IMG/VR virus record: IMGVR_UViG_3300025671_000318
Coordinates: 1 to 30,830 of that record
Direction: 5' to 3' (one strand)
DNA from: a virus
Length of the DNA: 30,830 nucleotides
Part shown: piece after piece, positions 1 through 30,830 of the stretch
Layout of the letters: each line of letters begins with the position of its first letter
Numbering within the stretch: the first letter of the stretch is position 1
Position numbers and translations under genes: made by a program
Notes under the pieces: model-generated
Told to the model about the DNA's origin: nothing
What the model saw: the letters and a program-made list of their open reading frames with translations, nothing else
Database searches by the model: none

Positions 1-39
1 AAAAAAAGATTATTACCTTCGACATACGGTTGGTTTTAA
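1..39 (+). CDS. 3' end of an upstream gene (partial, unidentified)
   Basis: The first 39 bases read as twelve open codons in frame 1, ending in TAA at 37-39 with the peptide KKRLLPSTYGWF. The stop lies nine bases before the glutaredoxin start, which is the spacing seen between other genes here. Only the C-terminal tail is present, so no function can be assigned. The frame could be open by chance over so short a stretch. Confidence 0.4.
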   Translation, partial: KKRLLPSTYGWF

Positions 40-48
40 AAATTAAAA

Positions 49-381
49 ATGGAAGAAAATAAAAATAAGAAAAAAGGGGTAGGGGAAATAACATTATATA
101 CTTTGCCATATTGTGATTATTGTAAGGTATTAAAACAATCTCTTTCCCACCTCAGAATTCCATTTAAGGATATTAATGTTGACCAGAACCCTCAATTAGG
201 GGACAACATTGAAGAAAAATTAAAAACAGAATCTTATCCTATTATATATTTTCAAAAACGTAAAGGGGAATATATTTATATACTATCCGAAACAGACTTG
301 GAATCCCTAAATGGCATTCGTATATTTAATACGATTGAGGAAGCACTAGAAATCCTCTTACAATATTATTATGAGATATAA
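49..381 (+). CDS. Glutaredoxin-like thiol-disulfide oxidoreductase
   Basis: A 110-residue protein of glutaredoxin size and layout. After a lysine-rich leader of about 12 residues, a first beta strand (EITLYTLPYC) runs into the redox motif C-D-Y-C. The segment SYPIIYF further on supplies the cis-proline loop that follows the helical part of the thioredoxin fold. Proteins of this family, including T4 NrdC, reduce disulfides and supply electrons to ribonucleotide reductase. That role is plausible here, but no reductase gene is visible in the window. The ATG follows an A-rich stretch without a Shine-Dalgarno sequence. The last 11 bases overlap the start of the next small gene. The family call is firm; the physiological partner is inferred. 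Confidence 0.85.
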   Translation: MEENKNKKKGVGEITLYTLPYCDYCKVLKQSLSHLRIPFKDINVDQNPQLGDNIEEKLKTESYPIIYFQKRKGEYIYILSETDLESLNGIRIFNTIEEALEILLQYYYEI

Positions 382-544
382 AGATAATTTACAACGTAGT
401 TTGGCTAAAATTGAAAATCAATTAAATGTTTTAAAACATCATTCACAACGTGGTGAACATGTTCAAGTCAACCAAACAATTGATTCTATAAAAGAAATTA
501 TAGAACAATCACAAACACTTTTAAATAACGAAACACAAATATAA
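371..544 (+). CDS. 57-residue helical protein of unknown function
   Basis: An ATG at 371 overlaps the end of the glutaredoxin gene by 11 bases and opens a 57-codon frame ending in TAA at 542-544, one base before the ATG of the HD-domain gene. It fills what would otherwise be a 164-base hole in a genome with almost no gaps. The product (starting MRYKDNLQRSLAKIENQLNV) looks wholly alpha-helical. Leu and Ile recur with roughly heptad spacing (NQLNVLKHH, then TIDSIKEIIEQSQTLL), suggesting a two-helix coiled coil or a small dimer. Its place just upstream of the gp55-like region suggests a small regulatory or RNA polymerase-associated protein, but nothing in the sequence proves this. Confidence 0.6.
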   Translation: MRYKDNLQRSLAKIENQLNVLKHHSQRGEHVQVNQTIDSIKEIIEQSQTLLNNETQI

Positions 545-545
545 A

Positions 546-1301
546 ATGGTTTTAACAGCGGAGCAAATAAAGGAGAATTATGGGGTACTCCTTAGTGGCA
601 TTGAGAAATACGTTCAAGGGGATCGTAAAGACCAATTTTTGGATTTTTACAATCAATTAGATGAACGGATCGCACTGCTCCCAGCCTCTCATAAAAAGTC
701 GTATCACAATTGTTTTCCCGGGGGTTATGTTGAACACGTTATACGTGTAATTACTGCTGCATTTAAAATAAGTGCTGTATGGCAGGAAATGGGGACAAAG
801 GATACTTATACAGATGAAGAGCTATTTGTTTCCGCTTTAAACCATGATTTAGGTAAAATTGGATCTCTAGAACATACTTCTGTTTTCCCATCCCAGGATG
901 AATGGAGGAAGAAAAATCTAGGTGAAATGTATACCTTTAATAAAGCAAATGAATATATGACGGTCCCAGATCGTTCTTTATTTTTATTGCAACAAGCAGG
1001 GATCCAACTTACAACTAATGAGTGGATTGCTATTAAAACCCATGATGGTTTATACGATCAGGCAAACGAATCTTACCTTAAAGGATTTATGCCCGAGACT
1101 AAACCTCGTACTTCACTTCCTTTTATTTTACACCAAGCTGACCTTATGGCAGCAAGAATTGAGTTTGAAAGAGAATGGTTAGACACTTTTGGAAAACCTC
1201 AATCCGAAGAAAAAACTACAAAACAAGATCGAGTTAATATTAACTTAGATAAAATAGGTTCTAAAAATACTAATTTAATGGATTTAGTAAAGAATCTCTA
1301 A
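546..1301 (+). CDS. HD-domain metal-dependent phosphohydrolase
   Basis: A 251-residue protein with the ordered ligands of the HD superfamily: His64 in GGYVEHVIRV, the His-Asp pair at 100-101 in ALNHDLGKIG, His166 in IKTHDGLY and Asp199 in LHQADLMAARIE. HD proteins hydrolyse phosphate esters, for example dNTP triphosphohydrolases, 5'-nucleotidases and cyclic-nucleotide phosphodiesterases. The substrate cannot be read from the sequence. In a lytic phage a role in nucleotide turnover or in degrading a host signalling nucleotide is possible. Residues 210-251 are a charged tail beyond the catalytic core. The gene follows its neighbour by one base, and its stop (1299-1301) abuts the next ATG, so translation is probably coupled. 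Confidence 0.8.
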   Translation: MVLTAEQIKENYGVLLSGIEKYVQGDRKDQFLDFYNQLDERIALLPASHKKSYHNCFPGGYVEHVIRVITAAFKISAVWQEMGTKDTYTDEELFVSALNHDLGKIGSLEHTSVFPSQDEWRKKNLGEMYTFNKANEYMTVPDRSLFLLQQAGIQLTTNEWIAIKTHDGLYDQANESYLKGFMPETKPRTSLPFILHQADLMAARIEFEREWLDTFGKPQSEEKTTKQDRVNINLDKIGSKNTNLMDLVKNL

Positions 1302-1586
1302 ATGACAACAATCACTATTATTTTAATTAATGTTGGTATCCTCATTTTCGGGATCATTTCCTATATTATTTGGAATTTGATGCGTAAAAATGAGAAACTA
1401 GAAGATGCTATCATAAAACGGGACCAGTATATAGACACTATGTCTATTATAATGTCCGAATCAAATCGCAAAATTAAAGAAATAGATTCAAAACAAATAT
1501 TTGAATCAGACGATGAAATAGGATGGTTTTTTAAGGGTATAAAAGAGATTCAAGAACTTATAAACGAGTATAATCTAAACAAATAA
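1302..1586 (+). CDS. Small membrane-anchored protein of unknown function
   Basis: A 94-residue protein with one strong N-terminal membrane segment, roughly residues 3-26 (ITIILINVGILIFGIISYII), followed by Arg-Lys. The rest (residues 30-94) is soluble and mostly helical, with a conspicuous acidic and aromatic patch, FESDDEIGWFFKGIKEIQ, near the C-terminus. Under the positive-inside rule the soluble part faces the cytoplasm. I do not recognise the family. It is directly fused in the operon, with no intergenic base, to the HD gene upstream and the sigma-like gene downstream, which hints at a role in the same phase of infection. An anchor for a cytoplasmic phage protein or a small lysis-associated protein are alternatives that I cannot separate. 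Confidence 0.65.
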   Translation: MTTITIILINVGILIFGIISYIIWNLMRKNEKLEDAIIKRDQYIDTMSIIMSESNRKIKEIDSKQIFESDDEIGWFFKGIKEIQELINEYNLNK

Positions 1587-2396
1587 ATGAGCTTACCCTT
1601 AGATGATGATTTGCAGGCCAAAATTCTAGCTGTACCACAGAAAGATGAAGGTCCCCAATATACTAAAAAAGGTACTTTAAGAAAAAGAAGACCTAAAACC
1701 AAAAATCAATATTTTACAGCTGATACTGAAGAAGCAATCATCGAGTATTTAAATACTACTGATGAACGTATGCGTAATAAAATATATAATGAACGTATAT
1801 GGTATGGTTTTCACAAATTAACAGAAAATATTATCCATACCTTTAAATTCTACTATACAGAGGTAGATACTATAGCCGAGTTACAACATGAGGTAACAGC
1901 TTTCCTTTTAGAAAAACTTCACTTATATAAGCAAGATAAAGGTAAAGCCTTTTCTTATTTTGGTACTATTGCAAAACGTTATTTAATTTTATATAATAAT
2001 AACAATTATAAAAAACTAAAACAGCGGGCCGAAGTAGATGCTATAGATAATGATCAGTCAATTACAATTGATATTATTAACAATCAAAATGTAATTGAAC
2101 AACCTAAAGATGAGGCAACAGAATTTATAGAATATCTTATTAAATATTTTGATTTATTTTTATTTGATCATTTCCCCAAACCAGAGGATGCTAAAACAGC
2201 AGATGCTATTATATCCTTATTTAAAAGAAGAGAAAATTTAGAGTTATTTAATAAAAAAGCAATATATATTTATATACGTGAAATAACAGACCAAAATACC
2301 CCACAAATTACTAAGGTCTTAAAAAAAATGAAAAAGATATATAAAAAATTAGCTACTCAATATTATGATTATGGGTATGTAAGTATGTCTCTTTAA
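1587..2396 (+). CDS. gp55: Late-transcription sigma factor, T4 gp55-like
   Basis: A 269-residue protein that resembles the divergent sigma factors T4-like phages use for late transcription. The central part (about residues 67-150) looks like sigma region 2: a helix around ERIWYGFHKLTENI, then ELQHEVTAFLLEKLHLYKQ, then the signature KAFSYFGTIAKRYLI (about 120-134), followed by an Asn/Lys-rich basic stretch. The N-terminal 45 residues are basic and probably disordered. The C-terminal third is helical and charged and has no clear sigma region 4, as expected for gp55 types. These factors redirect host RNA polymerase to a simple -10-like late promoter, which fits the octamer found in the gaps of this window. 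Identification rests on the conserved core, not on a full alignment. Confidence 0.72.
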   Translation: MSLPLDDDLQAKILAVPQKDEGPQYTKKGTLRKRRPKTKNQYFTADTEEAIIEYLNTTDERMRNKIYNERIWYGFHKLTENIIHTFKFYYTEVDTIAELQHEVTAFLLEKLHLYKQDKGKAFSYFGTIAKRYLILYNNNNYKKLKQRAEVDAIDNDQSITIDIINNQNVIEQPKDEATEFIEYLIKYFDLFLFDHFPKPEDAKTADAIISLFKRRENLELFNKKAIYIYIREITDQNTPQITKVLKKMKKIYKKLATQYYDYGYVSMSL

Positions 2397-2410
2397 ATTT
2401 TTAATGTATC

Positions 2411-2418
2411 TATATTTA
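2411..2418 (+). promoter_or_regulatory. Putative late promoter -10/-7 element (site 1)
   Basis: The octamer TATATTTA lies in the 38-base gap before the ATG at 2435, leaving 16 bases between motif and start. The same octamer, or a one-base variant, occurs in every other gap above 30 bases. It fits the first seven positions of the Bacteroidetes -7 box TAnnTTTG. Read on the opposite strand its extension also contains the T4 late box TATAAATA. It would open the tail and baseplate gene block. Confidence 0.5.
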
Positions 2419-2434
2419 TATCCAAAGCACCGCT

Positions 2435-2797
2435 ATGGATTTTTCACAAGTAAAATTATTCGGAAAGAAAAGCTTCTCTGATCTCTTAAAAGAGATACAC
2501 GTTAATCAAAAAGATAAAGAAGTTCAACTCCGTTCTTTAATAGAAGGATTAAAACCTATGATCACCAGTCCTGGTGATGCAGTAATTATGGTTCCTTTAA
2601 TTAAAGAATATATGGAACTAGCTATTAAGAATGATGATGCCCTAATTAAAATGGCTGGTATCGTTCAACGTGCTATGAATAGTAAAATGGCTGATACAGA
2701 CGAGATACTTTCAGATGAAGATAAAGAGATGTTATTTAGTTCTCTTCAAGAATTAGATTCAAAAACCAAAGAAATAGAAGTTAAACATGCCGGTTAA
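2435..2797 (+). CDS. Small helical protein heading the baseplate block, function unknown
   Basis: A 120-residue, probably all-helical protein. The start MDFSQVKLFGKKSFSDLLKE precedes a run of amphipathic helices (around VQLRSLIEGLKPMI, DAVIMVPLIKEYMELAIKND, LIKMAGIVQRAMNS) and an acidic tail. It sits directly downstream of a putative late promoter and overlaps the hub gene by 11 bases, so it is probably expressed late with the tail genes. A tail-assembly chaperone or a small baseplate component would fit, but I recognise no family. Residues 18-20 (LKE) loosely match the [I/L]-x-E pattern of the tagged proteins. The preceding sequence is less similar and I do not count it as one of them. Confidence 0.7.
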   Translation: MDFSQVKLFGKKSFSDLLKEIHVNQKDKEVQLRSLIEGLKPMITSPGDAVIMVPLIKEYMELAIKNDDALIKMAGIVQRAMNSKMADTDEILSDEDKEMLFSSLQELDSKTKEIEVKHAG

Positions 2798-3779
2798 CAA
2801 TCAGGGCCCTGTATCTGGTATTAATGATAGAGGACAATCTAGTATAGGATCAAAAAGTGGAGGATTTATACCTGTAAGGGTTATAGATGTTTCTTTAGTC
2901 CCTGAAGAAGACGGACGTTCTACTTATCAATTAACAGATGGGTTTTGGGGAATTGGTGCTATTAAATTTGAAGCAATTAACAAAGGTAGTTTAAAAAGAA
3001 AGTTCCCACAAGGTAGTATAGCTTATCCTTTAGATGCTAATTATAGAAAAATGCCTTTAATAAATGAAATTGTATTTGTTATTTTAGGTCCATCTCGAAA
3101 ACGTCTTTTAGATGGCAATTCAGATGCTGTTGAATTTTATTATACAAGTGCAGTTAATATTTGGAATGGTGTTCATTTAAACGCCTTACCTTCACCAAAT
3201 ACCCTTCCTTCATCAACTAATAATTCAAGTAACCCAAATGTAGATAGAGGTATTGAAAATAATGAAGATGGTCCTCAACCTGAACCATCTTATGGACAAT
3301 TGTTTACTGAAAACCCCGCTATAAGAAATTTATATCCACAAGAAGGAGATATAATTTTTGAAGGTAGATTTGGAAACTCCCTTCGATTTACCTCTACAAA
3401 TACTCAACCTTCTAGTAGCAAATCCATACAAAGTCCATGGAGTACTACGGGAAAAAACGGTACACCCTTAACAATATTACGGAATGGGCAAGTTGATGCT
3501 GGAATACGTAATAATGACTGGTTTCCAATCTACGAAAATATTCAACAAGATGATTCTTCTATATACCTTACATCAGGACAAACAATCCCTGTGGCCTTAG
3601 CATCAACAAATTTTAATTCTTATGGTATAGATGCTGTATCTGCTGTTGATACTACAAAACCTTTACAAGAAACTCCTGTTTCAAATACTACTGTATCACC
3701 AAAAGAAGCAGATTCTACGGGAAGTGTATTCGATACAGTAAATGTAGAACCCACTTTAAATACAGGATCTAATGGCTAA
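2787..3779 (+). CDS. Baseplate hub protein with OB-fold-like N-terminal domain (gp5-like)
   Basis: A 330-residue structural protein. The N-terminal part has short beta segments typical of an OB-type barrel (FIPVRVIDVSLVPEE, WGIGAIKFEAI, INEIVFVILGPS). A long Ser/Asn/Pro-rich linker follows, then a second beta domain with the pattern EGDIIFEGRFGNSLRFTSTN and PLTILRNGQ. The last 70 residues are a low-complexity Thr/Ser/Val-rich tail. The next gene encodes a beta-helix spike, so the pair resembles T4 gp5 split in two: hub barrel here, needle there. No lysozyme domain, which T4 gp5 carries in its middle, is visible. The ATG overlaps the upstream stop by 11 bases. The hub assignment rests on beta pattern and gene order. 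Confidence 0.6.
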   Translation: MPVNNQGPVSGINDRGQSSIGSKSGGFIPVRVIDVSLVPEEDGRSTYQLTDGFWGIGAIKFEAINKGSLKRKFPQGSIAYPLDANYRKMPLINEIVFVILGPSRKRLLDGNSDAVEFYYTSAVNIWNGVHLNALPSPNTLPSSTNNSSNPNVDRGIENNEDGPQPEPSYGQLFTENPAIRNLYPQEGDIIFEGRFGNSLRFTSTNTQPSSSKSIQSPWSTTGKNGTPLTILRNGQVDAGIRNNDWFPIYENIQQDDSSIYLTSGQTIPVALASTNFNSYGIDAVSAVDTTKPLQETPVSNTTVSPKEADSTGSVFDTVNVEPTLNTGSNG

Positions 3780-4212
3780 ACAAAATGTTCCTTTTGCTCC
3801 TGCTTTTCCCTATAATGGTAATCAAATTATTATAGATTCGGGTCGTATTATGCTTAATGCAAAAGATGATGCCATATTAATATTAGGAAATAAAACAATT
3901 GGTTTATCTTCACCTGGGAGTATTAACTTAGATACTAATACTTCTGTTATAGTTAATTCCCCTAAAATTAAATTAGGAATAGGAATAGATTCAGACCACC
4001 CTTTAGTTAAGGGGGACGTTTTAATAGATTTACTTAATGATTGGATTGAGATTTTTGGTGTAGGAATTGTAGAACCACTTAAAAAAGCCTTAGATTCACA
4101 AGGTTTTGAACAAACTGAACTGCAAATGGTTTCAAATGCTTTTGAAAAATTAACTAACGTAGTACAAGAAAGGAAAAAATTCCTTCTTTCTAACACCACT
4201 TATACTAAATAA
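3772..4212 (+). CDS. Membrane-piercing spike, beta-helix protein (gp5 C-terminal type)
   Basis: A 146-residue protein whose residues 16-70 form a run of short alternating strands: IIIDSGRIMLNAKDD, ILILGNKTIGLSSPGSINLD, VIVNSPKIKLG. This Ile/Leu alternation with Gly/Ser/Asn turns is the pattern of the triple-stranded beta-helix needle of phage spikes and VgrG proteins. Residues 80-146 are helical (IDLLNDWIEIFGVGIVEPLK onward), which may attach the needle to a partner. I see neither an HxH iron-binding tip motif nor a PAAR motif, so the tip may be a separate protein. It overlaps the hub gene by eight bases and shares one base with the next gene, consistent with stoichiometric expression. Confidence 0.65.
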   Translation: MAKQNVPFAPAFPYNGNQIIIDSGRIMLNAKDDAILILGNKTIGLSSPGSINLDTNTSVIVNSPKIKLGIGIDSDHPLVKGDVLIDLLNDWIEIFGVGIVEPLKKALDSQGFEQTELQMVSNAFEKLTNVVQERKKFLLSNTTYTK

Positions 4213-7200
4213 TGAGTAATAAACTACTAAATAAAGTAAAATCTCAATATAATACTACAAGTAAACTTTTAAATAAAGTTAATAGATTATCACTTGATAT
4301 AGTTTATGGTAAAGGTATTAGTGATGAAGCAGGTGCTACCCAATCTATTCGAGCACAAAGTAATCAAAATTTAGCTAATAAATTAACTAAAAATTTAAGT
4401 TTATTTAAAACATTAGTAGCTTTAAAACAACTTAACACTTATGATATTTGTAACCCCTTAAATTTTTCAGCTAATAAATTATTTCCTTTAGATAGTATAG
4501 TAGGAGGAAAATTACAACAAGTAGCTGGGGTTATTAAAGAAATTCAAGCAGCATTAAGAGGATTTTCCATTATACCAGGTACTATTGAAGTTGAAGCTAT
4601 ATCTGAAAATGGTCAAGAAATTAAAACCGGTCTTATAACTTTAAGTTTAAAAAGACCATCAGATCAACCTATCGCTAATGGTACAACTGTATTTATCACC
4701 CAAGCTGATGATGAAAATATTGGGGTTCAAATGGCAGGTACTGTAGAATCCTCTTTAGTTCCCTTAGAAGTTGATGAAATTCCTGAAGAAACCTATGATG
4801 CTATAATTAATATTACTTCTTTTTCACCACTTGAACCTCCCTATGCTAAAAATAAAAATGGGGTTACTTTAAAAGATGAAGATGGTAATCCTATTCCTAG
4901 AAAGTTTACTAATTTTAAACTAGAAGTACAAAAAGTATCTACCTCAGATATAAGACAAATTGCAAAAGAAACTAGAGAAATAGCTGAATTATTTAGATCT
5001 ATTGGTATTGCGGATTTTGCTGATGACATTGCTGATATTCAAGCTGTTCCTGGATTATCTAAATTAGCAGAAACTGCTAAAAATATAGTTGATATAGTAA
5101 ACGCACCTATTGCTGCTGTAAGTCAAACTGGAATACCTACTGGACAAATAGCAAATAGACAAGAAGCCATAGCTGATTTTTTAGATGGTGGTTTAACGGC
5201 CCAACAAGTTTTAGATAGAGCTAGAATATTTTCAGATTTTGCTAGAAAATTAGAACCCTTTGCTAGATTTGATTTTTCTTTAGATAGTATATTTAAAAAA
5301 CAAGTAGAAGAAATAAATAAAATTCTAAATGGAGTTGTTCCATTTGGTGATTTAGCTAAATTTGTAAAAGCTGTAGCTAGAGGTGTTCGATTTATAGTGG
5401 GTATAGTTTCATTTATAATACTACTACTTAAAGTTATTAATACTATACTAAAAGTACTAATTATTATTATAAAAGTACTTAAAAAAATTATTAAAATAGT
5501 AAGAAAAATAATTAAATTATTAGGATTACTTACAGGAGGAGCTTTATTAAAATTAGCAGAAAAATTAAGACATATAGAAGATGCTCTTCAACAAATTATA
5601 GATGTGCTCACTAAACTAAATAATGTTATTGAAGCACTTTTACGACCACTTTTATTAATAAAAAAATATTTAAAAGAAATAGTTATAGAATTAACTAAAT
5701 TATCTGTAAAATTAGAAACTTGTGAAAATCTAAAAGATTCAGATCTAACAAAAGATATTTTAGATGCTACTAAATTAGCTGCTATAACTGCTCGTAATTT
5801 AGATAATGTTGTCACTGCTGATGATAGAGATATAAACATATCTATAGCTTCTGGGGTTGAATTCAATGAAAGTGAGGCTCAAACTTTTAGAGAAAACCTT
5901 CCTTATTATAATAATAGCAAATTTATAGATAACCAAAATGGTTTCTTATTTAATTTAAGAGAAAATATAATTGGGTTTGATCAATTTGGAAATCTAGTAT
6001 TTTATTCACCTTTAGTATCATTAGCATCAGGAGTTAATTTTGATGAGAGTGAAGCTCAACAATTTAGAGAAAATTTAAGATATTATACTTTTGATAAATT
6101 TAGAAATAATGAAATTGTACTAGCCTTATTAAATGAAGCCGATAAATTATCTGCTGAAAATATTAAAAATGCTAGAGAAGTAGATCCTAATGATGTGTTT
6201 GGGAATTTCCAAGAACGTTTTATGGGTTATACTATAAAAATTCAAGAAGAAAGACCTCTTCAAAAACCTGCTAATACACAAGTTAAAACTAGAAGAAGAG
6301 GTATAGCTTTAGATGGAAATGAAAAATTGGTTGTTTCTACTGAATTAACCTTTAATGAAAATTTAACAACTATAGTACAAGAAGTTAAATTTAAAATTAA
6401 AAGAAATATAGAATTAGGTTTAATATCAATTAACACAACAGATAAATTAGGAGTAGATGTTTCAGATAGTGATGTTTTAGATATGACTGCTGGAATAGGA
6501 GCTCCTCCTCTAATAGTTAATGATATTAAAGCTGAAGCAAATAATAGAGCAGCTAGTAATATTTCTTCAAAACCTGATCCCGAAGCAAATATACCCTTTG
6601 AAGCTAGAATTGGTAATGAACCTTTTGTTGAACAAGAATTACCCCCAACTTCTATACCTCAAACTGCAGATAAAGGGTCTGAAGCAAAAACATCTCCTTT
6701 AGATCAATTGGTTGATCAAGGATTCAATGATTTTATCCAAACTAATCCTTCTTTAAAGAAAATACAAGATACTATTGATTTAGTTTTTAGAGCCACTCCT
6801 CAACAATTAAACCAAATCTTAAATCAACCCGGTAATGAAGAATTAGATCCTGAACAGTTTGCTGCTAGCTTAAAACAATCTATATTAGATGAAGTTGATC
6901 CTAATCCTGAAAAAATTCAAGAAGTAAAGGATAAAACAGACCAATGGTATGAAGGATTAAAAGAAAAAGCTAAGATAGAATATGAAGAATTTATAAAGAC
7001 TATAAGACTAAAACAACCTAAACCAGAATTTGAACAATATTTTCAAGATATTGAAGAACAAGAATTACCTAAATGGATTAAATTTTTACTAAGACAAAGA
7101 TATACTGAAACTGAAGTAGAATCTGGTTTAGAGAAAAATGAAATTAGAGATAAGTTTAAAATTCAAATTAATGATAATGATGTAAAAGTTACTATCAGAA

Positions 7201-7232
7201 GAGCATTTAAACGAAAAAGTATTTCACAATAA
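4212..7232 (+). CDS. Large tail protein with hydrophobic segment, tape-measure or hub candidate
   Basis: A 1006-residue protein, mostly helical. Residues 1-100 are Lys/Leu/Asn-rich helices. A short beta domain follows near residues 115-240 (GTIEVEAISENG, TTVFITQADDE). Residues about 392-443 are extraordinarily hydrophobic, with Ile/Leu/Val interrupted by Lys (IVSFIILLLKVINTILKVL), as in tape-measure proteins that form membrane channels. A near-duplicate of 22 residues starts at 545 and 604. The C-terminal third is Glu/Gln/Pro-rich and charged. The gene lies between the spike and gp25 genes and is the only long helical tail protein in the window, which makes a tape-measure or DNA-ejection role reasonable. 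I do not see the long regular heptads of classical tape measures, so a hub or wedge component remains possible. Confidence 0.5.
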   Translation: MSNKLLNKVKSQYNTTSKLLNKVNRLSLDIVYGKGISDEAGATQSIRAQSNQNLANKLTKNLSLFKTLVALKQLNTYDICNPLNFSANKLFPLDSIVGGKLQQVAGVIKEIQAALRGFSIIPGTIEVEAISENGQEIKTGLITLSLKRPSDQPIANGTTVFITQADDENIGVQMAGTVESSLVPLEVDEIPEETYDAIINITSFSPLEPPYAKNKNGVTLKDEDGNPIPRKFTNFKLEVQKVSTSDIRQIAKETREIAELFRSIGIADFADDIADIQAVPGLSKLAETAKNIVDIVNAPIAAVSQTGIPTGQIANRQEAIADFLDGGLTAQQVLDRARIFSDFARKLEPFARFDFSLDSIFKKQVEEINKILNGVVPFGDLAKFVKAVARGVRFIVGIVSFIILLLKVINTILKVLIIIIKVLKKIIKIVRKIIKLLGLLTGGALLKLAEKLRHIEDALQQIIDVLTKLNNVIEALLRPLLLIKKYLKEIVIELTKLSVKLETCENLKDSDLTKDILDATKLAAITARNLDNVVTADDRDINISIASGVEFNESEAQTFRENLPYYNNSKFIDNQNGFLFNLRENIIGFDQFGNLVFYSPLVSLASGVNFDESEAQQFRENLRYYTFDKFRNNEIVLALLNEADKLSAENIKNAREVDPNDVFGNFQERFMGYTIKIQEERPLQKPANTQVKTRRRGIALDGNEKLVVSTELTFNENLTTIVQEVKFKIKRNIELGLISINTTDKLGVDVSDSDVLDMTAGIGAPPLIVNDIKAEANNRAASNISSKPDPEANIPFEARIGNEPFVEQELPPTSIPQTADKGSEAKTSPLDQLVDQGFNDFIQTNPSLKKIQDTIDLVFRATPQQLNQILNQPGNEELDPEQFAASLKQSILDEVDPNPEKIQEVKDKTDQWYEGLKEKAKIEYEEFIKTIRLKQPKPEFEQYFQDIEEQELPKWIKFLLRQRYTETEVESGLEKNEIRDKFKIQINDNDVKVTIRRAFKRKSISQ
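5844..6086 (+). repeat. Direct repeat of a 22-residue module inside the 1006-residue tail protein
   Basis: Bases 5844-5909 and 6021-6086 encode two 22-residue copies, starting IASGVEFNESEAQTFRENL and LASGVNFDESEAQQFRENL, 59 residues apart. They are identical at 17 of 22 positions. The DNA copies have diverged mostly at third positions, so this is an old internal duplication under protein-level selection. It probably marks two equivalent small structural units. Confidence 0.8.
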
Positions 7233-7259
7233 ATTAAACAAATAAAAAAATAGTTAATA

Positions 7260-7267
7260 AATATTTA
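7260..7267 (+). promoter_or_regulatory. Putative late promoter element (site 2), very close to the start codon
   Basis: The 40-base gap 7233-7272 contains TAAATATTTATAA (7258-7270). Its core AATATTTA differs at one base from the octamer at the other sites. Only five bases separate the core from the ATG at 7273. If transcription starts about seven bases beyond the box, the message would be essentially leaderless. Confidence 0.4.
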
Positions 7268-7272
7268 TAATC

Positions 7273-7737
7273 ATGAAATTAGAAGCTTTTAGAAAAATTA
7301 TTCGAGAAGAAGTAAGAGGTGTAATTAAAGAAGAACTTTCTTTGATTATGCAAACTCCTATTACTGAAACAAAAGTAGTCCAGAAGCCAGTTGTAGAACA
7401 AAAACAAACAAAACCTTCATTATCTGAATTAACAGAGACAGTACAACCTTCTGTTCCACAACCTCCCTTATTTGATTCACAAAACCCCTTAGCACAAATG
7501 TTAAATGAAACAGCTGCTTCAGGAGAATGGAGAAATATAAATGGAGGTGGATATACTTCTCAAAATGCAGTTGGGTTCCAAGGTGGAATGCCTGGTGGTG
7601 CAACTAAAGTAGTTGAAAGCGTAGATCAGATGTTAGCTGGAAAACAAGGAGCTACAGATATAAACCAAGTATCAATTGATGCTGTACCAGACTTTTCAGG
7701 TTTAATGGGTAAAATGAAAGAATCAGGCAAAATATAA
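7273..7737 (+). CDS. Small virion-associated protein with capsid-targeting-like N-terminus
   Basis: A 154-residue protein with three parts. Residues 1-26 are an amphipathic helix (MKLEAFRKIIREEVRGVIKE). Residues 27-70 are a Pro/Gln/Thr/Val-rich, probably disordered linker. Residues 70-154 are a Gly/Asn/Gln-rich region with no recognisable fold. The N-terminal helix has the same form as the starts of the genes at 26261-30830, with [I/L]-x-E at residues 10-12 and again at 18-20 (IKE). In T4 such N-termini target internal proteins to the prohead and are cut after Glu. It is odd to find one between baseplate genes. The gene has its own putative promoter and overlaps the gp25 gene by one base (TAATG). 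Confidence 0.6.
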   Translation: MKLEAFRKIIREEVRGVIKEELSLIMQTPITETKVVQKPVVEQKQTKPSLSELTETVQPSVPQPPLFDSQNPLAQMLNETAASGEWRNINGGGYTSQNAVGFQGGMPGGATKVVESVDQMLAGKQGATDINQVSIDAVPDFSGLMGKMKESGKI

Positions 7738-8156
7738 TGGCATATATAGTACGTAATGTTGATATTCTAGATTTAAAACCTAGTACGGGTGTAGGTGTAT
7801 CTATACCCTTTAATGGTCCTACAGGATTAAATACAACTTATACTACACAAGATGCAATTAAATCAAACCTTTTAAATTTTATCTTAACAGGTAAAAGAGA
7901 AAGAATAATGAACCCTGGATTTGGATCAGGATTACGTGATGTAATTTTTGAACAACTAACCCCAGAAGTAATAGATACAATTGAAGATATTATCGTCAAT
8001 GGTGTAGATTTATATTTTCCACAAATAACAATAGGAACATTAAATGTAAATTTAGACCCTGAAACCCAAACCGTATCTATCTATTTAAGTTATTCCGTAG
8101 ATAATACGAATATTACAGATGAATTACAAATAAACCTAAACAATGGCGGAGTCTAA
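7737..8156 (+). CDS. gp25: Baseplate wedge protein, gp25/gpW-like
   Basis: A 139-residue protein of the gp25 (P2 gpW) family, which nucleates the contractile sheath on the baseplate. The diagnostic stretch is LTGKRERIMNPGFGSGLRD at about residues 50-70, matching the family core in which a Pro-x-F/Y-Gly-x-Gly-Leu turn leads into a helix. A helix (LTPEVIDTIEDIIVNGVDLY) follows, then a beta sheet ending ITDELQINLNNG. Length fits the family (about 100-140). The following gene is the gp6/gpJ homologue, and this pair is conserved in contractile injection machines. The gene overlaps it by 14 bases, and there is no Shine-Dalgarno sequence. Confidence 0.9.
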   Translation: MAYIVRNVDILDLKPSTGVGVSIPFNGPTGLNTTYTTQDAIKSNLLNFILTGKRERIMNPGFGSGLRDVIFEQLTPEVIDTIEDIIVNGVDLYFPQITIGTLNVNLDPETQTVSIYLSYSVDNTNITDELQINLNNGGV

Positions 8157-10020
8157 GCAAATACAATATTTAAATAAAGACTTTGATGGATTTAAACAGA
8201 AACTCTTAGAGTTCGCTGAAATTTATTATCCCCAAACCTATAATGATTTTTCTGAGACCTCCCCTGGGTTGATGTTAATTGAAATGGCATCTTATGTTGG
8301 TGACGTTTTATCATTTTACGTTGACAATCAAGTTCAAGAAAATTTTCTTCAATATGCTAAACAAAGAAGTAACTTACTTTCCTTAGCTTATAACCACGGT
8401 TACTCCCCTCAGGTAACTAATGCTTCAACAGCAGAAGTTGATGTGTTTCAAATTGTACCTTCCTCTATAGCTAGCGGTTTAGTACAACCCGATTTTAATT
8501 ATGCAATGATTATAGATGATGGGTTTCAAATACAATCATCTAATGATACATCTCAATTCTTTTATTCATCAAATAAAATAGATTTTACTATTTCGGGAAG
8601 TGCAGATCCAACTGATATATCTGTATATTCTTTAGATTCAAATAACCAACCTAATTTTTATCTTTTAAAGAAAAAGGTTAAAATGACAGCTGGTGCTTTA
8701 AAAACTGCTACTTTTTCATTTACCTCTCCTCAAAGATTTTCAACTGTACAAATTGAAGATAATAATATAATTGAAATAGTTAATGTAACCGATAGTGATG
8801 ATAATAGATGGTATGAGGTTCCATATCTAGCACAAGAAACTATATTTGATGAACAAACTAATATAGCTCAAAATGATCCTGAACTGTATCAATATAATGA
8901 AACTACTCCCTATCTTCTTAAAATAAAAAAAGTACCTAGGAGATTTGTAAGTAGATTTAAAGCTAATAACACCTTAGAATTACAATTTGGTCCTGGTATA
9001 TCTGATAGTCCTGATCAAGAAATTATTCCTAATCCTGACAATATAGGACTAGGTTTACCCTATGGTCAAGATAAACTTACTACAGCTTATGATCCTTCAA
9101 ATTTTTTATATACAAAAACTTATGGTTTATCCCCTTCTAATACAACTTTAACAGTACAGTATTTAATAGGTGGTGGGGCTGCCTCAAATGTAAGCTCAAA
9201 TTCACTTACAATTTTATCCTCAGGAAATGTTTCATTTTTTGGATCTAATCTTGATTCAACATTACAATCTACAGTTAGAGATTCATTAGCTTTTACTAAT
9301 AATACTCCTGCAATTGGAGGGGGAGATGGAGACACAAATGAAGATATAAGACAAAATACTATATCTCAATTTCCCACACAATTAAGAACTGTAACTAAAG
9401 ATGATTATATAGTTAGATCACTTTCATTACCTCCTAAATTTGGAACTGTATCTAAAGTATATATAACACAAGATCTTTCAATATCACCTAATAATAGAAC
9501 CCCAGAAAATTCTTACGATACAAATTTATTAGCTTTATATCTTTTATCTAAAAATAACGCTGGATATATGTCTATAGCAGATCCTGCTTTAAAAAACAAC
9601 CTAATTACTTTTTTAGGTGAATATAGAATGTTAACAGATGCTGTAGTAATTAAAGATGCTTTTATAATTAATATAGGAATTAATTTTGATATAATTTTAC
9701 TACCTAACTATAATAATAGAGTAGTTATTAATAATTGTATTAATGCTATTACTAATTATTTTGATATAGATAAATGGCAAATAAATCAACCTATATTATT
9801 AAACAATGTTCGTAATTTAATTGATAATGTAGATGGTGTTCAAACTATTAAAAAATTAGAAATAATAAATAAAGTAGGAACTAGTAATGACTATTCACAA
9901 TATGCTTATGATATAAGAGGAGCTACTATAAATGAAGTTATTTACCCTTCATTAGATCCTTCTATATTTGAATTAAAATTCCCTTCTACTGATATAAATG
10001 GTAGGGTAGTAACAAACTAA
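8143..10020 (+). CDS. gp6: Baseplate wedge protein, gp6/gpJ (baseplate J)-like
   Basis: A 625-residue protein of the gp6 type, the central dimeric component of the T4 wedge that forms the inner baseplate ring. The N-terminus is characteristic: YLNKDFDGFKQKLLEFAEIY, then YNDFSETSPGLMLIEMASYV, GDVLSFYVDNQVQENF and SLAYNHGYSP. This is the helical region conserved across T4-like gp6. The middle is a large beta-rich insertion (about 100-400). The C-terminal part (about 415-625) has RTVTKDDYIVRSLSLPPKFG, the baseplate J core motif, and a final alpha/beta domain. Length agrees with T4 gp6 (about 660). The order gp25-gp6 is as in other myophages. Confidence 0.9.
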   Translation: MAESKQIQYLNKDFDGFKQKLLEFAEIYYPQTYNDFSETSPGLMLIEMASYVGDVLSFYVDNQVQENFLQYAKQRSNLLSLAYNHGYSPQVTNASTAEVDVFQIVPSSIASGLVQPDFNYAMIIDDGFQIQSSNDTSQFFYSSNKIDFTISGSADPTDISVYSLDSNNQPNFYLLKKKVKMTAGALKTATFSFTSPQRFSTVQIEDNNIIEIVNVTDSDDNRWYEVPYLAQETIFDEQTNIAQNDPELYQYNETTPYLLKIKKVPRRFVSRFKANNTLELQFGPGISDSPDQEIIPNPDNIGLGLPYGQDKLTTAYDPSNFLYTKTYGLSPSNTTLTVQYLIGGGAASNVSSNSLTILSSGNVSFFGSNLDSTLQSTVRDSLAFTNNTPAIGGGDGDTNEDIRQNTISQFPTQLRTVTKDDYIVRSLSLPPKFGTVSKVYITQDLSISPNNRTPENSYDTNLLALYLLSKNNAGYMSIADPALKNNLITFLGEYRMLTDAVVIKDAFIINIGINFDIILLPNYNNRVVINNCINAITNYFDIDKWQINQPILLNNVRNLIDNVDGVQTIKKLEIINKVGTSNDYSQYAYDIRGATINEVIYPSLDPSIFELKFPSTDINGRVVTN

Positions 10021-10024
10021 GAAA

Positions 10025-11083
10025 ATGGCAGTATATAAAATATTTCCCGAAAAAGATGCTTATATATCATCTAAGTATCCTGCTCAAAATACAGGACGAG
10101 ATGAAATATTAGAGGTTTCAAATACAAACGCTATTAACCTCGATACATCAGCTCAAGGTGATGTTCCTGCCGTTAAACGTGCGCTAATTCAGTTTAAAAC
10201 AACGGATATAAGCGATATTATTACAAATAAAATAGGCGACGCGGCTTTCCAAAGTAACTTAAATTTATACTTGGCAAACGCTACTGTTGCCCCCTTAGAT
10301 TATACAATTGAAACATTCCCTATATCTCAATCTTGGAATATGGGTACAGGTAGATCAGCAGATTCCCCCAAAACCGATAATGGTTGTTCATGGGGTTGGA
10401 GATTAGAATCAGGTTCTGGTGCTTGGGATACAGATGGTGGTGATTATACTGCTTCTGTTTCAGGCACTCAAGATTTTACCTATGATAGTACTAAAGACAT
10501 CTCAATGGATGTTACCAACATAGTACAAGAATGGAATAGTGGATCACTTGATAATCACGGTTTTATAGTTAAACTAACCGGGAGTATCGAATTCTCTGCT
10601 TCATACGTTGATACTAGCTATTTTTCCGTGGATACCCACACTATATACCCACCTGAACTAGAATTTAAATGGGATGATAGCTCATACGCTACACCATTAA
10701 CTGCTGTAACTTCAAGCGATTTTGTATTAGCATTTACAAATTTAAAAAGCGAATTTGAAGACAGTGGAATATATAATTTTAGAGTAAAAGCAAGAGATAA
10801 ATACCCTGCTAGGGCTTTCCAAACCAGTTCAGTATATTTAAATGCTAAAGCACTACCTACATCTTCATATTGGGGTCTAAAGGACGCTAAAACAGATGAA
10901 ATGGTAGTTGATTTCGATACTTCATACACAAAAATAAGTGCTGATAGTGGTAGTAACTACTTTACAGTTTATATGGACGGATTAGAACCAGAAAGATATT
11001 ATCAATTAATGGTTAAAACAGTTATTGGAGATGAAACTCTAGTAATTGAAGATAAAGGAAACTATTTTAAAGTAGTTAGATAA
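10025..11083 (+). CDS. DNRLRE-like beta-sandwich tail protein, probable carbohydrate-binding
   Basis: A 352-residue protein. Residues 1-200 resemble the DNRLRE domain of bacterial surface and polysaccharide-degrading proteins: the start VYKIFPEKDAYISSKYPAQN, then KRALIQFKTTDISDII, a strand with LNLYLANATV, the Trp-rich stretch SWNMGTGRSADSPK, and the closing signature MDVTNIVQEWNSGSLDNHGF. The rest is further beta structure ending YFKVVR. In phages such domains decorate the baseplate or fibres and bind glycans. It sits between the gp6-type and gp7-type wedge genes, so the baseplate periphery is likely. Its first 250 bases look more GC-rich than the neighbours (for example around 10225-10250), which may reflect a more recent origin. 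Confidence 0.6.
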   Translation: MAVYKIFPEKDAYISSKYPAQNTGRDEILEVSNTNAINLDTSAQGDVPAVKRALIQFKTTDISDIITNKIGDAAFQSNLNLYLANATVAPLDYTIETFPISQSWNMGTGRSADSPKTDNGCSWGWRLESGSGAWDTDGGDYTASVSGTQDFTYDSTKDISMDVTNIVQEWNSGSLDNHGFIVKLTGSIEFSASYVDTSYFSVDTHTIYPPELEFKWDDSSYATPLTAVTSSDFVLAFTNLKSEFEDSGIYNFRVKARDKYPARAFQTSSVYLNAKALPTSSYWGLKDAKTDEMVVDFDTSYTKISADSGSNYFTVYMDGLEPERYYQLMVKTVIGDETLVIEDKGNYFKVVR

Positions 11084-11430
11084 TGGCTAAACAGCAAGTG
11101 AGATTAAATAAAACGGTATATGGTAAGATCTCTTATCCTAATGTAGTAGATACAGAGTTTAGAGAGTTAGTTACCCCCGAGGCTGTTACTGAAATAGAAG
11201 AACCTATGACCGTAGCTGAGTTTTTTGAAGAATATGATAGATTATTTTTTGAAATTCCAAGAAAAGGTAATTTTGGATCTCATGAAGAACTTGTTAAAAG
11301 AAGTTCCTCTTATATAGGAGTAACAGGCCAATCGGATGAAATGCAAGCTTTATTAGACGAAATAAATGATTTGAGAGTACAATTATTAACATCTCAACAA
11401 GAAATTGTTAACTTAAGCAGTAATACTTAA
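11083..11430 (+). CDS. Small baseplate-region protein with C-terminal coiled coil
   Basis: A 115-residue protein. The N-terminal 75 residues are mixed, with an acidic helix MTVAEFFEEYDRLFFEIPR in the middle. The C-terminal 28 residues (MQALLDEINDLRVQLLTSQQ) have Leu/Ile at heptad spacing and look like a short parallel coiled coil. It shares a TAATG junction with both flanking genes, so all three are probably translated together. It could trimerise or couple the wedge protein that follows to its neighbours, as small helical subunits of baseplates do. No specific family is recognised. Confidence 0.65.
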   Translation: MAKQQVRLNKTVYGKISYPNVVDTEFRELVTPEAVTEIEEPMTVAEFFEEYDRLFFEIPRKGNFGSHEELVKRSSSYIGVTGQSDEMQALLDEINDLRVQLLTSQQEIVNLSSNT

Positions 11431-14400
11431 TGGAAAAAATTAGTGTTGTAAATTCCTTAACTGATTACTCAAATCAGGATTACGTTAGTAAAGACCAATC
11501 TTTATTAAATGGGTATGATATTAATAGAGAATTTGGTGCCGAACAGGATGTTGTAGAACTCCATATATATAATGCTAATAATCAACTTTTAAGATCTCTT
11601 TATAATTTTAGTAATTATACCACTCAAAATACTATAGAAAATAGTTCTTTATTTGATACTATTTTTATCGATCCTGAAAGGGATTTAAAAGGATTAGGGT
11701 ATAATTTAGGAAAATATAATCCTTCATACTTTTTTTATAGACCTTTATTTTTAAGTAATCCCGATAGAAGATTCTTTATTAAAGAAATTTCATCAGATAG
11801 AACTGAGATTAGAGTAGTTACTAATGATTTATCTTATGATGAATTAGGTACATCTTATTTTAATTACTTAGTATCAAAACAAGGTAAAAGTTTCTACTCA
11901 GATTTTCTTTTAAACTTTGGTGATAATAGAACTTTAATTGGAGTTAATAGTTTATTAGATAATTCAAACCAGGCAGAACCTAGTTTATTTATTAAATTAT
12001 ATGAACCCCTTCCAACAGATTTAAGTTTAAAAGATACTTTTTGGTTTGTAGAAGAAATCTCAGACTCTATATCATTTAATGTTGATATTGAGTTTATTCC
12101 TGAAGTTGAAGAAGAACAATTTGAATACTTAAGAGGTCCAAATACAAATATTGAATTAAATACTCAAACAGGTTTTAATACTAAGTATTTTAATTATAAC
12201 GAATTAATAGATACTACACTTACATCTTCGTATCAACAGTTAAAATCTGTTTTAGAAGAAAAAAGTATAAATATTAGTGTAGATCATGATGAATATTCTA
12301 ATTTTGTTCATTTTTCTTCCGCTTACGAAAGATTAGAAAATTTTAAATACAAATTAACTTTAATTCAAAATTATCAAAATGATTTAGATAATTTAAAAGG
12401 AGCTGATGTTTTAACAGATAACTCTTTTATTTCTGCATCTAAAGCTTCACTTCAAGAAAATATAAATACTTTAATTGAACAGTTTGATAATTATGAATAT
12501 TTCTTATATTACGAATCAGGTTCTAAATCGTGGCCTAAATCAAACTCAACTGCTCCTTATATAAATTATCCCGTAAATTCAATTTCATCTTCAGTATGGT
12601 ATGGGTCTATAAATGAAGAAAGTGATTATTATGGAGGTCAAATACTATCAGCTTCATTTTATGATTCTGATAATAGAGATTATATTTGGAATACCCTTCC
12701 ATCTTATATTAAAGATGATCCACAAAATAATAATTTAGAATTACTTGTAGCAATGTTAGGTCAACATTTTGACTATATTTGGACTTACTCTAAAGCTATA
12801 GGTGATATAAAAGTCGCTGATAATAGACCAGATTATGGTATATCTAAAGATTTAGTAGCAGATGCTTTACGCTCTTTAGGTGTAAAACTATATACATCTA
12901 ATAAAACAGATGAAAATTTATTTTCTGCTTTAATAGGTCTAAGCCCTTCGGGTTCACTAGTTCCTGATACAGGCTCCCTAAGAGTAGAAAATTATATATC
13001 CGCCTCTAATGAACTTATTACTTATGATGATGTAAATAAAGAAGTTTATAAACGTATATATCATAATTTACCTTATTTACTTAAAACAAAAGGTACCTAT
13101 AGAGGATTAAGAGCTCTTTTAAATTGTTTTGGGATTGCTGATTCAATTTTAAGAATAAATGAATATGGGGGAAACCAGAAAAATATAAGAAAGGTAACAC
13201 AATTACATGAAGTAGATAGTTATGCATTTGCTACTCAAACATCAAGTGTAGTAGAAGTTCCATGGTTACCTACTTTATATCCTATAATTCCTGAATATTG
13301 GGAAGATGTTGAACAAGATTGGAATAATATTGAAGGTTGGTGGAACGGTATTTTAGCTGAAGATCAAGTACCTGATACTATAGAATTTAGATTTAAATCA
13401 AATGGTATACCTTCTTCAAGTAATTATTATACTCAATCCCTATTTCAAGTAAATAATTCACCTTCAACATCCCAATTTGGATTACAATTACTCTACCCCT
13501 CAGCTTCTAACGCTGCTAGAGGTGGTGGTAATTTTGAAGAATATGGTGAATTAAGACTAATAATGTCTGGTTCTCAAGGTTATACTTCAACAGAACCTAT
13601 ATATTTACCCTTTTTCTCTGGGAGTGGATGGTGGAATCTAAAATTAGATAGAACTCCAACCTCTTTAAACTTAAATAATACTGGTTCAAATGATGTAACT
13701 TATTCTGTAGAAGTTAAATCTGGAAATTATGATGGAATTAATACTTTTATTGACTTTCAAGGTTCTGCTAGTTTAGCCATTTCTGGATCATCATCTGCTT
13801 CATATAATGAAGCTTGGAACAATTATACATTTGATACAGAAAATAATCAATTATATGGGTTTCTAGGTGGTGCTAGCAGTAGCAATGTTATAGCTAAAGA
13901 TGGTGTTATATTTGATGGCTGTTTTCAAGAATTTAGATATTGGATTTCTACTAGTTTATCAAGCCAAACTTTTGACCAACACGTATTAAATCCAACATCT
14001 TATGTTGATAATGATATAACATCCTCATATTATAATTTAATTTATAGATTACCCTTAGGAAACTATAATAACATATCAGGATCTGATGGTGATAATAAAA
14101 TATATACTGTTCACCCAATGTCTACAGGTTCATTTGCACCTACGGCATCATTTTTAGGTACGGGTTCGTCTACAGTAAACTATGGAAATATTACTAATTT
14201 TACTACTAATAGTTTTGTAACAAATAGTAATGTTGATATAGTACAAGGACCAGATATAGGTGCTTTTACTCAAAATGAAATTAAAATTAGATCTCAACAA
14301 TATCCAATTGCTTCAGGGTCTACTTTATCACCATATATAAGTGTACAAGAACAAATTAGAAACCCTTATACTGCTGATCTTGATATAGCTGAAATAGCTT

Positions 14401-16805
14401 TTTCAACTCAAAACAGTATCGATAATGATATTATAAATCAAATAGGGTTTTTTGATATAGATGAATATATTGGGGATCCAACTCTTGCTTCATCAACATC
14501 ATACCCAAAATTAAATGAATTAAGAGATTTTTATTTTAAAAAGTATTATAAGAAAACTAATGTTAATGCCCTAATTAGATTACTAAATTATTTTGATAGT
14601 TCTTTATTTAGAATGATTAAAGATTTTGTACCTGCAAAAACATTACTTAATACTGGTTTAGTAATTAAACCCCATATTTTAGAAAGAAATAAAACTGAAA
14701 AATTTGAACCTGCATTTACATACATAGATTATTCGGGATCTATAGATATGGTTAATGTAGAAGGTTCAACCCCAATGGGTACCCCATTAAATACAAGTTA
14801 CACAGCTGAAGTAAAAATCCCTTCAAGTTCAGCCAATACAATCACTGCTTCTGGAGTGATTTATAACTTTACAGATAATAGAGAACCATTTACTGGAGAA
14901 TATAGTGGTAGTGAAATTACAGCTTATGAATTACCTAGTAGAAGTTTTGCTATAGAAAAAAGTTTCTTTAATCTAGAGCCAGATGCTTCAACTTCTGTTT
15001 CTTATTCATTTTCCCCTCTTAATCCTATATTAAATAATATTTCTGAAGCCCGAAAATCAGATCAATATATGGATGTTGATTACTCTTCAAATGTAATTAC
15101 GCCCGTTAATATTGGGTTTATTACAAGTAGATCATTTGGTCAAATCACAGAAGCTGATACTGCTTTCTTAGATGCTCCTATTCAAGATAGTAATTATACT
15201 TTATTACGTAATATTAATCCACGTTATTTAGGAAGTAAAACTATATCTAAATTATATAATGAATACACTTTAGGCGATACTTCTTATGGTTCAACCGCAG
15301 CAATAGATTTAAATTCACTTAAATTTGCTTATTTCTCTGAAGTAGTTGAAACTGGTTCTTTCTTCCCTGGAAGATCTAATGTGTATATTAAATACTTAAT
15401 TGATGGTAGATCAAATATTACTGAGTTAACTCGTAAAAATGAAACTATTTTTGAAGTACAAAATATATTCAACGCTAAAAAACAAGCTAACATTTCGTTA
15501 GATAATAATCAACAGTTTTCAGATCAAAAATATCTTGATGGGTTAAAACCAGTATATGCGGGTGGTTTTAGATATTTACCTTGTTTACAAAACCCAACAG
15601 GTAGTAGTACATTAGTATATAAATTTACTACAGGATCTATTACTAATATCACTAAAGAAGATTTAGAACAACTCCCAGATAGTTTAGGAGGAGAATATAT
15701 CCAATTAGGAGATTTTAATTTAGGAACTCTTCAAATCCAAAGTAGCAGTAATGCTGTTTCAGTAGGAGGCTTTCCAAGTGTTACTTTAACTCGTAATACT
15801 CCTATTAACCAATCTACTATTTGGTGGGATAACGATTTATTAGTTAATATCGAAGGTCAATTAATATTAGAACTTAATATACCTAAAAATTCATCTGCTG
15901 ATATAACTGATATAACTTGGAACCCCTTTAATGGAGTAGCCCCTATTGCTTCTTCCTCTCAAAATCTTGGAAGTTTTGCTTTACTACAAGCTACATATTA
16001 TATTAGCAACTCAGTAATTTTACCTAAGAATACAAATACTATAGAAGCTTTATTAAATGAAGCTAATTCTCCAATGGGAGGATATTTTGAATCAAATTTC
16101 TCTTCTCCCGAATTCAATAGTGCTTCTATTAATATAGGAAATAGCGCATTAAGATACTCAGAACCTGAATATACTTATTACTTCCCCTCAGATCCAGTAA
16201 TATCTTTAACTTCTAGTATTGTTGATGGTGGTGATGCTAATAATGGAAATGCCTTCTTTGTAAGAAACAATACAGGTTCTTTTAATATACTAACAGCTTC
16301 AGTTTCAATGTCATATTGGTTTGGTGATTTTATACAAACCTCGTCTGTATTTATAAGTGGATCAGATTCATTTGGTGTAGTAGATGAAGAATTTGCTATT
16401 AGAAAAGGGGATCTATTTAGATTTGTAGATGTTAAAGGAGGAAGTGCAGGTTCTGGTAGTGGTGAATTTCCTATAGAATTTGAAAGACAAGTAAAAAGAG
16501 TTAATATTATACCTAGAGATGAAGTAACTAATACAAGACGTTTATCTATTGAATTTGACAGGGATATACCAGCTCGTGCTTGTGAAGATTTTCCCTCTTC
16601 TACTACTCCCGAAGATGCAAGACAAATCAAACGCTTTATTATTTTAAGGAAAACAGAAGATGAAACAAATATTGTTTTAAATTTTCAAAAACAACCCGGC
16701 CAGACGTCAACAGGTATCGTTTTACCTGCTGATATACCAAAAACTCTTCAAGAAAGAGCAGGTAATATTATAAAAGAATTAAAATCACAGAATCTAATTT
16801 CATAA
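11430..16805 (+). CDS. Giant baseplate wedge-adhesin (gp7/gpI-like with LamG-like domain)
   Basis: A 1791-residue protein, the largest in the window. Residues about 470-570 hold SKDLVADALRSLGVKLYTS and RIYHNLPYLLKTKGTYRGLR followed by ALLNCFGI. This KGT-x(3)-LRALL-x-C-x-G pattern resembles the P2 gpI wedge core, whose T4 counterpart is gp7. Because gp25 and gp6 types precede it, the order is W-J-I as in P2. Residues about 650-840 look like a LamG/concanavalin-type sandwich (PDTIEFRFKSNG, GSGWWNLKLDRTP, DGCFQEFRYWIS). Near residue 1050 comes RLLNYFDSSLFRMIKDFVPA, a second helical element. The remainder is Ser/Asn/Thr-rich beta structure ending in a helical tail. It probably carries both a structural wedge role and a surface-binding arm. 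Confidence 0.65.
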   Translation: MEKISVVNSLTDYSNQDYVSKDQSLLNGYDINREFGAEQDVVELHIYNANNQLLRSLYNFSNYTTQNTIENSSLFDTIFIDPERDLKGLGYNLGKYNPSYFFYRPLFLSNPDRRFFIKEISSDRTEIRVVTNDLSYDELGTSYFNYLVSKQGKSFYSDFLLNFGDNRTLIGVNSLLDNSNQAEPSLFIKLYEPLPTDLSLKDTFWFVEEISDSISFNVDIEFIPEVEEEQFEYLRGPNTNIELNTQTGFNTKYFNYNELIDTTLTSSYQQLKSVLEEKSINISVDHDEYSNFVHFSSAYERLENFKYKLTLIQNYQNDLDNLKGADVLTDNSFISASKASLQENINTLIEQFDNYEYFLYYESGSKSWPKSNSTAPYINYPVNSISSSVWYGSINEESDYYGGQILSASFYDSDNRDYIWNTLPSYIKDDPQNNNLELLVAMLGQHFDYIWTYSKAIGDIKVADNRPDYGISKDLVADALRSLGVKLYTSNKTDENLFSALIGLSPSGSLVPDTGSLRVENYISASNELITYDDVNKEVYKRIYHNLPYLLKTKGTYRGLRALLNCFGIADSILRINEYGGNQKNIRKVTQLHEVDSYAFATQTSSVVEVPWLPTLYPIIPEYWEDVEQDWNNIEGWWNGILAEDQVPDTIEFRFKSNGIPSSSNYYTQSLFQVNNSPSTSQFGLQLLYPSASNAARGGGNFEEYGELRLIMSGSQGYTSTEPIYLPFFSGSGWWNLKLDRTPTSLNLNNTGSNDVTYSVEVKSGNYDGINTFIDFQGSASLAISGSSSASYNEAWNNYTFDTENNQLYGFLGGASSSNVIAKDGVIFDGCFQEFRYWISTSLSSQTFDQHVLNPTSYVDNDITSSYYNLIYRLPLGNYNNISGSDGDNKIYTVHPMSTGSFAPTASFLGTGSSTVNYGNITNFTTNSFVTNSNVDIVQGPDIGAFTQNEIKIRSQQYPIASGSTLSPYISVQEQIRNPYTADLDIAEIAFSTQNSIDNDIINQIGFFDIDEYIGDPTLASSTSYPKLNELRDFYFKKYYKKTNVNALIRLLNYFDSSLFRMIKDFVPAKTLLNTGLVIKPHILERNKTEKFEPAFTYIDYSGSIDMVNVEGSTPMGTPLNTSYTAEVKIPSSSANTITASGVIYNFTDNREPFTGEYSGSEITAYELPSRSFAIEKSFFNLEPDASTSVSYSFSPLNPILNNISEARKSDQYMDVDYSSNVITPVNIGFITSRSFGQITEADTAFLDAPIQDSNYTLLRNINPRYLGSKTISKLYNEYTLGDTSYGSTAAIDLNSLKFAYFSEVVETGSFFPGRSNVYIKYLIDGRSNITELTRKNETIFEVQNIFNAKKQANISLDNNQQFSDQKYLDGLKPVYAGGFRYLPCLQNPTGSSTLVYKFTTGSITNITKEDLEQLPDSLGGEYIQLGDFNLGTLQIQSSSNAVSVGGFPSVTLTRNTPINQSTIWWDNDLLVNIEGQLILELNIPKNSSADITDITWNPFNGVAPIASSSQNLGSFALLQATYYISNSVILPKNTNTIEALLNEANSPMGGYFESNFSSPEFNSASINIGNSALRYSEPEYTYYFPSDPVISLTSSIVDGGDANNGNAFFVRNNTGSFNILTASVSMSYWFGDFIQTSSVFISGSDSFGVVDEEFAIRKGDLFRFVDVKGGSAGSGSGEFPIEFERQVKRVNIIPRDEVTNTRRLSIEFDRDIPARACEDFPSSTTPEDARQIKRFIILRKTEDETNIVLNFQKQPGQTSTGIVLPADIPKTLQERAGNIIKELKSQNLIS

Positions 16806-16818
16806 AATTAAAAAATAT

Positions 16819-16826
16819 TATATTTA
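16819..16826 (+). promoter_or_regulatory. Putative late promoter -10/-7 element (site 3)
   Basis: The octamer TATATTTA lies in the 40-base gap after the giant wedge-adhesin gene, 19 bases before the ATG at 16846. Flanks are A/T only up to the motif and then C/A-rich (CAACAAGAATAAACC), as at site 1. It would start the block of adhesin genes 16846-23881. Confidence 0.5.
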
Positions 16827-16845
16827 TATACAACAAGAATAAACC

Positions 16846-17505
16846 ATGGGATATTTAAATAACACTACAGTTACTGTTGATGCCATCCTCACTAAAAAAG
16901 GACGCGAGCTGTTAGCTCGAAATGATGGCTCCTTTAGAATTACACAATTTTCTTTAGCAGATGACGAAATCGATTATACACTGTATAATCCAAACCACCC
17001 ATCTGGTTCTGCATTTTACGGTGAGGCAATTGAAAATATGCCCATCCTTGAAGCATTCCCAGATGAAACTCAAGTAATGAAATATAAACTCATTACTTTA
17101 CCAAGAGGTACAGCTAAACTACCTGTATTAGAATTGGGATATACAACTCTTACCCTAAAACAAGGTGCTTCAATTTCAATTACACCTCAAACCTTAAATT
17201 ATCTAGGTACAGATTCAACATTTGAATCTAGTGGTTATGTAGTTACAATTGGAGATTCTAGAACTTTATCTAACTTTGAAGGAGTAGGTGTAAATACTAA
17301 TGATGCTTCTACTTTAAACTCAACCTCTACTATTGGTACTAATGTATCAAGAACAGTAATTGGAACTACAATTAACCTAACTGCAACTACAGTTAATACA
17401 TTATTTGGAACTGCTAATACATTGAATACAATTTTAACCGTAACAGGTAGAGATTCAGGTGCAAGATTAACAATCCCATTAAATATAACAAAAGTAACAT
17501 CGTAA
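16846..17505 (+). CDS. Virion structural protein of unknown role, conserved N-terminal domain
   Basis: A 219-residue protein. The first 105 residues form a distinctive domain (TVDAILTKKGRELLARNDG, then ITQFSLADDEIDYTLYNPNH, then ENMPILEAFPDETQVMKYKL). The TKKGRE-x-LA-x-ND start resembles phage tail-collar or fibre-connector domains. Residues 105-219 are Thr/Ser/Asn-rich strands and look like an Ig-like or bacterial surface domain (YVVTIGDSRTLSNFEGVG). GC content and codon use are higher in the N-terminal third. As the first gene after a putative promoter and ahead of large adhesins, it may connect fibres to the baseplate. I have no firm family name for it. Confidence 0.6.
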   Translation: MGYLNNTTVTVDAILTKKGRELLARNDGSFRITQFSLADDEIDYTLYNPNHPSGSAFYGEAIENMPILEAFPDETQVMKYKLITLPRGTAKLPVLELGYTTLTLKQGASISITPQTLNYLGTDSTFESSGYVVTIGDSRTLSNFEGVGVNTNDASTLNSTSTIGTNVSRTVIGTTINLTATTVNTLFGTANTLNTILTVTGRDSGARLTIPLNITKVTS

Positions 17506-17509
17506 TATT

Positions 17510-18550
17510 ATGAGCTTCGTAAGTTTAAATGCTAGTGATTTTGTAGTTAGTGCGGATTCTATCACATCTACTTTGTGGACAGGTGGAGAACCTATTCTAA
17601 ACAAATTTTTCACTTCTTCTCAAACATCTTCTTTTAACACATATTTAGATGTTTACCAAACTAGTTCCGTAAGATCAGATTCTGAAATTCAGTTTTCGAT
17701 TGCTTATGGAGAATTAGAAGGTTCAGGTTCTGCACCCTATAATAATTTAGTAACAGGAAGTTCTCCTTCTAGAGTAACCTATGGTCAATTTAGAACTTTA
17801 GTAAATGGCGATGAAAATACAAACTTTAGTTTTGGAACCGGAAACACAAATTCTAGAGACATTTATGTATTAAATATCAATAGAGCAAGATATAAAGAAA
17901 AATTATTCCCTGGTACATTTAATTTAGTATTATCTGGATCAGATGGTACTGAAATTTCTCGTATACAATTAACTGATAATTCTAAAGATGTATCTACCTT
18001 AACTTTTACAGATGCTGGTAGAATATTTGATATTGTAAGTGGTACTAATGGTAGTGCTGTAGATGTTAGTGTAACTGAAAGTGTAACTCCTGGTTATACA
18101 CCTTCTGGATCTTATGGAAAATTTTTACCTGATGTAGGTTTAATACTTTTAAATCCAAGAGCATTAGCCTTATCTGCTTCTCAAGGAGGAGTAGGACTAA
18201 TACTTAGTGATGATTTAACAGACACTGCTCTTGTAAATAACAATAGTAACCTGTTTGAATCAATAAAATTAGCCCAAACCTTTTCACTCAATTCAGAAGA
18301 AACTATAACATCAGATTATATATTTGTAAGAGTAAGAAATACAGATTTTAATTATTCAACTAACCCTTCTATGATTAGTGGTAGTGGAGAATTTGTATAC
18401 TCAAGTTTAATTAATAACCCCCAAACATTTATAACAACTGTAGGTTTATATAATGATGCTACTGAATTACTATCTGTAGCTAAATTATCAAAACCATTAG
18501 TTAAAGATTTCACAAAAGAAGCTCTAGTAAGAGTAAAATTAGATTTTTAA
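17510..18550 (+). CDS. Virion structural protein with C-terminal module shared with the 99-residue protein
   Basis: A 346-residue, beta-rich protein. The middle has repeated Gly/Ser/Asp strands (FPGTFNLVLSGSDGTEISRI). Residues about 268-346 contain DFNYSTNPSMIS, TFITTVGLYNDATELLSVAK and LSKP before the C-terminal strand VRVKLDF. The protein encoded at 23582-23881 is essentially this module alone, with FNMSQNPTITT, YVTTIGLYNEANELLIVGK and LAQP at corresponding positions. The shared module suggests a common attachment or assembly domain in two virion proteins that flank the large adhesins. The gene begins four bases after the upstream stop and ends three bases before the next start. Which virion part it belongs to is inferred from context. 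Confidence 0.6.
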   Translation: MSFVSLNASDFVVSADSITSTLWTGGEPILNKFFTSSQTSSFNTYLDVYQTSSVRSDSEIQFSIAYGELEGSGSAPYNNLVTGSSPSRVTYGQFRTLVNGDENTNFSFGTGNTNSRDIYVLNINRARYKEKLFPGTFNLVLSGSDGTEISRIQLTDNSKDVSTLTFTDAGRIFDIVSGTNGSAVDVSVTESVTPGYTPSGSYGKFLPDVGLILLNPRALALSASQGGVGLILSDDLTDTALVNNNSNLFESIKLAQTFSLNSEETITSDYIFVRVRNTDFNYSTNPSMISGSGEFVYSSLINNPQTFITTVGLYNDATELLSVAKLSKPLVKDFTKEALVRVKLDF

Positions 18551-18553
18551 TGA

Positions 18554-21500
18554 ATGAGTTTTGCATACAAAAAGATAAATCCGTCTGATATAAAATCAGT
18601 ACCTTATGTTGCTAATAAGCAATATGAGTTTACTTCAGAATCTTATTCCGATAATAATATACAAACTTACGTTGGTGAATACATTCCTGTATCAGAAAAA
18701 AATCCTTTTGATCCAGTAAATGATAATCTTACTACAGATGGAAATTATAGAAGACTATTATTTGAATCTATTCGCCATTTATATTATGAAAATTACATAA
18801 CAGCATCTTCATTAGATCAACTCCCTGTTTCTAATGATCTTTTATATGCCACCAATATAAATTATTTTTGGCATACTTCTTCATATATAAATTATGAACA
18901 AAATACTATGGCCTCTGGGTCATATCCTAATTTTAAAAATTTTCCTTATTTTACAGCTTTACAATTTAACTATGATGATCCTACAGGTTCATATTATGAT
19001 GGTAATGCTGTTTACTTTCAAGATAATGCCGCTAGAGTTAGAATAATATCTATTCCTAAAGACAAATATGGTGAAGGAATTAAACCTTATTCTTTTATAC
19101 TTTCAGGTTCTAATTTTTATATAGCAGACGATGGTCAGGGAAATTTATTTGATTATGAAGCTTTTAGAGCTGAATATTTGTCTGCACAATATTCCGATCC
19201 AATATCAAAGTATGCCGGATTAAGTATTAATGATCAAGTACCTAATGTTGGTAATATTTTTTATGGACACGGGGTAGCAGTTGTTACAAATCAAGATTAT
19301 ATCTGTTTTATAGAAGGTAACCCTGTAGCTAAAAATGATTATTACGATTTAATTAATACACAAGAAGAAAAAAATCTATTAATATTAGCTAATGATTTTG
19401 ATGACTGTTTACAAATAGATACTACTTCAGTAGTTACCTTCCCATTCCCTGATTATACATTCCCGGATTATAGTGTAAGTAGTAGTGGAGATATTGTAAT
19501 TACCCCTAATCAAACTAGTGTAACTCCTGGTGAATATAGGTTACAATATTCTTATCAAAATAATTTAGGACTAGTAAGTAATACTGGGTCTATATTTTTA
19601 AATATAAATGCTGATCCATTAGAATTTACTATAAACTCTGTAACCCAAGCATGTTATCTTAACCCTGACAACATCTCATCTTCAGTAACATTTTCAGTAG
19701 ATAAAGGAGTTCCTCCTTATAGTTGGTCAGTAGATAACTCTACATACATTCCTATAGATGATTTATTCCAACCTATAATTACTGCATCTATACTTCCAAC
19801 TAGATCACAAGTAATATATGTTAAAGATTATGAAGGCTCAATATCAACTGCTTCTATTAATACTGGATTTAATAGAATATCATGTTCAATATGGGAAGAT
19901 GATGTTTCATTTTGTGGTACAACCGATGGTGCTATATTAATTAGTGCTAGTGATGGTTATTTAGGAGACACATCCTCTTTATCGGCTTCATTATCTACTT
20001 CATTTGATAATGCTATAGGTTTACCTGCTACATTCCCTAGCCTATCAGTAGGAACTTACAATGTAATAATAAAAGATGCTAATAATTGTACATCTGTTTC
20101 TCAAATGGAAGTAACTAAAACTGCTCCTGTAACAGTTAGTTATTTAATAGACCATATAGATTGTTTTGGTTCATCTACTGGAATAATTGAATTTGATGAT
20201 GCAGACATGGACACTCAAGAAACGGGGAGTGATAATGGAGGAACTGAGAAAGTTTATTTAGAGGGAGGTAAAGAACCCCTTGAATTTGAATGGTCAGGTC
20301 CTAATGGCTTTACAACTACCTCACAAGAATTATACAATGTTCCCTCAGGAAGTTATATTTTAAATATTACAGATGATGATGGGTGTATTTATGGATTTAA
20401 TTATGAAATAACTACCTCAGCTAAAATCGAATTTACGGCTAATGTAACTTATAGTAATGAAGAATATCCTATATTACTTATTAATGATCTTACAGGTGGT
20501 GTCCCTCCATATAATATAACAGCTTCAACTCCCTTTTCAGAATACTTGTTTACAGCAAGTGTTACAAATAGTTATGAGTTTGATTTAAATGGTGAAGGTT
20601 TAAATTCAAGTTCAGTAACAGTTTCCATTCAAGATTCAATCTCATGTTCAGCTGATACTCAAAGTCAAGAAATTTATGGAAGAGTATGGGAAGTAATAGA
20701 TACTTTTTGTGAAGACGGTACAGGTAGTGTAGCACAACGTAATCTTAATTTTTACACTAATGAACCTACAGGAGCAGAATGGGTAACAGTAAAAATCAGA
20801 TCTGGAAGTGAAACACCTGTTGAATTAGCTACTTCAGGAAGTGCTACTGGTAGTTATTCATATAATACTAATGATACTTTATTTATAGATATATTTACTG
20901 GGTCTAATGATGCATTTTATTTAAGAAGAGAATATAGTGGATCTAGTGATACAAGTGGTAGTGCTGCTAATGTTACTGGAAGTGAAGTTACTAATTCCTT
21001 AATTATATCTGGAAATGCTAATTTGTCTCATTTCGATCAAAACTTAGATGTTTCCCTAGCATTTGGTTTAGAATACTCAGCTTCAATTGAAGCTTTACAT
21101 TTAACAGTATCTAAAGTTAATACTGAAGAAGAAACTACTAATATAAACTTTAAATTTGATAGACAAATACCTTTATCAAAAATTAGAGATAACTTTACAG
21201 CAAGTGTTGAAAATTTATCTTTAACAGGAAGTGGGGGTACTGCTATAGCAGATGGATCTGGTAGTAATTTTATAGCTAGAAACGATGAATTTACAGATAT
21301 TCTTTATGGTAGTACAGGTAGCTTTATAGGTCCTAATAAAAAATTATTTAGACCTACTTATGCATTTGGAAATATATTCAACACCGTTTCTGGATCAAAT
21401 GTAGAATATACTAGTGGATCTATTTGGAGTGGATCTGTATCTGCAAGTTACTTTGGAGCTGATAATGCATATTATTTTACTCAAAGAGAAGATAAAATGT

Positions 21501-21892
21501 GGTTATTAACAGCAGATATAGATCATATTGGATTTTTAGAAGCTTATTCGTATACTGACCCAACACAATTTTCAAGTGATCCTATAGGAACCAGAACCAA
21601 TTTAGATCCCTATACCCACAGAGATTATACAATCTATGCTGGCTCTCAGAAAATGGAACATGATCTTATGTATATTATGATAATACATGAAGATGAAAAT
21701 ACAACAATGCCTTTACCAACAGGTATAGGAGGAGGAGAAATATTCTCTAGAAGATTAGAAAATATACAAGATGTTAACCGTATTTACTATTTATTTTTGT
21801 CACCAAATGCTACAACAGGATCCCAGGCAGAAATAGACAATAGAGCAGTTGCAGTAGGAAAATATTTTATAGATAACGTAATTTATGGCTAA
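18554..21892 (+). CDS. Large adhesin with SprB-like repeats
   Basis: A 1112-residue protein. The N-terminal 300 residues look like a virion-anchoring region (FAYKKINPSDIKSVPYVANK; later VGNIFYGHGVAVVTN). Residues about 364-650 hold beta repeats of the SprB type known from Bacteroidetes surface adhesins: Cys in strand 1 (ISCSIWEDDVSFCGTTDGAI; IDHIDCFGSSTGIIEF), the central FEWSGPNGFTTTSQELYNVP, and the closing GSYILNITDDDGC. Paired Cys at these positions would be typical. The last 400 residues are a Ser/Gly-rich beta region ending in a compact domain. Mimicry of a host adhesin or binding to a gliding-bacterium surface is likely. It overlaps the next gene by eight bases. Confidence 0.7.
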   Translation: MSFAYKKINPSDIKSVPYVANKQYEFTSESYSDNNIQTYVGEYIPVSEKNPFDPVNDNLTTDGNYRRLLFESIRHLYYENYITASSLDQLPVSNDLLYATNINYFWHTSSYINYEQNTMASGSYPNFKNFPYFTALQFNYDDPTGSYYDGNAVYFQDNAARVRIISIPKDKYGEGIKPYSFILSGSNFYIADDGQGNLFDYEAFRAEYLSAQYSDPISKYAGLSINDQVPNVGNIFYGHGVAVVTNQDYICFIEGNPVAKNDYYDLINTQEEKNLLILANDFDDCLQIDTTSVVTFPFPDYTFPDYSVSSSGDIVITPNQTSVTPGEYRLQYSYQNNLGLVSNTGSIFLNINADPLEFTINSVTQACYLNPDNISSSVTFSVDKGVPPYSWSVDNSTYIPIDDLFQPIITASILPTRSQVIYVKDYEGSISTASINTGFNRISCSIWEDDVSFCGTTDGAILISASDGYLGDTSSLSASLSTSFDNAIGLPATFPSLSVGTYNVIIKDANNCTSVSQMEVTKTAPVTVSYLIDHIDCFGSSTGIIEFDDADMDTQETGSDNGGTEKVYLEGGKEPLEFEWSGPNGFTTTSQELYNVPSGSYILNITDDDGCIYGFNYEITTSAKIEFTANVTYSNEEYPILLINDLTGGVPPYNITASTPFSEYLFTASVTNSYEFDLNGEGLNSSSVTVSIQDSISCSADTQSQEIYGRVWEVIDTFCEDGTGSVAQRNLNFYTNEPTGAEWVTVKIRSGSETPVELATSGSATGSYSYNTNDTLFIDIFTGSNDAFYLRREYSGSSDTSGSAANVTGSEVTNSLIISGNANLSHFDQNLDVSLAFGLEYSASIEALHLTVSKVNTEEETTNINFKFDRQIPLSKIRDNFTASVENLSLTGSGGTAIADGSGSNFIARNDEFTDILYGSTGSFIGPNKKLFRPTYAFGNIFNTVSGSNVEYTSGSIWSGSVSASYFGADNAYYFTQREDKMWLLTADIDHIGFLEAYSYTDPTQFSSDPIGTRTNLDPYTHRDYTIYAGSQKMEHDLMYIMIIHEDENTTMPLPTGIGGGEIFSRRLENIQDVNRIYYLFLSPNATTGSQAEIDNRAVAVGKYFIDNVIYG

Positions 21893-23579
21893 TACAGGCT
21901 ACAAAAGAATACCGACAGTAAAACAATTCTTCACAACAGGTCCACAATCTGGTAGTGTAGTATCGGCTTCTTATGACAGAGATTTAACTGTTACTCCCTT
22001 TAGTGCTTCATTAGACAATGTAACATTCTATAATAGATCATTTGATCCAGAAACATGCGAAATTGGATTTGAAGATTGTTTAGTACCTTTACTTACTAGT
22101 TTAAATACTGGATCTTTAAGAGGAAGATTTGAAATAACTTACGTTACTCAATCTGGGTTTAATCCCCCCTTAGATATAACTGCTTCAGTTGCTAACAATG
22201 AAAGTTTTGCTAATTCTGAAATATTTTCTGCTTCAATTGGAAATACAATTCCTATTACTTCTTCATTTGTAAGTGGAACTGTATATTTTAAGGCATTTAC
22301 ATCATGTAGTGGTCCTACTCCTTCTCCCGATTCATCCCCACTATCCTTTACTTTTAACCCTCTTTCTCCTCCTAGAGGAAATGCAAATATAGTTTTTACA
22401 AATAACTATTCTACTACTATGAAAGTAGAAATACGAAGTGAAAGAGGAAATCAAAATTATAATATAGCCCCTAGAGCTTCAGTAACTTACAATTATGTAG
22501 AAACTGCTAATCCTGGCTCTTGGTCAACAACAGGTAAAGCTGACCCTTTAAATATTACTATAAAAGGGGGAGCTAAAAATACTTATGGTAATTATATCCA
22601 AAGAAGAACAAATGATGAAAATAGAGTAATTTTTACTTCTGGAGGAGGATTTGGAGGAACTGATAAAACTGAAAATAGTAGTACATTTGTTCCTGATAAA
22701 GGATTAACCTTTAAAATCCAACAATTAGAATTACCCCCTGTAGGAACTACATCAACAACAACCTTTACTTTATTAGCTAATACCCCTCCTCCTGCAGTTG
22801 CACCTCCAACTGCTGTCCCGGAACTTGTATTTGGTACATCTCCTTTTTCTACCCAAGCAGAAATTTGTAATTTTACCCGAAATTTTAGAGAAAGAACTTA
22901 TTATTTATTTAATAATTATTTATATAATACCCAAGCTGATGCCTTAGCTGATAGAAAAGCTACATATCCTAATGAAGATAATTATATACTAATAAACCAA
23001 ACTCGATTTTTAAAAGTAAATAAACAGGGATACACTTTTGGTTTAGGTTTTGGTAGTGGTGATTGCCCTACTAATTCATATAGATTATCTACCTCCTCCA
23101 CTCCTACTGCTATTGAAGCTTGTAAAAGAACTTCATGGTTTAGTAGCTCACGTTATTATACATTTAAAAATAATACTCTAATAGACTCTTTTGGATATAG
23201 AAGATCTGGATATTTTTGGCAATACAATGGTGCTGGAAGAAAACCTAGTAAAATATTTTTAATTAGTGGAGGTAAGTTTATAGCAACACAAGATTGTTCA
23301 ACTGACGTATTTAGAAATCAACCACTTTTACCACTTTATGGCGGTTTTAAAGATTTTGGACCTGAGGGATGGGAATCAATTTCACCTTCATCAAAAAGAT
23401 ATGCTAAAGTAACACCTGACTATAGGTATAGAACATATTATATAGATTCTTCAACGGGTCAATACTTTAGATACGGTTCCTTCAATTTTTACTACTTATC
23501 AGGATGGGCTTATAACAAACCAGCTCAACAATTTTTATACTTTCAAAATGGTATTATCACACACACTTTTCGAACTTAA
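21885..23579 (+). CDS. Probable receptor-binding tail fibre protein with C-terminal repeat modules
   Basis: A 564-residue protein. Residues 1-150 are an anchoring domain (GYKRIPTVKQFFTTG; TFYNRSFDPETCEIGFEDC). Residues about 165-290 are a beta sandwich. A Pro/Ala linker (NTPPPAVAPPTAVPE, about 299-313) then separates a Tyr/Phe-rich C-terminal region of about 250 residues. In that region two or three units repeat a pattern of Cys, then Arg-x-Tyr-Tyr-x-Phe, then an Asn-Leu turn, then a Gly/Cys end (ICNFTRNFRERTYYLFNN; EACKRTSWFSSSRYYTFKNN; DYRYRTYYIDSSTGQYFRYG). Such terminal aromatic repeats behind a flexible linker are what one expects of a receptor-binding tip. The call rests on architecture and position, not on a named family. 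Confidence 0.55.
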   Translation: MANTGYKRIPTVKQFFTTGPQSGSVVSASYDRDLTVTPFSASLDNVTFYNRSFDPETCEIGFEDCLVPLLTSLNTGSLRGRFEITYVTQSGFNPPLDITASVANNESFANSEIFSASIGNTIPITSSFVSGTVYFKAFTSCSGPTPSPDSSPLSFTFNPLSPPRGNANIVFTNNYSTTMKVEIRSERGNQNYNIAPRASVTYNYVETANPGSWSTTGKADPLNITIKGGAKNTYGNYIQRRTNDENRVIFTSGGGFGGTDKTENSSTFVPDKGLTFKIQQLELPPVGTTSTTTFTLLANTPPPAVAPPTAVPELVFGTSPFSTQAEICNFTRNFRERTYYLFNNYLYNTQADALADRKATYPNEDNYILINQTRFLKVNKQGYTFGLGFGSGDCPTNSYRLSTSSTPTAIEACKRTSWFSSSRYYTFKNNTLIDSFGYRRSGYFWQYNGAGRKPSKIFLISGGKFIATQDCSTDVFRNQPLLPLYGGFKDFGPEGWESISPSSKRYAKVTPDYRYRTYYIDSSTGQYFRYGSFNFYYLSGWAYNKPAQQFLYFQNGIITHTFRT

Positions 23580-23581
23580 CT

Positions 23582-23881
23582 ATGGCTTTAACAGTAGGAC
23601 CAAATAAATTATCATTTAAAAATAGATATACAGTTTACGAAAACGAACTTGTATGTACTATTGAACAAAATGAATTCAATATGAGCCAAAATCCGACTAT
23701 AACAACGGACACTTCAGGCTCATTAAGAGATTTTGCTACAGGCTCGGATTTTCAACCTTACGTTACAACTATAGGATTATATAACGAAGCAAATGAACTA
23801 TTAATAGTAGGTAAATTAGCACAACCTACATTATTATCAACTAAAACTGATACAACGTTCGTAATTAGATACGATCAATAA
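23582..23881 (+). CDS. Small virion protein made of the shared YVTTIGLYN module
   Basis: A 99-residue protein that consists almost entirely of the module found at the C-terminus of the 346-residue protein (17510-18550): EFNMSQNPTITTDTSGS, then YVTTIGLYNEANELLIVGKL, then a strand ending VIRYDQ. The first 20 residues (ALTVGPNKLSFKNRYTVYEN) are specific to it. It starts two bases after the fibre gene and ends the adhesin block. A capping or joining role for a fibre or baseplate arm is reasonable. DNA here looks richer in GC and CG dinucleotides than the fibre gene before it. Confidence 0.65.
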   Translation: MALTVGPNKLSFKNRYTVYENELVCTIEQNEFNMSQNPTITTDTSGSLRDFATGSDFQPYVTTIGLYNEANELLIVGKLAQPTLLSTKTDTTFVIRYDQ

Positions 23882-23890
23882 AAACACAAT

Positions 23891-24310
23891 ATGTGGTTAT
23901 ATAAAGGAGAGGTTATAGGGAGCATCGAACAGATGCCCGAAAATACATTTGGTTTCATTTACGAGGCTACTTATATTCCAACTAAAGAAAAATATCTAGG
24001 GAAAAAGGTACTATTTTTTAATCGTACTTTACCACCTTTAAAAGGTGCTAAACGCAAACGTAAAGTAGTTAAAGAAAGTGACTGGCAAACCTACTATGGT
24101 TCACACACAAAAATCAAACAATTACTATTAGAAGGTAAACAAGAAGATTTTTCACGTGAAATACTAGAATTTGCATTTAACAAAAAACATCTTACATACC
24201 TAGAAACAAAATATCAATTCTGTAATAACGTACTTGAAAACACAGAATATATAAACGATAATATTTTAGGTAAATTCTTCAGAAAAGACTTGGTAAACCC
24301 AAATACTTAA
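23891..24310 (+). CDS. GIY-YIG-like nuclease-family protein
   Basis: A 139-residue protein resembling small GIY-YIG-like proteins that are common in T4-like phages. FGFIYEATYIPTKEKYLGKK (about residues 20-39) corresponds to the GIY...YIG strands, with Phe-Ile-Tyr in the first and Tyr-Leu-Gly in the second. A basic stretch (KGAKRKRKVVKESDW) and YYGSHTKIKQLLLEGKQEDF follow, then EILEFAFNKKHLTYLETKYQ, which may hold the catalytic-type Glu. The deviation of both core triplets (FIY/YLG) leaves activity uncertain. It separates the fibre block from the replication genes, a typical position for a free-standing homing-type endonuclease. It could also be a domesticated core gene. Confidence 0.6.
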   Translation: MWLYKGEVIGSIEQMPENTFGFIYEATYIPTKEKYLGKKVLFFNRTLPPLKGAKRKRKVVKESDWQTYYGSHTKIKQLLLEGKQEDFSREILEFAFNKKHLTYLETKYQFCNNVLENTEYINDNILGKFFRKDLVNPNT

Positions 24311-24316
24311 CGTATA

Positions 24317-24526
24317 TTGAACCAAAAATATTTTTTGGCTCGAAAAAAGATAAAAATAGGAGATACTGTTAGTTTTAATTTTGCAGGTCAACCTTTAGAA
24401 GGGGTGTTAAAAGATATAGAAAAAGTACAATGGGGGACAATTATAAATACCTGGTATCAAGTAAAACATAAAGATGGTACAATATATCCTTGTCGAAAAG
24501 AAACACTAACTTTAGTTAATGATTAA
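24317..24526 (+). CDS. Small SH3-like protein with a TTG start
   Basis: A 69-residue protein. The frame has an in-frame stop at 24308 and no Met codon at all, so initiation must be non-ATG. TTG at 24317, directly after that stop and an A/T-rich leader, is the best choice; TTG at 24335 is an alternative. The fold looks like a small SH3/KOW-type barrel: IKIGDTVSFNFAGQPLEGVL, then WYQVKHKDGTIYPCRKETL. Such domains bind nucleic acid or a protein partner. It overlaps the primase gene by eight bases, so a role in replication or processing is suggested by context only. Confidence 0.6.
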   Translation: MNQKYFLARKKIKIGDTVSFNFAGQPLEGVLKDIEKVQWGTIINTWYQVKHKDGTIYPCRKETLTLVND

Positions 24527-25448
24527 TCAAATATTACTTGGATTAGTTCAATCCGTTTTAGGTAGAAGTAATCCTACAGCTAGAGGTAACCACTCTTTTA
24601 ACTGTCCTTTTTGTAATCATAAAACCCCAAAACTAGAGGTTAATTTAATCCCTAATAAGAAAAATGAAAATTTTTGGCATTGTTGGGTTTGTGATGCTAA
24701 AGGAAAAACCCTATTTGGTTTATTTAAACGTTTAAAAGTATCACAAGAAAAACGTACTCAATTAAGTGAAATATTAGGTACAACAGACAAATATGATACT
24801 ATAGTAGCTAGTAGTAGTGTAGAATTACCTAAAGAATACAAACCATTATATAACCTAACTAAATCGGACATACACGCTAGACATGCCTTAGCATACCTTA
24901 AAAAACGAGGTTTAACAATGGTTGATGTTTTAAAATATCAAATTGGATATTGTGAAAATGGACGTTATGCAAATAAAATTATTATACCTACATATAATGC
25001 CGAAAGTCAATTGGAGTATTTTGTAGCACGTTCATTTGAAAAGGAACCATCTAGAAAATATGATGCACCATCCTCAGATAAAAACATTATAGGGTTTGAA
25101 AATATGATAAATTGGAATGTACCTATTGTGTTATGTGAAGGTGCATTTGATGCTATTGCTATAAAACGAAATGCTATCCCCTTATTTGGTAAAAATATCT
25201 CAAGAAAACTAATGCAAAAATTAGTTACATCAGAAGTAAAAAAAGTCTACCTAGCTTTAGACAGTGATGCTATAAAGGCAACTTATAAAATAGCTGAACA
25301 ACTCTTAAAAGCAGGTAAAAAATTATTTGTAGTAGAATTAGATGATAAAGATCCCGCCGATATGGGGTTTGCTCTATTTACAAATAAAATACAGGAGGCA
25401 CAAGAATTTACATTTTCTTCCCTCCTTAATTTAAAACTATCTATATGA
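24519..25448 (+). CDS. DNA primase (zinc finger plus TOPRIM)
   Basis: A 309-residue primase. An N-terminal zinc ribbon is visible as Cys29-x2-Cys32 (CPFCNHKTPK) and His54-Cys55-x2-Cys58 (FWHCWVCDAKG). A TOPRIM-type catalytic region follows: the Glu of VLCEGAFDAIAIKRNAIPLF (about 203-220), then YLALDSDAIKATYKIAEQLL (from about 244) with the DxD, then ELDDKDPADMGF. It would make RNA primers for lagging-strand synthesis with a replicative helicase, which is not in this window. Length is near that of T4 gp61 (about 340) and well short of bacterial DnaG. The nuclease gene overlaps its end by four bases (ATGA). Confidence 0.85.
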   Translation: MINQILLGLVQSVLGRSNPTARGNHSFNCPFCNHKTPKLEVNLIPNKKNENFWHCWVCDAKGKTLFGLFKRLKVSQEKRTQLSEILGTTDKYDTIVASSSVELPKEYKPLYNLTKSDIHARHALAYLKKRGLTMVDVLKYQIGYCENGRYANKIIIPTYNAESQLEYFVARSFEKEPSRKYDAPSSDKNIIGFENMINWNVPIVLCEGAFDAIAIKRNAIPLFGKNISRKLMQKLVTSEVKKVYLALDSDAIKATYKIAEQLLKAGKKLFVVELDDKDPADMGFALFTNKIQEAQEFTFSSLLNLKLSI

Positions 25449-26212
25449 TATTACGTAAAGCGAATTTCCCTAAACAGGAATACAATCGAACATTTACGCA
25501 GATTACAACAAATGATTCTCGTTTTTATGAGGATGGGGAAAAAACATACCCCTCTGTAACTTATGTTTTATCCTACTACCCTAAGGGTAGACATTTTGAA
25601 GAATGGCTTAAAAAAGTAGGAATGAATGCCGACTATATAGCCAAAAAATCAGCCGATGAAGGTACAATAGTACACAACTTAGCTGAAGATTATCTATTAG
25701 GAAAAGAAATTAAACTAATGGGTGAAGATGGTAATCCTAAATACGATCTTAAAGTTTGGAAGATGTTTTTAGCATTTGTAGACTTTTGGAAAAGTAGTGG
25801 AGCTGAACTTTTAGAAACAGAAGTATTTTTATACTCTGATACACTCCAGGTTGCTGGAACATGCGATCTTGTATGTAAAATCAACGGAGAACTGTGGGTA
25901 ATCGACTTAAAAACATCCAACCACCTACAGACGACGTATGACCTACAGACAGCGATTTATACGCGCTGTTTTGAAGAATGCTATGATCAAAAAGTAGATA
26001 GAGTTGGTGTACTTTGGTTAAAATCTAAATCAAGAGGACCAGATAAAACTGGTAAAAGACTTAAAGGTAAAAAATGGGAAGTATATGAATCATCCCGCAC
26101 TGTAGATGAAAATTTAGAGATATATTCTCATGTACGCGCTTTATTTGATTTAGAAAACCCTAATCTTAAACCTATCTCAGAAAAATGGCCAACAGTTATT
26201 AAAAAATCCTAG
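25445..26212 (+). CDS. PD-(D/E)XK superfamily nuclease (RecB/Cas4-like)
   Basis: A 255-residue nuclease with the RecB-type catalytic core in order: His77 in EGTIVHNLAEDYL, Glu126 in LLETEVFLYS, Asp141 in VAGTCDLVCKING, Asp154 and Lys156 in ELWVIDLKTSNH, and Gln168 in YDLQTAIYTRC. This is the His-Glu-Asp-(D/E)xK-Gln set of exonucleases. I see no Fe-S cluster cysteines of the Cas4 kind. Such enzymes process DNA ends during recombination, replication or degradation of host DNA. It is coupled to the primase by an ATGA overlap and ends this block; a 48-base gap with a putative promoter follows. The stretch at 25915-25955 contains two copies of CCTACAGAC and looks GC-richer than its surroundings. 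Confidence 0.85.
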   Translation: MILRKANFPKQEYNRTFTQITTNDSRFYEDGEKTYPSVTYVLSYYPKGRHFEEWLKKVGMNADYIAKKSADEGTIVHNLAEDYLLGKEIKLMGEDGNPKYDLKVWKMFLAFVDFWKSSGAELLETEVFLYSDTLQVAGTCDLVCKINGELWVIDLKTSNHLQTTYDLQTAIYTRCFEECYDQKVDRVGVLWLKSKSRGPDKTGKRLKGKKWEVYESSRTVDENLEIYSHVRALFDLENPNLKPISEKWPTVIKKS

Positions 26213-26232
26213 GCTTCCTCAGTATCTTTTCG

Positions 26233-26240
26233 TATATTTA
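26233..26240 (+). promoter_or_regulatory. Putative late promoter -10/-7 element (site 4)
   Basis: The octamer TATATTTA lies within the 48-base gap 26213-26260, 20 bases ahead of the ATG at 26261. Upstream of it CGTATCTTTT-like pyrimidine-rich DNA is seen, and downstream an unstructured leader. It would drive the tagged-enzyme block separately from the replication genes. Confidence 0.5.
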
Positions 26241-26260
26241 TATGTTGACAATGTAACCCT

Positions 26261-27061
26261 ATGTATAAATTACGAGATATAATCTTAGAACAATCCGTTA
26301 ATCCTAAGGCACTTATACTTGCTGGCTCTCCAGGAGCTGGTAAATCTTCGTTTATCGAAGGTGTAAAGAATGCTTTAATATTAAATGTAGATGATTTCTA
26401 CATGCGTAATCTAAAAGATTTAAATGTATCTTTAGATTTAAAAAATGCAAATGCTGAAGATCGAAGTAAAGCAGCACAAGCAATGGCTGCAGCTAATAAG
26501 GAATTTCGCCCAATGACACGTGAAATTATCTTAGGTAAAAAGAATTTTATCTTAGATGGAACAGCTGCTTCTTCTGGACCTACATTAAAATTGAAGGCTG
26601 AATTAGAAGAACTAGGCTATGATGTATTAATGGTATATGTATTTGCTTCACTAGAAAAAGCACTAGAACGAAATGATACACGATTTGATCGTTCAGGTGG
26701 AAAAGACAGAAGTTTAGCACCTGCTATCGTACTTCGTACTTGGAATAATATAACTCAAAACTACGAGTTGTATCAAAAAGAATTTGGAAACAATTTTGTA
26801 TCGGTTGTAAACGATAAAGCATTAGAAAAAGGAGAATCTATGAAATCTTTAGAAGATTTAATAGATAAATATCTTACACCCTATGCCCCAACTGATACAA
26901 AACCAAAAACCGATAAACAACAAGCTCGTTCTGATGCTTCAAAAGCAGAATTAGAGAAACAAATTAATGATTTTGTAGAATCAGATAAAGTAGAAGATAT
27001 CAAATCAAATTCCGTATCTAAAGACGAGGCAAAATCTAGAGTAAAACAGTTCTTCTCATGA
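26261..27061 (+). CDS. Zeta-toxin-like P-loop kinase with capsid-targeting-like N-terminal tag
   Basis: A 266-residue P-loop kinase. The Walker A motif is G22-S-P-G-A-G-K-S29 in LILAGSPGAGKSSFIEG. LNVDDFY (42-47) and NFILDGTAASSGPT (95-108) match the substrate and Asp positions of zeta-toxin/polynucleotide-kinase-like enzymes, and ALERNDTRFDRSGG supplies the lid arginines. Zeta proteins phosphorylate UDP-N-acetyl sugars; other relatives phosphorylate small molecules or RNA, so the substrate is open. The kinase fold begins at residue 16. The preceding 15 residues (MYKLRDIILEQSVNP) are an extra amphipathic helix with I-L-E at 8-10, matching the tag described in the findings. Residues 200-266 are a charged helical tail. 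No antitoxin gene accompanies it. Confidence 0.72.
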   Translation: MYKLRDIILEQSVNPKALILAGSPGAGKSSFIEGVKNALILNVDDFYMRNLKDLNVSLDLKNANAEDRSKAAQAMAAANKEFRPMTREIILGKKNFILDGTAASSGPTLKLKAELEELGYDVLMVYVFASLEKALERNDTRFDRSGGKDRSLAPAIVLRTWNNITQNYELYQKEFGNNFVSVVNDKALEKGESMKSLEDLIDKYLTPYAPTDTKPKTDKQQARSDASKAELEKQINDFVESDKVEDIKSNSVSKDEAKSRVKQFFS

Positions 27062-28017
27062 ACCCAGAAAAAATAGGTAACCAAATAGCGAAATCTATCC
27101 TATTAGAGGAAATTGTAGAGAAAGTTGCTCTATATCCTGGTGCATTCAAACCACCTCATAAAGGACACGTTGCTACTGCTTTAAGAGCAAAAGAAGGAGA
27201 CATAGATCGTGTTATTGTCTTCATGTCTACAAAAGAAAGAGATGGTGTTTCTGCAGAACAAGCTCAAAAAGTTTGGGACTTATACAAACAAAATAACCCA
27301 GAATTAGAGAATGTAGAGATTGTTCAAACACCCACCCCAGTTAAAGACGTTTACGATTACGCTAAAGACAACCCAGCTAATCTAGTTAGAGCTGTATTTG
27401 GTAAAGGGGAAGAAGATAGATTTAAATCATTATTAGATAAAGAAAAATATCCCCACGTAGAGGTATTTGATGCTGGGATAGAAGGCACATATTCAGCAAC
27501 TGATTTACGTAAAGCAATTCGCGATAACGATTTAGAGGCTATATCTGAATTTATACCTCAAGAGGTAAACGTAGACGATTTCAAATCTATATTTGATATG
27601 AAAGAAACTAAAAAAGACTATCTACAAGAAGCTAGATATAAAAAATTCCTAAACGAAGGTTGGGATAATTCAAAAGGTAAAGTAATAGGAGATTTTGTAA
27701 ATTATGTTAGCGAATATCTATCTATAAACAAACCTAAAATTAAACTAATTAACCAACCAGGCTATACCCAAGAATATCATAGTTTTGGAGGCTATTTACC
27801 CTCAGAAGAAAAAATAATGGTTGTGGTTCACAATCGCAATATGGCTGATATATTAAGAACTGTAGCACACGAGATGGTTCACCATATGCAGAATCTAGAC
27901 AATAGATTAACTCCAACTTCAGGTGAAGACGGATCACCAGATGAAAACGAAGCTAACTCTTTAGCAGCGGTTATAATGAGAAAATTTGGACGTGAAAATC
28001 CACACATATATGAATAG
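27058..28017 (+). CDS. Nucleotidyltransferase fused to HExxH metallopeptidase, with N-terminal tag
   Basis: A 319-residue two-domain protein. Residues about 24-170 are a cytidylyltransferase-like (NMN/phosphopantetheine adenylyltransferase) fold: ALYPGAFKPPHKGHVATALR contains the HxGH motif (His34, Gly36, His37), VIVFMSTKERDG follows, and GTYSATDLRKAI corresponds to the closing SxTxxR motif. Residues about 205-319 form a metallopeptidase-like domain with HEMVHH (271-276) and a downstream Glu298 in DENEANSLAAVIM that could be the third zinc ligand. The N-terminal MNPEKIGNQIAKSILLEE is an extra helix ending LLE17. Between the domains lie L-Q-E191|A and L-N-E200|G. The gene overlaps the kinase gene by four bases. 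The transferase call is firm, the peptidase call is by motif, and the substrates are unknown. Confidence 0.75.
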   Translation: MNPEKIGNQIAKSILLEEIVEKVALYPGAFKPPHKGHVATALRAKEGDIDRVIVFMSTKERDGVSAEQAQKVWDLYKQNNPELENVEIVQTPTPVKDVYDYAKDNPANLVRAVFGKGEEDRFKSLLDKEKYPHVEVFDAGIEGTYSATDLRKAIRDNDLEAISEFIPQEVNVDDFKSIFDMKETKKDYLQEARYKKFLNEGWDNSKGKVIGDFVNYVSEYLSINKPKIKLINQPGYTQEYHSFGGYLPSEEKIMVVVHNRNMADILRTVAHEMVHHMQNLDNRLTPTSGEDGSPDENEANSLAAVIMRKFGRENPHIYE

Positions 28018-28561
28018 AATAAAAGGTAGTTTAATGGAGTTATTACAAGAGGATCTTGCTAAAGCATATGACGTTTTTGTTGATATGGATGGGGTTTTAA
28101 CAGATTTTGAAAGACGTTTTGAACAATTTGCTGGTGTAACCCCAGATGAATATACTTCTCAAAAGACAATTCAATTTGGTAAAGAAAAAGCAGACGAGCA
28201 ATTTTGGGATTTGATAGATAAGCAAATCGGAGTTCGTTTTTGGGCTGGAATGCCATGGATGCCTCAAGGAGAGGATCTTTACAAATATATTAAAAAATAT
28301 AAACCAACCATTTTAACCTCACCCTCCAGAGATGAATCATCTCGTATAGGAAAAGGTGTATGGGTTAAAAGAAATATGTCTGGTGTACCATTAAAATTCG
28401 GATACAAAGCATCTGGTAAAGCAAAATACGCTGGACCAAATAAAATATTAATAGACGATAGAGAAGATAATATAGCCGCTTGGAAAGCCGCAGGAGGGAT
28501 TGGTATATTATTTAAATCAACAGAACAAGTTAAAAACGAGTTATCTAAACTAGGGTTATGA
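28010..28561 (+). CDS. HAD-superfamily phosphatase (5'-nucleotidase-like) with N-terminal tag
   Basis: A 183-residue HAD hydrolase. Motif I is DMDGV with Asp25 and Asp27 in VFVDMDGVLTDFE. Motif II is the Thr/Ser of PTILTSPSRDES (about 100-110). Lys residues near KASGKAKYAGPN can act as motif III. Motif IV is Asp149-Asp150 in KILIDDREDN. This fits the 5'(3')-deoxyribonucleotidase/HAD type found in phages. I start at ATG 28010, overlapping the upstream stop by eight bases. The frame extends upstream only to a TTG at 27986, and the ATG start gives MNRIKGSLMELLQE before the HAD fold, with L-Q-E at 12-14 like the other tagged proteins. Substrate is unknown; nucleotide dephosphorylation is the natural guess. 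Confidence 0.75.
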   Translation: MNRIKGSLMELLQEDLAKAYDVFVDMDGVLTDFERRFEQFAGVTPDEYTSQKTIQFGKEKADEQFWDLIDKQIGVRFWAGMPWMPQGEDLYKYIKKYKPTILTSPSRDESSRIGKGVWVKRNMSGVPLKFGYKASGKAKYAGPNKILIDDREDNIAAWKAAGGIGILFKSTEQVKNELSKLGL

Positions 28562-29133
28562 GCGAATCACGCTTAAACAAAGAATTTTCTGAACGCGATA
28601 TACAGAGAATGCGTAACATAGTTTCTGGGAATACAGCAGAGCGTACTAGAGTTCAAGCTGGCTACCAAAAACAAACAATAGAACATAGCGAGGGCGATGT
28701 ATGGGAAGAATCAGGTAAAACCTGGACTATAAAAAATGGTATCAAACAAACTATTACTAAACATGACAAACTAAGGGAAATGGTTAATATGCCCTTAAAA
28801 TGTCCTGAATGCGAACGCGCTATGAAAGCCACTAAATTAAATAAAAAAATGTGGCCTATACATGGTAAATGTTTCGATTGTGTAGTTGAGTATGAAACAC
28901 ATTTAAAAGCTACAGGAGGGTATGAAGAGTATGCTAAAAAATTAATGAATGCTAATAAAGATTCGTTTGTTAAAGATTACGAACAAGCAGTAGAAGCATA
29001 TATGAACTATACAGGAGATACATTTATGTCTGAAGATGGAGATTTAGAAAATTGGTCTAAAGTTAAATTAAATCCTGAAGTAATTAAAACACTAAAAGAT
29101 AACATTAAACAATTAAAAGAACTGGAGTTGTAA
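28558..29133 (+). CDS. Zinc-ribbon protein of unknown function
   Basis: A 191-residue protein with one clear metal-binding site: Cys82-x2-Cys85 (KCPECERAMK) and Cys105-x2-Cys108 (HGKCFDCVVE). The N-terminal 45 residues are charged and helical (ERDIQRMRNIVSGNTAERT), followed by a short sheet (DVWEESGKTWTIKNGIKQTI). The C-terminal half is helical, ending KTLKDNIKQLKELEL. Zinc ribbons of this form mediate DNA or protein binding. It is the only gene of the 26261-30830 cluster without a recognisable N-terminal tag, although it overlaps the HAD gene by four bases (ATGA). Its role is not apparent from the sequence. Confidence 0.7.
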   Translation: MSESRLNKEFSERDIQRMRNIVSGNTAERTRVQAGYQKQTIEHSEGDVWEESGKTWTIKNGIKQTITKHDKLREMVNMPLKCPECERAMKATKLNKKMWPIHGKCFDCVVEYETHLKATGGYEEYAKKLMNANKDSFVKDYEQAVEAYMNYTGDTFMSEDGDLENWSKVKLNPEVIKTLKDNIKQLKELEL

Positions 29134-29141
29134 TATCCTTA

Positions 29142-29149
29142 TATATTTA
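29142..29149 (+). promoter_or_regulatory. Putative late promoter -10/-7 element (site 5)
   Basis: The octamer TATATTTA lies in the 37-base gap 29134-29170, 21 bases before the ATG at 29171. The spacing is almost the same as at sites 3 and 4 (19 and 20). It would allow separate high-level expression of the charged coiled-coil protein that follows. Confidence 0.5.
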
Positions 29150-29170
29150 TTACAGAATAATTCTACAAAC

Positions 29171-29806
29171 ATGAAAAAACAAGAACTACGTAAACTCATC
29201 ACAGAAAATATTACAGATTGGCTAGCCGAACGTTCACAGCAAGAAGAAGCTGATAGTGGCGATATGGCATATACTGAGAAAGCTACTGTAAAAGAAAAAG
29301 TAGCCAAAATTGAAGATCAAATTGCTGAATTCTACTACGTTACAAAACCTACTAAAGAATCTTCTGTTGAAGAACTAGTAAAAAGTGGAGACGTATTTGA
29401 ATTTGCTATGAGTGGCCTAACTCGTGAAGACATTTCAGGTATCTACAAATCTGAAAGCAGAGCAAAATCAGCTGCAAATAAAATAATTAAAGAAAGAGAC
29501 ATTAAGCTTAAAGAAACCTATAAAAAAGGTCAAGACAAACTTAAGCAAATGGAAGCTTCAATTGACGAGATTAAAGGTCAAATTGAAGGTAAAATGTCTG
29601 AAGCCACTTCTAATCCAGATATGCGTGAAGCACTTACATCTGAATCTAACAGCTTAATGGAAAAACTTTCTATGCTAGAGATGCAAATGGATAAACTACG
29701 TGAGGCATTAGAAAAAGAAGGTTTACGTTTTGAGAAAAAATCGTCTAAAAAAGCTAAAAAAGAAGACGAGAAAGAAGACAAAAAAGACGAAAAAGAAGAT
29801 AAGTAA
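29171..29806 (+). CDS. Charged coiled-coil protein with capsid-targeting-like tag, prohead core candidate
   Basis: A 211-residue, strongly charged helical protein. Residues 1-12 (MKKQELRKLITE) form the tag, with L-I-T-E at 9-12. Residues about 40-95 are mixed, with FEFAMSGLTREDISGIYKSE as the least charged part. Residues 100-190 are long helices with coiled-coil spacing (KKGQDKLKQMEASIDEIKGQ; SLMEKLSMLEMQMDKLREAL). The last 19 residues are only Lys, Glu, Asp and Ala (KKAKKEDEKEDKKDEKEDK). T4 prohead core proteins (gp22, gp67, gp68) are also small, helical, highly charged and cut by the gp21 protease. A scaffold or internal-protein role is therefore plausible. A putative promoter directly upstream suggests high expression. 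Confidence 0.6.
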   Translation: MKKQELRKLITENITDWLAERSQQEEADSGDMAYTEKATVKEKVAKIEDQIAEFYYVTKPTKESSVEELVKSGDVFEFAMSGLTREDISGIYKSESRAKSAANKIIKERDIKLKETYKKGQDKLKQMEASIDEIKGQIEGKMSEATSNPDMREALTSESNSLMEKLSMLEMQMDKLREALEKEGLRFEKKSSKKAKKEDEKEDKKDEKEDK

Positions 29807-29809
29807 TCT

Positions 29810-30784
29810 ATGGACAAGTTAAAACTCAGATACTTAATCCGAGAGGCTATAGAAAATGTTGTTGGAGTTTCAGCGAAATTCTCTATAGGGGATAAAGTAA
29901 CTACGGTAGATGGAGACACTGCTACTGTTACAATGGCAGAACACCCGTTCTACACTGTAGAGTTAGAGGAGACTGGAACAACTAAATCGTTTAACTTTAA
30001 AGATTTAGCTCCATTCCAAGAAAAAGAAATATCTAAAACATCAGAAGGCATTATGCTCCAAGAAGGCGCAATTGCCTCTCCTGGTTTAATGTTCCATCAA
30101 CAACACAACAAACCACTATCAGAGTGTATTTTTAGAATAGGTTCAGAAGCATACGTAGACTTCTATGCCGAAGCAAGAGAATTATTCAACGAAGGCGTTC
30201 TAAAAGTAAACGAACTTGATAGAGATTTAATTCGCAACACTGATATAGGCGAATATGGAATATTTGAAGGCAAAAAAATTGCTTTAGATATTCCTTTTAT
30301 CAATGAACGAGAAGATGCTATCCATATTTTTGATGATGGTAAAGGAAATACAGCTCAAATAGATTGGACGCCTGATGGTTATTATGCTACAGTAGAAGGT
30401 GAATATGATTTTCAAATAGGCCCCGAAGAAACTATAGATGATATAGTAGACAAGGTTAAAGAAGAAGGCTTTATAAATAAAATATTTGAAGCTAAAGCAA
30501 AGAAAAAGAAAAAGGATCCACCAATTGGAAAACCAAAACGTGGTGGTTCAAAAGCATATTACGTTTACGTAAGAGATCCCAAAACCAAACGAATTAAAAA
30601 AGTATCATTCGGATCTGGTGGCCTAAGAGCTAAAATCAATAACCCTAAAGCACGTCAAGCCTTTGCAGCTCGTCACAGATGTAAAGAGAAAAACGATAGA
30701 ACAAAACCATCATACTGGTCTTGTAGATTACCACGTTACGCTAAGGCATTAGGTTTAGGTGCTAACAAAAATACATTTTGGTAG
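29810..30784 (+). CDS. Tagged multidomain protein with basic, Cys-containing C-terminal domain
   Basis: A 324-residue protein in three parts. Residues 1-12 (MDKLKLRYLIRE, then Ala) are the tag; IRE|A is nearly the T4 form. Residues 23-70 look like a small SH3-like barrel (KFSIGDKVTTVDGDTATVTM). Residues 100-225 are an acidic alpha/beta domain (IALDIPFINEREDAIHIFDD). After KIFEAKAKKKKKDPP comes a basic domain (248-324) with VRDPKTKRIKKVSFGSGG, FAARHRCKEKNDRTKPSYWS and Cys305, a form I recognise from marine phage proteins of unknown function. L-Q-E85|G and I-F-E227|A lie at domain borders, so processing could release the basic, possibly DNA-binding, domain. Function is unproven. Confidence 0.6.
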   Translation: MDKLKLRYLIREAIENVVGVSAKFSIGDKVTTVDGDTATVTMAEHPFYTVELEETGTTKSFNFKDLAPFQEKEISKTSEGIMLQEGAIASPGLMFHQQHNKPLSECIFRIGSEAYVDFYAEARELFNEGVLKVNELDRDLIRNTDIGEYGIFEGKKIALDIPFINEREDAIHIFDDGKGNTAQIDWTPDGYYATVEGEYDFQIGPEETIDDIVDKVKEEGFINKIFEAKAKKKKKDPPIGKPKRGGSKAYYVYVRDPKTKRIKKVSFGSGGLRAKINNPKARQAFAARHRCKEKNDRTKPSYWSCRLPRYAKALGLGANKNTFW

Positions 30785-30785
30785 A

Positions 30786-30830
30786 ATGGAAAATTTTGAT
30801 ATAAAAAAATATCTAGCGGAAGGTCGCTTA
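30786..30830 (+). CDS. 5' end of a further tagged gene (partial)
   Basis: An ATG one base after the preceding stop opens a frame that runs off the window after 15 codons (MENFDIKKYLAEGRL). The start again has the tag form, with Glu at residue 12 in Y-L-A-E followed by Gly. This matches both the position and the small P1' residue of the T4 gp21 site. The body of the protein lies outside the window, so its function is unknown. Confidence 0.6.
   Translation, partial: MENFDIKKYLAEGRL

Follow-up and report, generated by a model that had tools for sequence, protein, structure and literature searches.

Does the tail module of a bacteriophage encode the kind of adhesive repeat with which its bacterial host grips surfaces and, if so, does the repeat come from that host? 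The question is raised by a gene in a 30.8-kb virus record (30,830 nucleotides in full, hereinafter the window), the product of which is identical to a protein encoded in a 44-kb contig. A reading of the sequence alone had described this product as a phage adhesin with SprB-like repeats, acquired from or mimicking the surface adhesins of a Bacteroidetes host, perhaps for polysaccharide binding or for riding on the moving cell surface. SprB-type Ig-like repeats are used by gliding, hunting Bacteroidota to stick to surfaces.

Layout and kinship of the repeat array

An exact reading-frame check confirmed that the gene runs from ATG to TAA and encodes 1112 amino acids (Table 1). Residues 356-705 form four tandem beta-sandwich repeats, R1 to R4, two of them strong and two weak; the array is real but degenerate, and it is wider than the stretch of residues about 364-650 to which the sequence-only reading had assigned it. 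The Cys / WSGPNGFT / GSYILNITDDDGC pattern described in that reading reflects degenerate domain repeats, but not literal ones: WSGPNGFT (residues 580-587) and GSYILNITDDDGC (residues 599-611) occur once each, and a literal repeat search found no DNA-level repeats of note in the adhesin gene. What recurs is a loose layout, with a Cys near the start of the unit, a GG..P(Y) turn and then G(S/T)Y.(V/L).I.D..(N/G)C. The model of the full-length protein is poor (pLDDT 54) and gave a fold search of low confidence, so the sub-model of residues 355-709, which consists of beta-sandwich domains throughout (mean pLDDT 86.7), was used instead. The single domain preceding the array appears, by eye, cadherin- or Big-like, with no profile match.

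Table 1. Features of the adhesin locus in window coordinates
Feature	Coordinates	Strand	Basis
Baseplate wedge protein, gp25-like	7737..8156	+	PHROG 261/43
Baseplate wedge protein, gp6-like	8143..10020	+	46% identity to immuto
346-aa tail-module paralog, homolog of immuto gp106 (49%)	17510..18550	+	Adjoins adhesin gene
Adhesin gene, fibre-like protein of the tail module	18554..21892	+	ORF; relatives
Residues 1-255, N-terminal domain, putative attachment domain	18554..19318	+	About 80 phage loci with differing C-terminal parts
Residues 256-355, single beta-sandwich domain	19319..19618	+	Model, pLDDT about 55-83
R1, residues 356-440, weak SprB-type unit	19619..19873	+	7.9 bits; beta-sandwich in model
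R2, residues 441-529, strong SprB-type unit	19874..20140	+	32.6 bits; Bacteroidota SprB over Hoc-like
R3, residues 530-626, strong SprB-type unit with WSGPNGFT and GSYILNITDDDGC	20141..20431	+	32.9 bits; Bacteroidota SprB over Hoc-like
R4, residues 627-705, generic Ig-like, hypervariable among close relatives	20432..20668	+	Profiles; identity comparisons
Residues 706-1112, conserved C-terminal region, missing in distant relatives	20669..21889	+	About 70% identity among orthologs
Next gene, 564 aa, putative distal tip, last ~175 residues variable	21885..23579	+	Close-phage comparison
99-aa ORF	23582..23881	+	Homologous to the C-terminal part of immuto gp105 and neighbouring fibre paralogs

The SprB profile used here comprises 70 positions and was derived from 1,161 Bacteroidota repeats in the 80 best loci retrieved with our own consensus query from 84,980 prokaryote species; by their titles, all 80 loci belong to Bacteroidota, which shows that the repeat is typical of these bacteria, not that it is absent elsewhere. 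The window protein scores 61.9 bits in total on this profile (E 2.5e-21 for one sequence), distributed over copies at residues 377-435 (7.9 bits), 451-529 (32.6), 560-626 (32.9) and 646-704 (8.6). None of 2,000 composition shuffles of the protein fell below E 1e-6 and, among 1,892 reading frames from 84 phage loci, the adhesin gene, intact or split, was the only one to pass 1e-5. By contrast, the Pfam SprB model (PF13573) does not match the window protein at E <= 1, so that the SprB assignment holds with the Bacteroidota-repeat profile but not with the library model. The ten closest relatives are likewise under the Pfam cut-off (best 20.1 bits versus 28), Pfam, NCBIfam and PHROGs assign the window protein to no family, and whole-protein tblastn against phages yielded no matches. 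A 177-aa ORF interrupts the adhesin gene in three homologs (L048:7117-10854, L049:10001-13741 and L052:10001-13797). A Ser/Thr/Pro-rich stretch has been added to the first half, and the second carries the SprB unit, which exceeds the Pfam cut-off in L048 and L049 (41.9 and 36.3 bits) and just misses it in L052.

A match to the SprB profile alone is no proof of a link to Bacteroidota, because Hoc-like domains score equally high. Indeed, a phage search with the SprB consensus returned mainly enterobacterial phages, and the Hoc-like, whisker and tail Ig domains of these phages reach 23-38 bits on the SprB profile, which puts them level with R2 and R3; after this control, the profile was dropped as sole proof of kinship. 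The reverse comparison is more telling. When 1,104 Bacteroidota repeats are scored with R2 and R3 profiles built from the phage family, the medians are 18.7 and 26.9 bits, respectively, as opposed to maxima of 9.7 and 14.9 bits on 13 Hoc-like domains; with both profiles, 91% of the bacterial repeats outscore the best Hoc-like domain, and not one of 2,000 bacterial samples of equal size had a maximum as low as the Hoc-like set, which is small and, like the bacterial set, was picked via the SprB consensus. The R4 profile does not discriminate, reaching 20.7 bits on Hoc-like domains and fitting these as well as SprB repeats. In the wider sense of the term, R2 and R3 are SprB-type, R1 is weakly so and R4 is not.

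The nearest relatives point in the same direction. All tblastn matches of residues 356-706 in 72,556 plasmids up to E 0.1 are from Bacteroidota, namely, Runella (3e-10), Hymenobacter, Spirosoma, Aureispira and Emticicia, the first others being Natronococcus (E 0.2) and Sinorhizobium (E 2); identity to the bacterial copies is about 24-33%. Across all PDB sequences, the sole significant match of the family profile is the Aureispira grappling-hook protein GhpA (3.3e-33), followed by a decoration protein at 0.09. GhpA fragments also took the first six places in a Foldseek search with the repeat-array sub-model (best 3.7e-10) and the first four after structural realignment (Z 10.1-10.9); given that fibronectin scores hardly lower (10.1), the fold is unremarkable and it is the sequence that counts. 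Collectively, these comparisons support the relationship of R2 and R3 to Bacteroidota SprB-type adhesin repeats. Thus, the proposal of SprB-like repeats in a phage tail-module protein is borne out for R2 and R3, and neither of the outcomes that would have spoken against it occurred: the hits are not confined to generic Ig-like domains, since the phage-side profiles favour SprB over phage Ig domains, and the nearest non-phage relatives are Bacteroidota proteins.

Genome context, host and age of the array

The window shares about 20 homologs with Flavobacterium phage immuto, largely in the same order and with roughly 30-75% identity (46% for the gp6-like protein, 50% for the primase and 75% for a 219-aa tail-module protein); Microcystis phage Mel-JY01 is related more distantly. 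The gene order is immuto-like through to the primase, and the similarity extends over the structural module, where the adhesin gene lies in a run of tail and baseplate genes downstream of the gp25- and gp6-like genes. Neither immuto, searched over its whole genome, nor Mel-JY01, the nearest isolates, has a SprB match. Further along the window, positions 23891-24310 encode a GIY-YIG SegE-like endonuclease, the immuto counterpart and matched PHROG of which are annotated as 'NAD synthetase', probably a mislabel, and a Zeta-toxin/AAA_33-type kinase-like ORF (26261-27061; Pfam 53 bits) lies downstream of the primase and a PD-(D/E)XK nuclease.

Shine-Dalgarno-like motifs precede 1 of 27 genes in the window and 1 of 35 in the immuto stretch, as against 15 of 27 in Mel-JY01, and a stricter motif is found upstream of 11 of the 398 genes in loci of the SprB-bearing family. 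Scarcity of this motif is typical of Bacteroidota, though not unique to them. The Bacteroidota -33/-7 promoter motif occurs at 5 sites, versus 2.6 in shuffles. In our judgement, the host very likely belongs to Bacteroidota, probably to Flavobacteriia. A Bacteroidota host had been proposed from the repeats, which were taken as the best host clue in the window; the host assignment is independently supported by the synteny with immuto and the Shine-Dalgarno-poor starts, but the weight given to the repeats was overstated. An SprB profile match in a phage is no host clue by itself, given the equal scores of enterobacterial Hoc-like domains; synteny and translation starts are better ones.

In a tree of the repeats, all phage copies of R3 cluster together (99% support), as do those of R4 (93%) and of R2 (69%, or 92% when the split homologs are included), and these orthologous groups extend to phages with just ~60% identity to the window. 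Because each position forms its own orthologous group, the array shared by these related phages is old and probably dates back to their common ancestor. Phylogeny of the repeats, the check suggested along with the original proposal, grouped the positions across phages but gave neither donor nor direction: the deep forks of this 70-column tree lack resolution, and the donor lineage cannot be named. Acquisition from the host of the phage, as originally proposed, finds no support in the orthology of each repeat position across the family.

Constant and hypervariable parts of a putative tail fibre

The N-terminal ~250 residues of the adhesin recur in about 80 phage loci, joined to C-terminal parts that differ; a conserved N-terminal domain is thus combined with exchangeable or variable outer parts, as in phage tail fibres and adhesins. 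L054 and L069 have the same N-terminal domain, but long linker repeats of Thr and Ser (TTTSTTT) stand where the Ig arm would be. The C-terminal region of L029, L032, L033, L037 and L040 contains an extra stretch of ~110 residues with YYYC.NH..MGG, cupredoxin-like by eye, which in L040 is inserted twice, also inside the repeat array. Among orthologs, mean identity is 67% in the N-terminal part, 55-63% in R1-R3, 40% in R4 and 68-72% in the C-terminal region.

The hypervariability of R4 is the most useful new fact to emerge from this analysis. In two closely related phages, L025 and L027, R4 is 27% identical against a backbone of 94%; at the DNA level, identity is 89-99% up to R4 and 54-62% within it. 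Over the first 17 kb compared, the strong dips fall in R4 and at the end of the next gene, another dip starts near 17.4 kb and, beyond the tail genes further downstream, the loci also differ in gene content. In other near pairs, R4 identity ranges from 26 to 43%, with L028/L031 and L032/L037 as exceptions. Such a near-total difference between near-identical phages is as expected of a host-contacting part. The variation, however, extends over strands as well as loops, so that relaxed constraint or escape could explain R4 instead of a role as binding surface; an antibody-like arrangement with varying loops on a kept frame is not supported, given that the strands vary as much. A diversity-generating retroelement, which changes mainly adenines, is unlikely by inspection, with DNA identity at ~54% along the patch.

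The second variable site lies in the product of the next gene, the reading frame of which shares 8 bases with the adhesin gene; this product diverges strongly among close relatives in the last ~175 residues, its C-terminal third. This end is probably a receptor-binding tip. In L045 and L046, the N-terminal part of the next gene is fused to the SprB arm; given this fusion and the overlap of the ORFs, the adhesin and the next-gene product probably belong to one fibre.

We propose, with a probability of roughly 0.7, that the adhesin forms a long adhesion fibre attached to the baseplate of a T4-like Bacteroidota phage related to Immutovirus, with specificity set by R4 and the next-gene tip. The conserved N-terminal domain would fix the protein to the virion, and an Ig-like rod, comprising one unclassified beta-sandwich and four tandem repeats, with R2 and R3 of the SprB type, would project it outward. 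The conserved C-terminal region would come next, with the product of the overlapping gene as likely partner or tip, and the host contact that sets specificity would most likely reside in the hypervariable R4 and the variable next-gene tip. The SprB-type units might serve mainly as a spacer and adhesive arm, providing reach and weak adhesion suited to a glycan-rich Bacteroidota surface. The geometry of the fibre is uncertain, because the C-terminal region is the most conserved, which is unusual for a fibre tip.

Several other explanations have to be weighed against this fibre. The repeats could be generic phage Ig-like domains of the Hoc, whisker or tail type, acting as a passive spacer with weak glycan affinity, their likeness to SprB being convergent or universal. 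The equal scores of Hoc-like domains, the behaviour of R4 and the failure of the Pfam model all fit this possibility, but the reverse profiles disfavour it for R2 and R3, and the exclusively Bacteroidota plasmid matches and the gap between GhpA and the next PDB entry also speak against it; overall, we consider it unlikely. Far less probable still is a recent capture of SprB repeats from a present Flavobacteriia host, with mimicry of a host surface protein: it would account for the sequence kinship with Bacteroidota adhesins but sits poorly with the low identity to the bacterial copies and with the orthologous grouping of R2, R3 and R4.

An equally improbable option is that the adhesin is a moron, made in the infected cell and exported to its surface, where it would alter host adhesion or block superinfection. 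Such proteins might exist: two huge phages carry SprB proteins with CHU_C type IX signals (L192:10918-15942 in LR756502, 642 kb, with 14 repeats and a signal of 52.6 bits; L193:11011-13206 in LR745206, 635 kb, with 54.2 bits), which apparently are either phage adhesins built for host export or assembly chimeras. The window protein, however, is encoded inside the baseplate/tail run, starts with a domain common to many phage loci and, in searches of Pfam and NCBIfam, contains no CHU_C or Por_Secre_tail domain; a match of one relative to TIGR04183 at E 0.03 is taken as chance. Unlike true SprB adhesins, it has no hydrophobic leader by eye at its N-terminus, MSFAYKKINPSDIK. Thus, it lacks the type IX sorting domain of cell-surface gliding adhesins of the SprB/RemA class and is most likely a virion fibre rather than an exported adhesin. 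The idea that the phage rides on the moving cell surface can be cast in a specific form, whereby the SprB-type arm binds, like to like, the moving SprB-family filaments of the host or their glycan and the gliding conveyor carries the virion until R4 or the tip meets its receptor; we regard this as a long shot. Gliding swarms are reported to transport phage, although without adhesion (PMC10434198).

The type of surface-gripping domain found in gliding and predatory bacteria has also been built into a phage tail-module protein. To our knowledge, few receptor-binding proteins have been described for phages of marine Bacteroidota, and R4 and the next-gene tip, as judged from the comparison of close relatives, are two concrete places where host specificity probably sits.

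Comparison with known systems

The closest genomic counterpart is the gp105 locus of immuto (vB_FspM_immuto, genus Immutovirus), which has the same gene order as the window. The N-terminal 75 residues of gp105 match the adhesin N-terminus with 36% identity, but gp105 is only 357 residues long, compared to 1112 in the window protein, and immuto has no SprB match. R2 and R3 share with the Pfam SprB repeat (PF13573) the layout Cys...GG..P(Y)..W...G(S/T)Y.(V/L).I.D..GC, a period of about 80-97 residues and reciprocal profile matches. Compared to Bacteroidota SprB adhesins, however, the window protein is under the Pfam cut-off, has only four units, two of them weak, and is devoid of a T9SS sorting domain and, by eye, of an export leader. 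GhpA of Aureispira sp. CCB-QB1 (PDB 9flp, 9fls, 9flu-9fly and 9g8b) is likewise a tandem beta-sandwich protein and shares W(S/T)GPNGF with the window protein, but it is a bacterial surface protein of 5,898 residues, and the two superpose loosely (rmsd about 10-11 A over ~295 residues), which reflects domain order, not rigid shape.

A literature search found no papers on SprB repeats in phage tails. The top viral fold match, nevertheless, consists of proteins of uncultured Caudovirales phages (BFVD A0A6J5LD72 and A0A6J5LDA4) that already carry the annotation 'SprB repeat'. Tail-associated proteins of crAss-like phages contain tandem repeats of the BACON domain, a Bacteroidota-type Ig-like domain (PMC6949934), a precedent for such repeats in phage tail proteins, albeit from another domain family; the BACON array of the crAssphage lineage arose via duplications, whereas the window repeats are orthologous position by position. 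Enterobacterial Hoc-like and whisker Ig domains have the same SprB-profile score and resemble R4, whereas R2 and R3 are much closer to Bacteroidota repeats. A phage fibre with Ig-like repeats is of an already known kind; what is new here is a repeat with 27% identity between phages that are otherwise 94% identical, together with the variable tip encoded by the next gene.

Follow-up and report, generated by a model that had tools for sequence, protein, structure and literature searches.

Seven gene starts with a shared N-terminal tag

The window analysed here is the whole 30,830-nucleotide stretch of a viral record (IMG/VR IMGVR_UViG_3300025671_000318), and its right-hand end holds a cluster of seven genes, six of which begin with a short helical tag ending in [L/I]-x-E; a further tag lies near position 7273. 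All seven N-termini listed in the initial annotation were found at their coordinates, with the Glu at position 12 in precisely four cases. The features are:

26261..26290, + strand: tag MYKLRDIILE (Glu10) of a Zeta-toxin-like P-loop kinase, 26261-27061
27058..27108, + strand: tag MNPEKIGNQIAKSILLE (Glu17), preceding a nucleotidyltransferase domain, NMNAT/PPAT/cytidylyltransferase-like
27637..27657, + strand: internal tag- or cleavage-like site YKKFLNE, between the nucleotidyltransferase and HExxH metallopeptidase-like domains
27658..28017, + strand: HExxH metallopeptidase-like domain, predicted separate mature product
28010..28051, + strand: tag MNRIKGSLMELLQE (Glu14) of a HAD 5'-deoxyribonucleotidase, to 28561
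28558..29133, + strand: Cys-rich protein without the motif, the untagged exception within the cluster
29171..29206, + strand: tag MKKQELRKLITE (Glu12) of a coiled-coil, acidic-tailed protein, to 29806
29810..29845, + strand: tag MDKLKLRYLIRE (Glu12) of a protein with a basic C-terminal domain (PHROG 7595), to 30784
30786..30821, + strand: tag MENFDIKKYLAE (Glu12), of the FDLKKYLAE type, on a gene cut by the record end
7273..7308, + strand: tag MKLEAFRKIIRE (Glu12) of a 154-aa protein adjoining a gp25-like baseplate gene
2435..2494, + strand: motif match SDLLKE, judged a false positive

The proteins behind the tags are mutually unrelated, as first described: they comprise a Zeta_toxin/AAA kinase (Pfam Zeta_toxin, 3.5e-14), a cytidylyltransferase-like enzyme, an NT5C nucleotidase (PHROG 2643, 2.3e-27), a coiled coil and a basic-tailed protein. 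The nucleotidase begins at an ATG inside an open reading frame that itself opens with TTG, and orthologs keep both ATG and tag, which are conserved in nine homologs of the locus (the version in the cultured Flavobacterium phage immuto reads MKKVMGNLADLLLE). The tag at 7273 is likewise kept in G001, G002, immuto (MKLDLLKKLIKE) and G008 (MKSSQLKTLIKE), and the immuto homolog of the Cys-rich protein is, like the window protein, untagged.

The tags are not explained by chance

We scanned for the pattern hydrophobic-x-x-hydrophobic-[I/L]-x-E ending within the first 22 residues of a protein. The motif occurs in six of the seven cluster genes versus two of the 24 other genes in the window (Fisher p=0.00025), and composition-preserving shuffles predict about 0.3 matches in the cluster, with none of 20,000 reaching six. 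Equal frequency at the starts of early genes, named in the initial annotation as evidence against packaging, was not what we found: the motif is enriched in the cluster. The cluster tags are 10-17 residues long, where T4-type propeptides have about 10-19. The two matches outside the cluster are the genes at 2435 and 7273, of which the former probably counts as a false positive: in relatives, its sequence is conserved far past the Glu.

The resemblance might instead reflect chance or composition, as short amphipathic helices that happen to stand at protein starts; the motif is short, tag-like matches arise at a rate of about five per 200 genes, some matches are clearly fortuitous, and individual tags could be chance matches too. 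Against this stand the shuffles and internal-window controls, the conservation of the tag among orthologs despite variable flanks, and the near-identical tags on more than 60 unrelated proteins described below. For the cluster as a whole a chance or compositional origin is refuted, and we give it practically no weight.

Tag positions match the register of T4 internal proteins

In the T4 IPIII tag, residues 4 and 7 serve targeting and residues 8 and 10 serve processing (PMC9026906). The equivalent positions are conserved in 61 of 62 distinct homologs of the window kinase, all of which 61 retain the tag motif, and in 37 of 37 cyanophage NMNATs; the same scan applied to T4 recovers ipII, ipIII, gp24 and gp68. 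Counted back from the cleavage point, the most constant positions are P7 and P4 (hydrophobic), P3 ([I/L]) and P1 (Glu), while position 9 is free.

Because targeting and processing are separable in T4 (PMC9026906), the tags might bring proteins to the prohead through the scaffold and stay uncut, with the Glu merely part of a binding surface. Yet P3 and P1 are among the most constant positions and position 9 varies, and the same genomes encode an active-looking S77 protease with matching capsid and scaffold sites. Changing Glu10 to Asp in T4 keeps targeting and blocks processing (PMC9026906), and conservation of the Glu therefore argues for cutting; we regard retention of the tag as improbable.

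Modular tags, swapped on orthologs and shared by unrelated proteins

When FDLKKYLAEG was searched for irrespective of position, it lay two to three residues after an ATG in 136 of 140 cases. This tag type sits on 64 unrelated protein clusters, and two tag types have each been found with upwards of 60 unrelated bodies. The tag has been swapped in three of the kinase orthologs, and within one genome the tag DNA is 83% identical between genes as opposed to 31% in the DNA downstream, a disparity that also speaks against chance resemblance. Judged from these comparisons of sequence, the tags are modular: swapped between kinase orthologs and shared by unrelated bodies.

A probable packaged polyprotein

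The product of 27058-28017 joins two enzyme-like domains. Its N-terminal domain matches PHROG 395/3041 (cytidyltransferase) and contains GAFKPPHKGH and YSATDLR, resembling the NMNAT motifs sought (GxFxPPHxGH and (I/Y)SxTxxR); its profile match is to cytidylyltransferases in general, and its best PDB match, phosphopantetheine adenylyltransferase, reaches only E=0.004. Residues I10, L15 and E17 of its tag are invariant across six homologs. The metallopeptidase-like domain has a HEMVHH motif and matches a metallo-protease family (PHROG 87) weakly, as its homolog in phage B23 does M78/IrrE-like proteins. An AlphaFold model of the whole protein was of low confidence (mean pLDDT 57, pTM 0.39), and Foldseek matches to it were not meaningful. 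We dropped AKVILLE, in a 907-aa immuto protein, as a counterpart of the N-terminal tag, as the alignment instead pairs the tag with TLAE at about residues 282-286.

Between the domains, L198 and E200 of the YKKFLNE site are invariant in homologs, and the site aligns with MNYKQFLRE, the N-terminus of the stand-alone metallopeptidase gp332 of phage B23; the 27058-28017 product is therefore probably a packaged polyprotein. In the relative G004, larger fusions also include ParB and NT5C. For this multidomain protein only, the metallopeptidase domain rather than the prohead protease might do the processing: zincin-like peptidases have been proposed as processors of polyvalent proteins (PMC5512222), and an HExxH domain is present. 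The inter-domain site, however, carries the four-position signature of the N-terminal tags and corresponds to the start of the stand-alone B23 homolog, and we consider self-processing unlikely.

Tagged genes adjoin the head module in relatives

In close relatives, the tags concentrate upstream of the genes for terminase, portal, gp21 protease, scaffold and capsid. Eight of 12 genes in the head-proximal block of a 166-kb relative are tagged versus 12 of 195 elsewhere (p=7e-7), and in immuto the corresponding figures are 10 of 20 and nine of 207 (p=1e-7). The immuto tags include MKKSQLRQIIKE and MENFDLKKFLVE, with cleavage predicted after the Glu.

A gp21-type protease had been expected nearby or downstream, and with T4 as positive control an S77 match (108.9 bits, cut-off 27) was located in the 166-kb relative, some 16 kb downstream of its counterpart of the cluster. 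S77 proteases are encoded by nine of 12 related contigs, by immuto and by the cyanophages, and the conserved ELxHP and SSRG blocks of T4 gp21 recur in the enzymes of G001 and immuto. None was found in the 30.8-kb record itself, in a search that had no informative control; because relatives 85% identical to it have the protease, this phage presumably encodes one outside the record. Sites in the scaffold and major capsid protein, likewise anticipated, are present in G001 and immuto: the scaffold has AIAE, with a predicted cut before A, and the capsid sites LVVE and IVSE, again before A, align with T4 FLTE before A, with V at P3. Cargo homologs in phages that lack an S77 match (phiCbK, phiM5 and the 45-kb phage CRP-6, the last with a homolog of the 29810 protein) carry no tag.

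The shared N-termini could instead be docking or localisation signals for tail assembly, a replication factory or a chaperone, an idea that the position of the tagged 7273 gene in a baseplate module and the few tagged immuto genes outside the head-proximal block might favour. But tagged genes cluster beside head genes, the T4 head-targeting register is matched exactly, scaffold and capsid have the same type of site, and tagged enzymes have been detected in virions, all of which makes a destination other than the head very unlikely.

Tagged enzymes in cyanophage virions

Homologs of the window enzyme, nucleotidyltransferases of the NMNAT type, are both detected and tagged in virion proteomes published for T4-like cyanophages: an NMNAT with tag MKSFLQFLKE in S-SCSM1 and a cytidylyltransferase with tag MRFRQFIIE in S-SZBM1. 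All four of the non-structural, non-lysis enzymes detected in the S-CREM2 virion are tagged (a SAM hydrolase, an APH kinase, a Cas9-annotated nuclease and a cytidylyltransferase). S-CREM2 proteins with strict T4-register tags were detected in five of six cases, against 45 of the remaining 221 proteins (p=0.002), a test defined after the data were seen, though from published T4 positions. With the loose motif across all genes in those data, detection (six of 18 tagged versus 44 of 209) was not significantly associated with tagging (p=0.24), since tail proteins make up most of what was detected.

The S-CREM2 and S-SCSM1 authors left open whether such proteins are packaged or contaminants, co-purification being possible, and the available text of the S-CREM2, S-SCSM1 and S-SZBM1 papers does not mention a targeting tag. 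In the openly searchable literature, a capsid targeting sequence and cyanophages were linked only in one T4 review.

Relation to known systems and proposed mechanism

The best verdict is that the system is an expanded version of T4 capsid targeting. T4 IPII and IPIII (and Alt; targeting sequence MKTYQEFIAE, cut by gp21 at L/I-x-E) share with the window proteins a short N-terminal propeptide, hydrophobic P7 and P4, I/L at P3, Glu at P1 and unrelated mature bodies; an S77 protease and a scaffold are encoded as well (here, by relatives). T4, however, tags a handful of mostly non-enzymatic proteins, whereas here there are several tag types per genome, swapped and multiplied over dozens of bodies, some inside polyproteins, with kinase, nucleotidyltransferase, nucleotidase and metallopeptidase cargo. 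The virion enzymes of S-CREM2, S-SCSM1 and S-SZBM1 (NMNAT/cytidylyltransferase, SAM hydrolase, APH/ChoK kinase) include a homologous nucleotidyltransferase (PHROG 395/3041) in the same tag register, and cyanophage cargo, as here, adjoins the primase/late block; the cyanophage NMNAT, unlike the window protein, is not fused to a metallopeptidase. Phages and conjugative elements also encode polyvalent proteins, which are believed to enter the recipient along with DNA (Iyer et al., 2017; PMC5512222). These are mosaic and multidomain, and the window protein likewise appears to combine a zincin-like peptidase with a nucleotide-modifying domain, with ParB present as well in the relative G004, but here the likely processing signal is an inter-domain prohead-protease site, and the domains also occur as separate tagged genes. 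The giant phages SPN3US and 201phi2-1 package proteins with N-terminal propeptides that are cut after Glu, and eject them; their proteases have diverged far from gp21, and these phages belong to another lineage, in contrast to the T4-type S77 protease (in relatives) and T4 IPIII register found here.

Sequence comparison and published data, so far as they go, support the T4-like prohead packaging first proposed for these proteins. In all likelihood these are T4-type capsid-targeting tags that serve prohead loading, S77 trimming and injection of enzymes, although binding, cleavage, delivery and host roles are inferred. Tagged proteins would be made late in infection, and the amphipathic tag would bind the gp22-like scaffold core of the prohead via hydrophobic P7 and P4. 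The S77 protease would then cut after [I/L]-x-E, removing the tag and freeing the enzyme inside the head; a cut at an internal tag would split a polyprotein, here separating nucleotidyltransferase from metallopeptidase. By analogy to T4 Alt and IPI, the trimmed cargo may be ejected with the DNA and become active immediately on entering the new host, probably in nucleotide or NAD metabolism or against host defence.

More broadly, we lean towards the view that several lineages of marine T4-like phages share a general means of cargo loading, in which mobile, copied and swapped N-terminal tags address any protein to the prohead, inter-domain tags allow polyproteins to be split in the head, and a set of nucleotide/NAD and counter-defence enzymes is delivered with the genome. 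If so, a signal of 10-18 residues would predict packaged and injected proteins among the many phage proteins of unknown function, and natural tags would be available for loading proteins into phage heads. The scattered virion matches (NMNAT, kinases, SAM hydrolase), which the original authors were unable to tell apart from contaminants, would become predicted cargo. Cumulatively, these results suggest that such marine phages load enzymes into the particle in advance, remove the tags and inject the trimmed proteins along with their DNA.

Tagged genes cluster beside the head genes

Sequence, genomic context and virion data together strongly support packaging of the tagged proteins, and the predicted cleavage after the tag Glu (marked by a slash below) has good support. 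The window spans an entire IMG/VR virus record (30,830 bases) and is a fragment of a T4-like myovirus; its gp6-like baseplate protein shares 46% identity with that of the cultured Flavobacterium phage vB_FspM_immuto (immuto). All seven N-termini reported in the initial annotation are present in its sequence; at 28010, the ATG and the tag behind it are kept in relatives, and this start was therefore preferred to adjacent ones. One of the seven lies in the baseplate module, away from the head block:

7273-7737, tagged protein, tag retained in three related viral contigs (G001, G002 and G008) and in immuto

Within the tagged cluster, 28558-29133 encodes a Cys-rich protein (CPEC...GKCFDC) without a tag, which occupies the same position in immuto and had no match in a family search.

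Using a motif derived from the T4 IPIII tag (hydrophobic-x-x-hydrophobic-[I/L]-x-E, Glu at residue 8-22), we found matches in 6/7 cluster genes versus 2/24 other genes of the window (p=0.00025), and 0 of 20,000 shuffles gave six or more. Enrichment recurs in G001 (8/12 genes at 98.4-106.6 kb versus 12/195 in the rest, p=7e-7) and immuto (10/20 genes at 102.2-119.0 kb versus 9/207 in the rest, p=1e-7), and the rate outside clusters is little above chance level as judged from shuffles and internal windows; the motif is not equally common at early genes, and the result that the initial annotation had named as refuting packaging was not seen. The same scan of a 67-gene stretch of T4 matched ipII, ipIII, gp24 and gp68, but also gp2 and tk.2, so that a lone match is not proof, although the motif is still informative.

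What lies beyond the window's end was read from G001 (IMGVR_UViG_3300020182_000008, a 166-kb viral contig with ~85% protein identity to the window across the cluster), in which genes for terminase, portal, core proteins, S77 protease, acidic scaffold protein and major capsid protein come after the cluster. The protease (108.9 bits, cut-off 27) has the conserved ELxHP and SSRG blocks in common with T4 gp21, the scaffold N-terminus reads MSNTKFFNDAIAE/A, and the capsid protein carries LVVE/A (IVSE/A in immuto) at the position of T4 FLTE/A. By this gene order, these blocks and the aligned sites, the gp21-type protease and the scaffold and capsid sites that had been anticipated do exist in relatives, downstream of the cluster and beyond the window fragment.

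Tag positions are selectively conserved

The motif is kept in 61 of 62 distinct kinase homologs. Entropy among these homologs is 0.85-1.36 bits at the constrained tag residues 4, 7, 8 and 10, and 2.35-2.93 bits at the variable residues 3, 5, 6 and 9. The constrained positions are those defined by mutation in T4 IPIII, where residues 4 and 7 affect targeting and 8 and 10 processing (PMC9026906). Because IPIII with Asp at residue 10 is targeted yet stays uncut (PMC9026906), the constant Glu points to cutting and not to targeting alone. Across 37 distinct N-termini of cyanophage NMNAT, the tag register never changes: MK[S/N]-Phi-x-x-F-L-x-E/[A/S/G].

Nucleotidase homologs in phiCbK and phiM5, and the Roseobacter phage CRP-6 homolog of the basic C-terminal domain of the 29810 protein, are without tags, and S77 protease was not found in these three phages by a search that gave clear matches in T4 and nine others. 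The T4-like Cronobacter phage S13 has the protease and yet a nucleotidase with no tag, which shows that tagging is not inherent to the nucleotidase domain.

Swapped, multiplied and internal tags

The tag is a module. Three kinase orthologs (L084, L094 and L113) carry MNDFDFKKYLAEGRLLKE/ in place of MISLxxLLKE/, with the body past the swapped tag unaltered (AKGNPKAIILAGAPGAGK...), and in six genes of a 112-kb relative the tag DNA is 83% identical, bases 61-120 being 31% identical. In a position-blind scan by DNA pattern, FDLKKYLAEG stood 2-3 residues past the ATG in 136 of 140 matches listed, on 114 distinct bodies forming at least 64 unrelated clusters. By the same approach a second tag type, QKLAGIITE, is widespread in viral contigs: among the matches listed it immediately follows the ATG in 107 of 135, on 98 bodies in at least 63 unrelated clusters. 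MQKLAGIITE has the exact 4/7/8/10 register, and in immuto the longer form MKKQILSEQF(K/R)RMQ(K/F)LAGIITE occurs on unrelated genes:

L128:1675-2139, second tag type
L129:25061-25456, second tag type

Multidomain chains relevant to an internal tag are:

27058-28017, nucleotidyltransferase, then HExxH metallopeptidase-like domain, 319 aa
G004:C1:64460-67051, window nucleotidyltransferase and nucleotidase fused with metallopeptidase, plus ParB domain
G005:C1:25323-26834, the same three-part fusion

The two domains of the window protein are joined by a linker whose length differs greatly among relatives. This linker holds RYKKFLNE/, in which L198 and E200 do not vary among homologs. The metallopeptidase of Synechococcus phage B23 is its own gene, whose start, MNYKQFLRE/, aligns to this site; in the fused chains of the related contigs G004 and G005 (500-860 aa), FFSTILTE/ precedes the G004 nucleotidase. 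The simplest reading is that tagged genes were fused and the inner tag was retained as a putative cut site; the 27058-28017 chain could instead be processed by its own zincin domain, as has been proposed for polyvalent proteins (PMC5512222).

Tagged enzymes in cyanophage virions

Virion data come from published proteomes of three T4-like cyanophages. Leaving aside structural and lysis proteins, the S-CREM2 list contains four enzymes (PMC10665884), and all four are tagged:

SAM hydrolase, MKDFDSFLEE/
Cas9-annotated nuclease, ...LRFASFMAE/, Met at P3
APH/ChoK-like kinase, MKRFDAFLTE/
cytidylyltransferase, MKNFSSFLTE/

Tags are likewise present on two hypothetical proteins detected in the virion, gp13 and gp136 (the latter with Phe at P3). 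With Glu strictly at residue 10, 5/6 tagged S-CREM2 genes were detected versus 45/221 others (p=0.002); applied to every gene, the loose motif showed no significant association with detection (p=0.24). The virion-detected NMNAT of S-SCSM1 (PMC9602691) bears MKSFLQFLKE/ and the cytidylyltransferase of S-SZBM1 (PMC9146016) MRFRQFIIE/. The authors of the S-CREM2 and S-SCSM1 proteomes could not rule out co-purification (PMC10665884; PMC9602691); the tag on these enzymes argues for packaging instead.

Since S-CREM2 gp154 and the window nucleotidyltransferase protein both match PHROG 395 and 3041, we group the cyanophage virion NMNAT and cytidylyltransferases with the latter. A second cargo family, PHROG 727 (a Cys-rich basic module), is found in S-CREM2 virions as gp160, is represented by tagged proteins in both immuto and G001, and is a candidate internal DNA-associated protein family:

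L135:4737-5009, G001
L128:1184-1654, immuto
L172:28342-29235, S-CREM2 gp160

The depositors of S-CREM2 label gp12 (L171:7704-10313), the virion-detected nuclease listed above, a Cas9-like CRISPR-associated endonuclease; its targeting-like tag ends FASFMAE at residue 25, and a Pfam search gave no match, which makes the Cas9 annotation doubtful.

Proposed loading and delivery

In the mechanism we propose, the tag would bind the scaffold, the prohead would then close, the S77 protease would cut after [I/L]-x-E, and the trimmed cargo would stay in the head and be injected; delivery into the host would follow from T4 precedent. The principle of tag-directed loading is already known from T4. In the open-access papers searched we found no account of the system's extent in marine T4-like phages, nor descriptions of swapped or multiplied tags, enzyme cargo sets or internal tags. 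According to a review, tag loading is possibly general among T4-like phages (PMC9026906). Our guess is that the cargo (kinase, NMNAT-like enzyme, deoxyribonucleotidase and peptidase) may serve nucleotide/NAD supply or counter-defence.
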